Shown here piece after piece: positions 1 through 64,000 of a stretch of 64,000 nt of DNA. Both the position numbers and the translations under genes were made by a program. The stretch covers positions 1 to 64,000 of the forward strand of contig QCWI01000016.1 of assembly GCA_003149635.1 (NCBI GenBank), given 5' to 3'. The DNA is from Fluviicola sp. XM-24bin1 (GTDB lineage Bacteria > Bacteroidota > Bacteroidia > Flavobacteriales_D > Crocinitomicaceae). Below the pieces are notes generated by a model. It was given only the letters and a program-made list of their open reading frames with translations. It was not told the DNA's origin and searched no databases. Position 1 is the first letter of the stretch. Every line of letters begins with the position of its first letter.

Positions 1-46
1 CCCTCTCAGGTTATTTCAAATCCCTCATCTCGTTCGATTCGGGAGC

Positions 47-77
47 GCAAAGATAGACACTCTTTTTATTCTAACAA
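47..77 (-). promoter_or_regulatory. Bacteroidota-type promoter P1 firing leftward out of the window
   Basis: On the minus strand a perfect -7 element TATCTTTGC (47-55) is preceded by TTG (75-77) with a 19-bp spacer, matching the Bacteroidota sigma consensus TTG-N17-23-TAnnTTTG. The transcript would run off the left edge, so the gene it serves is not in the window. The downstream leader resembles that of the second copy at 174-204. The strong, duplicated form suggests an rRNA operon or similar; this is inference. Confidence 0.7.
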
Positions 78-173
78 GCTTTCACAAAAAAAAATCAAAA
101 CTTTTTTTTGCACCGCTCATCTAAACAATGCCACCCTTTCAAAATAAACCCCTATCTCATTCGATTTGGGACC

Positions 174-204
174 GCAAAGATATGCAACTCTTTTGTATCA
201 ACAA
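174..204 (-). promoter_or_regulatory. Bacteroidota-type promoter P2, tandem duplicate of P1
   Basis: Minus-strand TATCTTTGC (174-182) lies 19 bp from TTG (202-204), the same geometry as the promoter 127 bp further on. The first ~30 transcribed bases of both copies are nearly identical (CCC-A/G-AATCGAA-N-GAGAT). Promoter plus leader has therefore been duplicated. It sits just past the stop codon of pfkA and may also receive read-through from that gene. The rest of 1-273 holds nothing coding. Confidence 0.7.
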
Positions 205-273
205 CACTTTTAAACAATCTTTTTTTGAAAAGCGGACAGGAAAGATACAAAATTTATTGTAACAAACTAGAAA

Positions 274-1248
274 TCAAGAGACTGTTTTTAAGAATTTAAT
301 TGCATTTAATTTAGAAACCTCCGCTCGTGCCGTATTATTCACGGCATCCTGCAAGGAAATCGTATGCAGCTCACCTCCTTTGGCGCCGATCATTACGTCA
401 GATGCGCCTTGTTCCAATAACTCTACCGCATAAACTCCCATGCGTGTTGCCATCAACCTATCAAAGGCTGAAGGACGACCACCGCGTTGGATATGACCTA
501 ATATAGTATAGCGTAATTCGTATCCTTCCATTAATGGCACCAGCTTATTATATATGTCCTCGGCGCCACCGGCATCGTCTCCCTCGGCGACAATGACAAT
601 TAAATTCCCTTTCCGTTTCCCTTGAGCTTTTAAATCTTTCGCGAGTAATTCAATATTAGATCTCTCTTCTGGAATTAAAACGCTCGCTGCTCCAGAACTG
701 AGCGCTCCGTCCAAAGCAATGAACCCCGCATCACGTCCCATTACTTCCACCAAAAAAATTCTTCGATGCGAACCCGCTGTATCTTTAATCTTATCTACAG
801 CGTCCACCACCGTATTTAAAGCCGTATCAAATCCGATGGTTCGATCGGTACCATACATATCATTATCTATAGTACCCGGAACTCCAATTACCGGAATATT
901 CATTTCTTCCGACAACGCTTGTGCTCCTTTAAAGGATCCGTCTCCACCGATACATATAAAGCCATCGATTTCATTCTTGCGTAAGTTCTCTATTGCACGG
1001 GCGCGTCCTTCCTTTGTTCGAAACTCCTGACTTCGAGCTGTTCCTAAAATGGTTCCCCCAAATTGAATAATGTTCTTAACATCCAAAGAAACCATCTCTT
1101 TGGACTCATTGTCCATCATTCCTTGGTAGCCATTATAGTATCCCACCGGAGTAATGCCTTTCGATAAACACGTTTTGACAATAGCGCGCACACACGCATT
1201 CATCCCTGGAGCATCCCCACCTGAAGTAATTAAAGCGATTCGTTTCAT
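274..1248 (-). CDS. pfkA: ATP-dependent 6-phosphofructokinase
   Basis: Phosphorylates fructose 6-phosphate to fructose 1,6-bisphosphate, the committed step of glycolysis, in the cytoplasm. The 324-residue length is that of the bacterial PfkA family. The N-terminal ATP loop GGDAPGMNA (residues 10-18), the IGGDGS motif (a glycine where PPi-dependent enzymes carry aspartate, so ATP is the expected donor), the catalytic PGTIDND segment and the MGRDAGFIAL and ILGHIQRGG substrate segments are all present. The ATG start at 1248 leaves one residue before KRIALITSGG, as usual. It is transcribed alone, divergently from the sigma-factor gene. No frameshift or missing residue was seen. Confidence 0.95.
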   Translation of the reverse strand: MKRIALITSGGDAPGMNACVRAIVKTCLSKGITPVGYYNGYQGMMDNESKEMVSLDVKNIIQFGGTILGTARSQEFRTKEGRARAIENLRKNEIDGFICIGGDGSFKGAQALSEEMNIPVIGVPGTIDNDMYGTDRTIGFDTALNTVVDAVDKIKDTAGSHRRIFLVEVMGRDAGFIALDGALSSGAASVLIPEERSNIELLAKDLKAQGKRKGNLIVIVAEGDDAGGAEDIYNKLVPLMEGYELRYTILGHIQRGGRPSAFDRLMATRMGVYAVELLEQGASDVMIGAKGGELHTISLQDAVNNTARAEVSKLNAIKFLKTVS

Positions 1249-1321
1249 ACTCTTAAAAGTAAGAAGAAAAGAAATCCATCTATCTTTATGGAATTCATAA
1301 AAAAGTTCATCTCACTAACAG

Positions 1322-1897
1322 ATGTTTTCCAGCAAGCGAAAAAAATACAAGCAACTCGAGGATCACGAATTACTTAACACGTATAGAGATTCAGGCGCTT
1401 CCGATGTAATCGGAGAGTTTTATCGACGCTATGGACATCTGGTCATGGGTACGGCCATGAAGTACCTAAAAAACCAATTTGATGCGGAAGATCTGGTGAT
1501 GAACTTGTTCGAAAAATTGCCTGGAAAACTGCAATCGCACAACATTCAACATTTCAAATCATGGTTGTACATTGTAACGAAGAATGAATGTTTGATGCTC
1601 CTTCGAAAGAAAGGACACGTAACAGCGGAAATCACTCGCGAGTTGGAAGCGAGTGACGAACTGGAACTTACCATCAAAAAGGAAGAACAATACAATGCGT
1701 TGGAAGAAGCCATCGAAGACTTAAAAGAAGAACAGCAATCCTGTATCAAGTTGTTCTATCTGGAAAGTCGATCCTATCAGGAAATATCGGCGCTCTTGCA
1801 ATTGGATTTAAAGAAAGTGAAAAGCGCGATCCAGAATGGGAAGCGTAATTTGAAGTTAAACTTAGAGGGTAGAAATGAATTTAAAACGGATTTCTAA
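1322..1897 (+). CDS. ECF-type RNA polymerase sigma factor
   Basis: A 191-residue sigma-70-family factor of the extracytoplasmic-function type. Region 2 is recognisable around residues 25-90 (EFYRRYGHLVMGTAMKYL then AEDLVMNLFEKL, the core-binding helix) and region 4 at about 125-185 (LKEEQQSCIKLFYLESRSYQEISALL, a helix-turn-helix for the -35-like element). There is no sigma region 3 and no C-terminal extension. Its 3' end overlaps the next gene by 23 bases, so the two are almost surely co-translated, and that partner has a membrane segment as expected of a regulator of this sigma factor. A near-match -7 box TATCTTTA lies at 1281-1288. The regulon is unknown. Confidence 0.9.
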   Translation: MFSSKRKKYKQLEDHELLNTYRDSGASDVIGEFYRRYGHLVMGTAMKYLKNQFDAEDLVMNLFEKLPGKLQSHNIQHFKSWLYIVTKNECLMLLRKKGHVTAEITRELEASDELELTIKKEEQYNALEEAIEDLKEEQQSCIKLFYLESRSYQEISALLQLDLKKVKSAIQNGKRNLKLNLEGRNEFKTDF

Positions 1898-2975
1898 ATT
1901 ATTTGGTGCGAGTCCGCCACTCAGTCGCAAGGAGATTACCGATTACGGTAACAATCCTGACGCGGCTGCGCAGCACAGCGTGGAAGCCAAAGAAGTATCT
2001 AGTTCTTTCGAGGCAGATGCCATGGAAGGATGGGAAGCGATGAACTATGATGTTGGAGTAATGCGAAATCTGGACAAGAAGTTCATGGACTCCTCGAATA
2101 TTGGATGGTACATCACAGGATCGGTAGTTGTGGCGGCAACTATTGTAACAGCGGTTCTTTGGAATGCGAATCCTGAAGAATCGAAAGCTGCGCAGGTAGC
2201 GCAAGCGGACGATAAAATCACCGAGTTACTGGAAGATCAAGAAGTGACATTGGAACAAACGGATATTGTACTTCCAGATTCTATCTCCGTATTGGAAAAT
2301 GCTCCAAAGGAATTACAAATTGAACCGAAGAAGATTGAAAAGGAATTCAATGAGATGAAAACGGAGTACATAGATAAAACACCTCCTCCCATTGAAATGA
2401 TTCCTTTGGATAAAGTCCGCATGCAGATTCGACACATCGAACCGGAGTTTATCGATGAAAGCAAAAAGGCCGCAGAGATTTATTTATCTCGCTTGAAATT
2501 GGTGGATTATCGTAAATATCGATCTACGCCGAAGGTAAAAACGAAACAAGTTGTTCTCACAGGCGTTCCTGCGAACAAGGAAAGCGAAGAATCGGAAGAT
2601 CCCGTTTCGGAAATGCAAGAAATTGAAATTCCTTACATCGAATACCTCAGTAAAACGATGAAGAAATTATCTCGCGGTTCGTATAAAAATGCATTGACGC
2701 GATTCGATGTGATTTTGGAAACGTACAAGGATGACGTCAATGCGAACTTCTACAGCGGACTTTGTTTGTATAATTTGGGACAGTATGAAGAGGCCATAGA
2801 TCGTTTTTTGGCATGCCGATTGAGCAAGTTCAATAATTTCGATGAGGAAGCGCAGTGGATGACGGCACTTTCATACGAGGAATTAGGTCAAGACGAAAAG
2901 GCTCGAACCTACTTCCAGAAGATCATCGATCAAGGTGGATTCTACAAAAAGAGAGCGCAAGCTAAAATGAAATAG
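1875..2975 (+). CDS. membrane-anchored TPR protein, probable anti-sigma-like partner
   Basis: A 366-residue protein of unknown exact function. The N-terminal ~70 residues are cytoplasmic and contain HSVEAKEVSSSFEADAMEGW, resembling the short E..ALxDxFxADAxEG motif at the N terminus of many Bacteroidota anti-sigma/TonB-like membrane proteins that follow ECF sigma genes. One membrane helix follows (about 75-95, GWYITGSVVVAATIVTAVLW), then an acidic, proline-containing periplasmic linker, then at least two TPR-like repeats near 265-360 (ALTRFDVILETYKDDVNANFYSGLCLY-type helices). The 23-base overlap with the sigma gene supports a sigma/regulator pair. No TonB C-terminal domain is seen. The role is inferred from architecture and position. 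Confidence 0.7.
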   Translation: MNLKRISKLFGASPPLSRKEITDYGNNPDAAAQHSVEAKEVSSSFEADAMEGWEAMNYDVGVMRNLDKKFMDSSNIGWYITGSVVVAATIVTAVLWNANPEESKAAQVAQADDKITELLEDQEVTLEQTDIVLPDSISVLENAPKELQIEPKKIEKEFNEMKTEYIDKTPPPIEMIPLDKVRMQIRHIEPEFIDESKKAAEIYLSRLKLVDYRKYRSTPKVKTKQVVLTGVPANKESEESEDPVSEMQEIEIPYIEYLSKTMKKLSRGSYKNALTRFDVILETYKDDVNANFYSGLCLYNLGQYEEAIDRFLACRLSKFNNFDEEAQWMTALSYEELGQDEKARTYFQKIIDQGGFYKKRAQAKMK

Positions 2976-3034
2976 AATTTTTCGCGTTGTTTTACTGTAA
3001 ACACCTCTTTTTTTCGTTTATTATATAAGAGAGA

Positions 3035-4516
3035 TTGACCTTCGTGAAACACGTATATTTTTATTTCCTAATTGCCGGGTTCTTACTATTGACCTCATTG
3101 CGCTACTCTGACACCATTACCAGTCAGCAGGAGGACTATCGCGTTTTTCGAACAGTTCTGGAAAGCAAGGAGGGCACTTTGGACATGCACCTAAGTTCCG
3201 ACAGCATTTCTTATTATCTGGATCAATTGCAAGTTGAACTGAGCGACGACAAATCTGATTTGGAAGAATTTAAGCTGTATTCTGAAATGATTGCACGATT
3301 GGATCAAGGTCATACACAGGTATTAAACAATAAGAAAATTCAGGCAGAATGGCTTTTGGAAAAAAAGTCGCTTCCCATTGATATGTATTTGGTCGGCCGT
3401 CATTTGGTGGTAGGAGAAATCATTCAAGACGATTACGACAAAACAATTCGGGATAACGATCCTATGGGCGGGCCTTCCGAGATTCCCGTAGGTTCTGAAA
3501 TTCTTTCCATTGATAACAAAACTGTTCCAGAAATGATGGAAGGGATTGGCAAGTACCTCTCGGGAGATGAAGGAGCGATGGGATTCAAGTATTATCAAGC
3601 CCAAGAATTGTTCGAGTTCTATCGACATCTTGCCTTCCCGTTGGATAAGGACTCTGTGGAAGTGACCTACATCTCTCCGAAATCGGATACAGTGCAGAAG
3701 TACATGCAACCTGGGAAAGCACCCATTCATTCGATGAATCGTAGATTGATGCAAGCTTCGACTGATTACGTAGAAAATGAAGGCAATCACGGCAAGTTTA
3801 AAATTGTGAGTGGCAAGTACGGATATTTCAGATTCACCTCTTTTGCACAATCATCTGGAGCGGAATATGAACTTTTCCTGGAAGAATCCTTCCGAAAATT
3901 GAAGAAGAACAACATCGATGAATTGGTAGTTGATCTTCGCGGAAATACGGGAGGTGTAATGCAATACGATTTCATCAAGTATTTTGTTGGAGGGGGTGTC
4001 AACATTGGTCGCTACGTGATTGCAAAACCGTTCAAAGGCCTTGATAACAAGTATGTCAAGAAGATGAACATGCCATTTATTCGCTATGCATTCCTGAGTT
4101 GGTCGCAAAAGCGAAGCGTTAAAAATGGGACGTTTGATAATGGAACCGTTTATACCGATCCAGTGGATAACGATCTTCGTTTTAAAGGTAAAATCTCGGT
4201 CATTACAGATGAAGGCACTTTCTCATCTGCGGCCATATTAGCCTGTCATTTGAAAACTTTAGCCAATGCTAAGATTGTTGGACGTCCGGCTGGAGGAAGT
4301 TTCTACTCGGGAAACGCTGGAACCTTGTTGGTTAAGTTGCCGGAATCGGGACTTTTGATCTCGGTAAATCCAAATACTTTCTATTCTCATCTAAAGCCCG
4401 TGGACAATCCTTTGGATATTCGCCAACCGGATACCTATGTGAATGATCTCGTTTTGGACGAGAAAGAACGCAACAAGTTGTATTTCAATGCGGCAATCGG
4501 ATTATTTAAAGATTAG
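3035..4516 (+). CDS. S41-family (tail-specific/CtpA-like) peptidase, exported
   Basis: A 493-residue protein with an N-terminal hydrophobic segment (residues 6-22), so probably exported or membrane-tethered. The C-terminal half carries S41 signatures: LVVDLRGNTGG near residue 300 and ITDEGTFSSAAI near 390, which should hold the nucleophilic serine, followed by KIVGRPAGGSFYSGNAG. A PDZ-like segment is plausible in the middle (VGSEILSIDNKTV). The start is uncertain: TTG at 3035 gives the longest form and an in-frame GTG lies at 3044; no ATG is close. It lies 59 bases after the TPR gene, same strand, and may share its transcript. The substrate is unknown. Confidence 0.75.
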   Translation: MTFVKHVYFYFLIAGFLLLTSLRYSDTITSQQEDYRVFRTVLESKEGTLDMHLSSDSISYYLDQLQVELSDDKSDLEEFKLYSEMIARLDQGHTQVLNNKKIQAEWLLEKKSLPIDMYLVGRHLVVGEIIQDDYDKTIRDNDPMGGPSEIPVGSEILSIDNKTVPEMMEGIGKYLSGDEGAMGFKYYQAQELFEFYRHLAFPLDKDSVEVTYISPKSDTVQKYMQPGKAPIHSMNRRLMQASTDYVENEGNHGKFKIVSGKYGYFRFTSFAQSSGAEYELFLEESFRKLKKNNIDELVVDLRGNTGGVMQYDFIKYFVGGGVNIGRYVIAKPFKGLDNKYVKKMNMPFIRYAFLSWSQKRSVKNGTFDNGTVYTDPVDNDLRFKGKISVITDEGTFSSAAILACHLKTLANAKIVGRPAGGSFYSGNAGTLLVKLPESGLLISVNPNTFYSHLKPVDNPLDIRQPDTYVNDLVLDEKERNKLYFNAAIGLFKD

Positions 4517-4550
4517 TTTTGTAGCTTTACGAAGAACCAAAACTACACGC

Positions 4551-5318
4551 ATGAAATACTTCTTCTTGATCCTAGTGGCAGGTATTACGCTAATCGCTTG
4601 TAAAGAAAAAGAGCCACCAAAGCAGGAAATCAAAATTGAAAAAGTCGAAGCTGAAATCCCGGAGGAAGATGCTTTTCCATACGATACACTTAAGGGATTG
4701 TACATGGCTGATTTTGGAGGAAGTCCTATTCGAATTGCGTTGAATTACGTGAGCGGAACAAATGCCATTGGTTACGATTTGCACAAAGGATTGCAACGAA
4801 ACATCATGGGGTCAGTAACGCGCAGCGGTGATTCCATTCAGTTGGTACTTGCAGAGCCTGGAGATAACGAATATGACGGTGTCTTCACTATCGATTTTAT
4901 GGGAATCGACTCGAAGCCAAAAGGAAAATGGGTTGCGAACAACGACAAGATTCCTAGTCAAGAGTTTACTCTAGAAAAGATTGTTTTTGATTCTGACAGC
5001 GAAAGCGAAGAAATCACCATGTTCAATTTTGCAGATAAGTTTGGTGAAATGTCGGATACCATTGGTGAGTACAATTTCATGGACGACGGACTTGTTACCT
5101 TGAAGTACTATCCAGATGAAGATAAAGATTGGGATCAGCAGCAATATCAAGAAATCACTGGATCGTGGGATCTTCAAGGTGAAAAGGTTACTATCAACTG
5201 GGAACCGAACGACATTTTCAAAGGCAACCGCTTGGAGCTGACCATTTACAAGTACGGTGAGTACGAATACTCATTGAAAGGACAGGGCAAGCACGAACTC
5301 TGGATGATGTATTGGTAG
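4551..5318 (+). CDS. lipoprotein of unknown function
   Basis: A 255-residue lipoprotein. The start at 4551 is chosen because it yields a signal peptide ending in LIAC (Cys17), whereas the longer reading frame from 4443 would run through the end of the S41 gene. The mature part begins with a charged linker (KEKEPPKQEIKIEKVE) and continues as two beta-rich segments (GLYMADFGGSPIRIALNYV...KGKWVAN; then TIGEYNFMDDGLVTLKYY...GSWDLQGEKVTINW) that resemble lipocalin-like folds, though no named family was recognised. It is directly abutted by the next gene, so they form one transcription unit. Confidence 0.7.
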   Translation: MKYFFLILVAGITLIACKEKEPPKQEIKIEKVEAEIPEEDAFPYDTLKGLYMADFGGSPIRIALNYVSGTNAIGYDLHKGLQRNIMGSVTRSGDSIQLVLAEPGDNEYDGVFTIDFMGIDSKPKGKWVANNDKIPSQEFTLEKIVFDSDSESEEITMFNFADKFGEMSDTIGEYNFMDDGLVTLKYYPDEDKDWDQQQYQEITGSWDLQGEKVTINWEPNDIFKGNRLELTIYKYGEYEYSLKGQGKHELWMMYW

Positions 5319-5996
5319 ATGAATGCTAAATCTTTCGTTCAACAATTTCTGAGCTCAGGAACATTCCTCGTAATTGCCTATGCTTCCTATTTATTAATTC
5401 TTTTGTCGGTACCATACATCGACGGGGAATCGCACACGGATTTCCTAGCGAGCAAGCAGCTTATCTATCATATCAAAGTTTGGAGGTATAGTTTTTACAT
5501 TCATGTATTTACCAGTCCGCTGGTTATCGTCGCTGGATTGCTTCAATTCAATCGATGGGTGCTTGGAAACTGGCCCAAAGTGCATAAGACGGCAGGATAC
5601 GTTTACACAATAGTCGTACTTTTCATAAGTGGCCCTTCGGCTTTTGTGATGGCGCTGATGGCTAATGGTAGTTATCCTGCTCAAATTAGTTTCACAACAA
5701 TAGCGCTTCTTTGGATTTTCTTTACGTATATGGGATATCACCATATCAGGCGAGGGAATGTTCGCGCCCATTTGATTTGGAATTTGCTCAGCTATTCTCT
5801 AACTCTTTCGGCTGTGACCCAACGATTGTATGTTTATCTTCTAAAAGCATACGGGCCACAAATTGGACAGGTTGAAGCGTATGTAATCATTTCCTACCTC
5901 AGCTGGATTCCGAACTTGCTATTCGCTTATGGTTTGATTTTACTCAAGTATCCGGAATACTTGATGAAGTATCGAAAATTAGTTCGCCGTAAGTAG
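5319..5996 (+). CDS. DUF2306-like multi-pass membrane protein
   Basis: A 225-residue integral membrane protein with about six hydrophobic helices (e.g. FLVIAYASYLLILLSV, YTIVVLFISGPSAFVMALM, LLFAYGLILL). Conserved histidines at the helix boundaries (FYIHVFTSPLVIVAG, VHKTAGYVYT, GYHHIRRGNVRAHLIW) fit the DUF2306 family, whose function is not established. The ATG follows the stop codon of the lipoprotein gene without a gap, implying translational coupling. Its last 18 bases overlap the end of the convergent TPR lipoprotein gene. Confidence 0.75.
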   Translation: MNAKSFVQQFLSSGTFLVIAYASYLLILLSVPYIDGESHTDFLASKQLIYHIKVWRYSFYIHVFTSPLVIVAGLLQFNRWVLGNWPKVHKTAGYVYTIVVLFISGPSAFVMALMANGSYPAQISFTTIALLWIFFTYMGYHHIRRGNVRAHLIWNLLSYSLTLSAVTQRLYVYLLKAYGPQIGQVEAYVIISYLSWIPNLLFAYGLILLKYPEYLMKYRKLVRRK

Positions 5997-7130
5997 CGTC
6001 ACTTCTTGCTCAACAATCTTCCCAGCTTTCGTGATTTTGAAGTTCTGAGTCCCAACCTTTTTGTAGGATAGAATCTTGTTGTCGTAGTAACCGTGTTCGT
6101 CTGGATCTTTCTCGTACTTCGGCTGTACCAAATCACCTGAGATAGTCAAATCTTTGTTCAATCGAGATTGCAAATATACCCCGTCCAAATCCGAATCCGA
6201 GCTTCCACCAACGGTCTTCTTATCGATCAGTCGTCCTTCATGCGTGAAAGTCGCCATTTTGTAGCGCAATGGTGCGGCATCACCCATCCATTCATCCTTC
6301 ACGATGTACACCAGCGCCACGAAATTTTCCGTTTCGTACGCATTTGCATAATATAAGTAGCTACTTGTCACATCACGTGCAAACTTCGCATCGCGCATCT
6401 CAGAGATGTATTTCTCATAATCATAAGAGATGTACTCAAGTGCCTGCGATTCTTCCTGCGACAACTGCAATTTCAATTTAATCGGCTTTCCAAGTGCAGG
6501 GAATAGCTTCGTAAACTGCAACCAAAATAGGTTCTCCGCATTCGAGACTCCTCGCAATCCTTTATCAACAGCTCTTTGGAAGGTGTATTTATTGGATCGA
6601 AGGTTTTCTAAATCTGAATCGCTTTGCATGTGAGCAACGTTGGTATATCCGGCCTGTAACGCATATTCCAAATACTGCGCAGACAAATCCGTATTCTTTT
6701 GCAAGGAATAGATACACGCTTTGTTGTACAAGATTTTCGAAAACGGTTGATAGCCCAACTGCTCGGCCATTTTGTATGAATTCAGCGCTTCCTCATATTT
6801 CTTCTGATCCATGTGTACGTTCCCCAGTTCGAAATACGCTTTGGAGCTCGGTTCTTTCATGATGGATTGCGTGAAATAAATTACCGCACTATCCAACTTT
6901 TTGTTATTTCGATAGGAATCAACACCACGAAGGAAAAGCGTATTGGATTCTTTCACGAACTTCTTGTCGTTCTCCAAAAAGGCAGCGACCAAATTTCCTT
7001 TGTAAATATCGTCTTCGGTAAGCACTACATCCTGACGTTCTTTTTGAACTTTTACGGGCAGTTTATTGATATCCCCACAAGAAGCGAGAATCAACGTTAA
7101 TGTAGCAGTGATCAAGGCAAGGTTTCTCAT
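5979..7130 (-). CDS. TPR-containing lipoprotein
   Basis: A 383-residue lipoprotein: the signal peptide ends in LILASC (Cys18). TPR motifs are visible near residues 70-170 (SYRNNKKLDSAVIYFTQSI; AYFELGNVHMDQKKYEEAL; ILYNKACIYSLQKNTDLSAQ). The C-terminal half (about 195-380) is beta-rich with no recognised family. It overlaps the convergent DUF2306 gene by 18 bases at the 3' end, so no terminator separates them. Upstream lies the palindrome-rich region 7268-7332. It is probably anchored in the periplasm or outer membrane; function unknown. Confidence 0.7.
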   Translation of the reverse strand: MRNLALITATLTLILASCGDINKLPVKVQKERQDVVLTEDDIYKGNLVAAFLENDKKFVKESNTLFLRGVDSYRNNKKLDSAVIYFTQSIMKEPSSKAYFELGNVHMDQKKYEEALNSYKMAEQLGYQPFSKILYNKACIYSLQKNTDLSAQYLEYALQAGYTNVAHMQSDSDLENLRSNKYTFQRAVDKGLRGVSNAENLFWLQFTKLFPALGKPIKLKLQLSQEESQALEYISYDYEKYISEMRDAKFARDVTSSYLYYANAYETENFVALVYIVKDEWMGDAAPLRYKMATFTHEGRLIDKKTVGGSSDSDLDGVYLQSRLNKDLTISGDLVQPKYEKDPDEHGYYDNKILSYKKVGTQNFKITKAGKIVEQEVTLLTAN

Positions 7131-7267
7131 AGCGCGTAATTTTATCTAAAAATAAAAATTCAGAATTAAATAGCTGTTTTACAGCGGCTTTTTATGATTT
7201 GTTGACATATTAACTGTAGAAGTTCATAAGAATTTTTGTCAAAAACTAGAAAAAACATGAAAGTTTC

Positions 7268-7283
7268 GTCGGAATATTCCGAC
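7268..7283. promoter_or_regulatory. perfect 16-bp palindrome, operator-like
   Basis: GTCGGAATATTCCGAC is an uninterrupted inverted repeat. The core GAATATTC word recurs twice within the next 50 bases (7294-7304 and 7319-7329), so three related half-palindromes are clustered upstream of the TPR lipoprotein gene and downstream of the paaH-like gene. It could be an operator or part of a terminator complex. No cognate regulator is apparent nearby. Confidence 0.4.
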
Positions 7284-7290
7284 ATACTAA

Positions 7291-7332
7291 AATTCGAATA
7301 TTCCGTTGTTCTGACTTTCCAATATTCGAATT
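7291..7332 (-). terminator. inverted repeat after the paaH-like gene, possible terminator
   Basis: AATTCGAATATT (7291-7302) and AATATTCGAATT (7321-7332) are perfect 12-base complements with an 18-base loop, 15 bases after the stop codon of the minus-strand hydroxyacyl-CoA dehydrogenase gene. On the minus strand the stem is followed by only a short T stretch (TTTTAG), so it would be a weak AT-rich terminator or a binding site. Confidence 0.4.
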
Positions 7333-7346
7333 ACACGTAACTCTGT

Positions 7347-8504
7347 TTAACCAAAAAACCGCTCATTATCACGCACCATTCGACGCAACAACGGACTTGG
7401 TCGGTAACGATCCTCACCATACTCATGGAATAAATCCTCCAATCGATTAAGCACCACATCCAATCCAATTTCATCTGCCCAGCACAGCAATCCTTTCGGG
7501 TAGTTCACCCCTTTGGTCATGGCTAAGTCGATATCTTCTTTCGAACCAATGTTTAAGAACACCGCATCTACCGCTTCGTTGATCAACATCGCTAAGATGC
7601 GATCCAAAATTTGCTGTCCTAATAACGCATCTTCGTTCGGCGCTGGATTTTCAGCTCCTTCCGAATAATCAAAGTAACCTCTACCCGATTTTCTTCCTAA
7701 GTATCCGGCTTCAGCGTGACGCTTTTGCGTAAACGAAGGCTTGTATCTTGGATCGAAATAAAACGCAGTGAAGACAGTTTCGGTCACTGTATAATTGACA
7801 TCATTTCCGATGTAATCCATCAATGTGAACGGCCCCATTCGGAATCCACCGATGCTAGTCATTGCCCAATCAATGGTAGCGAAATCTGCAATTCCTTCTT
7901 CATAAATACGAAGCGCTTCTCCATAGAACGGACGAGCCACACGATTCACGATGAATCCTGGTGTATCCTTACAAAGTACTGTCACTTTCTTCCAAGAATC
8001 GATCAAATCTCTCGCAGTTTTTAAGGTCTCTTCTGAAGTCTGAACCGCTGGAATAATTTCCACCAATGGCATAAGCGGTGCCGGATTGAAGAAGTGAATC
8101 CCAATCGTTAAAGAAGGCTCTTGAAGTGCAGATCCAATAGAAGCAATGGATAATGAACTTGTGTTCGATGCCAAAATACATCCCTTGGGAACAATTTGTT
8201 CGATTTGGCAAAATACCTTCGACTTGATTTCAAGATTTTCGATAATCGCTTCAATCACGATTCCACAATTTTTAAAGTCGTGGATGTCCTGACTGTACGA
8301 AACGTTCGCCTGCGTTTGTTCCGCTTGTTCCTGAGTAATCTTTCCTTTCTCAACCAGACGATTCATGATCTTCTCCAATTGAGCTTTCGATTTGTTCAGG
8401 ATTTGTTCGTTGAGATCAACCAATACCACAGGGTGTCCATTCTGCGCAGCTACCTGCACAATTCCAGATCCCATTGTTCCTGCTCCTAATACTCCTACTG
8501 TCAT
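7347..8504 (-). CDS. 3-hydroxyacyl-CoA dehydrogenase, PaaH-like
   Basis: Oxidises a 3-hydroxyacyl-CoA to the 3-oxoacyl-CoA with NAD+. The Rossmann motif GVLGAGTMGSGI is at the extreme N terminus when translation starts at 8504; the frame can be extended to 8534 but adds nothing conserved. The NAD domain includes SNTSSLSI and GIHFFNPAPLMPLVEII, followed by TPGFIVNRV and two C-terminal 3HCDH domains (GPFTLMDYIGNDV; then INEAVDAVFLNIGSKEDIDLAM...). This double C-terminal layout, and the upstream PaaG-like gene, point to phenylacetate-pathway PaaH or a short-chain beta-oxidation enzyme. It is downstream in a two-gene operon. The exact substrate cannot be read from the sequence. Confidence 0.85.
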   Translation of the reverse strand: MTVGVLGAGTMGSGIVQVAAQNGHPVVLVDLNEQILNKSKAQLEKIMNRLVEKGKITQEQAEQTQANVSYSQDIHDFKNCGIVIEAIIENLEIKSKVFCQIEQIVPKGCILASNTSSLSIASIGSALQEPSLTIGIHFFNPAPLMPLVEIIPAVQTSEETLKTARDLIDSWKKVTVLCKDTPGFIVNRVARPFYGEALRIYEEGIADFATIDWAMTSIGGFRMGPFTLMDYIGNDVNYTVTETVFTAFYFDPRYKPSFTQKRHAEAGYLGRKSGRGYFDYSEGAENPAPNEDALLGQQILDRILAMLINEAVDAVFLNIGSKEDIDLAMTKGVNYPKGLLCWADEIGLDVVLNRLEDLFHEYGEDRYRPSPLLRRMVRDNERFFG

Positions 8505-8520
8505 TTGATATCTTTTGTGT

Positions 8521-8582
8521 AAGGTAGAAGGCAAAAAGTTAAAAATGAAAGGCTCTTTCAGCCTTCAACTTTCAGCCTTTTA
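8521..8582. repeat. degenerate self-complementary word spacer (CTTTCAGCCTT type)
   Basis: The spacer between the paaG-like and paaH-like genes contains CTTTCAGCCTT and CTTTCAGCCTTT in one orientation and AAAGGCT in the other, able to fold as a hairpin (AAGGCT-loop-AGCCTT at about 8549-8565). The same words occur at 45258-45280 and 45390-45412. It is not coding. Confidence 0.5.
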
Positions 8583-8589
8583 CATGTTG

Positions 8590-9363
8590 CTAATTTCCTT
8601 GGAACTCTGGCTTACGTTTCTCCAAAAAGGCTGCTACCCCTTCGTTGAAATCGTGCGTTTGTCCGGCTTCGGTTTGTAATTTTTCTTCTACGTCCAATTG
8701 TTGGTTCAATGAATTCGTCCAACTTTCATTCACCGCTTTCTTGGTCAATCCTAATCCTCGGGTTGGCATCTTGGCCAATTTTGTTGCAAATTGATTCACG
8801 GTATCCTCAAAAGCGTCATCCGCTACAGATTTATAAATCATATTCATTTCTTCGGCTTCCTTGGCACCTACTTTGTCTCCTGTCATCATCAACGCCAATG
8901 CTTTTTGCATTCCGACGATGCGCGGCAAGAAAAACGTACCTCCTGAATCTGGAATCAATCCAATTTTTGAAAATGCCTGGATGAAACTTGCGCTTTCCTT
9001 TGCGAAGGTAATATCACACGCCAATGCGATGTTTGCCCCCGCACCAGCAGCTACTCCATTCACTGCAGCGATAATCGGTTTCTCAATTTCACGAATTCGA
9101 CGGATGATCGGGTTGTAATGATCTTTCACAATACTTTTCAATTCCGGGCCATTTGGATCGGTTGCCTCCGCTAAATCCTGTCCTGCACAAAATGCCTTTC
9201 CTTCTCCGGTAATTACAATAGTGCGAACTTCTGGGTTTTGCTCGCAATCGTCCAAAGCTTTTTGCAAAGCCATCGCCATATCTTTATTGAAAGAATTGAA
9301 TACTTCCGGACGATTCAGCTTCAATTGGCATACGCCGTTATTCTGAGTGATGATTAATTCCAT
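8590..9363 (-). CDS. enoyl-CoA hydratase/isomerase, PaaG-like
   Basis: A 257-residue crotonase-fold enzyme. The oxyanion-hole segments AFCAGQDL and GVAAGAGANIALACDI, followed by ASFIQAFSKIGLIPDSGGTFFLPR, are close to what I know of PaaG (1,2-epoxyphenylacetyl-CoA isomerase), where an aspartate in the IPDSGGT segment takes the place of the second hydratase glutamate. It is the first gene of a two-gene operon with the PaaH-like dehydrogenase. The rest of a paa cluster (paaABCDE, paaZ, paaK) is not in this window, so a general beta-oxidation role remains possible. Confidence 0.8.
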   Translation of the reverse strand: MELIITQNNGVCQLKLNRPEVFNSFNKDMAMALQKALDDCEQNPEVRTIVITGEGKAFCAGQDLAEATDPNGPELKSIVKDHYNPIIRRIREIEKPIIAAVNGVAAGAGANIALACDITFAKESASFIQAFSKIGLIPDSGGTFFLPRIVGMQKALALMMTGDKVGAKEAEEMNMIYKSVADDAFEDTVNQFATKLAKMPTRGLGLTKKAVNESWTNSLNQQLDVEEKLQTEAGQTHDFNEGVAAFLEKRKPEFQGN

Positions 9364-9459
9364 AGTGTTTTTCGAATCTCCGCTAAAGATAAATAGAATG
9401 GCGAATTATGTGGTATATTTAAGGCAAAACCGAAGGTTGAACCACTACAAAATTCAGGC

Positions 9460-9882
9460 ATGAAAAAATTACTTCTTCTGTTCATGATTTCTTTATCTCT
9501 TGGAGCCACTGCTCAACAAGAGGAAACCGCGCAGCAAACAAGAATGGCCGAATTTATGGCAGCGAATATGGACGATGTTTGGGATAAAGCTCCCGACGAC
9601 GGCACGGGAAACATTCAAATCCTCATGATGAAGGACGGAGAACCTATTGCGTTACCGGTATCATTTTACGGACTCTTCAAAATTATGGCGCGCTACCGGA
9701 GTCAGTACCACCAAAGTTTTAACCCCAATTCCAACGGTCGTTTCGTTTTGGAGCAAGTCGATCCAGGCATGTACACCATCGTTGTTGAAGGACTGGGTGA
9801 TTACAAGGGCATGCGCTGGGAATTCAACGGTTACGAAGTAAAAGAAAATGAGTATATTACTATTGAAATAACGGTTAAATAA
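9460..9882 (+). CDS. secreted protein with prealbumin/SpaA-like beta domain, unknown function
   Basis: A 140-residue protein with a clear signal peptide (LLLLFMISLSLGATAQ, cleavage after about residue 19, no lipobox cysteine). The mature part contains DGEPIALPVSFYG and a GRFVLEQVDPGMYTIVVEG stretch, the pattern of small carboxypeptidase-regulatory-like or SpaA-like beta-sandwich domains, and ends in YITIEITVK. It is 11 bases upstream of a 56-codon gene on the same strand. Function and partner are unknown. Confidence 0.65.
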   Translation: MKKLLLLFMISLSLGATAQQEETAQQTRMAEFMAANMDDVWDKAPDDGTGNIQILMMKDGEPIALPVSFYGLFKIMARYRSQYHQSFNPNSNGRFVLEQVDPGMYTIVVEGLGDYKGMRWEFNGYEVKENEYITIEITVK

Positions 9883-9893
9883 AAATCACGAAT

Positions 9894-10064
9894 ATGATGA
9901 CTCCTAGCAATACGCCAGAAGGGTCCGGAACATCAAACACCGAGACACAGTCGGGCGACCTCAAAAAAAGGGAAGAACAAATTGCTAAGGAATTAAAATT
10001 ACCTTTAAAGGAAACTTCAGATATCATTAAAATTTACAAGCCACTTCCAAAGGATTCTGATTGA
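9894..10064 (+). CDS. small hypothetical protein, 56 residues
   Basis: An uninterrupted reading frame starting with two ATG codons (9894, 9897) 11 bases after the previous stop codon and ending in TGA at 10064. It encodes MMTPSNTPEGSGTSNTE..., a Ser/Thr/Gly-rich disordered start, then a lysine/glutamate-rich amphipathic stretch (KKREEQIAKELKLPLKET) and the tail IYKPLPKDSD. There is no signal peptide and no recognisable family. The co-directional position and convergent neighbour 14 bases away make it a plausible real gene, but coding evidence is limited. Confidence 0.5.
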   Translation: MMTPSNTPEGSGTSNTETQSGDLKKREEQIAKELKLPLKETSDIIKIYKPLPKDSD

Positions 10065-10078
10065 TCAATGTTCCGGCA

Positions 10079-11068
10079 TCAAAGCAAGCGCTTTGCTCGG
10101 TTAGCGATTTCATTTTTGAGCGATTCCGGCTGCATGACGCGGATTTCGCCCCCGAAACTTAAAATTTCACGAATCAATTCTTCGGTGATGGAAACGTTCA
10201 ATTGAAACACAAAGTGATCTTCATTAATCTCTTTGATCTTCTGCGAAGGATGAATGGGCAAGCTATCCAAATACTTCGCTGCAATTATGCCTACTTCTAA
10301 AAGTACCTTTTCGGGTAATGAATTACCACTTGTGATACCAACGGCATGCTTGAAATAGTTATCGGGATCGAAATCGATGGGTTTGCTTGATTTTTCCTGA
10401 CTTACTTCCAAATCTTCAATGCGATCCAAAGCATAGGTGATATAATCCTGCTTGCTATCATCGAATGAAATCAAATACCAACGATTTCGATATTGCTTCA
10501 AAAGTAAGGGTAAGACTTTCCGTGGCTTTAACTCACCGGTGACGAAACTTGCGTAATCAAAATGAACAAAATTCTGCGTTTTGATCGCTTCCAAAAGCGG
10601 CGGAAGAAATTCATTTCCTCCATCAGCAACGGCACTCTCAAATTGAATGAACTCGCGAGCATCTTCGTCCTGAGAAAAGGCAACGTGATCCACAATTTTA
10701 TCAATCGCACTTCCGAACTGGCGAAACAATTCCACGTTTTTGAATTGCATCAACGTTTTCGCTGCAAAAGCAATTGCTTCCATATCGTTTTCCGTAAGCG
10801 GAATATCATTCATGGTGAAGTCCGGATCTTCGTAATAATACCCTTTCTCGCGTTTGCTGTATTTGATGGGCGCGTCGTGTTCTTCGCGCATCGCAAACAT
10901 GTCTTTTTCTATGGTAGAATTACAAATATGACCTCCGCCTGTGCTTCCGTACAATTCCTCTTCACAAGCTTCTCTTAACTCTTGTTTCGATGGAAAGGGT
11001 TTGTACTTATTGCGGATGCACCGATCAATTATCCGGTAGCGAATCAGTGCGTTTTTAATGTGAGGCAT
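10079..11068 (-). CDS. WYL-domain transcriptional regulator
   Basis: A 329-residue regulator of the YafY/WYL type. An N-terminal winged-helix region (residues 1-75; IIDRCIRNKYKPFPSKQELREAC...STIEKDMFAMREE, the pattern that binds DNA) is followed by a middle segment and a WYL domain (about 150-225) with FDYASFVTGELKPRKVLPLLLKQYRNRWYLISFD. A C-terminal WCX-like region ends the protein. WYL domains sense nucleotides or nucleic acids in characterised cases; the ligand here is unknown. The gene starts 3 bases after the preceding minus-strand gene, so the two share a transcript and possibly a function. Confidence 0.85.
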   Translation of the reverse strand: MPHIKNALIRYRIIDRCIRNKYKPFPSKQELREACEEELYGSTGGGHICNSTIEKDMFAMREEHDAPIKYSKREKGYYYEDPDFTMNDIPLTENDMEAIAFAAKTLMQFKNVELFRQFGSAIDKIVDHVAFSQDEDAREFIQFESAVADGGNEFLPPLLEAIKTQNFVHFDYASFVTGELKPRKVLPLLLKQYRNRWYLISFDDSKQDYITYALDRIEDLEVSQEKSSKPIDFDPDNYFKHAVGITSGNSLPEKVLLEVGIIAAKYLDSLPIHPSQKIKEINEDHFVFQLNVSITEELIREILSFGGEIRVMQPESLKNEIANRAKRLL

Positions 11069-11071
11069 AGA

Positions 11072-12487
11072 TCAGGAAACAGTCTCTGTTTTCTCGTATC
11101 CAAAGAGCTCGTAGAACTTAATCGCCTTCACTACTTCTTCAGGAACATCTTCCTCCCAAATCGCAGATTTCGCCTTGATTTTAGAAAGAACATCATCCGA
11201 CATGATATGCAACAATTTCGGATTGTACGATTCAATCGGAGCCAATTTGTTGTTCGCTCGCATGTAGTCTAGAAGACCTCGCAGATTCTCTGGAATGCTG
11301 AAGTTATCCAAATCGTAGATTTCTCCGGTTTCCACGTTGTTCGCAGGATAGACATACATCTTCACCGCATGACCAAATCCACGCCCGAAGGCTTCCAAAA
11401 GTCCGCCTGGAAGATTGTCGTAATAGCGTTCATCGAAGATGGTTTGCAAGTTGTAGATCCCTACAATTACGCCCATTTGATATCCTCTTGCAATGGTCGA
11501 TAGGTAATCCACCATTTTGTAGTGTTTGAGGTAATTGGAAATCATCACGGTATAACCGAGCGTTCCCAAAAGCTCCGCACGATCGACGAAATCTTTATCG
11601 GAAATTTTACCATCGGCTGTCAAATCCTTCAAGGTCAATTCGAATACCACACGCAGATTATCTTCGTTGATTCCTTCCTTGAGGAATTGGGATTTCCCAC
11701 GCTCAATCATGTCGATATGTACCTTCGTCACCGGACGGAATCGACCGCGCATCAACAAGATGTTCTTTTTGTACAGCGCCGTAGCTGGCTGAAGAACGTT
11801 TCCGCTCAAATCGAACATCGTTGCATCGGTAATACCTCGCTTCACAAGGTTTAGAGCGATGATTCTATTGTCTACATCTTCAAAATCAGGGCCGGAAACA
11901 CGCAACATATCCACCTCCATGCGCTCGCGTGGAAGTCGGTGCATTAAGCTTTCCAAAAACTTGGAAAGATCATCGTTGTGAAAGTAACATGCGTGCACCA
12001 AGTTTACACCCAAGATACCTAGAGCATCTTGCTGCGCCTTATTGCTGTTGTCGTGCATTTTGACGTGCAAGATTACATCGTTCGGTTCTCCTTCAGGATC
12101 AAGCTGAAAACGCATTCCTACCCATCCTTGTCCTTGATTTGTTTTATGATAATTGAGTGACTCAACCGTATTACAAAAGGCAAAGAATCGTGATTCTTCA
12201 AACTTCTTCGGGAGTCGACCTTTGAGGTTCTCATATTCCGTACCGAGCATTGTAATCAAACGCTCCTCACAAACGTAGCGCTTCGCGTCTCCGTACATGG
12301 AATCCGATACTTTCATATCGTACGCCGAAATCGTGTAGGCAATTGTTCCTGAACTACCTCCGGCTTTAAAGAAATTCGCGGCAACTTCCTGCCCTGCCCC
12401 AATCTCTGCAAAACATCCGTAAACATCAGATGTTAAGTTGATTTTAAGTGCTTTCTCTTCTGTTGTGAGTCTTCTTTCGTCTATCAT
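11072..12487 (-). CDS. conserved Bacteroidota protein of unknown function, paired with WYL regulator
   Basis: A 471-residue, apparently cytoplasmic protein (no signal peptide or membrane helix). Recognisable conserved-looking blocks include VYGCFAEIGAGQEVAANFFKAGG near residue 25, GWVGMRFQLDPEGEPNDVILHVKMHD near 130, LGVNLVHACYFH near 165, RGRFRPVTKVHIDM near 250 and ELLGTLGYTVMISNYLKHY near 305. I recall relatives in many flavobacteria carrying inconsistent names (TonB-dependent receptor, nucleotide adenylyltransferase), none supported by the sequence: there is no beta-barrel signature and no HxGH nucleotidyltransferase motif. It is co-transcribed with the WYL regulator 3 bases downstream. 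Function is unknown. Confidence 0.6.
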   Translation of the reverse strand: MIDERRLTTEEKALKINLTSDVYGCFAEIGAGQEVAANFFKAGGSSGTIAYTISAYDMKVSDSMYGDAKRYVCEERLITMLGTEYENLKGRLPKKFEESRFFAFCNTVESLNYHKTNQGQGWVGMRFQLDPEGEPNDVILHVKMHDNSNKAQQDALGILGVNLVHACYFHNDDLSKFLESLMHRLPRERMEVDMLRVSGPDFEDVDNRIIALNLVKRGITDATMFDLSGNVLQPATALYKKNILLMRGRFRPVTKVHIDMIERGKSQFLKEGINEDNLRVVFELTLKDLTADGKISDKDFVDRAELLGTLGYTVMISNYLKHYKMVDYLSTIARGYQMGVIVGIYNLQTIFDERYYDNLPGGLLEAFGRGFGHAVKMYVYPANNVETGEIYDLDNFSIPENLRGLLDYMRANNKLAPIESYNPKLLHIMSDDVLSKIKAKSAIWEEDVPEEVVKAIKFYELFGYEKTETVS

Positions 12488-12524
12488 AATGCTCTCTCTT
12501 CCTCTACAAAAAAAGTAAAATAAT

Positions 12525-13601
12525 CTATTGAGGCTCTTGAAAATCTGGATTATTGATAAACTCGTAATCCGTCATGGTTTCCAGAAATGCCTTCACTAAA
12601 TCCCTTTGTTGTTGATCCAGTTGAACCCCACCTTGACTCGCAAATTCAATGAGAGGATCAAGCGTCGGACTCGTTTGGATGTTGAACGAATAGTGAAGCA
12701 ACACCTCATCTAGAGTTTGAAAACGCCCGTCGTGCATGTAAGGCCCAGAAAGTGCAATATTTCGTAACGTTGGCACTTTGAATTTACCGGCATCGTTCAT
12801 GTCTCCTGTGACATCAGCTCTCCCCATATCTGTAAACGTCGCATCCAGCCCGTTATTGCTGAATTTCGACACGCGCATCAACGGTCCATTATGGCAATGA
12901 AAACAGTCTGCTCCGTTCAAACTCTGGAACAAATCGTATCCAGCTACTGCTTCAGGTATTGAATTGTAAATTGCCATTTCTTCTGCTGATACAGGAATGC
13001 CATTAAAGACCTTGTAGATAATGTCAAAATTGGAATTCCCTGAAATCATAGTACGCAAAAACTGTGCAATTGCTTTCGCTGCCGTGAATTTGGTGATGCC
13101 TTCGTCGCCATAAGCGCGATAGAACATATTGCGATATTCGACATCCTGAGAAATTTCAGCAATGGCATTCGACCAATCTTCGTGCATTTCAATTGGATTT
13201 ACAACAGGCTCCAAAACTAGGTCTTCCAAGGTCTTGGCACGTCCATCCCAAAAGTAGAAGGAATCCCAACCCAAGTTGATTAAAGCCATGGCATTTCGGG
13301 TTCCCACTGAACCATCGATGCCCGTAGAGAATTGATTTGGATCTGAAAATGCAGCTTGCGGTGCATGACATGTTCCGCATGACATGGTGTTGTCGCCGCT
13401 CAATTTCTTCTCGTAAAACAACTTTCTTCCCAGAGCAACGCCTTCCACCGTCATCGGATTATCCTCCGGAATAGGCATATCTGGGAAATGCGAAGGAATT
13501 TTCAATTCGTAAGGCGTCGGCTCGTAAACTACATTATCTTTTTTACAAGCGATAACCACTGCAAAGACGATAAAAAGTATAGAAATAAGGATGTACTTCA
13601 T
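12525..13601 (-). CDS. di-haem cytochrome c peroxidase/MauG-family lipoprotein (MbnH-like)
   Basis: A 358-residue di-haem protein exported as a lipoprotein (signal ends VVIAC, Cys19). Two haem c sites are visible: CGTCH (residues 75-79) and CFHCH (233-237); a conserved PTLRNIALSGPYMHDGRF segment near 277-294 supplies an expected axial ligand region. This family ranges from H2O2-reducing peroxidases to MauG-type enzymes that oxidise a partner protein. The gene starts 4 bases after the end of an MbnP-like gene, the partner arrangement known for MbnH, which oxidises a tryptophan of MbnP to kynurenine for copper binding. Peroxidase is the default call; MbnH-like is inferred from the neighbour. 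Confidence 0.85.
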   Translation of the reverse strand: MKYILISILFIVFAVVIACKKDNVVYEPTPYELKIPSHFPDMPIPEDNPMTVEGVALGRKLFYEKKLSGDNTMSCGTCHAPQAAFSDPNQFSTGIDGSVGTRNAMALINLGWDSFYFWDGRAKTLEDLVLEPVVNPIEMHEDWSNAIAEISQDVEYRNMFYRAYGDEGITKFTAAKAIAQFLRTMISGNSNFDIIYKVFNGIPVSAEEMAIYNSIPEAVAGYDLFQSLNGADCFHCHNGPLMRVSKFSNNGLDATFTDMGRADVTGDMNDAGKFKVPTLRNIALSGPYMHDGRFQTLDEVLLHYSFNIQTSPTLDPLIEFASQGGVQLDQQQRDLVKAFLETMTDYEFINNPDFQEPQ

Positions 13602-13605
13602 AAGT

Positions 13606-14358
13606 CTAAGGCATTAGTGCTTCTTTAAAATTCTCCATCACTTTGGTCGTCAAAGCTTCTTGACCTGGAGCCGAATGTGTGGAGCTTTCAAATTGCAAAT
13701 CAATCGTGTGAAGTGCAGATTGCAGGAATTCACTCACGTTCAGTTCCATGGATAATTGATGGCGATTGCTTCCGACACTCGTCCAAGTTAGATTGGAAAA
13801 GTCAACCGTTTGCAGGTTTTCATTCTTTCCCGCATGCAGGACAAAACTGTGATCGAAGAGATCGTTGCCGTCTGGAATAGTATCTACCACTCCCATAACA
13901 CTCACGAAAATGTATCCAGGATTCCAATCCCAGTGCATGTCATTCGCGTTCTGACTGTTCAGCCAGCTATCATTCGGAAATGCCGTTGGATCGCTATTGT
14001 TATTTGCAGGGCCTACGCCGAGGTTTGCAGTGAATGAAGAAAAATTAGAAGCAACTCCCGGCCCGTCATACAATAACGTTCCTCTTTCGCTGTAATCGAA
14101 AAGCATGGCATCTGTCATTTGAACGGCACCATTTTTAACATCTTCCAAGTAAAAACGAATGTCTGTGAATTTCACCTGATGACCTTCAACTGTCGTGTAA
14201 GGAGTATTCAGCACCAAATCAGCACCGTTGAATACAGGCTGTACGTCAATTCTAAGCGTATCTTCCACTGGAGGATCTGGCGGCGGTGGATCTTCTTTGC
14301 AACTTACTGAAGAAAGCAAAACGAACCCAATTAAACCTACTACATAAATCTTCTTCAT
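13606..14358 (-). CDS. MbnP-like lipoprotein, putative copper-binding partner of the di-haem enzyme
   Basis: A 250-residue lipoprotein; the ATG at 14358 gives a signal peptide ending SSVSC (Cys20), while the upstream extension to 14388 adds only non-signal residues. A proline-rich linker (PPPPDPPVED) precedes a beta-sandwich domain with FTDIRFYLEDV, DGPGV and the aromatic DMHWDWNPGYIFV block characteristic of MbnP-like proteins. Tryptophans in that block or elsewhere are candidates for kynurenine formation by the adjacent MauG-type enzyme. It is the first gene of the two-gene operon. The copper role is known for methanotroph MbnP and is inferred here. Confidence 0.75.
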   Translation of the reverse strand: MKKIYVVGLIGFVLLSSVSCKEDPPPPDPPVEDTLRIDVQPVFNGADLVLNTPYTTVEGHQVKFTDIRFYLEDVKNGAVQMTDAMLFDYSERGTLLYDGPGVASNFSSFTANLGVGPANNNSDPTAFPNDSWLNSQNANDMHWDWNPGYIFVSVMGVVDTIPDGNDLFDHSFVLHAGKNENLQTVDFSNLTWTSVGSNRHQLSMELNVSEFLQSALHTIDLQFESSTHSAPGQEALTTKVMENFKEALMP

Positions 14359-14363
14359 ATCCT

Positions 14364-14371
14364 CAAATTTA
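14364..14371 (-). promoter_or_regulatory. -7 box just upstream of the mbnP-like gene
   Basis: Minus-strand TAAATTTG matches TAnnTTTG and ends 5 bases before the ATG at 14358, predicting a leaderless or very short-leader transcript. A TTG is present at 14386-14388 but only 14 bp away, shorter than the usual 17-23, so the match is partial. It supports the choice of the downstream start codon. Confidence 0.4.
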
Positions 14372-14426
14372 GCGAAATACAGCGGCAATTAAAAGCGTGG
14401 AACCGTCATATTTCTTGTTATTATAC

Positions 14427-14456
14427 TTGTCAAACGCTGCCACTTATGTACTTTTA
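14427..14456 (+). promoter_or_regulatory. possible promoter of the helicase-nuclease gene
   Basis: TTG (14427-14429) and TACTTTTA (14449-14456) are separated by 19 bp. The -7 box lacks the final G of the consensus. The start codon at 14465 is 8 bases further, so the leader would be minimal. It is divergent from the mbnP-like promoter. Confidence 0.35.
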
Positions 14457-14464
14457 AATTGAGC

Positions 14465-17400
14465 ATGAGTGAAAACCTCCAAAAACCCCTTCAAATATTG
14501 AATGCCTCCGCCGGCAGCGGTAAAACCTATCGTTTAGTGCAGGAATACATTCAATTGCTCATCGGTGAACATGCCTCACAGACCGAATTCAAGCACCTTA
14601 TTGCTATGACGTTCACCAACAAGGCGGCGTTGGAGATGAAGGAACGCATCATTCAAGCATTGGACGGACTAGGCAATGAAGCCTCTACAAAAGATGCTTT
14701 AAAATTTTCGCTAGCGAAAGCCTTGAAAATCTCACCGGATGAAGTCCTATTACGATGTCAGAAAGTATTGGAAATGATCCTGCATCAATACGAAGATTTT
14801 CACGTAATGACGATCGACAAGTTCAATCTGCGTTTGATTAAGTCATTCAGTAGAGATTTGGATCTACCCGGAGAATTTGAAGTGGTGCTGGACGAAACCG
14901 AGTTAATTGAAAAGGTAGTTGATGATCTTTTGAATCAGTTAGGAAATGCCGACCAGGGAAAGTTGAACGACCTAATGATTCAATATGCCAAGAGCAACAT
15001 TGATGTTGAAAAAACATGGAATTTCCGCAGAAATCTTATTGAGTTCGGAAGCATTCTCAAGAATGAACGGCATCAAGAAGGAGTCAAGCAATTGTTGGAA
15101 TTGGAACTTTCGGTTGAACGCTACCGAGAATTAAAGGCGCGTCAGAAGACCTTGGACTCTGCTTATGCCAAGTTTGTAATGCCCATAAAGGAAGAAATCG
15201 AAGTTCTTGATTCAAAAACAATTCATGGCGGAAGCAACACTTTTAAACAATTACGTACGATTATCAATGATGGTCGATTCTTAATAAAAGATCAATTAAT
15301 AGGTAAGCAATTACGCGGGTACTTGGAAAAAGAAGATGGTAAAAAGGACTTTCCAGAAAGCATCAAATCGAATCTTCTTCAATTAGAAACATTTTGGGAG
15401 GGAGAATTACAACAATACGCAGCAACGCATTTGTTTCTCAAAAACTTCTTCAACATGGCATTGCTGCAGCACATGGCGCATGCCCTAAATGCCTCCAGAA
15501 ACGATGCTCAATTGATCCGGATTTCAGAATTCAACAGTTTGATATCAAATTTGATTCAAAACGAAAATGCACCGTTCATTTATGAGCGTCTAGGAACTCG
15601 TTATCATCACTTTTTGCTGGATGAATTCCAAGATACTTCACATTTGCAATGGTTGAACCTCGTTCCGCTGATTCACGAATCCATAGGACACAATCATCCG
15701 AATTTGATTGTAGGGGATCCGAAACAATCCATCTACCGATTCAAGAATGGTGTTGCCGAACAATTCGTAGAGCTCCCAGCGATCTACAATCCAGCGCACG
15801 ATCCAAAAATTGCGGCGACGTCCTCGTTCTTCATGGATATGGGAGCGGTGGAAGAACTGCAGAGCAACTGGCGCTCAAGTCCTACGATTGTGAATTTCAA
15901 TAACGCCTTTTTCGAAGCGTTTCGAACGCATTTACCAGAGGACACTTCGAGTTTCTATAATGCCGTTACGCAAGAACCAAAAAGCACTAAAAATGGACTG
16001 ATTCATATCGAATCGCGGGAAGAAAAGGACAATCACCCGGCCATCGTTGCGCAGCTGATTGAGTGGATTGAACAGCTTTTGAGTGATGGGTACGAAGCAT
16101 CCGAACTGTGTATTCTCGGACGTCGCAATCGTGAATGTAACGCTTGGGCAGTAGCATTGGATCAAGCCGGATACAAAGTCGTTTCGTCCGATTCCCTTTT
16201 AATTGATTCAAGCGCTGAAGTTCGATTGACCATTGCATTTTTGAAATGGCGTTTGAAACCTTCGGGTGAAAACGAAAAGAAGCAATTTTCGGAAATGTTC
16301 TTGCGACTCAAACATGTCAGCTATGAGTTGTATCGCAAGTATCTCAAAGAAGGCATTGCCGAAAGTGGCAGACGCTATCGCTACTTTGACGATACGGATT
16401 TCCTACAGGAATATTTTGGCTCGAAGGAACGCTTCTTTTTCAAGTACGAGCATTTATACGACTTGATTCAAGGATTCTATCGCATTGCCGATTTGCACGA
16501 ACTCGAAAATCCTTATCTGCACCATCTTGCTGATTGGGCGCATGAGTACGGATTAAACCGAGGGCCGAATCTGGCGCTTTTCCTTGAAGAATACGAACGT
16601 AAAAAAGGAAATATTGCAGTTCAGGTGCCTGCTGCGAAGGATGCAATCAACATCATGACGATTCACAAATCGAAGGGATTGGAGTTCCCCGTGGTGATTC
16701 TTCCATCATTAAACATCAATCTGGATTTGAAAAGTAGCTTCCTTGTAGATTGGAATGATTTCCTTTTATACAAACAACCGTCGCAATCTGATATTTTGAA
16801 TCCTTTGGTGACTTTGTACGAGCGGGAAAAGAATCAAATTCTGACGGATATTGTCAATTTGTGTTACGTTGGAATGACGCGTCCTGTGGAACGTTTGTAC
16901 ATTCGAAATTACTTTGAAAAACGTACGTTCGGAGCACTATTTCATCAAGTTTTGGAGGGAGCAGATCTGGCTGAAATGAATGAAGAATCTCTGATAGTTT
17001 CGCTCTCTGATGGGTCAAGAACTCCAGCTCAAGAAGAAGATTACGCCAAGAATTTTGTCCCTGAAGACATCAGCGATCGATTGTGGTTTCCGCACATCGC
17101 ATTCCAGGATACGGAAGAATTGAAGCAAAGCGATCTTCTCAGTGAAGAAAGGCAATTCGGGAATCAATTTCATTTGCTTGCAAGCAGAATCAATGATCGA
17201 TCGGTTATTGAAGAGGAGATCAAAAAAGCATTAGATGCCGACGAGATTTCCGCTCAAAATGTGTCCAATCTGCAATTAAGAATGGAGCAATTATTATCAC
17301 TCGAAGCATACGAGAATTTGCTTAATGACGCTGAGGAAATTCTCAGCGAACAGTCCATTCTTCTGACCAATAGCGAAACCATCCGACCGGATAAACTAAT

Positions 17401-17569
17401 TCTCAAAAAGGACGCTACGATTGTTGTTGATTTCAAAACTGGAATTCCGAAAGACAGAGATGTGAAGCAGACAAGAATGTACGGGAAAGCATTAAGAGAT
17501 ATGAAATTCCCGAATGTTCAATGCTACATCTACTACGCGTCTCTAAATCGTCTTGATCCAGTCCAATAA
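14465..17569 (+). CDS. UvrD/RecB-family ATP-dependent helicase-nuclease (AddA-like)
   Basis: A 1034-residue superfamily 1A helicase. In order: Walker A NASAGSGKT (residues ~13-21), motif Ia AMTFTNKAALEMKERI, motif II LLDEFQDTSHLQW (~383), motif III LIVGDPKQSIYRFKNG (~420), motif V TIHKSKGLEFPVVILP (~730) and motif VI VGMTRPVERLYI (~800). The C terminus has a PD-(D/E)XK nuclease pattern: RPDKL...TIVVDFKTG and QTRMYGKALRDM. This is the layout of AddA/RecB subunits that resect double-strand breaks. An AddB/RecC-like partner is not adjacent. The ATG at 14465 is preferred over the TTG at 14459. Transcription ends at the hairpin at 17650-17697. Confidence 0.88.
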   Translation: MSENLQKPLQILNASAGSGKTYRLVQEYIQLLIGEHASQTEFKHLIAMTFTNKAALEMKERIIQALDGLGNEASTKDALKFSLAKALKISPDEVLLRCQKVLEMILHQYEDFHVMTIDKFNLRLIKSFSRDLDLPGEFEVVLDETELIEKVVDDLLNQLGNADQGKLNDLMIQYAKSNIDVEKTWNFRRNLIEFGSILKNERHQEGVKQLLELELSVERYRELKARQKTLDSAYAKFVMPIKEEIEVLDSKTIHGGSNTFKQLRTIINDGRFLIKDQLIGKQLRGYLEKEDGKKDFPESIKSNLLQLETFWEGELQQYAATHLFLKNFFNMALLQHMAHALNASRNDAQLIRISEFNSLISNLIQNENAPFIYERLGTRYHHFLLDEFQDTSHLQWLNLVPLIHESIGHNHPNLIVGDPKQSIYRFKNGVAEQFVELPAIYNPAHDPKIAATSSFFMDMGAVEELQSNWRSSPTIVNFNNAFFEAFRTHLPEDTSSFYNAVTQEPKSTKNGLIHIESREEKDNHPAIVAQLIEWIEQLLSDGYEASELCILGRRNRECNAWAVALDQAGYKVVSSDSLLIDSSAEVRLTIAFLKWRLKPSGENEKKQFSEMFLRLKHVSYELYRKYLKEGIAESGRRYRYFDDTDFLQEYFGSKERFFFKYEHLYDLIQGFYRIADLHELENPYLHHLADWAHEYGLNRGPNLALFLEEYERKKGNIAVQVPAAKDAINIMTIHKSKGLEFPVVILPSLNINLDLKSSFLVDWNDFLLYKQPSQSDILNPLVTLYEREKNQILTDIVNLCYVGMTRPVERLYIRNYFEKRTFGALFHQVLEGADLAEMNEESLIVSLSDGSRTPAQEEDYAKNFVPEDISDRLWFPHIAFQDTEELKQSDLLSEERQFGNQFHLLASRINDRSVIEEEIKKALDADEISAQNVSNLQLRMEQLLSLEAYENLLNDAEEILSEQSILLTNSETIRPDKLILKKDATIVVDFKTGIPKDRDVKQTRMYGKALRDMKFPNVQCYIYYASLNRLDPVQ

Positions 17570-17648
17570 GGCTAATCCTGGATTCATAGCCTTCGTTAAT
17601 AAAACAAATCACGAATAGTCTTTTTGATATAAGAATTCGTTCAATCAA

Positions 17649-17697
17649 AAAGCCCCGGTCACTGAGGTTCTCGAAGTGCCCGGGCTTATTTTTTTAT
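17649..17697 (+). terminator. intrinsic terminator carrying a dispersed hairpin repeat in its apex
   Basis: AAGCCC (17650-17655) pairs with GGGCTT (17682-17687), extended by GG/CC and CACT/AGTG, and is followed by ATTTTTTTA. It lies between the convergent helicase and urocanase genes and is oriented for the helicase. The upper part, 17660-17678, is one of four copies of the CACTTCGAG-NNC-CTCAGTG hairpin (in reverse orientation). Confidence 0.8.
17660..17678 (-). repeat. dispersed intergenic hairpin repeat, copy 1
   Basis: On the minus strand CACT-TC-GAG-AAC-CTC-AGTG: two stem segments (CACT/AGTG and GAG/CTC), a TC bulge on one side and a three-base loop. The same plan occurs at 27787-27805, 45301-45319 and 54468-54486, always between genes. 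Confidence 0.7.
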
Positions 17698-19703
17698 TAT
17701 ACTTTTTCAAATACCGAGTTAATCACTTCATCGTCTACCAATTCCGGTACGGTAACTTTCAATCGGGGTTCTACTTCCATAGCACGCTTAATCGCAAACA
17801 TAGCACCCTCATTACGTGCCCAACTTCTGCGCGAAATTCCGTTATTGACATCCCAGTGAAGCATGGAAGTCAATCTTCGTTCTGAATCCGCAGAACCGTC
17901 TAAAAGCATTCCGAATCCACCGTTCATTACTTCTCCCCAGCCTACGCCGCCTCCGTTGTGAATCGATACCCAAGTAGCTCCTCGGAAGGAATCGCCGATC
18001 ACGTTTTGAATGGCCATATCTGCCGTAAATCGGGAACCGTCATAAATATTTGACGTCTCGCGGTACGGCGAATCGGTTCCAGAAACATCATGATGATCTC
18101 TACCCAAGACTACCGGGCCAATAGTTCCTGAAGCGATGGCATCGTTGAATGCCCTTGCAATCTTCATTCGACCTTCAGCGTCAGCGTATAGAATTCGTGC
18201 CTGCGATCCAACTACGAGTTGATTCTCTTGTGCCCCTTTGATCCATTGAATATTATCTGCCATTTGCTGCTGAATCTCAGCAGGACTGTTCTTCATGATT
18301 TCCTCCAACACTTCGCAGGCGAGATCATCGGTTTTTTGAAGATCTTCTGGTTTTCCTGAAGCACACACCCATCGGAATGGGCCAAATCCGTAATCAAAGC
18401 ACATCGGCCCCATGATATCTTGAACGTAGGAAGGGTAACGGAAATCGATTCCATTTTCTGCCATAATATCTGCTCCGGCTCTGGATGCTTCTAATAGGAA
18501 AGCATTTCCATAATCGAAGAAATACGTTCCTTTTGCCGTGTGTTTATTAATTGCCGCAGCATGTCTTCGCAACGTGCTTTGAACGTTCTCTTTGAATTTA
18601 TCCGGATCGTTGGCCATCATCTCGTTGGATGCCTCAAAAGTCAATCCAACTGGATAATAACCGCCCGCCCAAGGATTGTGTAATGAAGTTTGATCGGATC
18701 CCAAATCAATGTGTAGATCGGCCTCATCAAATTTCTCCCACACATCTACAATGTTTCCAAGATATGCGATCGAAACTGCCTCTTTATTCGCTTGTGCCTC
18801 TCGAACGCGCACCGCCAATTGATCCAAATTTTCAATAATCTCGTGTACCCATCCTTGATCGTGACGAATCTTCGTGATTTTAGGGTTCACTTCTGCACAA
18901 ACTGTGACACAACCTGCAATCGTTCCTGCCTTTGGTTGCGCTCCACTCATGCCTCCTAATCCAGAGGTTACGAATAAAGAACCTGCTGGTGATTTTTGAA
19001 TCTTACGGAATCCGTTCAAAACGGTAATTGTTGTTCCATGGACAATTCCTTGCGGCCCTATGTACATGTAAGAACCTGCTGTCATTTGTCCGTATTGCGT
19101 AACGCCCAAAGCGTTGAACTTCTCCCAGTCATCCGGTTTGGAATAATTTGGAATCATCATTCCGTTGGTTACGACAACGCGCGGCGCATCTTTATGGCTC
19201 GGGAACAATCCCATTGGATGACCAGAATACATCACAAGCGTTTGCTCGTCTGTCATTTCGGCCAAATATTTCATCGCCAAACGGTACTGAATCCAGTTTT
19301 GGAAAACCGCACCATTTCCACCGTAGGTAATCAACTCATGTGGATGCTGTGCTACGGCGTAATCCAGGTTATTTTGGATCATCAACATTATCGCTTTTGC
19401 CTGATCACATTTACCCGGATACGAATCAATGGAACGCGCGTACATCTTATACTTTGGACGGTAGCGTAACATGTAGATCCGGCCGTAATTGTTCAACTCT
19501 TCCATGAACTCTGGTGCCAGTTCAGCGTGTTGTTCTTTCGGGAAATAGCGAAGGGCATTGCGTAATGCCAATTTGCGTTCTTCTTCCGTTAGGATTTGCT
19601 TGCGTTTCGGTGCGTGATTGATTCCGGTCTCTTGTGCCGGTGCTGTTGGAATTTCGGATGGAACTCCAGCTAATATGTCTTTTTGAAAATCTTCGTTAGT
19701 CAT
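17697..19703 (-). CDS. hutU: urocanate hydratase (urocanase), long form
   Basis: Converts urocanate to 4-imidazolone-5-propanoate with tightly bound NAD+, the second step of histidine degradation, in the cytoplasm. Diagnostic segments are YGGNGAVFQNWIQYRLAM, VMYSGHPMGLFPSH, SGLGGMSGAQPKAG (NAD site) and the active-site region GPMCFDYGFGPFRWVCASG. At 668 residues it is the long type (as in animals and many Bacteroidota), with an extra N-terminal ~80 residues relative to the ~555-residue Pseudomonas type. The other hut genes (hutH, hutI, hutG) are not in the window. It has its own promoter at 19802-19835. Confidence 0.95.
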   Translation of the reverse strand: MTNEDFQKDILAGVPSEIPTAPAQETGINHAPKRKQILTEEERKLALRNALRYFPKEQHAELAPEFMEELNNYGRIYMLRYRPKYKMYARSIDSYPGKCDQAKAIMLMIQNNLDYAVAQHPHELITYGGNGAVFQNWIQYRLAMKYLAEMTDEQTLVMYSGHPMGLFPSHKDAPRVVVTNGMMIPNYSKPDDWEKFNALGVTQYGQMTAGSYMYIGPQGIVHGTTITVLNGFRKIQKSPAGSLFVTSGLGGMSGAQPKAGTIAGCVTVCAEVNPKITKIRHDQGWVHEIIENLDQLAVRVREAQANKEAVSIAYLGNIVDVWEKFDEADLHIDLGSDQTSLHNPWAGGYYPVGLTFEASNEMMANDPDKFKENVQSTLRRHAAAINKHTAKGTYFFDYGNAFLLEASRAGADIMAENGIDFRYPSYVQDIMGPMCFDYGFGPFRWVCASGKPEDLQKTDDLACEVLEEIMKNSPAEIQQQMADNIQWIKGAQENQLVVGSQARILYADAEGRMKIARAFNDAIASGTIGPVVLGRDHHDVSGTDSPYRETSNIYDGSRFTADMAIQNVIGDSFRGATWVSIHNGGGVGWGEVMNGGFGMLLDGSADSERRLTSMLHWDVNNGISRRSWARNEGAMFAIKRAMEVEPRLKVTVPELVDDEVINSVFEKV

Positions 19704-19801
19704 TACTATTCATTTAGGGTGATACTTCTTTTTCATGTGTAAAGAATCCCCTACGGATAGCGTGTGTTAGAACGAAATTCAATCTTCGATAAGTGCATGT
19801 T

Positions 19802-19835
19802 GCAAAGGTAGCAAGAATTGATGGTACAGAAACAA
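19802..19835 (-). promoter_or_regulatory. promoter of hutU
   Basis: Minus-strand TACCTTTGC (19802-19810) with TTG at 19833-19835, spacer 22 bp, fits the Bacteroidota consensus. It leaves a leader of about 95 bases before the hutU ATG and its -33 element abuts the T tract of the terminator of the upstream gene. Confidence 0.6.
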
Positions 19836-19872
19836 AAAAGCCCTGTCCACTAACTCATGAAGTGAACAGGGC
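19834..19872 (-). terminator. intrinsic terminator of the CHU_C surface-protein gene
   Basis: GCCCTGT (19840-19846) pairs with ACAGGGC (19866-19872), extended inward by CACT/AGTG after a one-base mismatch, and on the minus strand is followed by TTTTTT (19834-19839). It begins 22 bases after the stop codon at 19895. Confidence 0.85.
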
Positions 19873-19894
19873 GTATGCTAGATTTTAATCTTGT

Positions 19895-22519
19895 CTATCG
19901 AATTATATTGACGTGTCCACTGTATTCGTACTTCGCGTCATTTAAGGCGTCTGATGCTCGAATGAACCAAGTATACGTTCCGTCCTGAACTTCACGTCCA
20001 TTTTGACCGTACGTACCGTCCCATCCGACCGAAATATCTCTTGACTCCCAAACAATTTCTCCCCAGCGATTGTAAATCACCAATTCGAAATCTTGTAAAT
20101 CGATTCCTTCCATATACACTTGCCACGTCTGATTGAACTCATCACCATCAGGCGTAAAGGTATTCGGTGCATAAATCAATACCTCTGGGAAGACAACTAA
20201 TTCGTAATCCATAGTATCGGAACACCCTAACTCGGACGTAGCAATCAACTGAATGTTATAAATTCCTGTCTGCCCATCTGGGAAGATGACTGGAATATTA
20301 TTATTCAATTGAGAAGTCGCTGGCGATCCTTCTTCGAATGTCCATTGGAAATCTACCGCTCCAACGGAGTGGTTTTGGAAGACAACGTTTGTATTGAACA
20401 TCAATACCGGATTCGGTGAATGTTTGAAGTTCGCCGTAGGTTGCCCTTTCACGTGCAATGCATCATCAAACGTTAAAGAATCTATACAACCTAAGTCTGT
20501 TGTAACGATCATTTGCATATCGTAGAATCCTTCCATCAACGTATCTGTAACAATGGTATCAACATTCAGGAACTGCATATTCGGTTCAACCCACCAGTAC
20601 ACGTACTCGCTCAATGCTGGATCCGTTGTATTTACAATCGTGAAAACCGCTGGCTCACACTGTTCTGGATCCAATACCTCGTACTGAGGAACCGGCAATG
20701 GAGCAACGTAAACCTGAGTGGTAGTTGTCCAAGGTGTTGTCTCACATCCATCATTTACCGTAACTGTGTACGTTGTTGTCTGCGGCGGATTCACGTTGAT
20801 TGTGTGGTTATCCGGCCCAGTTTGCGTATCTGTAGTACTCCATGTAAATGTATATGGTTGACCAATTCCACCAGAACAGTTCGCCCAAATATCTGTTGGA
20901 TATCCCGGACAAATCGTATCGAATGGTGAAATGTTCCCTGTTAATGGTGGATGCAAGTTAACGTTGATACCCACTGTTGCCGATACACAACCAAATACGT
21001 TCTCCACATAAACTGTGTAATTCGAAGGTGTAACTGGATTCACCAATTGCAGTGAATCGTTATTCGCTGTGTGTCCCCAATAGTACGTATATGGGCCACC
21101 TCCACCACCAGTACCTTGCGCTACCAATGTTGCAGTTCCATTTTCACAAACAATCGTATCGTTGTTCACGAGAACTTCTGGTGTCGGCAAGATGGTAATA
21201 TCAAATGTATCTGGAGTTCCTATACACCACTGTGTAGATGGCGTAACGATAATGGTAGATGTTTCCACCACGCCAATTGCATTTCCTGTCCAAGCAGCGA
21301 TGTCTCCTGCTCCTGGATTTCCTAACCCTGTTGTAGTGTTGGAGTTCGTCCAGTTGTAGTCTGTGTTCGCAACGGCACCCGTGAATGTTACCAAAGTAGT
21401 TAAGTCACCGTGACAAACCGTTTGATCCGGACTTGGATCAACAGTTGGCACAGGATTTACCACCACTATCGTTTCAGCGGTATCTGCACTTGGACAGCTA
21501 CTATCTGTTAAGATCAATTGGTACGTTCCAGCCATTGCCAAAGTAGAACTTGGAATCGTAGGATTTTGAACGTTTGAAGTCCATCCGTTTGGCCCCGTCC
21601 AGTTGTACTGGTACGTCGCTACACCACCCGGCCCTTGCAATTGAATATCTTCTCCAACACAGTACGGCCCCGTGTTCGCTGCAGTTGCTTGGATTCCTCC
21701 AACATATGTAATGGTAATATATCCGTCTCCTTGATTGGCCGCTTGGTTACAGTTAGCGCCTGCTGGCACTAAGCTGGAACCTCCACCGCCACCACCGCCA
21801 CCATTGGCGTACTGACAGCAGTTATCAGCTCCTCCGCCTCCACCGCCGAAGTAGCCACCGCCACCGCCACCGCCAGAAGCGAAATCGTAATATCCTCCGT
21901 TACCTCCTTGGAACGCTGCTCCCGGGAATCCTGGCTGACCAGCACCCCATGGCGGACCACCGGCTCCACCGGCAACTTGAGTACCTCCACCTCCACCAGT
22001 TCCGGTAAAGATAGATCCCGGGCCTTGCACTCCTTGGGCACAACCTCCGCCACCACCACTGGCAGCAGATGGGTCACCTCCGGCAGCACCTCCTCCGGCA
22101 CCTGCAAGGGCTATTAATGTTCCTCCTGATTCAATGGCAGAGTATCCTCCACCACCTCCAGAGCCTGAAGATCCTCCGACTCCGTTCCAACCCTGACCGC
22201 CTCCTGGCCATCCTGGAGTAGGTACGGTTCCTTGTCCACCGACTGTTAAATCGAATGTTTGACCGGGAACAACGGGTATAGTTACTGTTACAATTGCCCC
22301 ATTTCCACCGAAGGCATTGTTACCTCCGCCTGTTCCTACACCACCACCTTGAGCTCCGGCTATGGTTACGTCAATGCTCGTTACACAGACTGGTACAGTC
22401 CACGATTGCATTCCGCCGGTAAAGTTAAATGTCTCGGTTGTTTGACCATACACACCTGTGAATGCGAAGGTCGCAATGTAAAAACATAAAGATTTAAAGC
22501 TGAATAGTTTCGCTCTCAT
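19895..22519 (-). CDS. large secreted surface protein with glycine-rich domain and type IX gliding-type C-terminal domain
   Basis: An 874-residue secreted protein; ATG at 22519 is preferred over TTG at 22528. The signal peptide (~1-28, ends GVYG-Q) is followed by a glycine-rich domain (about 35-275) that opens with FTGGMQSWTVPVCVTSIDV and has long GGGGG runs, similar to the glycine-rich module seen in ALK-type receptors and many bacterial adhesins. Then come several SprB/PKD-like Ig modules (e.g. GPYCVGEDIQLQGPG, VCHGDLTTLVTF, DTICPGYPTDIW), and finally a CHU_C domain (APNTFTPDGDEFNQTWQV, IYNRWGEIVWES, DGTYTWFIRA), the type B signal for type IX secretion. A cell-surface or adhesion role is inferred. 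It lies downstream of eno. Confidence 0.88.
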   Translation of the reverse strand: MRAKLFSFKSLCFYIATFAFTGVYGQTTETFNFTGGMQSWTVPVCVTSIDVTIAGAQGGGVGTGGGNNAFGGNGAIVTVTIPVVPGQTFDLTVGGQGTVPTPGWPGGGQGWNGVGGSSGSGGGGGYSAIESGGTLIALAGAGGGAAGGDPSAASGGGGGCAQGVQGPGSIFTGTGGGGGTQVAGGAGGPPWGAGQPGFPGAAFQGGNGGYYDFASGGGGGGGYFGGGGGGADNCCQYANGGGGGGGGSSLVPAGANCNQAANQGDGYITITYVGGIQATAANTGPYCVGEDIQLQGPGGVATYQYNWTGPNGWTSNVQNPTIPSSTLAMAGTYQLILTDSSCPSADTAETIVVVNPVPTVDPSPDQTVCHGDLTTLVTFTGAVANTDYNWTNSNTTTGLGNPGAGDIAAWTGNAIGVVETSTIIVTPSTQWCIGTPDTFDITILPTPEVLVNNDTIVCENGTATLVAQGTGGGGGPYTYYWGHTANNDSLQLVNPVTPSNYTVYVENVFGCVSATVGINVNLHPPLTGNISPFDTICPGYPTDIWANCSGGIGQPYTFTWSTTDTQTGPDNHTINVNPPQTTTYTVTVNDGCETTPWTTTTQVYVAPLPVPQYEVLDPEQCEPAVFTIVNTTDPALSEYVYWWVEPNMQFLNVDTIVTDTLMEGFYDMQMIVTTDLGCIDSLTFDDALHVKGQPTANFKHSPNPVLMFNTNVVFQNHSVGAVDFQWTFEEGSPATSQLNNNIPVIFPDGQTGIYNIQLIATSELGCSDTMDYELVVFPEVLIYAPNTFTPDGDEFNQTWQVYMEGIDLQDFELVIYNRWGEIVWESRDISVGWDGTYGQNGREVQDGTYTWFIRASDALNDAKYEYSGHVNIIR

Positions 22520-22704
22520 AATTCTCAAGTAGTTCGTTGAGTCAGTTATAAAAGGTAGTTGAACTCAAATTCACTACATAGACGCAAGTTACCCAGCAAA
22601 GTTGCGCTTTCCCTAAAAAAAAGTGTGAAAAACTATTTTATTATTGGTTTCTTACTTCTTTGTTAATTTTCTAACAATCAAACGTAAGAATTGGGCGCTT
22701 TATT

Positions 22705-23997
<1,293 letters not shown>

Positions 23998-25098
23998 TTA
24001 TTTATTCTTCTTCATGTTATCTACGAACTGATCGAACAGGTAACGCGAATCGTGCGGCCCTGCTGATGCTTCCGGATGGTACTGTACCGAGAAGATATCT
24101 TTTCCTTTGATTTCAATTCCAGCTACAGTGTCATCATTCAAATGAATGTGCGTGATGTCGACATTCTCATTTGCTTCAGCGCTGGCTTTGGAAATAACGA
24201 AACCGTGATTCTGAGAAGTAATTTCTCCTTTCCCAGTCTTTAAGTTCTTAATCGGGTGGTTGATTCCACGGTGACCGTTGAACATCTTTTCAGTTTCCAA
24301 TCCTTGACTCAATCCCAAAATTTGGTGTCCCAAACAGATTCCAAATACTGGTTTGTCCAAAGCTGCGATAGATTTTACCAATTCAATTGAATTCGGCATT
24401 GCAGATGGGTCACCTGGGCCGTTAGAAAGCATGTATCCATCTGGATTGAATGCGTTGATTTCCTCCAATGTTGCATTCAATGGGAACACTTTAACATGAC
24501 ATCCGCGATCTACCAAACAACGAACAATATTGCGCTTTACACCAAAATCCAATAATGCTACTTTCAATTCAGCATTCTCTGGTTTTACTTCGTATGCTTC
24601 TTTCGTTGCTACTTTTGAAGAAAGTTCTAATCCGTCCATCGAAGGAACTTCTTTCAATTGTGCTTTCAATGCGTCGATATCAAGATTATCAGAAGAGATG
24701 ATGCAGTTCATCGCTCCTTTATTTCGGATGTGACGTACTAATGCACGTGTATCAACATCTGCAATACCCACCTTATCGTTATCGACCATGTAATCTTGGA
24801 GTGATCCCATTCCAGAAGGGCGAGAATACCCATCAGAGAATTTCTTGATCACCATTCCAGCTACTTTGATTCCATCAGATTCCACTTCGTCTTCGTGAAC
24901 TCCGTAGTTTCCGATGTGTGCAGTATTCATCACTAGAATTTGACCGAAATAAGAAGGATCGGTAAACACTTCCTGATACCCTGTCATTCCCGTGTTAAAG
25001 GCGATTTCACCTGTTGTCGTTCCAATTTTTCCGATTGCTATTCCGTCAAAAACGGTTCCGTCTTCAAGAACGAGAACGGCTTCTTTTTTCTCCTGCAT
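23998..25098 (-). CDS. carA: carbamoyl-phosphate synthase small (glutaminase) subunit
   Basis: Hydrolyses glutamine and delivers ammonia to CarB for carbamoyl phosphate, feeding arginine and pyrimidine synthesis. The 366 residues comprise the N-terminal CPSase domain (LVLEDGTVFDGIAIG..., FNTGMTGYQEVFTDPSY) and a class I glutaminase domain with the nucleophile in FGICLGHQILGL and the His/Glu pair in QYHPEASAGPHD. carB is not adjacent. The carA-eno order is familiar from other flavobacteria, where it directly follows rplQ; here a surface-protein gene lies in between. Confidence 0.96.
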   Translation of the reverse strand: MQEKKEAVLVLEDGTVFDGIAIGKIGTTTGEIAFNTGMTGYQEVFTDPSYFGQILVMNTAHIGNYGVHEDEVESDGIKVAGMVIKKFSDGYSRPSGMGSLQDYMVDNDKVGIADVDTRALVRHIRNKGAMNCIISSDNLDIDALKAQLKEVPSMDGLELSSKVATKEAYEVKPENAELKVALLDFGVKRNIVRCLVDRGCHVKVFPLNATLEEINAFNPDGYMLSNGPGDPSAMPNSIELVKSIAALDKPVFGICLGHQILGLSQGLETEKMFNGHRGINHPIKNLKTGKGEITSQNHGFVISKASAEANENVDITHIHLNDDTVAGIEIKGKDIFSVQYHPEASAGPHDSRYLFDQFVDNMKKNK

Positions 25099-25113
25099 GC
25101 TGAAAATTTTTCA

Positions 25114-25121
25114 CAAAGTTA
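25114..25121 (-). promoter_or_regulatory. -7 box of the carA-eno operon
   Basis: Minus-strand TAACTTTG matches TAnnTTTG and ends 15 bases before the carA ATG. No TTG is found at the usual distance, so this rests on the -7 box alone. It implies that carA-eno is transcribed independently of the surface-protein gene upstream. Confidence 0.4.
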
Positions 25122-25211
25122 GCCAATCGAATGAAACCTAAAACGATTTTAGCGGATAGATATCCACGGGTTGTTAATAAACTAAGAACATGGGTTCTTA
25201 ATTCCTTAATC

Positions 25212-26876
25212 TTAGTGCAAAATGTTCACTTTCACGGTTTCCATTCCGGCCGCAACTAAATAGTACGCTCCGTTTTCCAATTGACTCACGTTGATCTCCG
25301 TTTCAGTTCCTGAAATTTGAAGTGTCATTACTTTTTGTCCCAAACTGTTGCAGATAAATGCCTCCGTTTCTACCGGAGCATTTGTTGTAATCACTAGGCT
25401 TGAATTCGCTGGATTTGGATATACGTTGATTCCTTGAGAAGCCAATTCTGTGATTCCGGCACAAGCATCAACATTTACCACTACGGTATCCATTGCTGAA
25501 CATCCATTTGAATCAGTAACTTCAACCGTGTATGGGTGCGTTCCAACTCCAACAGTTCCTCCATCCACAGTGATCGTCTGTGTTGTTTCAGAACTTGACC
25601 AGTTATACCCGGCGAAACCAGCACCGGCATCCAAAGAAACCGAGTGGTTCACACAGATTGTAGTGTCGTTGCCAGCACTTACCGTCGGATTCGGGTTAGA
25701 AGTAATAGTAATGTTATCAGAATCTGAACATCCTTGCGCATCCGATACAGTCACGGAATATGTACCTGGCCCAACAGTTATGGTTTGCGTAGTGTCACCA
25801 TTATCCCAGAGATAAGAATCTGCGAAGTTTCCAGCATCCAATGTAATTGTTTCTCCATCACAAATGGCTTGATCTGCTCCTAAATCAACCGGTGGTGGTA
25901 GCGAAATAGCTACATCAATAGTATCCGAGCTGGAACAACCTTCGGCATTCGTGACGGTCACGTTATACGATGTTCCAGGTAGTGCGTTGAAGACTTGTTG
26001 GGTCCATACACCTCCATTCCAACTAAACGTCGCTCCCGGGTTCCCGGCATCCAATGTCACTTGTACTCCTTGACATGCAGATGTATCTGGCCCAAGATCA
26101 ACAATAGGTACTGTGTTCATTACAATAGTAACGGAATCCGTCACCGTAGGACATCCTCCCGGAGGTGTGATGTCGACATAGTACGTTGTAGTTGCTGTTG
26201 GAACTACCGTATCGCTTGCATTCGTACTTCCTGTGCTCCACAAGAATGTCGTTGCTCCTCCTGCAATTGAGTAATGGATGTTTCCATTCCAAACGCGCGG
26301 AGAGAAGAACGAACCTCCGTTTGCAAACGGGTATTCCATTCCGACACCTTCAAGGAAAGAAATATTCGCATCGCTTGCGAATACATTTCCTACCGTCGAT
26401 CCGTTTGTGTAGTTCAATGATGTTCCACCCGTTTGTGAGGATGTTACGTAAAACGCATACGTTTGTCCGGCTGGAATCGTAACATTCACATTGATTGGAA
26501 TTGGTGTTGGCGTTCCTTGCGGTTGCGCCGCGACACCTGTAGCTGAACCAACCAACGTCCAACCGGCAGAACTAGTTTCGAAGCCAGCGTGTCCTCCAAC
26601 GCGGTAATAGATTTCGTAATCTGTTGTACCCATTGGGTGGGCATCGAACGATTCAATCGTTACGGTATTCGTAGCAACGATATCGAACATATTTCCTCGG
26701 TGGTTGTTACCTGCAGCAAATGTGGTTGTAACCATGTTGACTGGCCCTGTTCCGAAAAGTTGAACAGAATCTCCAGGACAAATTGAAGTTTGCGAAGCTG
26801 TAACTCCAGATTCACATTGTGACCAGGCTGCAGCAGAGATAAGAGCAGCCATAGCAGTTAAGTAGATTTTTTTCAT
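25212..26876 (-). CDS. secreted protein with SprB/PKD-like repeats and type A type IX sorting domain
   Basis: A 554-residue protein. The signal peptide (MKKIYLTAMAALISAAAWSQ) is followed by an N-terminal beta domain (about 25-210) with a CPGDSVQLFG start, and at least three tandem Ig-like repeats of ~75 residues, each beginning near a VDLGPDTSACQG / VDLGADQAICDG / VSAGNDTTICVN segment and containing an LDAG turn. The end (about 480-554) is a type A type IX sorting domain: GINVYPNPANSSLVITT, NSLGQKVMTL, LENGAYYLVAAG. It should be exported through the type IX secretion system and retained on the surface or released. It separates rplQ from carA. Ligand unknown. Confidence 0.85.
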   Translation of the reverse strand: MKKIYLTAMAALISAAAWSQCESGVTASQTSICPGDSVQLFGTGPVNMVTTTFAAGNNHRGNMFDIVATNTVTIESFDAHPMGTTDYEIYYRVGGHAGFETSSAGWTLVGSATGVAAQPQGTPTPIPINVNVTIPAGQTYAFYVTSSQTGGTSLNYTNGSTVGNVFASDANISFLEGVGMEYPFANGGSFFSPRVWNGNIHYSIAGGATTFLWSTGSTNASDTVVPTATTTYYVDITPPGGCPTVTDSVTIVMNTVPIVDLGPDTSACQGVQVTLDAGNPGATFSWNGGVWTQQVFNALPGTSYNVTVTNAEGCSSSDTIDVAISLPPPVDLGADQAICDGETITLDAGNFADSYLWDNGDTTQTITVGPGTYSVTVSDAQGCSDSDNITITSNPNPTVSAGNDTTICVNHSVSLDAGAGFAGYNWSSSETTQTITVDGGTVGVGTHPYTVEVTDSNGCSAMDTVVVNVDACAGITELASQGINVYPNPANSSLVITTNAPVETEAFICNSLGQKVMTLQISGTETEINVSQLENGAYYLVAAGMETVKVNILH

Positions 26877-26924
26877 AGGTTATGTTTATGTATCCAACTA
26901 ATTTATGCTAAAAAAGTTATGCAA

Positions 26925-26953
26925 ACAAAAAAGGGATGTTCAATGAACATCCC
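26925..26953 (-). terminator. intrinsic terminator of the ribosomal cluster after rplQ
   Basis: GGGATGTTC (26933-26941) and GAACATCCC (26945-26953) form a perfect 9-bp stem with a 3-base loop. On the minus strand it is followed by TTTTTTGTTTG. It starts 30 bases after the rplQ stop codon and should end the long ribosomal transcript. Confidence 0.9.
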
Positions 26954-26982
26954 TTCGGTAAACTGTTAGTTCTCTAACAAGC

Positions 26983-27684
26983 TTATTCTTTCTCTTCAGC
27001 GTCGTCTTCTGCTTTGTCTTCAGAAGCTTCTTCCTCTGTTGACTCTGCTTCCGCTTTTGGCTCTTCTGCTGGAGCTTCCTCTGCAGGAGCTGCTTCAGCT
27101 TCTGGTGCCGCTTCTTCAGCTGGAGTTTCTTCAACAACTTCCGCCTCTTCAACTGCTGGTGCAGCTTCTTGCGTTTCTGCTGTTGCTTCCTCGTTTGCAG
27201 CTTCCGTTGCTTCTGCGTCTGCTACTACTGCTTCTTCAGTAGCTGCAGCTGCTTGAGCACCTCCACCACCGCCACCGCGACGTGAACGACGTGTAGTTTT
27301 CTTCTTCCCTTCGTTGCTGTACAACTCGTTGAAGTCCACCAATTCGATCATACACATTTCAGCGTTGTCTCCCAAACGGTATCCTGTACGGATGATACGT
27401 GTGTATCCTCCCGGACGATCGGCTACCTTTGGTGCCACTTCGCGGAACAATTCTGCAACAGCTTCCTTATTTTGCAAGTAGCTAAATACAGTACGACGAG
27501 AGTGTGTCGTATCGTTCTTTGATTTCGTGATCAATGGCTCAACGTACCCACGCAATGCTTTTGCTTTCGCTACAGTTGTGTTAATACGCTTGTGTTCGAT
27601 CAATGAACAAGCCATGTTTGACAGCATCGCTTTTCTGTGTGCTGTTTTTCTTCCTAAGTGGTTGAATTTTTTACCGTGTCTCAT
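26983..27684 (-). CDS. rplQ: 50S ribosomal protein L17 with acidic C-terminal tail
   Basis: Residues 1-125 are a normal L17 ([55 protein letters not shown]). After an Arg-rich linker and six glycines the chain continues for ~85 residues almost entirely of Ala, Glu, Asp, Thr and Pro, giving 233 residues against about 120 in E. coli. The tail is in frame with no frameshift, and low-complexity open frames on the other strand are its shadow. Such tails occur on L17 in many Bacteroidota; their function is unknown. It is last in the cluster, 145 bases after rpoA. Confidence 0.95.
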
Positions 27685-27782
27685 AACTTAAATTTCGTAA
27701 GTAACGGTTAACTGAACTTTGTTTGTGTGTATCGCGACAGCCCAGCCACCTATTACGCCATTTTTAAAATAGTTTCACTCCC

Positions 27783-27809
27783 CGCGCACTTCGAGTGCCT
27801 CAGTGTGCG
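27783..27809 (+). repeat. dispersed intergenic hairpin repeat, copy 2 (rpoA-rplQ spacer)
   Basis: CACT-TC-GAG-TGC-CTC-AGTG at 27787-27805, extended outward by CCGC/GCGG so that the whole forms a ~9-bp outer stem. It lies in the spacer between rpoA and rplQ inside the long transcript, with no T tract in the direction of transcription, so it is not an obvious terminator; it may act in RNA processing or stability. Confidence 0.65.
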
Positions 27810-27829
27810 GATTGTGATTAATGCGATAC

Positions 27830-28822
27830 TTATTCTTTATCTAATTTGTATTTAGAAACGTTCATTCCGAAAGAAAGACCTTTATTGTCAACCAAGTCTT
27901 CCAACTCAGTCAATGACTTCTTACCGAAGTTACGGAACTTCAATAGGTCGTTCTTGTTATAAGAAACAAGGTCTCCCAAAGTTTCTACGTCTGCTGCTTT
28001 CAAACAGTTCAAGGCACGAACGGAAAGATCCATATCTACCAATTTTGTCTTCAACAACTGACGCATGTGCAATGACGTCTCATCGAATTCTTCTGTCTCC
28101 GCTTTAACTTCGCTGTCCAAAGTGATACGCTCATCAGAGAACAACATGAAGTGGTGGATCAAGATTTTTGCTGCTTCTTTCAAGGCATCTTTCGGGTGGA
28201 TAGATCCATCCGTAGTGATGTTGAAAACCAATTTCTCGTAATCCGTTTTTTGCTCTACACGGAAGTTTTCAATCGCGTATTGTACGTTCTTGATTGGTGT
28301 AAAGATGGAATCAACGAAAATAGTTCCGAAAGGAGCGTTTGCATCTTTGTTTTCTTCAGCTGGGTAGTATCCACGACCTTTGATGATCGTCAATTCCATT
28401 TCCAACTTCACTGAAGGCTCCATGTTACAGATAACCAACTCTGGGTTCAATACCTGGAATCCAGATGTGAATTTACCGATATCACCAGCAGTCAATGTGT
28501 CTTGACCGGCAATAGAAACTACTACTGTTTCTGAATCGGTTCCTTCGATTTGCTGCTTGAAACGTACTTGCTTCAAGTTCAAGATGATTTCTGTTACGTC
28601 TTCTACGATTCCTTTGATCGTTGAGAATTCGTGATCAGCACCTTCAATGCGAACTGAGGAAATTGCGAAACCTTCCAATGAAGACAAAAGGATACGACGC
28701 AATGCGTTTCCGATTGTAATACCATAACCTGGTTCCAAAGGACGGAATTCAAACTGTCCTTCGTGCTCATCGGACTGGATCATGATCACCTTGTCCGGCT
28801 TTTGAAAATCTAATATTGCCAT
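27830..28822 (-). CDS. rpoA: DNA-directed RNA polymerase subunit alpha
   Basis: A 330-residue alpha subunit. The N-terminal dimerisation domain (about 1-230) contains [20 protein letters not shown] and [11 protein letters not shown]; after a linker the C-terminal domain (about 255-330) has [21 protein letters not shown] and [19 protein letters not shown], the helix-hairpin-helix that binds UP elements and activators. It nucleates core assembly. It sits between rpsD and rplQ as in the usual alpha operon. Confidence 0.98.
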
Positions 28823-28920
28823 GTGTTTTTCTTCTTTTTAATTGTTTCCCGGTTGCGCGGTTTGAAAGATTGAAGAAGTTCGATCAAACCCTTTGGCCGA
28901 AATCCAATGTGTTTATATGA

Positions 28921-29526
28921 TTACTTAGAGTACAATTCGACGATTAGCTGCTCTTTGATGTTCTCTGGTATCATCTCACGAGTTGGTACGCTAACCACTT
29001 TTCCTTCCATCTGTGATGGGTTCCACTCTAGCCAATCAAATGTTTGTGTGTTCGCAGTCAATGAGTTTGAAATTGCTTCCAAAGACTTTGATTTTTCACG
29101 AACTCCAACAACATCACCTGGCTTTGTAGTGAATGAAGGAATGTTTACTACTTGTCCGTTAACAGTAATGTGCTTGTGAGAAACCAACTGACGTGCACCA
29201 CGACGTGTTGGAGCGATTCCCAAACGGAAAACCGTGTTATCCAAACGCGCTTCACACAATTGCAACAAGTTTTCACCGGTAATTCCTTTCATACGAGACG
29301 CTTTGTCGAACAAGTTCGAGAACTGACGCTCTAGGATTCCGTAAGTGTACTTCGCTTTTTGCTTCTCACCCAACTGGATTGCATATTCTGATTGTTTACC
29401 GCGACGTTTGTTTGGACCGTGTTGTCCTGGACCGTAGCTTCTTCTATCCAACGCTTTGTCTGGACCAAAGATTGGATCTTTGAAACGACGAGCGATTTTT
29501 GATTTTGGACCTGTATATCTTGCCAT
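28921..29526 (-). CDS. rpsD: 30S ribosomal protein S4
   Basis: A 201-residue primary 16S rRNA-binding protein that initiates assembly of the small-subunit body. It starts [15 protein letters not shown] and carries the S4 RNA-binding domain ([35 protein letters not shown]). The N terminus lacks the CxxC zinc knuckle found in some S4 proteins, so it is the zinc-free form. In E. coli S4 also represses the alpha operon; the 98-base spacer to rpoA is where such control would act, but no matching structure was recognised. Confidence 0.97.
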
Positions 29527-29599
29527 TTTTATTTGTATTTGAGGGAGATCATGAATTAAGGCTTATCCTCCGATGAACTTGGTACCCTCTGATTAAGAA

Positions 29600-29672
29600 A
29601 TTCAAATTGAAAATTCAAAAATTGAAGGATTCAAAAATTCTAGAATACTGGAATCTTCAAATCCTCGAATCT
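29600..29672. repeat. degenerate word spacer (ATTCAAAn type) between rpsK and rpsD
   Basis: The spacer is a series of variants of ATTCAAA/AATTGAA/GAATCTTCAAAT, able to pair with one another in several registers. It is not coding. It is one of several such spacers in this window, each using a different word. Confidence 0.45.
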
Positions 29673-29675
29673 CTG

Positions 29676-30059
29676 TTACACGCGACGACGTTTTGGTGGA
29701 CGACATCCGTTGTGTGGAAGTGGAGTAACGTCCACGATTTCTGTTACTTCGATTCCTGAGTTGTGCAAAGAACGGATAGCTGACTCACGACCGTTTCCTG
29801 GTCCTTTTACGTAAACTTTTACTTTACGAAGACCTGCATCGTGTGCTTCTTTCGCTGCATCCTCAGCTGCTACTTGCGCTGCATAAGGAGTGTTCTTTTT
29901 AGACCCACGGAATCCCATTTTTCCCGCAGAGGACCAAGAGATTACTTGACCTGAATTATTCGTCAAAGAGATAATTACATTGTTGAATGTCGCCTGGATG
30001 TGTGCTTGTCCAAGTCCATCAACTTTGACGTTCTTTTTCTTTTTTTGTGACTTTGCCAT
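29676..30059 (-). CDS. rpsK: 30S ribosomal protein S11
   Basis: A 127-residue protein of the small-subunit platform near the mRNA exit and E site. Visible: [58 protein letters not shown] and the C-terminal [18 protein letters not shown]. The N terminus is lysine-rich ([13 protein letters not shown]). It lies 173 bases after rpsM. Confidence 0.97.
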
Positions 30060-30144
30060 TTTCTTAGCTTTAAATGTTTATTGCTTTCAGTTGAATAGGA
30101 GACTTGCTCCCGCCTTGCCTCTTCGATTCAGGGGACGATTATTA

Positions 30145-30205
30145 CAGATCTGAAAACCTGAGGACCGTCTGACCGCTGAACTGATGAACCTGACCGAACC
30201 AACGC
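30145..30205. repeat. degenerate word spacer (CTGAac/CTGAcc type) between rpsM and rpsK
   Basis: At least five variants of CTGAnnACC/CTGACCG follow one another (CTGAAAACC, CTGAGGACC, CTGACCG, CTGAAC, CTGACCG). An overlapping open frame exists here but has no family features. It is non-coding spacer, probably of repeat origin. Confidence 0.4.
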
Positions 30206-30232
30206 GAACGCCAATTCGAGCCAGTAGCACTG

Positions 30233-30598
30233 CTACTTCTTCTTATTCGCAACCGTTTTTCTTCTTCCTTTTCTTGTACGAGAGTTGTTCTTAGTACGCT
30301 GTCCACGCAATGGTAATCCCGCTCTGTGGCGAATTCCACGCTGACATCCGATGTCCATCAAACGCTTGATGTTCAATTGTACTTCTGAACGCAATGCACC
30401 TTCTACTTTGATCGTGTTTACTGCTTCACGAATCGCTCCCAACTGATCATCGTTCCAATCTTGAACTTTGATGTTTTCGTCAACTCCTGCAGTAGCCAAT
30501 ACTTTTGCAGCTGTGCTTCTTCCGATTCCGTAGATGTAAGTCAATCCGATTACACCTCGTTTGTTTTTTGGTAGGTCAATTCCTGCTATACGTGCCAT
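30233..30598 (-). CDS. rpsM: 30S ribosomal protein S13
   Basis: A 121-residue head protein contacting the P-site tRNA and bridging to the 50S subunit. Starts [26 protein letters not shown] and contains the S13 signature region [25 protein letters not shown] with the basic C-terminal tail ([12 protein letters not shown]) that reaches the P site. It precedes rpsK, as in all alpha operons. Confidence 0.97.
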
Positions 30599-30608
30599 AA
30601 TTCTTTCT

Positions 30609-30680
30609 AATTATGAATCATGAATATTGAATAATGAATAGCTATTTTTTATTCATTATTTCTTATTCATCATTCAAGAT
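30609..30680. repeat. degenerate palindromic word spacer (ATGAATATT type) between rpmJ and rpsM
   Basis: Left arm TATGAATCATGAATATTGAA (30612-30631) plus TAATGAATA, then ATTTTTT, then right arm ATTCATTATTTCTTATTCAT and CATTCAAG. The arms are largely complementary and can form a long AT-rich hairpin inside the ribosomal transcript. It is non-coding. Confidence 0.5.
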
Positions 30681-30797
30681 TTACCCTTGTCTTTGTTTAA
30701 ACTTTGGGTTCTTCTTGTTGATCACGTAAACCCTTCCTTTTCTCTTCACGATCTTACAATCTGCAGATCGTTTCTTTACTGATGCTCTTACTTTCAT
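30681..30797 (-). CDS. rpmJ: 50S ribosomal protein L36, zinc-free form
   Basis: A 38-residue protein starting [17 protein letters not shown] and ending NPKFKQRQG. Of the four zinc ligands of canonical L36 (Cys11, Cys14, Cys27, His33) only Cys14 remains; the others are Ser, Asn and Phe, so this is the C-minus paralogue type that does not bind zinc. The frame is complete from ATG at 30797 to TAA at 30681. It lies between infA and rpsM, the usual place. Confidence 0.95.
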
Positions 30798-30905
30798 CTT
30801 TTTTGTATTAATCTGCTTTTGATTCTTGATCTATATCCAAACCTAAGTTCTACACAGATCAACGCTTGCTTTACCAAGCTCGCACATCAAAAGCTTCGCT
30901 TTTTC

Positions 30906-31124
30906 TTATTTATATCTGAACGTAATACGTCCTTTTGTCAAATCATACGGCGACATCTCTACTTTCACTTTGTCTCCTGGAAGAATCTTGATGTAGTACA
31001 TTCTCATCTTTCCAGAAATGTGAGCAGTAATCACGTGCCCGTTTTCCAATTCTACACGGAACATCGCATTTGATAATGCTTCAATGATAACTCCGTCTTG
31101 TTCTATTGATGCTTGTTTCGCCAT
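30906..31124 (-). CDS. infA: translation initiation factor IF-1
   Basis: A 72-residue OB-fold protein that occupies the 30S A site during initiation. Visible: [66 protein letters not shown]. It begins 2 bases after the stop codon of secY, so the two are co-translated. The map gene that some Bacteroidota carry between secY and infA is absent. Confidence 0.98.
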
Positions 31125-31126
31125 AT

Positions 31127-32494
31127 TTAAAATCCTGCCATTTCTCCTTGTGTTCTACGTCCTTTCACGCGTGTTCCTTCCATCAATCCGTCCATTTGGC
31201 GGTTCAATAGGTAGGATTCAATTTGCTGCAATGTATCGAGGACTACCCCAACCATAATCAACAATGAAGTACCTCCGAAGAACATTGCGAATGAGGCATT
31301 GACACCGGCCATACTTGCGAACGCAGGAATGATTGCGATGAATGCCAGGAACAATGAACCTGGGAATGTAATGCGTGAAACTAGCGTATCAATATAGCTG
31401 GCGGTTTCTTCCCCTGGACGAACCCCTGGGATAAATCCACCGCTCTTTTTCAAATCGTCCGCAATCTTACGCGGGTTGATCATGATCGCTGTATAGAAAT
31501 ACGTGAAGACAACAATTAGGATGAACATGATGGCGTTGTACCCGAATCCGAAGATGTCTCCGAATACGCGGGCTGCCCAACCGCTTCCATCCTGACTGGA
31601 GAATATCATGACGGGTACCGTCATAATCGCCTGAGCGAAGATGATTGGCATAACCCCGGATGCATTCACCTTAATTGGAAGGTAGCTACGTGCTCCCTGG
31701 TTCCCTACGTTACGGGCTCCAACAACACGCTTGGCTGTTTCCAATGGAATCTTTCGAACTCCCTGAACAATGAGTATCGTTCCGAGTACCACAATCATGA
31801 ATGCGAATACTTCCAATACAATTTTGATCAAGTTTTGAGATTCCAAACCAACCTCTGCCATAAATGCTTGTGGCAAACGTGCAAGGATACCTACGGTAAT
31901 CAAGAGGGAAATACCATTTCCAACTCCTTTGTCAGTGATACGCTCTCCTAACCAAACTGCGAACATCGCTCCGGCTACTAGAAGCACGATAGCTGAAATC
32001 CACATGAAAGATCCCGTTCCGTGTGCGAATGCAGAAACAGGGCCATCACCAATATTGGCTACTTTACTCGTCGCATACAAAGAGATGTATGTTGGCGCCT
32101 GAGCAGCACAAATAATAATGGTTAATAGTCGCGTGTAATTGTTGATACGTTTTCTACCGGATTCTCCTTCTTGCTGCAACTTCTGTACGGCTGGTACTGC
32201 CATACCCAACAACTGCATGATAATCGATGCAGAGATGTAAGGCATGATACCTAGTGCCATAATGGAAACGTTGGTGAAACTACCTCCTGTAAATAGGGAA
32301 AGTAGATCCTCCAATACGTTAGTGTTTCCACCGTTTGCATTGTTAGCTGCCTGAAGGACAGTATAATCAACACCAGGAAGGATGATAAATGAACCGATTC
32401 TGTAAATCAGAATAATGAAAAGCGTTAATAGAATACGCTTACGTAGTTCTTCTACCTTCCAGATGTTTTGTAGATTTTCAATAAACTTTTTCAT
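31127..32494 (-). CDS. secY: protein translocase subunit SecY
   Basis: A 455-residue central channel of the Sec translocon in the inner membrane, with ten predicted helices. Recognisable: [22 protein letters not shown] (TM1), the plug/TM2 region [56 protein letters not shown] and the cytoplasmic loop [24 protein letters not shown] that contacts the ribosome and SecA. It lies between rplO and infA, as in the spc operon. Confidence 0.98.
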
Positions 32495-32519
32495 CGGTAA
32501 AAAATGTTGGCAAAGTTAA

Positions 32520-32966
32520 TTAGATTTCTGAACAATTCCCACCTTGTCCTTCGATTGCTGCCTTAGCAGTAGCCGAGAATTTGTGAGCAGTTACGTCAAT
32601 CTTAGTCTTCAATTCACCTCTACCAAGAATTTTAACCAATTCGTTTTTCGAACACAACCCGTTCTCTTGCAATACAGTAGGGTTGATTTCCTTTACTTTT
32701 TTGCGATCGATAAGGTTTTGAATGATATCCAAGTTGATTGCTTTGTACTCAACGCGGTTAATATTTTTGAAACCGAATTTTGGTACACGACGCTGAAGTG
32801 GCATCTGACCTCCTTCAAATCCAACTTTCTTTGAATATCCAGATCTTGATTTTGCTCCTTTGTGTCCACGTGTTGAAGTACCGCCACGACCAGATCCCTG
32901 ACCACGTGCGATGCGCTTTCTATTTTTCGTAGAACCCTTCGCCGGAGTTAAATTATGTAAATTCAT
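32520..32966 (-). CDS. rplO: 50S ribosomal protein L15
   Basis: A 148-residue late-assembly protein of the large subunit. The N terminus MNLHNLTPAKGSTKNRKRIARGQG and the glycine/arginine-rich segment GSGRGGTSTRGHKGAKSRSG are typical, followed by FEGGQMPLQRRVPKFGF. It is 26 bases after rpmD and 25 bases before secY on the minus strand. Confidence 0.97.
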   Translation of the reverse strand: MNLHNLTPAKGSTKNRKRIARGQGSGRGGTSTRGHKGAKSRSGYSKKVGFEGGQMPLQRRVPKFGFKNINRVEYKAINLDIIQNLIDRKKVKEINPTVLQENGLCSKNELVKILGRGELKTKIDVTAHKFSATAKAAIEGQGGNCSEI

Positions 32967-32992
32967 TTTTAGTGCTTTTTGAGTGTGATTTC

Positions 32993-33169
32993 TTACTCAA
33001 CAACCTCGATAAGGTGTTGAACTTTATTAATCATTCCACGGATTTGCGGAGTCTCCTCGTGTTCTACCACTTGGTTCAATTTGCTAAATCCTAATGCTTT
33101 AATCGTTGCTTTTTGTCTTGCTGTACGATTAATAGCGCTTCTTACTTGCTTAATTTTAATTTTCGCCAT
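32993..33169 (-). CDS. rpmD: 50S ribosomal protein L30
   Basis: A 58-residue protein beginning MAKIKIKQVRSAINRTARQK and containing LGFSKLNQVVEHEETPQIRG and MINKVQHLIEVVE, the full L30 fold. The ATG is at 33169 and the stop codon at 32993-32995. It is located between rpsE and rplO as expected. It is short, but identity is clear from sequence and position. Confidence 0.95.
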   Translation of the reverse strand: MAKIKIKQVRSAINRTARQKATIKALGFSKLNQVVEHEETPQIRGMINKVQHLIEVVE

Positions 33170-33180
33170 GATTGCCTTTA

Positions 33181-33696
33181 TTAACCGTTAAACACTTTCT
33201 CAAGTGAAACTCCACGCTGACGAGCTACATCGTTTGCATCACGCATTTGCGCCAAAGCATCGATAGTTGCTTTCACAACGTTGTGTGGGTTTGATGAACC
33301 TTGAGATTTTGCCAAGACATTGTGTACACCAACGCTTTCCAAAACAGCACGCATCGCACCACCGGCGATAACTCCTGTTCCTTCTGCAGCTGGGCGCAAC
33401 AACACTCGAGCACCACTGTATTTTCCTTTTTGAATATGAGGAACTGTTCCGTGAAGGATTGGAACGCGAATCAAATTCTTCTTCGCATCGTCAATTCCTT
33501 TCGCGATTGCTTCTGTTACCTCTTTTGCTTTACCAAGACCGTGTCCTACGATACCGTTTTCATCACCGACTACTACGATAGCAGAGAAACTGAACGTACG
33601 TCCACCTTTCGTAACTTTCGTTACACGGTTCACGGCAACAAGCTTGTCTTTAAGCTCAATATCTGCAGATTTTACTCTGTTTGCTTCTTTTGCCAT
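33181..33696 (-). CDS. rpsE: 30S ribosomal protein S5
   Basis: A 171-residue protein with the N-terminal double-stranded-RNA-like domain ([46 protein letters not shown]) and the C-terminal domain ([45 protein letters not shown]). It affects decoding accuracy and forms part of the mRNA entry. The loop residues around VTKGGRTF look standard, with no obvious spectinomycin-resistance change. Confidence 0.97.
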
Positions 33697-33702
33697 TTCC
33701 TC

Positions 33703-34053
33703 TTAAAATTTTAGTCCGCCTTCTCGTGCTGAGTCAGCCAATGATTTAACCCTACCGTGGTACAAGTATCCGTTACGATCGAATACTACTGCTGTGATCC
33801 CGGCTTTTACTGCTTTTTCTGCTACCTCTTTACCTACGATTGCTGCAACTTCAGTTTTGCTTCCTTTCGCTGCTTTGTTATTGTATGATGACGCTGATAC
33901 TAAAGTTTTACCAGTTGTGTCATCAATAACTTGTGCGTAGATCTGTTTGTTGCTTCGGAAAACAGACAAACGAGGCATCTCTGGAGTACCAGAAATGTTC
34001 TTTCTGATTCTTCTTTTGATTTTTGCTCTACGAGCGTTTTTGTCAAATGCCAT
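33703..34053 (-). CDS. rplR: 50S ribosomal protein L18
   Basis: A 116-residue 5S rRNA-binding protein. Starts [20 protein letters not shown] and contains [24 protein letters not shown] and the C-terminal [22 protein letters not shown]. It is 6 bases before rpsE in the direction of transcription. Confidence 0.97.
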
Positions 34054-34077
34054 AACTTAATTAATGATATCTTGTTA

Positions 34078-34629
34078 TTACTTCGCTGCTGCTTTACCAG
34101 CTTTTCTTCTTAATTCTTCACCAACGTATTTCACACCTTTTCCTTTGTATGGCTCAGGCTTGCGGAGGGAACGAATCTTGGCAGCGACTTGTCCTACTAG
34201 TTGTTTGTCGTGAGACTCCAATGTTACGATTGGCGCCTTACCTTTTTCAGACACTGTTGATACCTTAATTTCTTTAGGAAGCTCGATTACAAATGGGTGA
34301 GAATAACCTAGAGACAACTCAAGTTTTTGACCTTGAGCGTTCGCACGGTATCCTACTCCAATTACTTCAAGTTCCTTTTTGAACCCTTCCGAAACGCCTA
34401 CGACCATGTTCTGAACTAGTGCGCGGTATAAACCATGCTTAGCTCGGTGATCCGGTGCGTCTGATTCGCGGGTGAAAGAGATGGTTCCATCTTCGATTGA
34501 CATTGAAATGGCAGAATCCATTTCTTGAGTCAATTCTCCTTTAGGACCCTTAACAGAAACTACGTTTCCGTCAACTTTCACTTCTACTCCACTCGGGATT
34601 GTTACTGGGGATTTACCTATCCTTGACAT
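34078..34629 (-). CDS. rplF: 50S ribosomal protein L6
   Basis: A 183-residue two-domain protein near the sarcin-ricin loop. The N-terminal half contains MSRIGKSPVTIPSGVEVKV and VKGPKGELTQ; the C-terminal half carries the L6 signature EPYKGKGVKYVGE. It ends in a basic alanine-rich tail. It lies between rpsH and rplR. Confidence 0.97.
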   Translation of the reverse strand: MSRIGKSPVTIPSGVEVKVDGNVVSVKGPKGELTQEMDSAISMSIEDGTISFTRESDAPDHRAKHGLYRALVQNMVVGVSEGFKKELEVIGVGYRANAQGQKLELSLGYSHPFVIELPKEIKVSTVSEKGKAPIVTLESHDKQLVGQVAAKIRSLRKPEPYKGKGVKYVGEELRRKAGKAAAK

Positions 34630-34650
34630 AATTCTTAAATCTTATACTGA

Positions 34651-35049
34651 TTAATAAACGTATGCGAGAACTTCTCCTCCTACGTTTTCTCTTTGTGCTT
34701 GTTTTCCTGTGATCACCCCTTTCGACGTTGACACAATAGCAATTCCTAGTCCGTTCAATACGCGTGGCATTTCTTGCGCGCCTGCATACTGACGAAGACC
34801 TGGACGAGAGGCACGTTGCAATTTTGTGATTGCTGGTACTTTCGTTGAATTGTTGTACTTCAAAGCGATTTTGATGATTCCTTGCTTGTTGTCTTCTTCG
34901 AATTTGAAGTTGGTGATGTACCCTTGATCGAACAAGATTTCGGTCATTGCTTTCTTTACTTTAGAAGCAGGGATCTCTACCACTTTCTTGCGCGCCGCAC
35001 TTGCGTTACGAATTCGCGTCAGATAATCTGCGATTGGATCTGTATTCAT
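34651..35049 (-). CDS. rpsH: 30S ribosomal protein S8
   Basis: A 132-residue central-domain 16S rRNA binder. The start at 35049 gives [19 protein letters not shown], the standard S8 N terminus; the frame is open upstream to 35133 but those 28 codons resemble no S8. The C terminus has [19 protein letters not shown]. In E. coli S8 represses the spc operon by binding its mRNA. The spacer upstream here (35050-35287) carries an imperfect hairpin, but similarity to the S8 site was not recognised. Confidence 0.96.
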
Positions 35050-35133
35050 ATTTGTTATTTGCGGAAACGGTTTTCGACCTTTTCGTTTGCTCGGGTCAAA
35101 CCTGAATCCAGTTAATACTTGTTTGTCAGACAC

Positions 35134-35210
35134 TAGACTTTTAGGAGCTAGACACTAGATTTATTGCGGTCTAGCGTCTAAAGTCTCTTTGTCTAGAGTC
35201 TAAAATCGGA
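35134..35210. repeat. imperfect hairpin of CTAGAnTCTA-type words between rpsN and rpsH
   Basis: AGACTTTTAGGAGCTAGACA (35136-35155) is largely complementary to GGTCTAGCGTCTAAAGTCT (35169-35187), and further copies of the same word follow (GTCTAGAGTCTAAAAT). It is a self-complementary degenerate word block. The remainder of this 238-base spacer holds only a -7-like box at 35213-35221. Confidence 0.5.
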
Positions 35211-35212
35211 GG

Positions 35213-35221
35213 GCAAAGATA
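35213..35221 (-). promoter_or_regulatory. possible internal -7 box upstream of rpsH
   Basis: Minus-strand TATCTTTGC is a perfect match to the extended -7 consensus, placed between rpsN and rpsH. No TTG lies 17-23 bp upstream, so activity is uncertain. If functional it would give a second transcript for the rpsH-to-rplQ half of the cluster. Confidence 0.35.
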
Positions 35222-35287
35222 TAAAGACAAAAGATGATAGCCTAATTGACCGTCATCTTTTATCAAAATTCTAATTGCTCTCTGTGT

Positions 35288-35602
35288 TTACCAGCTTGCC
35301 TTTTTGACACCTGGGATCTTTCCGTCAAGGGCCATTTCACGGAATGTAACACGTGAAATTCCGAACTGACGCATGTATCCACGAGGACGTCCAGTCAAAC
35401 CACAACGGTTGTGTACACGAACCTTCGATGAGTTAGCTGGAAGCTTCTGCAATTTGATCATTGCTTCTTGCTTCTTCTCCCACATCTCGTCAGAGTCATC
35501 TTGAGATTTCAAGATTTTTGTCAACTCTGCACGCTTTGCTTCGTAGCGAGCCGCTAGTCTTTCTCTTTTGCGCTCACGCGCTTTCATTGATTCTTTTGCC
35601 AT
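35288..35602 (-). CDS. rpsN: 30S ribosomal protein S14, zinc-free form with a short insertion
   Basis: A 104-residue protein: [20 protein letters not shown] at the start and the conserved C-terminal [20 protein letters not shown] / [15 protein letters not shown]. The two CxxC pairs of zinc-binding S14 are absent, so it is the C-minus form. A segment of roughly 15 residues ([20 protein letters not shown]) makes it longer than the ~89 residues I recall as common in Bacteroidota, close to the E. coli length. It lies 6 bases downstream of rplE. Confidence 0.95.
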
Positions 35603-35608
35603 CTCTTT

Positions 35609-36160
35609 TTACTTTTTCATGAATGGGAATCCGAACGCATCTAACAATGCTTTTCCTTCTTCATCGCTCTCCGCTGTAGTAACGAAAGTGATGTCCATAC
35701 CCATGATACGGTTTACTTTATCAATATCAATTTCCGGGAAGATGATGTGTTCCTTCACACCCATGTTGAAGTTTCCTCTTCCGTCAAATCCTTTTGGATT
35801 CACTCCGCGGAAATCACGAGTACGTGGCAAAGCAACTGAAAGTAGACGATCAAGGAAATTGTACATATTATCTCCTCTCAACGTAACTTTAGTTCCAACA
35901 GGCATTCCTTTACGCAACTTAAAGTTGGAAATGTCTTTTTTGGAAATTGTAGCTACAGCGCGTTGTCCAGCGATACGTGAAAGATCTTCCACAGCCGTGT
36001 CAACCAATTTCTTATCTGCTACGGCATCACCGATACCCTGGCTGATAACAATCTTTGTAAGTTTCGGCACCTGCATCACAGATTTATAACCGAACTTTTC
36101 AGTAAGAGCGGGAATAATATCCCCCTTGTACTGATCTCGAAGTCTAGGTGAATAACTCAT
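35609..36160 (-). CDS. rplE: 50S ribosomal protein L5
   Basis: A 183-residue central-protuberance protein that binds 5S rRNA. Visible: [63 protein letters not shown]. Its start codon overlaps the stop codon of rplX by one base (TAATG), so translation is coupled. Confidence 0.97.
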
Positions 36161-36486
36161 TACTTAATCTCCTCTCCTGTTTTTTTAGAATAACGTACTG
36201 TCTTTCCGTTTTTATCTGCTTTACGGCCGATACGAGTCGCTTGACCCTTAACAACAACCATAAGGTTAGATACGTGAACTCCAGCTTCTTTCTCCACAAT
36301 TCCTCCTTGTGGATCCTGCGCACTTGGTTTCTGGTGTTTCTTAACGATGTTCACACCTTCAACAGTTGCACGCATGCTTTTCTTATCGATCGAAAGAACT
36401 TTTCCTTCCTGACCGTTGGACTCTCCAGTAATAACTTTTACTGTGTCCCCTACTTTAATGTGTAATTTCTGTGACATGACTTCCAT
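36160..36486 (-). CDS. rplX: 50S ribosomal protein L24
   Basis: A 108-residue early-assembly protein with a KOW motif ([21 protein letters not shown]). Two in-frame ATGs, 36486 and 36477, are possible; the second gives [11 protein letters not shown]. The C-terminal half has [20 protein letters not shown] and [14 protein letters not shown]. The stop codon overlaps the rplE start. Confidence 0.95.
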
Positions 36487-36490
36487 TATT

Positions 36491-36859
36491 TTAAAGTACC
36501 TCAGGAGCCAATGAAACTACTTTCATGTAGTCTGCATCACGAAGCTCTCGAGCAACGGGTCCGAAAATACGAGTTCCTCTCATCTCACCTGCTTGATTCA
36601 AAATAACGCATGCGTTATCGTCGAAGCGGATGTAAGAACCGTCTGGACGACGTACTTCTTTCTTTGTTCTTACTACTACTGCCGTGGCAACAGTTCCTTT
36701 TTTGACCTGTCCGTTTGGCATTGCACTTTTAACAGTAACGACAATCTTATCTCCTACTGAAGCATAACGACGTCGTGTTCCTCCAAGAACGCGGATTACT
36801 AAAACCTCCTTCGCTCCTGAGTTGTCTGCTACCTTTAGTCTTGATTCTGTTTGTACCAT
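36491..36859 (-). CDS. rplN: 50S ribosomal protein L14
   Basis: A 122-residue protein at the subunit interface. [20 protein letters not shown] at the start, [20 protein letters not shown], and the C-terminal [14 protein letters not shown] are fully typical. It is 9 bases after rpsQ and 4 bases before rplX. Confidence 0.97.
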
Positions 36860-36868
36860 TACTCCAAA

Positions 36869-37126
36869 TTATTTAGCGCGTTCAACAATCTCCACCAATC
36901 TCCAGTTCTTGGACTTAGAAAGTGGACGTGTTTCCATGATACGAACAGTATCTCCTTCTCCGCACTCATTCTTTTCATCGTGAGCTACGAATTTTGTCGT
37001 GTTCTTAATGAACTTTCCGTATTTCGGGTGTTTTACACGACGCTCAACTGAAACGACAATTGACTTGTCCATTTTGTTGCTCGTCACGATCCCGATACGT
37101 TCTTTTCTTAGATTTCGCTTTTCCAT
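36869..37126 (-). CDS. rpsQ: 30S ribosomal protein S17
   Basis: An 85-residue OB-fold protein. ATG at 37126 ([20 protein letters not shown]) is preferred over the TTG at 37132. Core segments [19 protein letters not shown] and [20 protein letters not shown] are intact. It follows rpmC closely. Confidence 0.95.
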
Positions 37127-37151
37127 CTTCAAGAAAATTTCTCACTGCGGC

Positions 37152-37346
37152 TTACGCCTCAGCTTCACGTTTTGTTAATTCTGTTTTCAATCTTGCGATG
37201 GATCGTCTCAAGTGACGGATTTGCAAAGGGTTTTCCATTGGTGACACTGCATGTCCCAATTTCATTTTTTGCAATTGCTCAGTGCGGTTTGAGATCTGAT
37301 CCTGTAAGTCCTGTGCGGACAACTTTGAAATTTCTTCCTGCTTCAT
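37152..37346 (-). CDS. rpmC: 50S ribosomal protein L29
   Basis: A 64-residue two-helix protein near the nascent-chain exit, a docking site for SRP and trigger factor with L23. Sequence: MKQEEISKLSAQDLQDQI, KMKLGHAVSPMENPLQIRHL, RRSIARLKTELTKRE. It starts 7 bases after the rplP stop codon. Confidence 0.95.
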   Translation of the reverse strand: MKQEEISKLSAQDLQDQISNRTEQLQKMKLGHAVSPMENPLQIRHLRRSIARLKTELTKREAEA

Positions 37347-37353
37347 CCTTCAA

Positions 37354-37782
37354 TTATTTTGTAGGTACAACATAATCGTTACGAGTAACGAATTTACATT
37401 TCACAGGAAGCTTCTGTGCCGCTAGTCGCATTGCTTCTTTTGCTGTTTCGTATGGTACTCCATCAGCTTCGAACATGATACGACCTGGACGCACTACAGC
37501 AACCCAGTGACTTGGCGCCCCTTTACCTTTACCCATACGTACCTCTGCTGGTTTAGCAGTTACTGGCTTGTCTGGGAAAATGCGGATCCATACTTTCCCC
37601 TCACGTTTCATGTAACGCGTAACGGCGATACGTGCTGCTTCGATCTGGCGAGAAGTAATCCATCCTGGCTCCAAAGTCTTCAATCCAAAAGATCCGAAAG
37701 CCACTGTACTTCCTCGGTGAGCAAGTCCACGGTTACGTCCCTTCTGAGCCTTTCTAAATTTGGTTCTTTTCGGTGATAACAT
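37354..37782 (-). CDS. rplP: 50S ribosomal protein L16
   Basis: A 142-residue protein near the peptidyl-transferase centre. [61 protein letters not shown] are present. It lies between rpsC and rpmC. Confidence 0.97.
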
Positions 37783-37829
37783 TTTCTCCTAGTTTTTTCT
37801 GTTATTCCCTCCGCTAGGCGGCGAGAAAT

Positions 37830-38546
37830 TTATTTTTTAGGTCTTCTTTTGTTAACTCCACCGCGTTTTCCGCCGCCTCCTTTTCCAGAAGCTTGTCCAA
37901 CGTTTGGAGATAAATCGCGCTTACCGTACACTTCTCCTTTACAGATCCAAACCTTGATTCCAAGGCGACCGTAAGTAGTGTGTGCTTCAGCCAACGCATA
38001 ATCGATGTCTGCACGGAACGTATGTAACGGAGTACGTCCATCCTTGTACATCTCTGATCGCGCCATCTCTGCGCCATTCAAACGTCCGGAGATCTTAATC
38101 TTGATTCCTTCAGCTCCCATACGCATTGTGGAGGCAATAGCCATTTTGATTGCACGACGGAAAGAAATACGTGCTTCCAACTGACGAGCGATTCCATCAG
38201 CCACCAAACGAGCATCCAATTCTGGACGTTTTACCTCGAAGATGTTGATTTGGATCTCTTTCTTCGTCAATTTCTTCAACTCTTCTTTCAGTTTGTCAAC
38301 CTCTTGACCTCCTTTTCCGATGATCACTCCCGGACGCGCTGTGTTGATAGTAACGGTTACCAACTTCAACGTACGTTCGATAATGATTTTCGCGATACTT
38401 GCTCTAGATAAACGAGCTCGTAGGTAACGACGGATTTGATCATCTTCGATGATTTTATCACGGTAGTTGTCACCTCCGTACCAGTTAGATTCCCATCCTT
38501 GGATGAAACCTAATCTATTTCCTATTGGATTTGTCTTTTGTCCCAT
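37830..38546 (-). CDS. rpsC: 30S ribosomal protein S3
   Basis: A 238-residue protein at the mRNA entry channel. [20 protein letters not shown] at the N terminus, a KH domain with [21 protein letters not shown] (about 62-82), and the C-terminal [20 protein letters not shown] block. The tail is glycine/lysine-rich ([18 protein letters not shown]), as in many Bacteroidota. Confidence 0.97.
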
Positions 38547-38556
38547 TTATCTAAAA

Positions 38557-38958
38557 TTATTCTGCGTCCTTACCGTCTACGACGATAGTTACGTGATTTG
38601 ATCTTTTACGAATTCTATGTGCACGTCCTTGTGGAGCTGGCTGGATACGTTTCAACATACCTGCTGATCCTACTTGGATTTCTTTCACATATAATGTTTC
38701 TTCCTCAATGTTCTTGTCTTCGTTTTTCTGCTCCCAGTTAGCGATTGCAGAACGCAACAATTTTTCAAGGCTGGTAGACGCTTCTTTAGCGTTGTGTTGT
38801 AGTATATTCAATGCTTTGTTTACCTCTTCTCCGCGTACAAGGTCTGCAACCAAGCGCATTTTACGAGGGGCAATCGGCGAATTGTTCAATTTTGCAAAAG
38901 CAATTGACTTGTTCGCTTCTTTACGAGCATCTGCTTTGATTCTTTTTCTAGCACCCAT
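38557..38958 (-). CDS. rplV: 50S ribosomal protein L22
   Basis: A 133-residue protein lining the exit tunnel. The globular part has [20 protein letters not shown] and the beta-hairpin end [20 protein letters not shown], which reaches into the tunnel and is where macrolide-resistance changes occur; it looks unaltered. 10 bases separate it from rpsC. Confidence 0.97.
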
Positions 38959-38969
38959 AACTTGCTATT

Positions 38970-39245
38970 TTATCTTTTCTTATCCTTTTTCCCTGCGTGA
39001 CCACGGAAGTTACGTGTTGGAGCGAATTCCCCCAATTTGTGACCTACCATGTTCTCTGTACAGAATACAGGGATGAACTTATTACCATTGTGTACCGCGA
39101 AAGTCAATCCAACAAAATCAGGAGTAATAGTACTTGCTCGTGACCATGTTTTGATAACTTGTTTGTTACCTGACTCTTGTGCAGCTAGAACTCGTTGGTT
39201 CAATTTGTAGTGCACAAACGGTGGCTTCTTTAATGAACGACTCAT
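38970..39245 (-). CDS. rpsS: 30S ribosomal protein S19
   Basis: A 91-residue head protein. [62 protein letters not shown] are typical. It lies between rplB and rplV. Confidence 0.97.
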
Positions 39246-39252
39246 ATCCTAA

Positions 39253-40077
39253 TTATTTTTTACGTCTTTCGATGATGTACTTATCTGAATACTTCTTCTT
39301 CGCACGTGTCTTGTATCCTTTAGCAGGCATACCGTTACGTGAACGAGGGTGACCTCCGGCGTTACGACCTTCACCACCACCCATTGGGTGATCGACTGGG
39401 TTCATAACAACACCACGTACTCGTGGACGGCGTCCTTGCCATCTTGTACGTCCTGCTTTACCAGAAACTGTCAAGTTGTGTTCAGAATTGGATACGGATC
39501 CGATCGTTGCCAAACAAGTCGTCAAAATCATACGAGTTTCACCCGATGGCATTTTTACGATTGCGTAGCGACCGTCTCTTGCGTTCAATTGAGCATAAGT
39601 TCCTGCTCCACGAGCAATAGAACCACCTTTACCAGGCTTCAACTCAATGTTATGAATTACAGTTCCCAAAGGAATGTCAGAAAGGAACATTGCGTTCCCT
39701 ACATTTGGTGTTGCTTTCTCACCAGACATCAAAGTATCTCCTACTTTCAATCCTTCTGGTGCAATGATGTAGCGTTTCTCACCATCTGCATAGTACAACA
39801 AAGCAATACGTGCCGTACGGTTTGGATCATATTCGATCGACTTAACCGTTGCAGGTACCCCATGCTTGTCGCGTTTGAAATCAATGACACGGTACTTTTG
39901 TTTGTGACCACCACCGATGTAGCGCATAGTCATTCGTCCGTCATTGTTACGTCCACCGCTCTTATTCTTTCCTTTCACGAGGCTCTTTTCCGGAGCCGAT
40001 TTCGTTACTTCTGAATAATCGCTGTTGACTTTGTGTCTTTGCCCTGGAGTTGTAGGCTTGAACTTTTTAAGACCCAT
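39253..40077 (-). CDS. rplB: 50S ribosomal protein L2
   Basis: A 274-residue protein required for subunit association and peptidyl transfer. The core RRNA-binding segments and the C-terminal signature [20 protein letters not shown], with the conserved histidine, are intact. [20 protein letters not shown] begins the protein. Confidence 0.98.
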
Positions 40078-40090
40078 TTTTTAAATCAAC

Positions 40091-40384
40091 TTAAAAGTTA
40101 AACAAATCAATCGTCTCTCCATCTGCAACTGTTACGATCGCTTTTTTCCAGCGACGGCTTGGTTGCTCAACGATACCTCTATTCGTGTATTTTGTAGAGG
40201 GTTTTCCACCGCCATAATTCATGGTACGTACGTCAGTTACCTGAACTCCGTACATGTTCTCGACGGCATTCTTTATCTCAATCTTGTTCGCAGAAGGTGC
40301 TACTTCGAAAGTGAAACGGTTTTCCATTTCGCTCTGCATTGTAGCTTTCTCTGTGATGATTGGCTTTTTAATAATTGTCTTCAT
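40091..40384 (-). CDS. rplW: 50S ribosomal protein L23
   Basis: A 97-residue exit-site protein. IIKKPIITEKATMQSEMENR, FTFEVAPSANKIEIKNAVEN and the segment GVQVTDVRTMNYGGG are typical. Together with L29 it forms the docking site for targeting factors. Confidence 0.96.
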   Translation of the reverse strand: MKTIIKKPIITEKATMQSEMENRFTFEVAPSANKIEIKNAVENMYGVQVTDVRTMNYGGGKPSTKYTNRGIVEQPSRRWKKAIVTVADGETIDLFNF

Positions 40385-40390
40385 TCCGAA

Positions 40391-41017
40391 TTAGTTTAGA
40401 ATCTTTTCAATTGCTTCAACTGAAGAGGCATCCATAACTACTTTGTTAGCATTCAATACATCGAATGTGTTAACAGAATCAGCAGTTACGACTTTTACCT
40501 TCTTAAGGTTACGTGATGACAAGTAAACGTTGTCATTTTTTTCACCGATGATGAAAAGAACCTTTTCGTTGTCCAATTTCAAGTTATTCAACAATGCTTT
40601 GAAATCAGCTGTTTTGATCCCGTCGAATTTCAAATCCTCGATGATCATGATTCCATCTGCTTTTGCTTTGTGAGAGAACGCTGACTTACGAGCCAAACGC
40701 TTTGTTTTCACATTTACTTTGAAGCTGTAGTTACGCGGACGTGGCCCGAAAATACGACCTCCACCTACACGTGTACCAGACTTGATTGAACCCGCACGAG
40801 CTCCACCAGTTCCTTTTTGCTTCTTGATCTTTTTAGTAGATCCTGTGATCTCTCCTCTTTCCTTCGCTTTGTGTGTTCCTTGGCGACGGTTAGCAAGATG
40901 TTGTTTAACGTCAAGATAAATTGCGTGATCGTTCGGCTCGATTCCGAAAACATCTTTTGACAAGCTCACTTCCTTAGAAGTAGCAGCTCCTTTTGCGCTT
41001 GTTACTTTTAATTTCAT
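40391..41017 (-). CDS. rplD: 50S ribosomal protein L4
   Basis: A 208-residue protein with an extended tunnel loop (GTHKAKERGEITGSTKKI, GTGGARAGSIKSGTRVGGG) and a C-terminal Rossmann-like domain (LIIGEKNDNVYLSSRNL-type segment). Its start codon overlaps the rplC stop codon by one base. In E. coli L4 represses the S10 operon; no equivalent leader was recognised here. Confidence 0.97.
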   Translation of the reverse strand: MKLKVTSAKGAATSKEVSLSKDVFGIEPNDHAIYLDVKQHLANRRQGTHKAKERGEITGSTKKIKKQKGTGGARAGSIKSGTRVGGGRIFGPRPRNYSFKVNVKTKRLARKSAFSHKAKADGIMIIEDLKFDGIKTADFKALLNNLKLDNEKVLFIIGEKNDNVYLSSRNLKKVKVVTADSVNTFDVLNANKVVMDASSVEAIEKILN

Positions 41018-41634
41018 TACTTCTCAATTGTTACGGTTGAACCTTTAGGTCCTGGAACAGACCCTTTTACTAAAATCAAGTTTTTCTCAGCCATCACCTT
41101 CAAGACCTGTAGGTTTTCGATCTTAACGCGAGCGTTACCCATTTGACCTGCCATTCTCATTCCTTTGAATACACGTGCTGGGTAAGATGCTGCACCGATC
41201 GATCCTGGTGCTCTCATTCGGTTGTGCTGTCCGTGAGTTGCTTGTCCAACACCACCAAAATTGTGACGTTTTACAACCCCTTGGAAACCTTTACCTTTTG
41301 ACGTTCCAACTACTGAAACGAATTCTCCTTCTTCGAAAATGTCTACACCTACTGTGTCTCCGAGATTCAATTCTGCATCGAATCCATCGAACTCAGCAAG
41401 GTTGGCCTTTGGAGTGGTTTTAGCTTTTTTAAAGTGACCTTTCATTGCGTTCGGAGTGTTTTTTTCTTTACGCTCTCCGAATCCCAATTGAATAGCCTCG
41501 TAACCATCTCTGTCTTGTGTCTTGATCTGCGTCACAACACAAGGACCAGCCTCTATCACTGTGCATGGCATTGCTTTACCCTCGGCACTGTAAATGCTAG
41601 TCATTCCGATTTTTCTACCAATTATTCCTGGCAT
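41017..41634 (-). CDS. rplC: 50S ribosomal protein L3
   Basis: A 205-residue protein reaching the peptidyl-transferase centre. [40 protein letters not shown], and the central extension [20 protein letters not shown] / [17 protein letters not shown] are present. It follows rpsJ by 36 bases. Confidence 0.97.
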
Positions 41635-41670
41635 ACTTTAACTATTAATTATTAAACCTTGTTTACTTCC

Positions 41671-41976
41671 TTATACTTTAATCTCAACGTCAACTCCGCT
41701 TGGCAATTCCAAACGCATCAACGCGTCAACTGTTTTTGATGATGAAGAGTAGATATCCATCAAACGCTTGTACGCACACAATTCGAATTGCTCACGCGCT
41801 TTTTTGTTTACGTGTGGCGACTTCAATACTGTGTAAATACGTTTGTGAGTTGGAAGTGGAATAGGACCACTAACTACTGCTCCAGTCGACTTTACAGTTT
41901 TTACGATTTTCTCAGCTGACTTGTCAACCAAGTTGTGATCGTAAGACTTAAGTTTTATTCTAATTTTTTGACTCAT
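41671..41976 (-). CDS. rpsJ: 30S ribosomal protein S10 (NusE)
   Basis: A 101-residue head protein that also acts with NusB/NusG in antitermination. [40 protein letters not shown], and [13 protein letters not shown] are typical. It directly follows fusA (11 bases), with no tuf between, so the str and S10 operons are joined. Confidence 0.97.
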
Positions 41977-41987
41977 CTTTTTTACAA

Positions 41988-44090
41988 TTAAGCTGTTACA
42001 CCTTTAACTTTTGCGATCACTTCTTCAGCAACGTTTTTCGGAGCTGCATCATAGTGCGAGAACTCCATTGTTGAAGTTGCACGACCTGAAGTAATTGTAC
42101 GTAATTGCGTTACGTATCCGAACATTTCTGAAAGTGGCACATCAGCCTTAACTACTTTGGAACCTGCCTTGTCATCCATACCTCTCATGACACCACGACG
42201 ACGGTTCAAATCCGCTACCACGTCTCCCATGTTTTCCTCTGGAGTAATTACGTCCAATTTCATCATTGGCTCCAAAAGAACTGGGTTACATTTAGGCAAT
42301 GCCGAACGGAAAGCCATTTTTGCTGCCAATTCGAAAGACAACTGATCTGAATCCACCGGGTGGAAAGATCCATCAACCAATTCTACTTTCATCGCATCGA
42401 TAGGGAATCCTGCCAATACACCAGTAGCCATTGCTTCTTTGAATCCTTTCTCTACAGATGGAACAAATTCCTTAGGAACGTTACCACCTTTGATAGCGTT
42501 TACGAATTCCAATCCTACTTTCTCTTGATCTTCTTGTGGAGAAATTTTCACAACGATGTCCGCGAATTTACCACGTCCACCTGACTGCTTCTTGTATACT
42601 TCACGGTGATCGATAGGAGTAGTGATGTTCTCACGGTAAGCTACCTGTGGAGCACCCTGGTTTACTTCTACCTTAAACTCACGCTTCAAACGGTCGATCA
42701 AGATATCCAAGTGCAACTCTCCCATTCCTGAGATTACTGTCTGACCTGATTCTTCATCTGTTTTTACCTGGAATGTTGGATCCTCTTCAGCCAATTTTGC
42801 CAAACCAGTTCCCAATTTATCCATATCCGCTTTCGTCTTAGGCTCAATCGCTACCCCGATTACTGGATCTGGGAAATCCATTGATTCTAGAACGATTGGT
42901 GCGTTTTCAGCACATAGCGTATCTCCAGTTTTGATGTCTTTAAATCCAACCAAAGCTGCGATATCTCCAGCACCTAGCTCATCAATTTGATTCTGCTTGT
43001 TCGCGTGCATTTGGAAGATACGTGAGATACGCTCTTTCTTACCTGTACGCGAGTTGATAACGTAAGATCCTGCTGGAAGAACTCCTGAGTACGCACGTGT
43101 AAAACACAAACGTCCTACGAATGGATCGGTAGCAATTTTAAATGCCAATGCTGCGAATGGCTCATCGAATGCTGGCTTACGAGAAGCTGGCTCATCTGTC
43201 TTAGGGTTAGTCCCTTCGATCGCTTCGATGTCCAATGGTGAAGGAAGAATCTCCATTACCATATCCAACATTGCCTGAACTCCTTTGTTCTTAAATGCAG
43301 ATCCACACATCATTGGTACTACCTTACCAGCGATTGTTGCTTCACGCAATGCATCTAGGATTTCACGCTCTGTCAAAGATTCTGGATCTTCGAAGTACTT
43401 CTCCATCAAGTTATCGTCGAATTCAGCAACTGCTTCCAAAAGCTCTTCACGCAATTGCGTTGCTTCGTCCAAGATATCCGCTGGGATTTCGATTTCTTCG
43501 AAAGTCATTCCCATATCTTCTTCGTTCCAAACGATACCTTTGAAGTTGATCAAATCAACCACACCTTTGAAATCGTCTTCAGCACCAATGTTGATTTGAA
43601 GTGGCAACGCGTGGCTTCCCAACATTTCTTTCACCTGAGCACATACGTTCAAGAAGTCAGCTCCTTGACGGTCCATTTTGTTTACGAACCCGATACGTGG
43701 AACGTTGTAGTTGTTTGCCAAACGCCAGTTAGTTTCTGACTGAGGCTCTACACCGTCTACTGCGGAGAACAAGAAAACCAATCCATCCAATACGCGGAGA
43801 GATCGGTTTACCTCTACTGTAAAGTCAACGTGACCCGGAGTATCAATAATGTTCATGTGGTAATCCTGACCACGGTAGTTCCAGTTCAATGTAGTTGCAG
43901 CAGAAGTAATCGTGATCCCACGCTCTTGCTCTTGCTCCATCCAGTCCATTGTTGCACCACCGTCGTGTACCTCACCAATCTTATGGTTGATACCTCCGTA
44001 GTAAAGGATACGCTCAGTCGTAGTTGTTTTACCAGCATCAATGTGTGCTGCAATACCAATGTTTCTTGTGAATTTAAGATCTCTTGCCAT
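41988..44090 (-). CDS. fusA: translation elongation factor G
   Basis: A 700-residue translocation GTPase. G1 [12 protein letters not shown] (residues 15-26), the switch I/II region [10 protein letters not shown] and DTPGHVDF, and G4 NKMDRQGA are visible, followed by domains II-V (e.g. [31 protein letters not shown]). Its start is 3 bases from the rpsG stop codon. Confidence 0.98.
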
Positions 44091-44093
44091 GTC

Positions 44094-44564
44094 TTAGAAT
44101 CTGAAATGTGAGAATGCTTTGTTCGCTTCAGCCATACGAAGCGTATCTTCTTTTTTCTTGTATGCTGCACCTTCTTCTTTCGATGCTGCGATGATCTCTG
44201 CTGCCAATTTCTGAGCCATAGTCTTCTCGTTACGCTTGCGTGCATACCCGATCAACCATTTCATACCCAAAGAGTGCTTACGAGACTCACGCACTGGAGT
44301 TGGAATCTGGAACGTTGCCCCTCCAACACGGCGGCTACGTACCTCAACAGATGGATTTACATTTTCCAATGCTTTTTTCCAAGTTTCCAATCCTGTTGCG
44401 TCTTCTACTTTGCTATCTACGATATCAATTGCTTCGTAGAAAATTTTGAATGCCAAGTTCTTCTTTCCTGAAAACATCAAGTTGTTAACGAACTTCGTTA
44501 CTTGCGTATCGTTGAATTTTGGATCCGGAAGGATGGCTATTTTTTTCGCTTTTCTTCTTCTCAT
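44094..44564 (-). CDS. rpsG: 30S ribosomal protein S7
   Basis: A 156-residue head-assembly protein. [60 protein letters not shown], and SHFRF at the end are typical. It lies between rpsL and fusA. Confidence 0.97.
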
Positions 44565-44582
44565 CGTTCAATGCTTAAAAGG

Positions 44583-44957
44583 TTATTTCTTAGGACGTTT
44601 CGCTCCGTACTTCGAACGGCGCTGAGTACGACCTTCCACTCCTGCAGTATCTTCCGCACCGCGAACGATGTGGTAACGTACCCCTGGTAGATCTTTCACA
44701 CGACCTCCACGTACTAATACTAATGAGTGCTCTTGTAGGTTGTGACCTTCACCTCCGATGTAAGCATTTACTTCATTCCCGTTAGTCAATCTGACACGGG
44801 CTACTTTTCGCATAGCCGAATTCGGCTTCTTAGGTGTAGTGGTGTACACACGCACACATACTCCTTTACGCTGTGGGCATGAATCCAAAGCCGCAGACTT
44901 TGACTTCTTAACCACTTGCTTTCTCCCTTTGCGAACTAATTGTTGGATAGTTGGCAT
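44583..44957 (-). CDS. rpsL: 30S ribosomal protein S12
   Basis: A 124-residue decoding-centre protein and first gene of the long cluster. [19 protein letters not shown] and [19 protein letters not shown] carry the lysines whose substitution gives streptomycin resistance; both are wild-type. Its promoter is at 45016-45046. Confidence 0.98.
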
Positions 44958-45015
44958 AAAAAATACTGTTAACTTTAATTAATATAAAATCAGCCCAAAA
45001 CACACTTTTGGGGGT

Positions 45016-45046
45016 GCAAAGATAGAAGGATAATTTTATAAATCAA
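45016..45046 (-). promoter_or_regulatory. promoter of the str-S10-spc-alpha cluster
   Basis: Minus-strand TATCTTTGC (45016-45024) with TTG (45044-45046) at 19-bp spacing, an ideal Bacteroidota promoter. The early transcribed sequence ACCCCCAAAA resembles that of the duplicated promoters at the left edge (TCCCAAATCG). The leader to rpsL is about 55 bases. Confidence 0.8.
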
Positions 45047-45257
45047 GGGGTCTCGCAAAAAAAGACGTGTTTTTTCACATTGGCATGTTTACATCTTCTT
45101 GCGAGCAAAAATCTGAAAATCCTGATTTGAGAAATCCGAAAAATTTTCCGGTGCGATTTTCATCTACTCAAATATAAAAATTGGATGGAGGGATAGCGAA
45201 CAGGTTGCTTTGAAGTTTTCAACAGTTTATTAACGAAATGTGAGGAAGCGCTCGGTT

Positions 45258-45412
45258 GGTAAAAGGCTGAAAGCTGAAAGCGGTAGGAGACGACAAAGGA
45301 CACTGAGGCCCTCGAAGTGGACTTCTTGACTTTTTGACTTCTTAATGATTCCATTAATTGAATTGATTAGATCGAACCCAATCCTTCAACCTTTAGCTTT
45401 CAGCCTTCTACC
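45258..45412. repeat. inverted-repeat-bounded intergenic element
   Basis: GGTAAAAGGCTGAAAGCTGA (45258-45277) is complementary, with few mismatches, to the segment 45390-45412 (ends AGCCTTCTACC). The interior holds hairpin-repeat copy 3 (45301-45319) and a run of TTGACTT-type words (45324-45345). It fills most of the 458-base gap between rpsL and the glycosyltransferase gene; 45047-45257 shows nothing else recognisable. Confidence 0.45.
45301..45319 (-). repeat. dispersed intergenic hairpin repeat, copy 3
   Basis: Minus-strand CACT-TC-GAG-GGC-CTC-AGTG: same stems and bulge as the other copies, with a different three-base loop (GGC). Confidence 0.65.
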
Positions 45413-45415
45413 AGA

Positions 45416-46879
45416 TCACTTCCACCTCTCCGGGCGATTGCCTTCTCTTACCACATGCACTTCAAACCCAACCGACTCCAACGAATCCATCAAGCTTGGA
45501 TCAGGCATTCCTATATATGCGGTCGCTTCGGTGTGATACATATATTCTATAGGTGTATCTGTATTGAAGATGACGACTTTATCATTCTCGCCGTTCTTTT
45601 CAGCGAAGTTGTGAATGTCCGTTTGCCATTGTGGTACTGTCGGAAATCCGCCAAAGGGTTTTAATCGCTCCAGACTGTAGCGAAGCGGTAAAGCAAAGAG
45701 GAGAATTAGAACAGCATATCGAAGCCATTTCCATTTTATATTCACCTCACCTTTTAATAAAGCATCAATAAATAATGCCGCAGTTATAAATAAAGCCGCC
45801 GAACAGAAAAGCACATACCCTTGCAACTTAGTAGCCGAGAATGAAAAGAATAGAAATGGAATGACAATCCAAGCGAGCAAGGCCCAATAACGCCCATCGA
45901 TTCTTTTTCTAACAGCCTTAACAATTAACCATATAAAAGGCACGTAGATCAATTCGCCGTAGGATACCCGCATGATATCTGCGTAGTAATAGAAAGGTTT
46001 TCCAGTATTCTCTAAATCCTGTTGGAGATGCATGACATTGTACTTGCTTTCCCATGCTGCTTCTAACGGGAAACTCGAATAGATATATAATTGCCACGGA
46101 AGGGCAACAGCTACTATGACTACGACAAGGGCAACACCGTGAAAGAAGAATTGCTTAAACTTCCTTTTATAATGCAGCACCAATGCTAGCCAAATCGGCA
46201 GGACGATCAACGCAGGGAGCCACTTACAGAGAATTGCCATTCCAACAAATAAACCGCATAGCAAATTCCACCAGAATTTACGAGTTTGCGCAAAATACAC
46301 CGCGCAGAGCACTGCAAGGGTTACAAAGAACATGAAGAATACGTCGACATGATCGGTTGCCATGCGCGCCCCAACCAATTCAAGGATCAATCCATTAATA
46401 GAAAAGAAGAAGGCCGCGAACAATCCCACTCTTGGATTGAACAATCGTTTTCCTATTAGGTACGTGAAATAAGTCCCGGCTGCTGCCATTAAAACTGAAG
46501 GGAGTCGTACAGCAAGAACCTTTGCTCCGATCAATTTGATACTCAAGGCCAATCCCCACAAGGTAACCGGCTGCTTGTGCACCCAAATGTGATTTCCAGC
46601 CCATTGTTTGTAATCGTACGACAAAAGTGGATTTTCATACAACGTGGGAAGGAGCGGATGTTTCGTCAAGTTTTTTGCTACCAATGCATGATAACGCTCG
46701 TCCCATGGTTGCAAATGAGGTGTCGCAGCAATAAACAATCCTAACCCTAAGCTTATGAGAACCAGTAAGAATGCAGCAAGGTTGTATCGCTCCTTTTTAT
46801 AGTAAATCCACGACAGCCAAATGAGACTTGCCAAAACAAGCAGCAGTAAAATACCCGTGAAGACGTTTTCCAAGCTCAT
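45416..46879 (-). CDS. ArnT/PMT-like glycosyltransferase family 39 membrane protein
   Basis: A 487-residue GT-C glycosyltransferase with ~11-12 membrane helices. ATG at 46879 is chosen; the frame extends to a TTG at 46903. The first periplasmic loop holds PHLQPWDERYHALVAKNL with the DE pair expected to be catalytic in this family, and ARMATDHVDVFFMFF and LCKWLPALIVLPIW are typical of later loops. It would transfer a sugar from a polyprenyl-phosphate donor to a protein or lipid on the periplasmic side; the acceptor is unknown. It is divergent from the membrane protein at 46944. Confidence 0.8.
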   Translation of the reverse strand: MSLENVFTGILLLLVLASLIWLSWIYYKKERYNLAAFLLVLISLGLGLFIAATPHLQPWDERYHALVAKNLTKHPLLPTLYENPLLSYDYKQWAGNHIWVHKQPVTLWGLALSIKLIGAKVLAVRLPSVLMAAAGTYFTYLIGKRLFNPRVGLFAAFFFSINGLILELVGARMATDHVDVFFMFFVTLAVLCAVYFAQTRKFWWNLLCGLFVGMAILCKWLPALIVLPIWLALVLHYKRKFKQFFFHGVALVVVIVAVALPWQLYIYSSFPLEAAWESKYNVMHLQQDLENTGKPFYYYADIMRVSYGELIYVPFIWLIVKAVRKRIDGRYWALLAWIVIPFLFFSFSATKLQGYVLFCSAALFITAALFIDALLKGEVNIKWKWLRYAVLILLFALPLRYSLERLKPFGGFPTVPQWQTDIHNFAEKNGENDKVVIFNTDTPIEYMYHTEATAYIGMPDPSLMDSLESVGFEVHVVREGNRPERWK

Positions 46880-46931
46880 AAGGGGCGGTTTAGATCCATT
46901 CAACCATCCACAAATAACGTAAAAAGAAAAT

Positions 46932-46939
46932 TATCTTTG
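46932..46939 (+). promoter_or_regulatory. -7 box adjacent to the start codon of the 589-residue membrane protein
   Basis: TATCTTTG ends 4 bases before the ATG at 46944, so transcription would begin at or next to the start codon. No TTG at the usual distance. It supports the start choice. Confidence 0.4.
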
Positions 46940-46943
46940 AAGC

Positions 46944-48713
46944 ATGTCCTGGCACAGAACTCTTTCTGGTAAAATCGTCATTCTTCTATCATTGGTATTC
47001 GCATTTACCACGATTGATAAGATCTCTGATGTCGTTTCTGGAGAAAAAACCTGCGTTTGTGCTTACGATGGCTATGGTTACTATGCGTATCTGCCACGCA
47101 TCTATGAAAAAGGCGATTTAGAATTTGATCAGGAATGGATGCAACGACGCCAAGATCAATATTGCAATGGGGCGTACGCCTATCAATTGCAGAAACAAGA
47201 TCTAAAAGGTGAGATTAACATCTACCACATGGGACTGTCGTTCGTAATGCTTCCGTCTTACGCCATTTCAGACGTAGCTGCTCGAATAGGCGGCTATCCC
47301 ACTGATGGTTTTTCAACTCCGTATCATGTCGGTTATCAATTGAATGCGCTGTTGTTCATTTTTCTAGGACTGCTCTACCTTAGGAAGCTCCTTAGCTTTT
47401 TTGCCAATGAAACTGCGACGATCATCACCTTGATTTTTATCGCACTGGGAGCTAACACCTACTTTATTTTCAATTACCAGTACGACCTCCCTCATCTCTA
47501 CTTGTTTGTTATCAACGCAGCATCGCTGTATCACTTGATGCGATATATCAAAGAGAAACGGATGCGGTCTTTTTGGTTTTCGGCGCTATTATTTGGGTTG
47601 GCCGTTTGTATTCGTCCGACGCAATTGATCTTCGGGATCATTCCGTTCATTCTCTTATTGAAAGAATTTGGAAAAACGAAGGAGTTTGTTCGACATATGC
47701 TCATCCTTGGTGGGGCCGTCTTGATTTGTAACCTTCCGCAATTACTTTATTGGAAATTGGTTGGAGGCGAATGGGTCATTTTGAATCTGCATACCGAAGA
47801 CATCGTTCTCAGCGATCCGAATCTATATGAGTTCTTATTCTCGTATCGAAAAGGATGGCTGTTGTATTCTCCCCTTTTCTTGCTCTTGCCAATTGGTTTC
47901 TGGCTGATGTACAAGCAAAATCGAACACTTTTTTGGGCCGTCGCCTCTTTCTCCGTTCTATACATATATGTAATGAGTGCTTGGGAATGCTGGTGGTACG
48001 CTAGTTCTTTCGGTCAGCGCGTTATGGTCGACATCTACCCGATTCTTGCCATTCCTCTTTTGTTTCTGGTCAAAAGTCTTCGAACTCGAATTGTCCAAAT
48101 TGGAATTGGAACAATCGCAGTCTTATGTTTGGCACTGAATCAATTTCAAAGCGAACAAATGCGATTAGGAATTCTTGACGGTTCCCGAATGACGAAAGAA
48201 CATTATTGGTTCACCTTTGGCAGATTGAATCCGGATGAGATCCATCATCGTTACTTAATGATTGACCGAGGCAACATTAACTGGCCGGAACATCTTTCTA
48301 AGCATAAAAATTTGCCCTTCGAAATCAAGGAACGAAATGTGTATGCAAGCGATGTTTTAATCTCCGTCCCAGCGAATGAAACAGCTACTATAGGAAAAGC
48401 GCACTTGTATAAGACATTTGAAACGGATGAAACCCGAGTAGAGGTTCCTTTGCAATTTACCACTACCGATTCAACACAGAGCGCCGTACTTCGAATGGAA
48501 TGTGTAAGCAAGTACAATTGCTACAGTTGGGACAATATTGAATTGTCATTCGGACGACGTCAAGGAATTGATCATTACGATACGCTTCGTTTCAACCTAC
48601 CCGATTTCCGACATGATGCTGACTCTATGCAGATTTACATTATGAACATGGGTAATGCGCAGGTGGAATTAAAATCTTTTGAAATCAACGCGACCAGTTT
48701 GATTCGAAAGTAA
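46944..48713 (+). CDS. multi-pass membrane protein, GT-C-like, unknown function
   Basis: A 589-residue protein with ~10-11 membrane helices in residues 10-400 and a soluble periplasmic beta-rich C-terminal domain (about 420-589). The first loop carries CVCAYDGYGYYAYLPRIYEKGDL, in the position where GT-C enzymes carry their acidic catalytic residues, and ICIRPTQLIFGIIPF-like segments recur in such proteins, but no specific family was identified. Its gene diverges from a GT39 gene, suggesting related roles in cell-envelope glycosylation; that is inference. Confidence 0.6.
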   Translation: MSWHRTLSGKIVILLSLVFAFTTIDKISDVVSGEKTCVCAYDGYGYYAYLPRIYEKGDLEFDQEWMQRRQDQYCNGAYAYQLQKQDLKGEINIYHMGLSFVMLPSYAISDVAARIGGYPTDGFSTPYHVGYQLNALLFIFLGLLYLRKLLSFFANETATIITLIFIALGANTYFIFNYQYDLPHLYLFVINAASLYHLMRYIKEKRMRSFWFSALLFGLAVCIRPTQLIFGIIPFILLLKEFGKTKEFVRHMLILGGAVLICNLPQLLYWKLVGGEWVILNLHTEDIVLSDPNLYEFLFSYRKGWLLYSPLFLLLPIGFWLMYKQNRTLFWAVASFSVLYIYVMSAWECWWYASSFGQRVMVDIYPILAIPLLFLVKSLRTRIVQIGIGTIAVLCLALNQFQSEQMRLGILDGSRMTKEHYWFTFGRLNPDEIHHRYLMIDRGNINWPEHLSKHKNLPFEIKERNVYASDVLISVPANETATIGKAHLYKTFETDETRVEVPLQFTTTDSTQSAVLRMECVSKYNCYSWDNIELSFGRRQGIDHYDTLRFNLPDFRHDADSMQIYIMNMGNAQVELKSFEINATSLIRK

Positions 48714-48721
48714 AATCAAGA

Positions 48722-48752
48722 CACAAAAAAAGGAGGTTAAATGACCTCCTTT
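48722..48752 (-). terminator. intrinsic terminator of pdhB
   Basis: AAAGGAGGT (48729-48737) pairs with ACCTCCTTT (48744-48752), 6-base loop. On the minus strand it is followed by TTTTTGTGT, fitting termination of pdhB 20 bases after its stop codon; on the plus strand the T run is shorter (TTTCTG). Confidence 0.85.
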
Positions 48753-48771
48753 CTGTATCGTTAATCAAAGA

Positions 48772-49752
48772 TTAGTTTCTGTACAATGTTGATTTCACCG
48801 CATTCACAATGCGCTCAACATTTGGCAATGCCTCATCAATCAATGTTGGTGAGAATGCGAATGGTGTATCTGTTTGTGTCACACGCATTACCGGTGCGTC
48901 CAAATGATCAAATGCATAACGCTGCAAATGGTAAGCAATTTCAGAAGAGATAGAAGCCAATGGCCAAGACTCTTCCACTACCACACAACGATTTGTTTTC
49001 TTCACTGATTCAACAACTGCTGCGTAATCGATTGGACGAACGGTTCTTAAATCGATGATTTCACATTCAATTCCTTCTTTTGCCAAAGCGGCTGCAGCTT
49101 CGTGTGCTACTTTGATGATCTTTCCGAAAGTCACAATAGTCACACTGTGTCCTTTTCGTTTAATATCTGCAACTCCAATTGGAATGATGTATTCTCCCTC
49201 AGGAACTTCTCCTTTGTCTCCGTACATTTTCTCAGACTCCAAGAAAACTACAGGGTCTTCGTCGCGAATTGCTGCTTTCAACAATCCTTTAGCATCGTAA
49301 GGATTCGATGGTGTGATAACCTTCAAACCTGGTACGTGTGCATAAAACGCTTCGAAACTTTGAGAGTGCGTCGCAGCCAATTGCCCCGCTTGACCATTTC
49401 CTCCACGGAAAACGATCGGACAATGATATTGACCACCGGACATTTGCAACATTTTCGCTGCAGAGTTGATGATTTGATCCGCCGCCAAGATCGCGAAGTT
49501 CCATGTCATGAATTCAACGATAGGACGCAAACCGTTCATCGAAGCACCGACACCAATTCCTGAAAATCCTAACTCGGCAATCGGGGTATCGATTACTCGA
49601 TCCGGGCCGAATTCATCCAACATACCCTGGGAAACTTTATAAGCTCCATTGTATTCTGCTACCTCCTCACCCATTAGAAATACGCTTTTATCGGCACGCA
49701 TCTCCTCTGACATCGCCTCTCTTAAAGCCTCACGGAATTGTAATGTTTTCAT
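48772..49752 (-). CDS. pdhB: pyruvate dehydrogenase E1 component, beta subunit
   Basis: A 326-residue transketolase-like subunit. MKTLQFREALREAMSEEM, LMGEEVAEYNGAYKVSQGML (thiamine diphosphate-contacting glutamate), DTPIAELGFSGIGVGASMNG, and the C-terminal VVVEESWPLASISSEI are typical of PDH-type rather than branched-chain E1 beta. It decarboxylates pyruvate with PdhA and passes the acetyl group to E2. pdhA and E2 are not adjacent. It is divergent from etfB. Confidence 0.92.
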   Translation of the reverse strand: MKTLQFREALREAMSEEMRADKSVFLMGEEVAEYNGAYKVSQGMLDEFGPDRVIDTPIAELGFSGIGVGASMNGLRPIVEFMTWNFAILAADQIINSAAKMLQMSGGQYHCPIVFRGGNGQAGQLAATHSQSFEAFYAHVPGLKVITPSNPYDAKGLLKAAIRDEDPVVFLESEKMYGDKGEVPEGEYIIPIGVADIKRKGHSVTIVTFGKIIKVAHEAAAALAKEGIECEIIDLRTVRPIDYAAVVESVKKTNRCVVVEESWPLASISSEIAYHLQRYAFDHLDAPVMRVTQTDTPFAFSPTLIDEALPNVERIVNAVKSTLYRN

Positions 49753-50072
49753 GTTCGTAATTTAAACAGTCAAAATTAAGACAAAATAGGACGCCAAATG
49801 TACAAATTTCATGAATCACAAAAAAGAAATCTTCAAAGGAGTTAGTGTATTTTAAACAATAAGACTTCTATTCCTCTGTGAATCCGAGTATTTATTGCGT
49901 CCTCAGAGATTTCCTTGCACCAATCTTTAATCACATTTATCGCAACATTTGCCCTTAATTAGTTTGCAGCTTCCTGCAGAATTTGGATTTGTTCCCACAT
50001 CCGGCCTCGTTCCGCTATTTTTTCCGCTCAGAATTTGCTATTTTCGCGTTCGATTTTAAAGCAAAAAATCTC
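49753..50072. other. 320-base intergenic region between divergent pdhB and etfB
   Basis: Contains the promoter candidate of pdhB near 49795-49821 and presumably that of etfB, which I could not place. No ORF with coding features, no tRNA-like structure and no repeat was seen. A short TGCAG...CTGCA inverted repeat lies near 49965-49979. The etfB frame is open back to 49983, but those codons look non-coding. Confidence 0.5.
49795..49821 (-). promoter_or_regulatory. possible promoter of pdhB
   Basis: Minus-strand TACATTTG (49795-49802) with TTG (49819-49821); spacer 16 bp, one short of the usual range. A second weaker -7-like TAATTTTG is at 49771-49778. Confidence 0.35.
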
Positions 50073-50813
50073 ATGAAAATTCTTGTATGTATAAGTAAGT
50101 CTCCAGACACTACTTCTAAGATTGCGTTCACAGACGGTGATACGAAGTTTGATGAAAATGGAGTACAATATATTGTCAACCCTTACGACGAGTGGTACGC
50201 ATTGGTTCGTGCATTGGAATTGAAAGAAGCAGGAGGCGGAACAGTTTCCATCATCACTGTTGGAACAGCAGCAGACGACGCTATCATTCGTAAAGCACTT
50301 GCTATTGGAGCGGATGAAGCGGTACGTATCGACGCTGAGCCAACTGATGCTTATTTTACAGCGATGCAAATTGCAGAGTACGCGAAATCGAACGGATTTG
50401 ATTTGGTTTTGACAGGTAAAGAAACAATCAACTACAACGGTTCTCAAGTTGGAGGAATGATTGCAGAAGGAATGGAAGTTCCTTTTATTTCTTTGGCTTC
50501 TAAATTGGAAGTAAACGGATCTAGTGCAACTGCAGATGTTGAAATCGTTGGAGGAGTTCAAACTGTTGAATTCGGATTGCCAGCAGTTATTTCAGCAGCG
50601 AAAGGAATGGCAGAGCAACGTATTCCAAACATGCGTGGAATTATGGCAGCGAGAACAAAGCCTTTGAATGTTGTAGCACCTGCTGACGTTTCAGCGTTGA
50701 CTTCGTTCACTAGCTACGCTATGCCTCCTGCAAAATCAGAGTGCAAGATGATCGATCCAGAGAACATGGACGAATTGGTAGAATTGTTACACAACGAGGC
50801 GAAAGTCATTTAA
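50073..50813 (+). CDS. etfB: electron transfer flavoprotein beta subunit
   Basis: A 246-residue AMP-binding subunit of the ETF that takes electrons from acyl-CoA dehydrogenases. Start at 50073 gives MKILVCISKSPDTTSKIAFT; the 30 extra upstream codons show no similarity. Family segments: NPYDEWYALVRALELKEAGG, LALAIGADEA-type turn, LVLTGKETINYNGSQVGGMI, and PLPAVISAAKGMAEQRIPNM-like region. It is followed by etfA after an 85-base spacer with self-complementary words. Confidence 0.95.
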   Translation: MKILVCISKSPDTTSKIAFTDGDTKFDENGVQYIVNPYDEWYALVRALELKEAGGGTVSIITVGTAADDAIIRKALAIGADEAVRIDAEPTDAYFTAMQIAEYAKSNGFDLVLTGKETINYNGSQVGGMIAEGMEVPFISLASKLEVNGSSATADVEIVGGVQTVEFGLPAVISAAKGMAEQRIPNMRGIMAARTKPLNVVAPADVSALTSFTSYAMPPAKSECKMIDPENMDELVELLHNEAKVI

Positions 50814-50823
50814 GAATTAGAAT

Positions 50824-50885
50824 AAAGACTGAAAGAGTAAAGACAAAAGACTGTCTTTCTTCTTTTCTCTTTTCATCTTTTATCT
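50824..50885. repeat. self-complementary word spacer (AAAGACT type) between etfB and etfA
   Basis: AAAGACTGAAAGAGTAAAGA and AAAAGACTG are followed by TGTCTTT, CTTTTCTCTTTTCATC, giving a hairpin centred near 50850 (AAAGAC...GTCTTT). It is non-coding. Confidence 0.4.
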
Positions 50886-50898
50886 CAAAAAAGAAACT

Positions 50899-51837
50899 AT
50901 GTCAACATTAGTATATATCAACAGTAACGACGGCTTGGCGAAGAACGCTTTGGAAGCTGTTACTTATGGAAAGAAATTAGGTGGCGACGTAAACGTTGTG
51001 ACCACTGGTGGTGCTGACGAGGCAACTTTGGCTTCGTTGGGTGAGTATGGTGCCGGAAAAGTGATGGTAGATCGCTCGGTAACTTCTAACGATCCAGGAC
51101 AGATTGCAAACGTTGTTAAAGCTGCGGCTGAGGCTACAGGAGCAACAACAGTGATCTTCTCTCACGACTTCATCGCGAAAGCAGCAGCGCCACGTGTGTC
51201 TGTGAAATTGAAAGCGGGATTGGTAAGTGGAGCGATCGACGTGCCTGAAGGAAACAAAGTAAAAGTGAACGTATTCTCTGGAAAAGCTTTTGGATACGTT
51301 GAAGTAAATACTGACACGAAAATCATTTCATTGTTGCCGAACAGTTTCCAACCGGAAGCTGGCGGAAGCGCTTGTGGTGTTGAAGAATTCAACGGGAATG
51401 CAGGTGAAGCAGCAATCAAGGTGATTGAAACGAAAAAGCCAGAAGGTGATATTCCATTGCCAGAAGCTGAATTGGTTGTTTCTGCAGGTCGTGGATTGAA
51501 AGGTCCAGAGAACTGGGGAATGATTGAAGAATTGGCCTCTGAATTAGGAGCTGCGACAGCTTGTTCTCGTCCGGTTGCTGATATCGGATGGCGTCCTCAC
51601 CACGAGCACGTAGGACAAACGGGAGTTGCTATTCGTCCGAACCTTTACATCGCAGCAGGAATTTCTGGAGCAATTCAGCACCTTGCCGGAGTAAACGGAT
51701 CGAAGGTAATTGTTGTGGTAAACACCGACGCTGAAGCACCGTTCTTCAAAGCTGCAGATTACGGAATCGTGGGAGATGCATTCGAAGTTATTCCACGTTT
51801 GACAGAAGCTGTGAAGAATTTCAAAGCGGCTAATTAA
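50899..51837 (+). CDS. etfA: electron transfer flavoprotein alpha subunit
   Basis: A 312-residue FAD-binding subunit. The C-terminal FAD domain contains VVSAGRGLKGPENWGMIEEL, ATACSRPVADIGWRPHHEHV, GQTGVAIRPNLYIAAGISGA and VNTDAEAPFFKAADYGIVGD, which are family signatures. It passes electrons to ETF-quinone oxidoreductase. In operon with etfB. Confidence 0.96.
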   Translation: MSTLVYINSNDGLAKNALEAVTYGKKLGGDVNVVTTGGADEATLASLGEYGAGKVMVDRSVTSNDPGQIANVVKAAAEATGATTVIFSHDFIAKAAAPRVSVKLKAGLVSGAIDVPEGNKVKVNVFSGKAFGYVEVNTDTKIISLLPNSFQPEAGGSACGVEEFNGNAGEAAIKVIETKKPEGDIPLPEAELVVSAGRGLKGPENWGMIEELASELGAATACSRPVADIGWRPHHEHVGQTGVAIRPNLYIAAGISGAIQHLAGVNGSKVIVVVNTDAEAPFFKAADYGIVGDAFEVIPRLTEAVKNFKAAN

Positions 51838-51910
51838 TAAGAAGTAGTATTTTTATAGCATCAGGGAGGCCCCAAAGCTTCCCTGATTGTTTGAAACGCC
51901 GAGCCGCACC

Positions 51911-52507
51911 ATGGAAAAAATAAAACTCGAAATTGTTGGACTTTCTTATAGTCAAACGCAATCTGGCGCTTACGCTTTGGTACTTTCTGAGGCCAACGGC
52001 AAACGTCGACTTCCGATTATCATTGGAGGATTTGAAGCGCAGGCCATTGCAATCGAGTTAGAGAAAATGGTACCGACCCGTCCATTGACTCACGATCTTT
52101 TCAAGAATTTTGCACAAGCTTTCGAAATCACTGTAAAAGAAGTGGTGATTTACAATTTGGTGGAGGGCATCTTCTACTCCAAATTGGTGTGTGAGCAAAA
52201 CGGCGAAACACTGGAAATTGACGCACGAACATCTGATGCCATCGCGATTGGTGTTCGATTCAATTGTCCAGTTTATACATATGAATCCATTCTTTCCAGC
52301 GCTGGTATCATGCTAGACGAAAACGAAGGCGAAGAAGACTTAATCGCGGAAAGTATGGAAGAAGAACCCGTTGAAAGTGGAAGCGGATCGTTAGAATCGC
52401 TTACAGACGACGAACTGAATCAACAAATACAAGAAGCCGTAGACAATGAAGACTACGAACTTGCTTCGAAAATCCGAGACGAACTAAACAGGCGCTCGAG
52501 CAATTAA
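51911..52507 (+). CDS. bifunctional nuclease (BFN/DUF151) family protein with UVR motif
   Basis: A 198-residue protein. ATG at 51911 is preferred over TTG at 51887. Residues 1-140 form the BFN domain (VLSEANGKRRLPIIIGGFEA, RPLTHDLFKNFAQAFEI, LEIDARTSDAIAIGVRFNCP), reported in plants to have RNase and DNase activity. An acidic linker (EDLIAESMEEEPVESGSGS) leads to a C-terminal UVR-like helix pair (LNQQIQEAVDNEDYELASKI), as in UvrB/UvrC and protein-arginine kinase activators. It follows etfA and is 4 bases from the nucleoside transporter gene. Confidence 0.85.
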   Translation: MEKIKLEIVGLSYSQTQSGAYALVLSEANGKRRLPIIIGGFEAQAIAIELEKMVPTRPLTHDLFKNFAQAFEITVKEVVIYNLVEGIFYSKLVCEQNGETLEIDARTSDAIAIGVRFNCPVYTYESILSSAGIMLDENEGEEDLIAESMEEEPVESGSGSLESLTDDELNQQIQEAVDNEDYELASKIRDELNRRSSN

Positions 52508-52511
52508 CCTT

Positions 52512-54269
52512 TTGAAATTAATTTCTTACATACTACTCCTTCCCATTTTATTTTTGGGTTATTCGTCGGCGACGGCTCAGGACATTACACCTGAAAACCT
52601 AGAGGGAATCTGGACATCCAAAGGAAAGAAACATTTCATAGAATTTACCGGAGACCAGTTCAAACATAACTTTGGCAAGGCAAAAGATACCATTAAAGGT
52701 GCATGGACGCTGAACGGAAGTGAGCTGCGATTGGTACAAGAGCTGGACATCATTCAAAACATTGATTCAACAGTATTGGTGCGCGAAGGAAGCACTTCGA
52801 AAATCTTACATTATAGCGATGGTGCTCACGTTGCAACAACCATTGGAGATTCTCTCGTTCAGGAAATCGGAGTTCAAAACGTTACTGTTACCAAGAAAAA
52901 AACGGGAATCTCATTAAAAGGTGAAGGAATCAATGCAACGGTTTATCAGCCTACTGTGATCGATCCCAATGATGGAATGACTTTCAACTTCATGTCCGTT
53001 TTACGCGGATTACTGGGCATGGCGTTTTTAATTTTCATAGCCTACTTGTTTAGCGCCAATAGAAGTGCTATTAATTGGAATTTGATTGGAAAGGGGCTCG
53101 CTCTCCAGTTTATCATTGCATTTTTAGTACTTAAAGTGCCTTTCGTAGCAGCTGGTTTCGATTGGATCAGTCGCGCTTTCGTGAAAGTTATTGAACAAAC
53201 CGATGCCGGTGTTCGTTTCCTATTCACCAGTATGGAATCGGGGACGATGGAATCCTCTTTGATCAACTTTGCGTTCACGGTATTACCAACCATCATTTTC
53301 TTCTCGGCATTAGTAAGCCTTTTTTACTATTGGGGAATTCTCCAGAAAATCGTTTACGGTTTCGCCTGGATTATGAAGCGTTTCATGAAATTATCGGGAG
53401 CAGAAAGTCTGGCGGCAGCTGGCAATGTCTTTTTAGGTCAAACAGAAGCACCATTGTTGGTGAAGCCTTACTTACCGAAAATGACCAAGTCCGAAATCAT
53501 GTGTTTGATGACAGGTGGAATGGCGACCATTGCAGGTGGTGTTCTAGCCGCATATGTTGGATTCTTGGGAGATGGCGATCCTGCACAAAAAGCCTTTTTT
53601 GCTAAGCATTTATTAACCGCCTCCATCATCTCTGCCCCAGCAGCAATCATTGCTGCGAAAATTTTAGTACCAGAAACGGAGCCAATCAATGAAAAACTTT
53701 CCATTTCAAAAGAGAAATTAGGAGCTAATGCCCTAGAAGCAATCTCCAATGGTACGTCGGATGGATTAAAACTGGCAGTAAACGTTGGAGCCATGCTTCT
53801 TGTTTTTACAGCGCTTATGTTCTTTGGTAACACTATCCTTGATTATATCGGAAGATGGACGGGATTGAACGAGATGATTGCTGCAGGTGGCGTGTACTCA
53901 GGATTATCTTTTGAATTCTTACTCGGTTACGCATGTAGACCTGTTGTGTGGATGATGGGCGTCGATTGGGCCGATTCCGTGTATGTTGGAGAATTACTCG
54001 GAACCAAAACCATCCTGAACGAATTTGTGGCTTATCCTAGACTGGGAGACATGAAGAGTGAAGGAATGCTTAGTCAAAAGTCTATTATTATGAGTACCTA
54101 CATGCTCTGTGGGTTCGCCAATTTCGCATCTATCGGCATTCAGATTGGTGGAATTGGTTCATTGATACCTAACAGAAAAGGACTTTTATCCAAGCTCGGA
54201 GTCCGTGCACTCATTGGAGGAACCATCGCCTGTTTGCTTACCGCGGTGATCGTTGGGATGACGCTTTAA
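52512..54269 (+). CDS. concentrative nucleoside transporter (CNT/NupC) with N-terminal periplasmic domain
   Basis: A 585-residue transporter. TTG at 52512 must be the start codon: it opens directly into a signal-like segment (MKLISYILLLPILFLGYSSA) with no suitable ATG nearby. Residues ~25-150 are a soluble beta-rich, lipocalin-like domain (LEGIWTSKGKKHFIEFTGDQ). The CNT core (~165-585) has FSALVSLFYYWGILQ, VFLGQTEAPLLVKPYL, the GGMATIAGGVLAAYVGFLGD repeat, and a C-terminal segment YMLCGFANFASIGIQIGG, with the QTEAP and CGFANF motifs that bind nucleoside and Na+. It imports nucleosides with Na+ or H+. Typical bacterial CNTs are ~400 residues without the extra domain. Confidence 0.88.
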   Translation: MKLISYILLLPILFLGYSSATAQDITPENLEGIWTSKGKKHFIEFTGDQFKHNFGKAKDTIKGAWTLNGSELRLVQELDIIQNIDSTVLVREGSTSKILHYSDGAHVATTIGDSLVQEIGVQNVTVTKKKTGISLKGEGINATVYQPTVIDPNDGMTFNFMSVLRGLLGMAFLIFIAYLFSANRSAINWNLIGKGLALQFIIAFLVLKVPFVAAGFDWISRAFVKVIEQTDAGVRFLFTSMESGTMESSLINFAFTVLPTIIFFSALVSLFYYWGILQKIVYGFAWIMKRFMKLSGAESLAAAGNVFLGQTEAPLLVKPYLPKMTKSEIMCLMTGGMATIAGGVLAAYVGFLGDGDPAQKAFFAKHLLTASIISAPAAIIAAKILVPETEPINEKLSISKEKLGANALEAISNGTSDGLKLAVNVGAMLLVFTALMFFGNTILDYIGRWTGLNEMIAAGGVYSGLSFEFLLGYACRPVVWMMGVDWADSVYVGELLGTKTILNEFVAYPRLGDMKSEGMLSQKSIIMSTYMLCGFANFASIGIQIGGIGSLIPNRKGLLSKLGVRALIGGTIACLLTAVIVGMTL

Positions 54270-54305
54270 AAGTTCATTACCCTATTATTACAATTCTAGC
54301 ATTTT

Positions 54306-54449
54306 TTACCACAAAAGCACAAGGCCACAGTGGCTTTGAGCACCGAGATGTACAAGGACACAAGATTATGACAACGTCATAATCCTTCGTGCACTATCAG
54401 CTATATACTTCTCATATATTTTAATCGTGTCTTTGTGCCACCGTGGTAA
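54306..54449. repeat. inverted-repeat-bounded intergenic element
   Basis: TTACCACAAAAGCACAAGGC (54306-54325) is partly complementary to the segment ending GCCACCGTGGTAA (54427-54449). Inside lie the words CCACAGTGG and GCACCGAGATGTACAAGGAC and a perfect 8-bp hairpin ATTATGAC-AAC-GTCATAAT (54365-54383). It fills the gap between the transporter and the LuxE-like gene. Confidence 0.4.
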
Positions 54450-54467
54450 TCAATCTTTCGGCCCTCA

Positions 54468-54486
54468 CCCTTCGAGTGCCTCAGGG
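54468..54486 (+). repeat. dispersed intergenic hairpin repeat, copy 4 with compensatory change
   Basis: CCCT-TC-GAG-TGC-CTC-AGGG. Relative to the other copies the second base of the outer stem is C instead of A and its partner is G instead of T, so pairing is kept. This supports a conserved RNA or DNA hairpin. It lies 29 bases upstream of the LuxE-like gene. Confidence 0.7.
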
Positions 54487-54502
54487 TTCGGAAATTCATC
54501 AT

Positions 54503-54510
54503 TACCTTTG
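54503..54510 (+). promoter_or_regulatory. -7 box adjacent to the LuxE-like start codon
   Basis: TACCTTTG followed by C is a match to the extended TAnnTTTGC box, 4 bases before the ATG at 54515. No TTG in the usual window. It supports 54515 rather than 54443 as the start and predicts a leaderless mRNA. Confidence 0.4.
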
Positions 54511-54514
54511 CCAC

Positions 54515-55480
54515 ATGCATCCGCTAGAAGAACGTATTCGCACTTTTTATGGCTCCGATTTTGAAGCGTTGGCATTGGAGGTCTTCCATTATCAATATGA
54601 GCATGTTGGTGCGTATGGTGAGTATTGCGATTATTCGGGTAGAACAAATCCAAACACATTAGAAGAGATTCCGTTCCTGCCCATTCGATTCTTCAAAAGT
54701 CATGAGATCATCTCAAGTGAATTGAAAGCAGAAGTTGTTTTCAAAAGTAGCGGAACAGGAGGCGAAAGGAGCTCTCATCTCATCGGTTCCACAGACTTGT
54801 ATTGTAATACCTTTCGCAAGATTTACAGGAATCAAATGGGTGATCCGAAAGATCAAGTCATACTTGCATTACTTCCGAATTATTTGGAGCAGGGCGAATC
54901 TAGTTTGGTGTACATGGTCGATCATTTGATTCAAGACACGCAATCTGACTTATCCGGCTTCTTCCTCAACGAATACGATGCATTGATAGATCGTTATCAA
55001 AAGGCAGTCGCATCAGGAAAAAAAGTAGTGATATTCGGAGTGTCCTACGCATTACTTGATCTCGCAGAAAGACATCCAGACCTATCAGAGGCTACCATAA
55101 TTGAAACAGGCGGCATGAAAGGTCGTCGCAAGGAAATGACGAAAGCCGAACTACATCAGGAATTGAAGCTTGGATTGAATTGTGATCACATTTCATCGGA
55201 ATACGGAATGACGGAATTGCTGTCTCAAGGATACAGTCAAAAAGACGGATTATTTGTTCCGGGCAGTACGATGAAAATCTTGATTCGGGAAGTCAACGAT
55301 CCGTTTCACTTCCTTCCAAATGGAAAGACGGGCGGGATCAACATCATCGATTTGGCCAATTTGTACAGTTGCTCTTTTATTGAAACGCAAGATCTTGGAA
55401 AACTGCACGAGAACGGATTTGAAATCATGGGGCGCTTTGATCATTCCGATCTCCGCGGCTGCAATTTGTTGGTGCAGTAA
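54515..55480 (+). CDS. LuxE-like acyl-protein synthetase family protein
   Basis: A 321-residue member of the LuxE/acyl-adenylating group. The start at 54515 (MHPLEERIRTFYGSDFEAL) is used; the upstream extension covers the hairpin repeat. The ATP/adenylate motif FKSSGTGGERSSH (~75-87) and SSEYGMTELLSQGYS (~228-242) are visible, with TGGMKGRRKEM near 199. LuxE activates fatty acids in bioluminescence, but no lux genes are here; such stand-alone proteins in Bacteroidota probably activate another carboxylate, so function is unknown. It heads a run of four same-strand genes. Confidence 0.75.
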   Translation: MHPLEERIRTFYGSDFEALALEVFHYQYEHVGAYGEYCDYSGRTNPNTLEEIPFLPIRFFKSHEIISSELKAEVVFKSSGTGGERSSHLIGSTDLYCNTFRKIYRNQMGDPKDQVILALLPNYLEQGESSLVYMVDHLIQDTQSDLSGFFLNEYDALIDRYQKAVASGKKVVIFGVSYALLDLAERHPDLSEATIIETGGMKGRRKEMTKAELHQELKLGLNCDHISSEYGMTELLSQGYSQKDGLFVPGSTMKILIREVNDPFHFLPNGKTGGINIIDLANLYSCSFIETQDLGKLHENGFEIMGRFDHSDLRGCNLLVQ

Positions 55481-55498
55481 TTTCCGTACTTTTATTCC

Positions 55499-55891
55499 AT
55501 GGAAACGCAAACCTTATTAATTCTAATTGCCATTGGAGTTGGTGCCGGAATCCTAAGTGGATTTGTAGGTGTTGGCGGCGGAGTGATCATCGTTCCGGCC
55601 TTGTTATATACCTTCAGTATGTCGCAGTATGAAGCACAAGGTACCAGCCTATTCGTTTTGCTATTGCCCGTAGGAATACTCGCGGTTCGAAACTATTGGG
55701 TTTCAGGAAACATCAACTGGAAATTTGGAATGATCGTAGCCCTAACGTTTGTTGCGGGCGGATACATCGGTTCCAAACTGGCTTTGCGGATCAATCCGGC
55801 GATTGTGAAATTGGTATTTGGCGTTTTAATGGCATACGTTTCCATCCGCATGATTTCGTCAGGAATTAAGACTTTGAACAATGACTTCTGA
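55499..55891 (+). CDS. half-size TSUP (TauE/SafE) family membrane protein
   Basis: A 130-residue protein with four hydrophobic helices. The N-terminal IAIGVGAGILSGFVGVGGGVIIVP is the glycine-rich TSUP motif, and GGYIGSKLALRINPAIVKLVFGVLM is the helix-3/4 segment. Full-length TSUP proteins have two such halves (~250 residues); a half-size form would have to dimerise. Members export sulfite, sulfoacetate or other anions. It overlaps the next gene by 11 bases. Confidence 0.8.
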   Translation: METQTLLILIAIGVGAGILSGFVGVGGGVIIVPALLYTFSMSQYEAQGTSLFVLLLPVGILAVRNYWVSGNINWKFGMIVALTFVAGGYIGSKLALRINPAIVKLVFGVLMAYVSIRMISSGIKTLNNDF

Positions 55892-57071
55892 ACTTAAAGA
55901 CAGCATAAAATCAATTGCCGATCGCATTTACGAAAAAGTGCGTGGTTACCGCGAACATTTGCATGCACACCCTGAGCTTTCGTATCAAGAGCATGAAACG
56001 ATGAAATTCGTGAGCGAACAATTGACTCCTCTCGGTATTGCGCATGAAGCGGGTGTCGGTGAAACAGGTATTGTTGGGATTATTCGTGGTGATCATCATG
56101 ATGCCAATGCCTCATGCGTAGCATTGCGCGCTGACTTGGATGCATTACCCATTTTGGAAGCCAATGATGTTCCGTACAAATCAAAAGTTGATGGTGTCAT
56201 GCACGCTTGCGGTCACGATGTTCACACTTCTGTATTGCTTGGAGCGGCCGAAATCTTGAATGAAATTCGAAACGAATTACCTCAGCCTGTCAAGTTGATT
56301 TTCCAACCAGGTGAAGAGAAAAACCCAGGTGGAGCGACATATATGATTCGTGACGGTGCATTGGAAAACCCAAAAGTGGATCGCATTTTTGCTTTGCACG
56401 TTTTCCCAGACATGCCAACCGGCGAGGTCGGATTCAAAGAAGGATTATACATGGCATCTTGCGATGAAGTGCACCTGACTGTTATAGGGAAAGGAGGGCA
56501 TGGTGCTACACCGCATCGATGCATCGATCCTATTTTTACCGGAGCGGAGATTATCACTTCGTTACAACAAATCGTGAGTCGTAAGTGCGACCCGAAGATT
56601 CCGTGCGTATTATCATTCGGGCATTTTGAGGCATTAGGAGCAACAAACGTAATTCCTGAAAAAGCGCATATCAAGGGAACCTTCCGAACCATGAACGAAC
56701 CTTGGCGCGAGGAAGCATTGCAACTCATTGAAAACAGCATTCGAAGTATTGCGCAATCGAACGGAGCGGAAGTCGATTTGAATATCAGCAGAGGTTATCC
56801 ATATTTGGAAAATCATCCTGAAACTACAGCTAAAATGAGAGAACTATCGAAGGAGTATTTGGGAGAAGATGTCGTTCATGACCTACCCATTCGACTTACT
56901 GCTGAAGATTTTTCGTATTACTCACAAGAAGTTCCTGCTTGTTTCTTCCGACTAGGCGTACGAAACGAAGAAAAAGGAATTGTTCATGGTGTGCACCATC
57001 CGCGATTTGATATCGATCCGGAAGCATTACGTATTGGAATACAAATGATGGCTTTGGCTCCTTTCAGTTAA
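55881..57071 (+). CDS. M20-family amidohydrolase (N-acyl-amino acid amidohydrolase type)
   Basis: A 396-residue zinc-dependent hydrolase. Metal-binding segments: HACGHDVHTS (~110-119), QPGEEKNPGGA (~141-151) with the catalytic Glu pair, and HALHVFPDM-type FALHVF near 175. The dimerisation domain follows (GKGGHGATPHRCIDPI), and AEDFSYYSQEVPACFFRLG near the end holds another metal ligand. It hydrolyses acylated amino acids or aminobenzoyl-type amides; the substrate is unknown. It starts inside the TSUP gene and is followed 2 bases later by a lipoprotein gene. Confidence 0.88.
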   Translation: MTSELKDSIKSIADRIYEKVRGYREHLHAHPELSYQEHETMKFVSEQLTPLGIAHEAGVGETGIVGIIRGDHHDANASCVALRADLDALPILEANDVPYKSKVDGVMHACGHDVHTSVLLGAAEILNEIRNELPQPVKLIFQPGEEKNPGGATYMIRDGALENPKVDRIFALHVFPDMPTGEVGFKEGLYMASCDEVHLTVIGKGGHGATPHRCIDPIFTGAEIITSLQQIVSRKCDPKIPCVLSFGHFEALGATNVIPEKAHIKGTFRTMNEPWREEALQLIENSIRSIAQSNGAEVDLNISRGYPYLENHPETTAKMRELSKEYLGEDVVHDLPIRLTAEDFSYYSQEVPACFFRLGVRNEEKGIVHGVHHPRFDIDPEALRIGIQMMALAPFS

Positions 57072-57073
57072 TT

Positions 57074-57496
57074 ATGAAACAATTTGGATTCATACTATTA
57101 ATCGTATTTGTCGCATTCGGATGCAACAAAAAAGTCAAGCATGCCCGCCAGATGAATGGCACATGGTCGATTCATAGTTACACGCAAATCACCGGTGCTG
57201 GATTCGAAACGGAATATATGACACAAGGAACAGTGAGCTTCGAAGATTTGGGAGATGGAAACCTTACTTACTCAGAGGATTTCTCTTACAATGATGGTAC
57301 GAACTGGATTCCGATGAATCGAATTGGGAATATGACTATTGCAGGTGAGCAAGCGAAATCGTTTGAGTTGACATTTACCAGTCCGATAAATACATCTACG
57401 CTATATAACAGCATTCATGTTGTAAGTAAGGACGATCTAAAAATTGAATTTCAGGAAAACGGCGTTGGACATTTGTTTGTCCTCAAGAAGGATTAG
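57074..57496 (+). CDS. small lipoprotein with lipocalin-like domain
   Basis: A 140-residue lipoprotein; signal ends FVAFGC (Cys17). The mature part opens MNGTWSIHSYTQITGAGFET, the W-containing opening of lipocalin-like domains, and ends VGHLFVLKKD. It starts 2 bases after the M20 stop codon and overlaps the 3' end of recQ by 4 bases. Confidence 0.7.
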   Translation: MKQFGFILLIVFVAFGCNKKVKHARQMNGTWSIHSYTQITGAGFETEYMTQGTVSFEDLGDGNLTYSEDFSYNDGTNWIPMNRIGNMTIAGEQAKSFELTFTSPINTSTLYNSIHVVSKDDLKIEFQENGVGHLFVLKKD

Positions 57497-59661
57497 TTCG
57501 CCATTTCGCTCATGAACTTGATACGCATCAATCGTAACTCTTCTTCCGAGTAATCTCCATCAAATTCTTTATACGCTTCAATTAAATCATCGGTTTCGGC
57601 TTCAGAGAAGTACTCGTAAATTTCTTCCTGATTGTCTTCATCCAGAATGTCATCGATGTAATAATTGATGTTTACACGCGTACCTGAAGAAACAATCGCT
57701 TCGATTTCATCAATGATTTGCTCAACGGATTTCCCTTGCGCATTCCCGATATCTTCCAATGGCAGTTTACGATCGATGTTCTGGATTAATTTCACTTTTA
57801 ATCCGGATTTGTTCACCACCGATTTCACCACCATATCCTGAGGACGATCGATATTGTTCTGCTCCACGTAATCTTTTACCAAGCTCACGAATGGCGCTCC
57901 ATAACGCGTTGCTTTCCCGTTTCCAACTCCTTGGATATTGGTCAATTCCTCAATACTCGTTGGGTACTGGAGGCACATATCTTTCAAAGAAGGCTCCTGG
58001 AAAATTACAAATGGCGGCACTTCCATCTTCTTGGAAAGCGTTTTGCGCAGATCAACCAACTGATTGTAAAGCACCTCATCAAATGCTCCTCCTTTATTGG
58101 TTTGGACCACTGGTTCATCATCAATCACAAGGTAATCCCGCTCTTCAATCAACACAAAGGACTTCGGTGCTTCCATAAATGCACGACCTTCATCCGTCAA
58201 TTTTAGTACACCGTATGTTTCAATATCCTTACGAACCAATCCTGTTACAACCGACTGACGGATAACCGCATTCCAGAAATGCTCGTCTTTTTCCTTACCT
58301 ACACCGAACAATTCGTGTTGATCGTGCTTGTAAGCTTTGATATCCGCAGTTACTTTTCCTGACAAGAACGCGCAATAGTGCTTGGATCGTTGCGTCTCAT
58401 TCAAAGCATCGATCGTTTTCAGCAAATTGACAACAAAATGTTTTCCTTCCGATTTATTACGAGGGTTCTTACAGTTATCACAACCATTGTTACATTTCGC
58501 TTCGTCGAATTCCTCGCCAAAATAATGCAAGATCATTTTCCGTCGACATACCGATGTTTCAGAGTAAGATGCAATTTCGTTCAAAAGCTGCCGACCAATT
58601 TCTTGTTCCGCCACTGGTTTTCCTTGAAGGAATTTCTCCAGTTTCTCAACATCTTTATATCGATAGAAGGCAATACATTCTCCTTCTCCACCATCACGAC
58701 CAGCACGCCCAGTTTCCTGATAATAGCTTTCCAGCGATTTTGGAATATCATGGTGAATTACAAATCGTACGTCCGGCTTGTCAATTCCCATTCCGAAAGC
58801 GATCGTCGCGACGATGACATCCACTTCCTCCATCAAGAACATGTCCTGGTGTTTGGCTCTCGTTGCAGCGTCTAATCCAGCGTGATATGGAAGGGCATTG
58901 ACCCCATTTACTTGAAGGAGTTCAGCGATTTCCTCCACTTTCTTCCGACTTAGACAGTAGATGATTCCACTTTTGCCTTCTTTCGTTCGGATGTATCGGA
59001 TGATTTGCTTCTCTACCTCCTTCTTCGGATAAATCTCGTAGAATAAATTCTCACGGTTGAATGACGATTTGAACACCGTTGCATCCAACATATTGAGGTT
59101 CTTTTGAATATCGTACTGCACCTTCGGCGTCGCCGTTGCCGTAAGGGCAATTATCGGAACATTGGAAATGCGCTCAAAAATTTCTCGCAAACGACGGTAC
59201 TCTGGGCGGAAATCGTGACCCCATTCCGAAATACAGTGCGCTTCATCGATAGCGAAGAAGCTAATATTCACCGAAGTCAAGAAATCAATGTTGTCTTTTT
59301 TGATCAACGACTCGGGAGCTACATAAAGTAATTTCGTTTTCCCTTCTTGAATATCGCTTTTCACCTGAGTGATTTCCGTTTTAGTAAGCGATGAATTCAA
59401 GAAATGTGCGATAGACTCATTGTTGCTGAAATGGCGAACGGCATCCACCTGATTTTTCATCAAGGCGATCAGAGGTGAAACCACAATTGCGGTTCCTTCA
59501 GAGATAATTGCGGGAAGTTGATAACACATGGACTTACCACCGCCTGTAGGCATGATTACGAATGTGTTCTTACCTTTGAGGACATTGTGGATAATCTCTT
59601 CCTGTTCTCCCTTAAAACTATCGAAACCGAAATACGATTTCAACGCTTCTTTTAAGTCCAT
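57493..59661 (-). CDS. recQ: ATP-dependent DNA helicase RecQ
   Basis: A 722-residue superfamily 2 helicase for recombination and replication-fork repair. Walker A IMPTGGGKSMCYQLPA (~36-51), DEAH AIDEAHCISEWGHDFRPEYRRL, motif VI QETGRAGRDG, the RQC zinc site (CRRKMILHYFGEEFDEAKCN then CDNC), a winged helix and a C-terminal HRDC domain (LRKTLSKKMEVPPFVIFQEP) are all seen. After the HRDC there is an acidic helical tail (~640-722) longer than in E. coli RecQ. Convergent overlap with the lipoprotein gene. Confidence 0.95.
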   Translation of the reverse strand: MDLKEALKSYFGFDSFKGEQEEIIHNVLKGKNTFVIMPTGGGKSMCYQLPAIISEGTAIVVSPLIALMKNQVDAVRHFSNNESIAHFLNSSLTKTEITQVKSDIQEGKTKLLYVAPESLIKKDNIDFLTSVNISFFAIDEAHCISEWGHDFRPEYRRLREIFERISNVPIIALTATATPKVQYDIQKNLNMLDATVFKSSFNRENLFYEIYPKKEVEKQIIRYIRTKEGKSGIIYCLSRKKVEEIAELLQVNGVNALPYHAGLDAATRAKHQDMFLMEEVDVIVATIAFGMGIDKPDVRFVIHHDIPKSLESYYQETGRAGRDGGEGECIAFYRYKDVEKLEKFLQGKPVAEQEIGRQLLNEIASYSETSVCRRKMILHYFGEEFDEAKCNNGCDNCKNPRNKSEGKHFVVNLLKTIDALNETQRSKHYCAFLSGKVTADIKAYKHDQHELFGVGKEKDEHFWNAVIRQSVVTGLVRKDIETYGVLKLTDEGRAFMEAPKSFVLIEERDYLVIDDEPVVQTNKGGAFDEVLYNQLVDLRKTLSKKMEVPPFVIFQEPSLKDMCLQYPTSIEELTNIQGVGNGKATRYGAPFVSLVKDYVEQNNIDRPQDMVVKSVVNKSGLKVKLIQNIDRKLPLEDIGNAQGKSVEQIIDEIEAIVSSGTRVNINYYIDDILDEDNQEEIYEYFSEAETDDLIEAYKEFDGDYSEEELRLMRIKFMSEMAN

Positions 59662-59780
59662 GTAGCGAAAAATTTGAACTGTTTATCCTTTCTAAGATAC
59701 ACAATTTTTTAACATCGGTCATTACTGTTTTTAAAATAATTCACGCACAGGAAATACACGAGATATTGCGTATGATTCGC

Positions 59781-59788
59781 TATTTTTG
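59781..59788 (+). promoter_or_regulatory. -7 box upstream of tatC
   Basis: TATTTTTG matches TAnnTTTG and ends 8 bases before the tatC ATG. A TTG at 59766-59768 is too close (12 bp) to be a normal -33 element. Confidence 0.35.
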
Positions 59789-59796
59789 TCGTCGCT

Positions 59797-60582
59797 ATGT
59801 CAGATGATAAACGCATGTCTTTTTTAGAACATCTCGAAGAATTGAGATGGCGATTGGTGCGTTCGGCTGTAGCCATCATCCTCATTGCAGTAGTGCTTTG
59901 GATTTTTCAGGAATGGATTCTGGAGAACCTCTTTCTGAACATGCGCTACAAGAACTTCCCGACCTTTGCTTTAATGTGTGATACATTCGGCGTTTGCGTT
60001 GAGAATGTCCCCGTGAAAATGCAGAGTACAACAGTCACAGGGCAATTCTCGTATGCTTTGATGATGAGTATTATGGGAGGATTTGTCCTGGCATTTCCGT
60101 TTGTTTTCTATCAATTCTGGGGATTCATCAAACCTGGATTGCGTCAAAATGAGAAATCTGTAGCCAAGGGAATCATCCTGTATGTAACCTTGCTGTTCTT
60201 CACCGGAATCGCCTTTGGATACTACATCGTAGCTCCATTGTGTATTCAGTTCTTTGGAGGATATGTGATGTCCGATCAGATCGAAAACATTTTCACCATC
60301 AACTCTTACATGAGCATGGTGCTTTCCACAGTTTTTTATTCAGGACTCTTATTCCTACTTCCGGTATTATCGTACCTGCTTACGAAAATTGGCATTCTTG
60401 GGCCTGACTTCCTAAGAAAGTACCGCAAGCATGCCATCATTGCGATTTTGATTCTATCAGCATTTATCACTCCACCCGATTTGATTAGTCAGGTAATTGT
60501 CGGAATCCCGATTCTCATTCTATACGAAGTAGGTATCCTTGTATCTGTCCGTGTTGAAAAACAGCGAAAAAATCAGTCGTAA
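59797..60582 (+). CDS. tatC: twin-arginine translocase subunit TatC
   Basis: A 261-residue inner-membrane protein with six helices that recognises twin-arginine signal peptides. MSFLEHLEELRWRLVRS near the N terminus, FVFYQFWGFIKPGL with the conserved FxxxxPGL, and the segment KYRKHAIIAILILSAFITPP are family signatures. TatA/B are not adjacent. A second in-frame ATG at 59815 also precedes SFLEHLEEL. Confidence 0.96.
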   Translation: MSDDKRMSFLEHLEELRWRLVRSAVAIILIAVVLWIFQEWILENLFLNMRYKNFPTFALMCDTFGVCVENVPVKMQSTTVTGQFSYALMMSIMGGFVLAFPFVFYQFWGFIKPGLRQNEKSVAKGIILYVTLLFFTGIAFGYYIVAPLCIQFFGGYVMSDQIENIFTINSYMSMVLSTVFYSGLLFLLPVLSYLLTKIGILGPDFLRKYRKHAIIAILILSAFITPPDLISQVIVGIPILILYEVGILVSVRVEKQRKNQS

Positions 60583-60636
60583 TCACGCATTATTTCGGTA
60601 ATTTCTTCGTTAATTTACTTCTGCTATAGAGGAACC

Positions 60637-63111
60637 ATGCATCGAGTAGTATTCGCCTTTTTTCTGCTATTAAACGCGACTTCATTGGGTCAAAAAACGA
60701 TCGTGAAGGGAGTTGTCACCGACGGTGATTCAGGCGATCCATTACCCTATGCGAAAGTGCAATTTGTAGATGCGAAAATTGGAGCATACACGGATACCGC
60801 CGGAGCTTATTACCTCGAAACGTATTACGCCACGGATTCCATCATCGTTAGTTATGGTGGATATACACCGCAAACCATCGCCATTCAAAAGGATGTTGCC
60901 CAAGAGATCAATGTGACTTTGCAACTCGTACAAACAGAAATGGGGCCAGTAACCGTGAAAGCTCCAGATGAGCGCCCATCCGATGTGCTGCACCGACGCA
61001 TGGTAAAAAATAAGCCAGCCAACAACAAAGAGAAATTGGGCTCCTACGAATACGAAGTCTACAACAAAGTGCAGTTGGATGTCAACAATATTGGTGAGAA
61101 GTTCAAGGAACGCGACATCGTCAAACGTATGGATCTGATTACTGAATATCTAGATTCTTCGGACAACGACAAAAGCTATCTACCGGTGATTCTCAGCGAA
61201 TCGGTTTCCGATTATTACTTCAAGAACAATCCCAAAAAGAAAAAAGAAGTCGTGAAGGCGACCCGCATCAGTGGCGTTGAAAATTTGCAGTTGAACCAGT
61301 TCTTGGGTGACATGTATTTGGATTTCAACATCTACGACAACTACTTGGTAATGTTCAATAAGCAGTTTGTGAGTCCGGCTGCGAATTTTGCCAAGAATTT
61401 CTACAAGTTTTATCTGGAAGATTCGAGTTACATCGACAATCAGTGGTGCTATAAACTGCGATTTGTTCCGAAGCGCGAAGGCGATATGACCTTTCAAGGG
61501 AACATGTGGATTCACGACACCACCTACGCAGTGAAGCGGGTAAAAATGAATGTGTCTCCTTGGGCCAACATCAACTACGTTCAAGCGCTTCAAATTGAGC
61601 ATAAGTTTGATCAAGTAGCACCAGAGGTATGGATGCTTACCAGCGAAAAAATGGTGGCCGATTTGAAAGTGACGAAGAAATCGAGCGTATATGGATTCTT
61701 CGGGCGACGTCATTCCACCCGAACCAATTTTGTTATCAATCAAGCACGTCCTGAAGCCTTTTATCGTTCTGCAAATACCGTAGAAATAATGGACAGTGCC
61801 GATGCACGTTCAGATGCCTATTGGGTCGAAGTCCGGCATGAACCGTTGACTATTCAAGAGCAAGGAATCGACAACATGATTGATTCATTGAATGAATTGC
61901 GCTTCTTCAATATCCTGAAGAATGTCATCTACCTGGCGACCACGGGCTACTATCCAGTGAACAAAATTGAAATTGGAAGCGCCTTCTCCTTGGTCACCTT
62001 CAATCCTGTTGAGAAATTTAGAACGGCCGTTGCAATTCGTACTTCGAATAAATTCAGCAAACGCATCGAATTTGGTGGTCGATTGGCCTACGGATTTGGT
62101 GATCAGCGATTCAAATATGGAGGTTCCATCCGCTACAACATCACCCCAAAGAAGCGCGGAATGCTATCCGCCTACTATTCCTACGACATCGAACAAATTG
62201 GACAATCGCCCGATGCCGCAGCGATTGGATCTACATTTGGGACGTTATTGCGTACTGGCCCACTTGATCGTTTAACTTTTGTAGAACGCACGGGAATCAA
62301 CCTAGAGAAAGATATCCGTAAAGACGTGATTTTGTACGGAGGATTTGAATGGAAAGAATTCACCGCGCTTGGACTGGCCAACTACATCAGACCAAATGCG
62401 ACCACCGGTTTGAACGATACCATTCATCAAATTCAGACCAGTGAAGTGATTTTGCGTTATCGTTGGGCGAAGAATGAAGAATTTATTTCTGGTTCTTTCG
62501 ATAGAACTTCGGTGCGTTCCAAATATCCCATCTTATCCATTCAAGGAGTCTTTGGAATTAAAGATTTTTTGGGCGCCGATTACAATTACCAAAAATTCGA
62601 TTTCGTACTGGAACACAATGCCCGTCTTGGTTTCCTAGGTCGTATGCGTTATGGATTTAATGTCGGATACATCTTTGGAACGGCGGCCTATCCATTCTTG
62701 AAAGTGCACGAAGGAAATCAATCGTATTGGTTGCAATTGAACACTTTCAATAAGATGGATTTCTTCGAATTTATCTCTGATCGATACGTAACTGCGCTGA
62801 TGGAAAATCACTTCGACGGCTTCTTCTTGGATCGAATTCCGGGTGTGAGAAAAGCGAAATTGCGATTGGTGACAACGGTCAGAGCGGCAATTGGATGGAT
62901 CGATGACCGTCATTTGCAAGAAATGTACTTACCTTCGTTCACAAGACAATTTGACAACATTCCTTACGTTGAGGTCAGCATGGGATTGGAAAATATATTG
63001 AAAGTTGGTCGTGTCGACGTCTTTTGGCGTCTGACGCATACGGCACCAAGCGTTCCGGTGTACAACATTGAAAACTTTGGAATTCGGGCGCGTTACGCGA
63101 TTAACTTCTAG
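60637..63111 (+). CDS. DUF5686 / carboxypeptidase-like regulatory domain outer-membrane protein
   Basis: An 824-residue protein. The signal peptide (FAFFLLLNATSLGQ) is followed by a carboxypeptidase-regulatory-like domain (~20-110; VKGVVTDGDSGDPLPYAKVQ, IVSYGGYTPQTI) and then the DUF5686 region with alternating aromatic/hydrophobic strands and a beta-barrel-like end (GIRARYAINF, C-terminal phenylalanine). It is an outer-membrane protein common in Bacteroidota with no assigned function. It is followed 6 bases later by lptB, which suggests a link to envelope assembly (inference). Confidence 0.85.
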   Translation: MHRVVFAFFLLLNATSLGQKTIVKGVVTDGDSGDPLPYAKVQFVDAKIGAYTDTAGAYYLETYYATDSIIVSYGGYTPQTIAIQKDVAQEINVTLQLVQTEMGPVTVKAPDERPSDVLHRRMVKNKPANNKEKLGSYEYEVYNKVQLDVNNIGEKFKERDIVKRMDLITEYLDSSDNDKSYLPVILSESVSDYYFKNNPKKKKEVVKATRISGVENLQLNQFLGDMYLDFNIYDNYLVMFNKQFVSPAANFAKNFYKFYLEDSSYIDNQWCYKLRFVPKREGDMTFQGNMWIHDTTYAVKRVKMNVSPWANINYVQALQIEHKFDQVAPEVWMLTSEKMVADLKVTKKSSVYGFFGRRHSTRTNFVINQARPEAFYRSANTVEIMDSADARSDAYWVEVRHEPLTIQEQGIDNMIDSLNELRFFNILKNVIYLATTGYYPVNKIEIGSAFSLVTFNPVEKFRTAVAIRTSNKFSKRIEFGGRLAYGFGDQRFKYGGSIRYNITPKKRGMLSAYYSYDIEQIGQSPDAAAIGSTFGTLLRTGPLDRLTFVERTGINLEKDIRKDVILYGGFEWKEFTALGLANYIRPNATTGLNDTIHQIQTSEVILRYRWAKNEEFISGSFDRTSVRSKYPILSIQGVFGIKDFLGADYNYQKFDFVLEHNARLGFLGRMRYGFNVGYIFGTAAYPFLKVHEGNQSYWLQLNTFNKMDFFEFISDRYVTALMENHFDGFFLDRIPGVRKAKLRLVTTVRAAIGWIDDRHLQEMYLPSFTRQFDNIPYVEVSMGLENILKVGRVDVFWRLTHTAPSVPVYNIENFGIRARYAINF

Positions 63112-63117
63112 TGCAAC

Positions 63118-63846
63118 ATGAAATTACACACGAAAGATATTAAGAAGTCGTACCGAGGGCGCGACGTGGTGAAAGGAATTACGGTTGAGGTAAATCAAGG
63201 AGAAATTGTAGGGCTTCTTGGCCCTAACGGTGCTGGGAAAACCACTTCCTTTTATATGATCGTAGGATTAGTTACTCCGGATGAAGGACGTGTATTTTTG
63301 GATGATACCGATATCACCGATTACCCAATGTATAAGCGATCGCAATTAGGAATTGGGTATCTGCCTCAGGAGGTGTCCGTATTCCGAAAATTGAGTGTAG
63401 AAGATAACGTCCTCGCCATTTTGGAGATGGGAAAACTATCCAAAAAAGAACGCCTAGAAAAATTGGAGCAATTGCTGAATGACTTCAGTTTGCAGCACGT
63501 TAGAAAGAACCAAGGAGCGCGACTTTCTGGGGGAGAGAAGCGAAGAACAGAAATCGCACGGGCGCTTGCCACAGATCCCAAATTCGTACTCTTGGATGAG
63601 CCTTTTGCCGGTGTAGATCCCATCGCCGTGGAAGACATTCAAAGCATCGTATCTGAGTTGCGTGAGCGCAACATTGGAATTCTAATTACCGACCACAACG
63701 TTCAGGAAACGCTTTCCATTACAGATCGTGCTTATTTGCTATTTGAAGGAGCCATTTTGAAATCAGGCACCGCGGAAGAATTAGCGGCCGATGAGCAAGT
63801 GAGAAAGGTTTATTTAGGACGTAACTTTGAATTACGTAAAAAATAA
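63118..63846 (+). CDS. lptB: LPS export ABC transporter ATPase LptB
   Basis: A 242-residue cytoplasmic ATPase that drives LPS extraction with LptFG. Walker [13 protein letters not shown] (residues 35-46), Q-loop region [18 protein letters not shown], signature [17 protein letters not shown], Walker [18 protein letters not shown] and the switch histidine in [10 protein letters not shown] are all visible. The VSVFRKL and PFAGVDP segments distinguish LptB from other small ABC ATPases. lptA, C, F and G are not in the window. Confidence 0.95.
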
Positions 63847-63918
63847 TTTTATACCTCGTAAAAATTGAATAAATTAGCCGCGGCTTAATAGCTTGAAATA
63901 CATAATTTTCAACCAACT

Positions 63919-64000
63919 ATGAAAAAAGCGTTACTATTTACATTCGGTTTAACAGCAGTTTTAATGACGTCTGTATCATGTAAGAAGAACTGTAACATTC
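63919..64000 (+). CDS. lipoprotein, 5' part only (runs off the window)
   Basis: An open frame from ATG at 63919 encodes MKKALLFTFGLTAVLMTSVS-C-KKNCNI..., a signal peptide with lipobox SVSC (Cys21). The remainder lies outside the window. The 72-base gap after lptB contains a short GC palindrome (AGCCGCGGCT at about 63878-63887) and no clear terminator. Confidence 0.7.
   Translation, partial: MKKALLFTFGLTAVLMTSVSCKKNCNI

Follow-up and report, generated by a model that had tools for sequence, protein, structure and literature searches.

When the genes of a small lipoprotein and a di-haem enzyme lie side by side in a genome of the Crocinitomicaceae, do they encode a copper protein of the MbnP type together with the oxidase that modifies it, and do they constitute a copper-handling system of their own? 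The pair is located on contig C16 of Fluviicola sp. XM-24bin1 (3.63 Mb in 19 contigs), within the window, the whole stretch of 64,000 nucleotides that was analysed. On the basis of the letters alone, the original prediction had described a lipoprotein with the aromatic block DMHWDWNPGY, followed 4 bases later by a di-haem lipoprotein with the motifs CGTCH and CFHCH. All of these elements are present (Table 1), the 4 bases separating the stop codon of MbnP from the ATG of the downstream MbnH, and they do not reflect chance, as the lipoprotein matches Pfam PF20243 MbnP (72.6 bits, E=5.3e-20, above the curated cut-off of 27) and the enzyme PF03150 CCP_MauG (E=1.1e-53). As read from its TTG start, the open reading frame of the lipoprotein is longer and reaches position 14388. 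Comparison with the nearest orthologue (L013) by the Nei-Gojobori method gave a pN of 0.137 and a pS of 0.722 for MbnP, and a pN of 0.113 and a pS of 0.738 for MbnH; since pN is well below pS in both cases, both are constrained genes.

Table 1. Features of the MbnP/MbnH locus in the window and of the second set of the same genome
Feature	Position	Strand	Remark
MbnP-family lipoprotein, 250 aa	13606-14358	minus	ATG at 14358
MbnH/MauG-type di-haem lipoprotein, 358 aa	12525-13601	minus	PF03150, TIGR04039 and 6e1c matches
Cys20 of MbnP lipoprotein, predicted lipidated	14299-14301	minus	mature start C-K-E-D-P
Block DMHWDWNPGY with Met141, Trp143 (predicted Kyn) and Trp145	13912-13941	minus	conservation, alignment
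Met155 (ATG)	13894-13896	minus	Glu in 63/66, Asp in 2, Met only in window
His175, predicted copper ligand	13834-13836	minus	aligns with WMVHLG of MbnP
Cys19 of enzyme, predicted lipidated	13545-13547	minus	mature start C-K-K-D
Haem-binding motif 1, CGTCH	13365-13379	minus	C75, C78, H79 in 62/62 aligned
Trp118	13248-13250	minus	Trp in 55/62 aligned enzymes
Haem-binding motif 2, CFHCH	12891-12905	minus	C233, C236, H237 in 62/62 aligned
Tyr304, aligned with MauG Tyr	12690-12692	minus	Tyr in 59/62, Phe in 3
471-aa protein	11072-12487		no Pfam/NCBIfam match at E<=0.01
471-aa protein and following WYL-domain regulator	10079-12487
Second set: HYC_CC_PP, HMA chaperone, two multicopper-oxidase-like proteins, two T9SS-tagged MbnPs, MbnH	3325-10092 of L009, contig C1

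Family and fold of the lipoprotein

The HMM comparison proposed along with the original prediction gave a divided answer. While PF20243 was matched above its cut-off, the lipoprotein reached only 17.5 bits with TIGR04052, an equivalog model for MbnP_like_WxW of the four-Cys type (cut-off 140), and the enzyme likewise remained below the cut-off of TIGR04039. The only cysteine of the mature lipoprotein is the lipid anchor, and the four-Cys motif, which is mentioned in the PDB name of 7l6g, the MbnP of Methylosinus trichosporium, is missing. Judged by its sequence, the window pair belongs to a divergent subfamily in Bacteroidota that lacks the four cysteines.

Structure prediction, the other computational check that had been proposed, came out in favour of the assignment. 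The AlphaFold2 model, calculated from 50 sequences (the window, 24 of 33 close relatives, 23 of 30 phylum loci and two paralogues), has a mean pLDDT of 94.8. A Foldseek search at E<=0.001 yields six matches, one to each chain of 7l6g (E 3.9e-07), with modest TM-scores of 0.43-0.52 and an r.m.s.d. of 6.4-6.7. Superposition of the model and 7l6g with VIA-align yields a Z-score of 15.7 and an r.m.s.d. of 3.0 across 196 residues, compared with a Z-score of 3.9 for the runner-up entry. Structures of MopE and CorA do not occur among the fold matches listed, an absence that excludes nothing. A profile of the 50 sequences, including the window, matches the MbnP of the Methylocystis parvus methanobactin operon with a probability of 97.2 and an E-value of 4.3e-11, and the alignment superposes the M-x-W-x-W motif and the later histidine common to both proteins, DMHWDWNPGY being placed on MAWNWQ of the methanobactin-operon MbnP. 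Overall identity of the window protein to two methanobactin-operon MbnPs is 15% and 17%. A single-sequence search of the PDB with the small lipoprotein found no match at E<=1, and 7l6g was reached via a methanobactin-operon MbnP sequence as well as via the fold search; plasmid records contained no match to the lipoprotein either.

The di-haem enzyme and its pairing with MbnP

The best NCBIfam model for the enzyme is TIGR04039 (MbnH) with 233 bits, short of the cut-off of 362.85, which was passed by any match in only three of the 38 Bacteroidota genomes searched. In the PDB, the best match by sequence is 6e1c (E=7.1e-45), titled 'di-heme enzyme', which we take to be MbnH of Methylosinus trichosporium. 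Together with Pfam, the profile comparison and the fold match to 7l6g, this match supports the MbnP/MbnH assignment that had been made from the letters. The enzyme combines two CxxCH motifs with Trp118, the conserved tryptophan between the haems of this superfamily, and with Tyr304, which aligns with the tyrosine of MauG, the axial haem ligand Tyr294 in the Paracoccus enzyme. It thus resembles MauG in belonging to the di-haem superfamily and in carrying a tyrosine at the MauG position, and differs from it in that the second-best NCBIfam model, TIGR03791 mauG, is matched with 150.5 bits at a cut-off of 443.85.

In a tree of MbnH sequences the window enzyme groups with 46 other MbnP-adjacent enzymes (support 100/99), and this group is separate from MauG and from the MbnH of methanobactin operons; owing to long branches, the deep order of the tree is unsure, and no functional conclusion is drawn from it. 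The Crocinitomicaceae branch also contains L019 and L031, two metagenome-assembled genomes titled Chitinophaga pinensis, and a record titled Glaciecola amylolytica (L041, CP034120.1) contains a Fluviicola-type locus. These three are probably mislabelled or contaminated records.

Of 148 genomes sampled across the phylum, 39 contain members of the MbnP family, and 38 of these were used to count pairs. In these, an MbnH-model match lies next downstream on the same strand for 53 of 54 MbnP places, the lone unpaired place being the single match below the cut-off. Within the 60 kin genomes, the window lipoprotein is matched in 53, its own included (E<=0.001, a count that includes weak and paralogous matches). 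An intact MbnH lies immediately downstream in 28 of the 33 close relatives; in the remaining five the contig stops short (four cases) or the reading frame is interrupted (one case). The pair is thus retained in the Crocinitomicaceae.

The counts read differently from the side of the enzyme, as only 51 of the 114 MbnH-model matches in the 38 genomes adjoin an MbnP, indicating that the enzyme family has members or uses without MbnP. One might therefore regard the window enzyme as a plain peroxidase that detoxifies H2O2, the lipoprotein being a co-transcribed binding protein that is left unmodified. Such an enzyme would be in keeping with matches to the bacterial di-haem peroxidases 9qdt and 1iqc in the PDB. 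In MauG a tyrosine serves as haem ligand, whereas classical peroxidases have a methionine at the same place, and Tyr304 accordingly favours a putative substrate oxidase over a plain peroxidase, without proving it. A MauG-type tyrosine is, however, also found in two further di-haem proteins of the genome, on contigs C10 (L012) and C7 (L011), while MbnP matches are confined to contigs C1 and C16; the tyrosine is therefore not specific to MbnP partners. Given that the best PDB match is the presumed MbnH 6e1c, that nearly every MbnP place has its enzyme and that the target tryptophan of the partner is invariant, we consider a plain peroxidase improbable.

Two di-haem peroxidase genes elsewhere in the genome, on contig C14 at about 89,100-90,100 (L010) and on contig C7 at about 230,400-231,300 (L011), appear to be interrupted by in-frame stops or shifts.

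Residues of the putative copper site

The lipoprotein displays the pattern of MbnP proteins, a W-x-W motif with a methionine two positions before it and a histidine downstream. Conservation was evaluated in frame and without a motif filter for 66 sequences: the window protein with its two paralogues from the genome, 33 relatives taken from genome contigs, and 30 phylum loci. As the latter are the higher-scoring 30 of 55 MbnP places, lower-scoring types of about 330 residues are under-represented. Trp143 and Trp145 are each kept in all 66 sequences, His175 in 65 and Met141 in 64. Among 31 of the 33 close relatives, the two cut by contig ends being excluded, residues 139-151 show 99.3% identity to the window, as compared with 45% for residues 21-250. 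By cut-off and by the MbnH encoded downstream, the other PF20243 MbnPs of Bacteroidota are of the same kind as the window family, which differs from them by His142: this residue precedes the target tryptophan in 34 of 34 family orthologues, is replaced by another residue in 28 of 30 phylum loci, and recurs in several copies of about 330 residues.

One residue near the block departs from this picture. Met155 takes the place of a near-invariant glutamate, present in each of the 33 other family members and in every one of the 30 phylum loci; the codon is ATG in the window and GAA in the two nearest relatives, so that all three bases are changed. The copper site of the window protein may therefore be altered, and the lipoprotein, though the pair works as MbnP and MbnH, might in this species bind another metal or hold copper in another mode, or have lost its site. 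Loss of site residues does occur in the family, in several T9SS-type copies of about 330 residues that carry arginine or serine at the histidine position. In the window protein, however, Met141, Trp143, Trp145 and His175 are all kept and both genes are under purifying constraint, which leaves an altered or lost site only a slim chance. That the enzyme might instead derive another cofactor from tryptophan, namely a quinone or a hydroxylated tryptophan as formed by MauG, and so equip the lipoprotein for a redox function, could be read from the sub-threshold mauG match and the two tryptophans of the block, but is very improbable in view of the MbnP fold of the partner and since no methylamine dehydrogenase was recognised when the window's reading frames of at least 150 aa were read.

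With a probability of roughly three in four, the window pair belongs to the MbnP/MbnH family in the functional sense, a kynurenine-dependent Cu(I) lipoprotein with a dedicated oxidase, where modification and copper binding would be those of the Methylosinus proteins by analogy. This assessment draws on PF20243, the profile match, the fold, the site residues, the pairing, the haem motifs with Tyr304 and the neighbours of the second set described below. Weighing against it are the NCBIfam scores below cut-off, the non-specific tyrosine, the 51 of 114 enzyme matches adjoining an MbnP, Met155 and the lack of a recognised copper neighbour. In Methylosinus, MbnH reportedly turns the first tryptophan of W-x-W into kynurenine, and Cu(I) is said to be bound by this kynurenine, a histidine, a methionine and solvent. 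Enzymes of the MbnH/MauG type oxidise their partner via a bis-Fe(IV) state. As read from their sequences, both window proteins would be exported and lipid-anchored in the envelope, where by analogy the enzyme, passing through a high-valent di-haem state, would oxidise Trp143 of its partner to kynurenine; Kyn143 could then form a mononuclear Cu(I) site together with Met141, His175 and solvent, and the modified lipoprotein might hold or deliver envelope copper without methanobactin. That its purpose is acquisition or delivery of copper, and not storage or detoxification, is an unproven guess. Should the chemistry prove true for this lineage, copper sites built on a protein-derived kynurenine would be routine in the envelope, far from methanobactin producers.

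Compared with MbnP and MbnH of Methylosinus trichosporium OB3b (7l6g, 6e1c), the window pair shares the MbnP fold and the di-haem partner encoded next downstream, and differs in the predicted lipid anchoring, the missing four-Cys motif, Met155 and the fact that no mbnB was found. The original prediction had stressed that no methanobactin synthesis gene was in view, and for mbnB this extends to the whole genome, in which TIGR04159 has no match; TIGR04160 (mbnC) is not matched either, but control genomes are equally without a match to it. Such pairs usually stand outside methanobactin clusters and were described far beyond methanobactin producers already in 2013 (PMC3621798). Since they are known and common there, the pair represents a well-conserved ordinary member and no new system. 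In the literature searched, a collection that omits the main MbnP papers, nothing was found on an MbnP that comes from Bacteroidota or is linked to the T9SS.

Envelope location, neighbourhood and the second set

By inspection, both proteins begin with signal-peptide-like stretches ending in a cysteine (...SSVSC|KED in MbnP, ...VVIAC|KKD in the enzyme), in agreement with the two lipid anchors originally proposed, and both are thus predicted to be exported and lipid-anchored in the envelope. The C-K-E-D start of MbnP resembles the K-(D/E)2 export signal of Capnocytophaga lipoproteins, but has the lysine at +2, whereas in that organism lysine at +3 is reported to be optimal for surface export and +2 less efficient (PMC5080379); the resemblance serves as a lead only. 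By script, K-(D/E)2 fits 13 of 33 MbnP N-termini, the window included, and none of 29 MbnH N-termini; 34 MbnPs were tried, one of them without a usable cysteine, and the script misplaced the cysteine in at least L027 and L037.

With MbnP on the surface and its enzyme in the periplasm, the arrangement would be similar to that of CorA and CorB, which is only a lead. MopE/SACCP of Methylococcus capsulatus and CorA/CorB of Methylomicrobium album combine a surface Cu(I)-kynurenine protein with a neighbouring gene of a di-haem peroxidase-like protein, and the copper site of CorA consists of two histidines and kynurenine (PMC3912023); the window protein was set against them by description only.

Judged from the sizes and order of reading frames, close relatives widely keep the arrangement of a divergent helicase-like gene, MbnP, MbnH, 471-aa protein and WYL-type regulator. 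The gene of the 471-aa protein occurs in 27 of the 148 phylum genomes, 11 of which are without a PF20243 match; by position, G000 and G041, two genomes from the family of the window, are the only ones in which it adjoins MbnP directly. As it is found in genomes without MbnP, the neighbourhood looks inherited and not functional; the 471-aa protein was rejected as a third component because it occurs independently of MbnP, and the conserved neighbours, including the WYL regulator, seem unrelated to the pair. No copper gene was recognised around the pair among reading frames of at least 80 aa.

The genetic copper link missing at the window pair is provided by the second set of the genome, where MbnPs tagged for the type 9 secretion system (T9SS) lie beside genes of a chaperone with a heavy-metal-binding domain (HMA) and of multicopper-oxidase-like proteins (Table 1). 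The set also includes a separate T9SS-tagged protein; model-based tests for T9SS sorting domains covered the two MbnP copies of this genome only. In 12 kin stretches of 12-16 kb around MbnPs of about 330 residues, hand-picked from lower-scoring matches and not random, both oxidase-like proteins were matched within eight (in L102 at a distance of about 5 kb), and four contained matches to the HMA and HYC proteins. Genes of the copper type are absent from 12 other loci, drawn from the wider phylum and including one of the window type, save for a short weak match in L082. The second set lends indirect support to a role in copper handling; it is the only genomic copper tie found in the lineage and belongs to a paralogous set. 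One could go further and imagine two kynurenine-copper systems in the Crocinitomicaceae, each delivering its copper protein to the cell exterior along a different route: the window lipoprotein would be flipped by its K-(D/E)2-like signal after modification by the oxidase, which lacks the signal and would be left in the periplasm, and the T9SS would secrete an MbnP with two multicopper-oxidase-like partners. This scheme is speculative and, on balance, unlikely.

By eye, the second tagged MbnP (L009, 8045-9022) has an arginine in place of the site histidine, as do the MbnPs of about 330 residues in L094, L095 and L102, while that of L103 has a serine. All these copies retain M-x-W-x-W and, judging from the replaced ligand, may be unable to bind copper.
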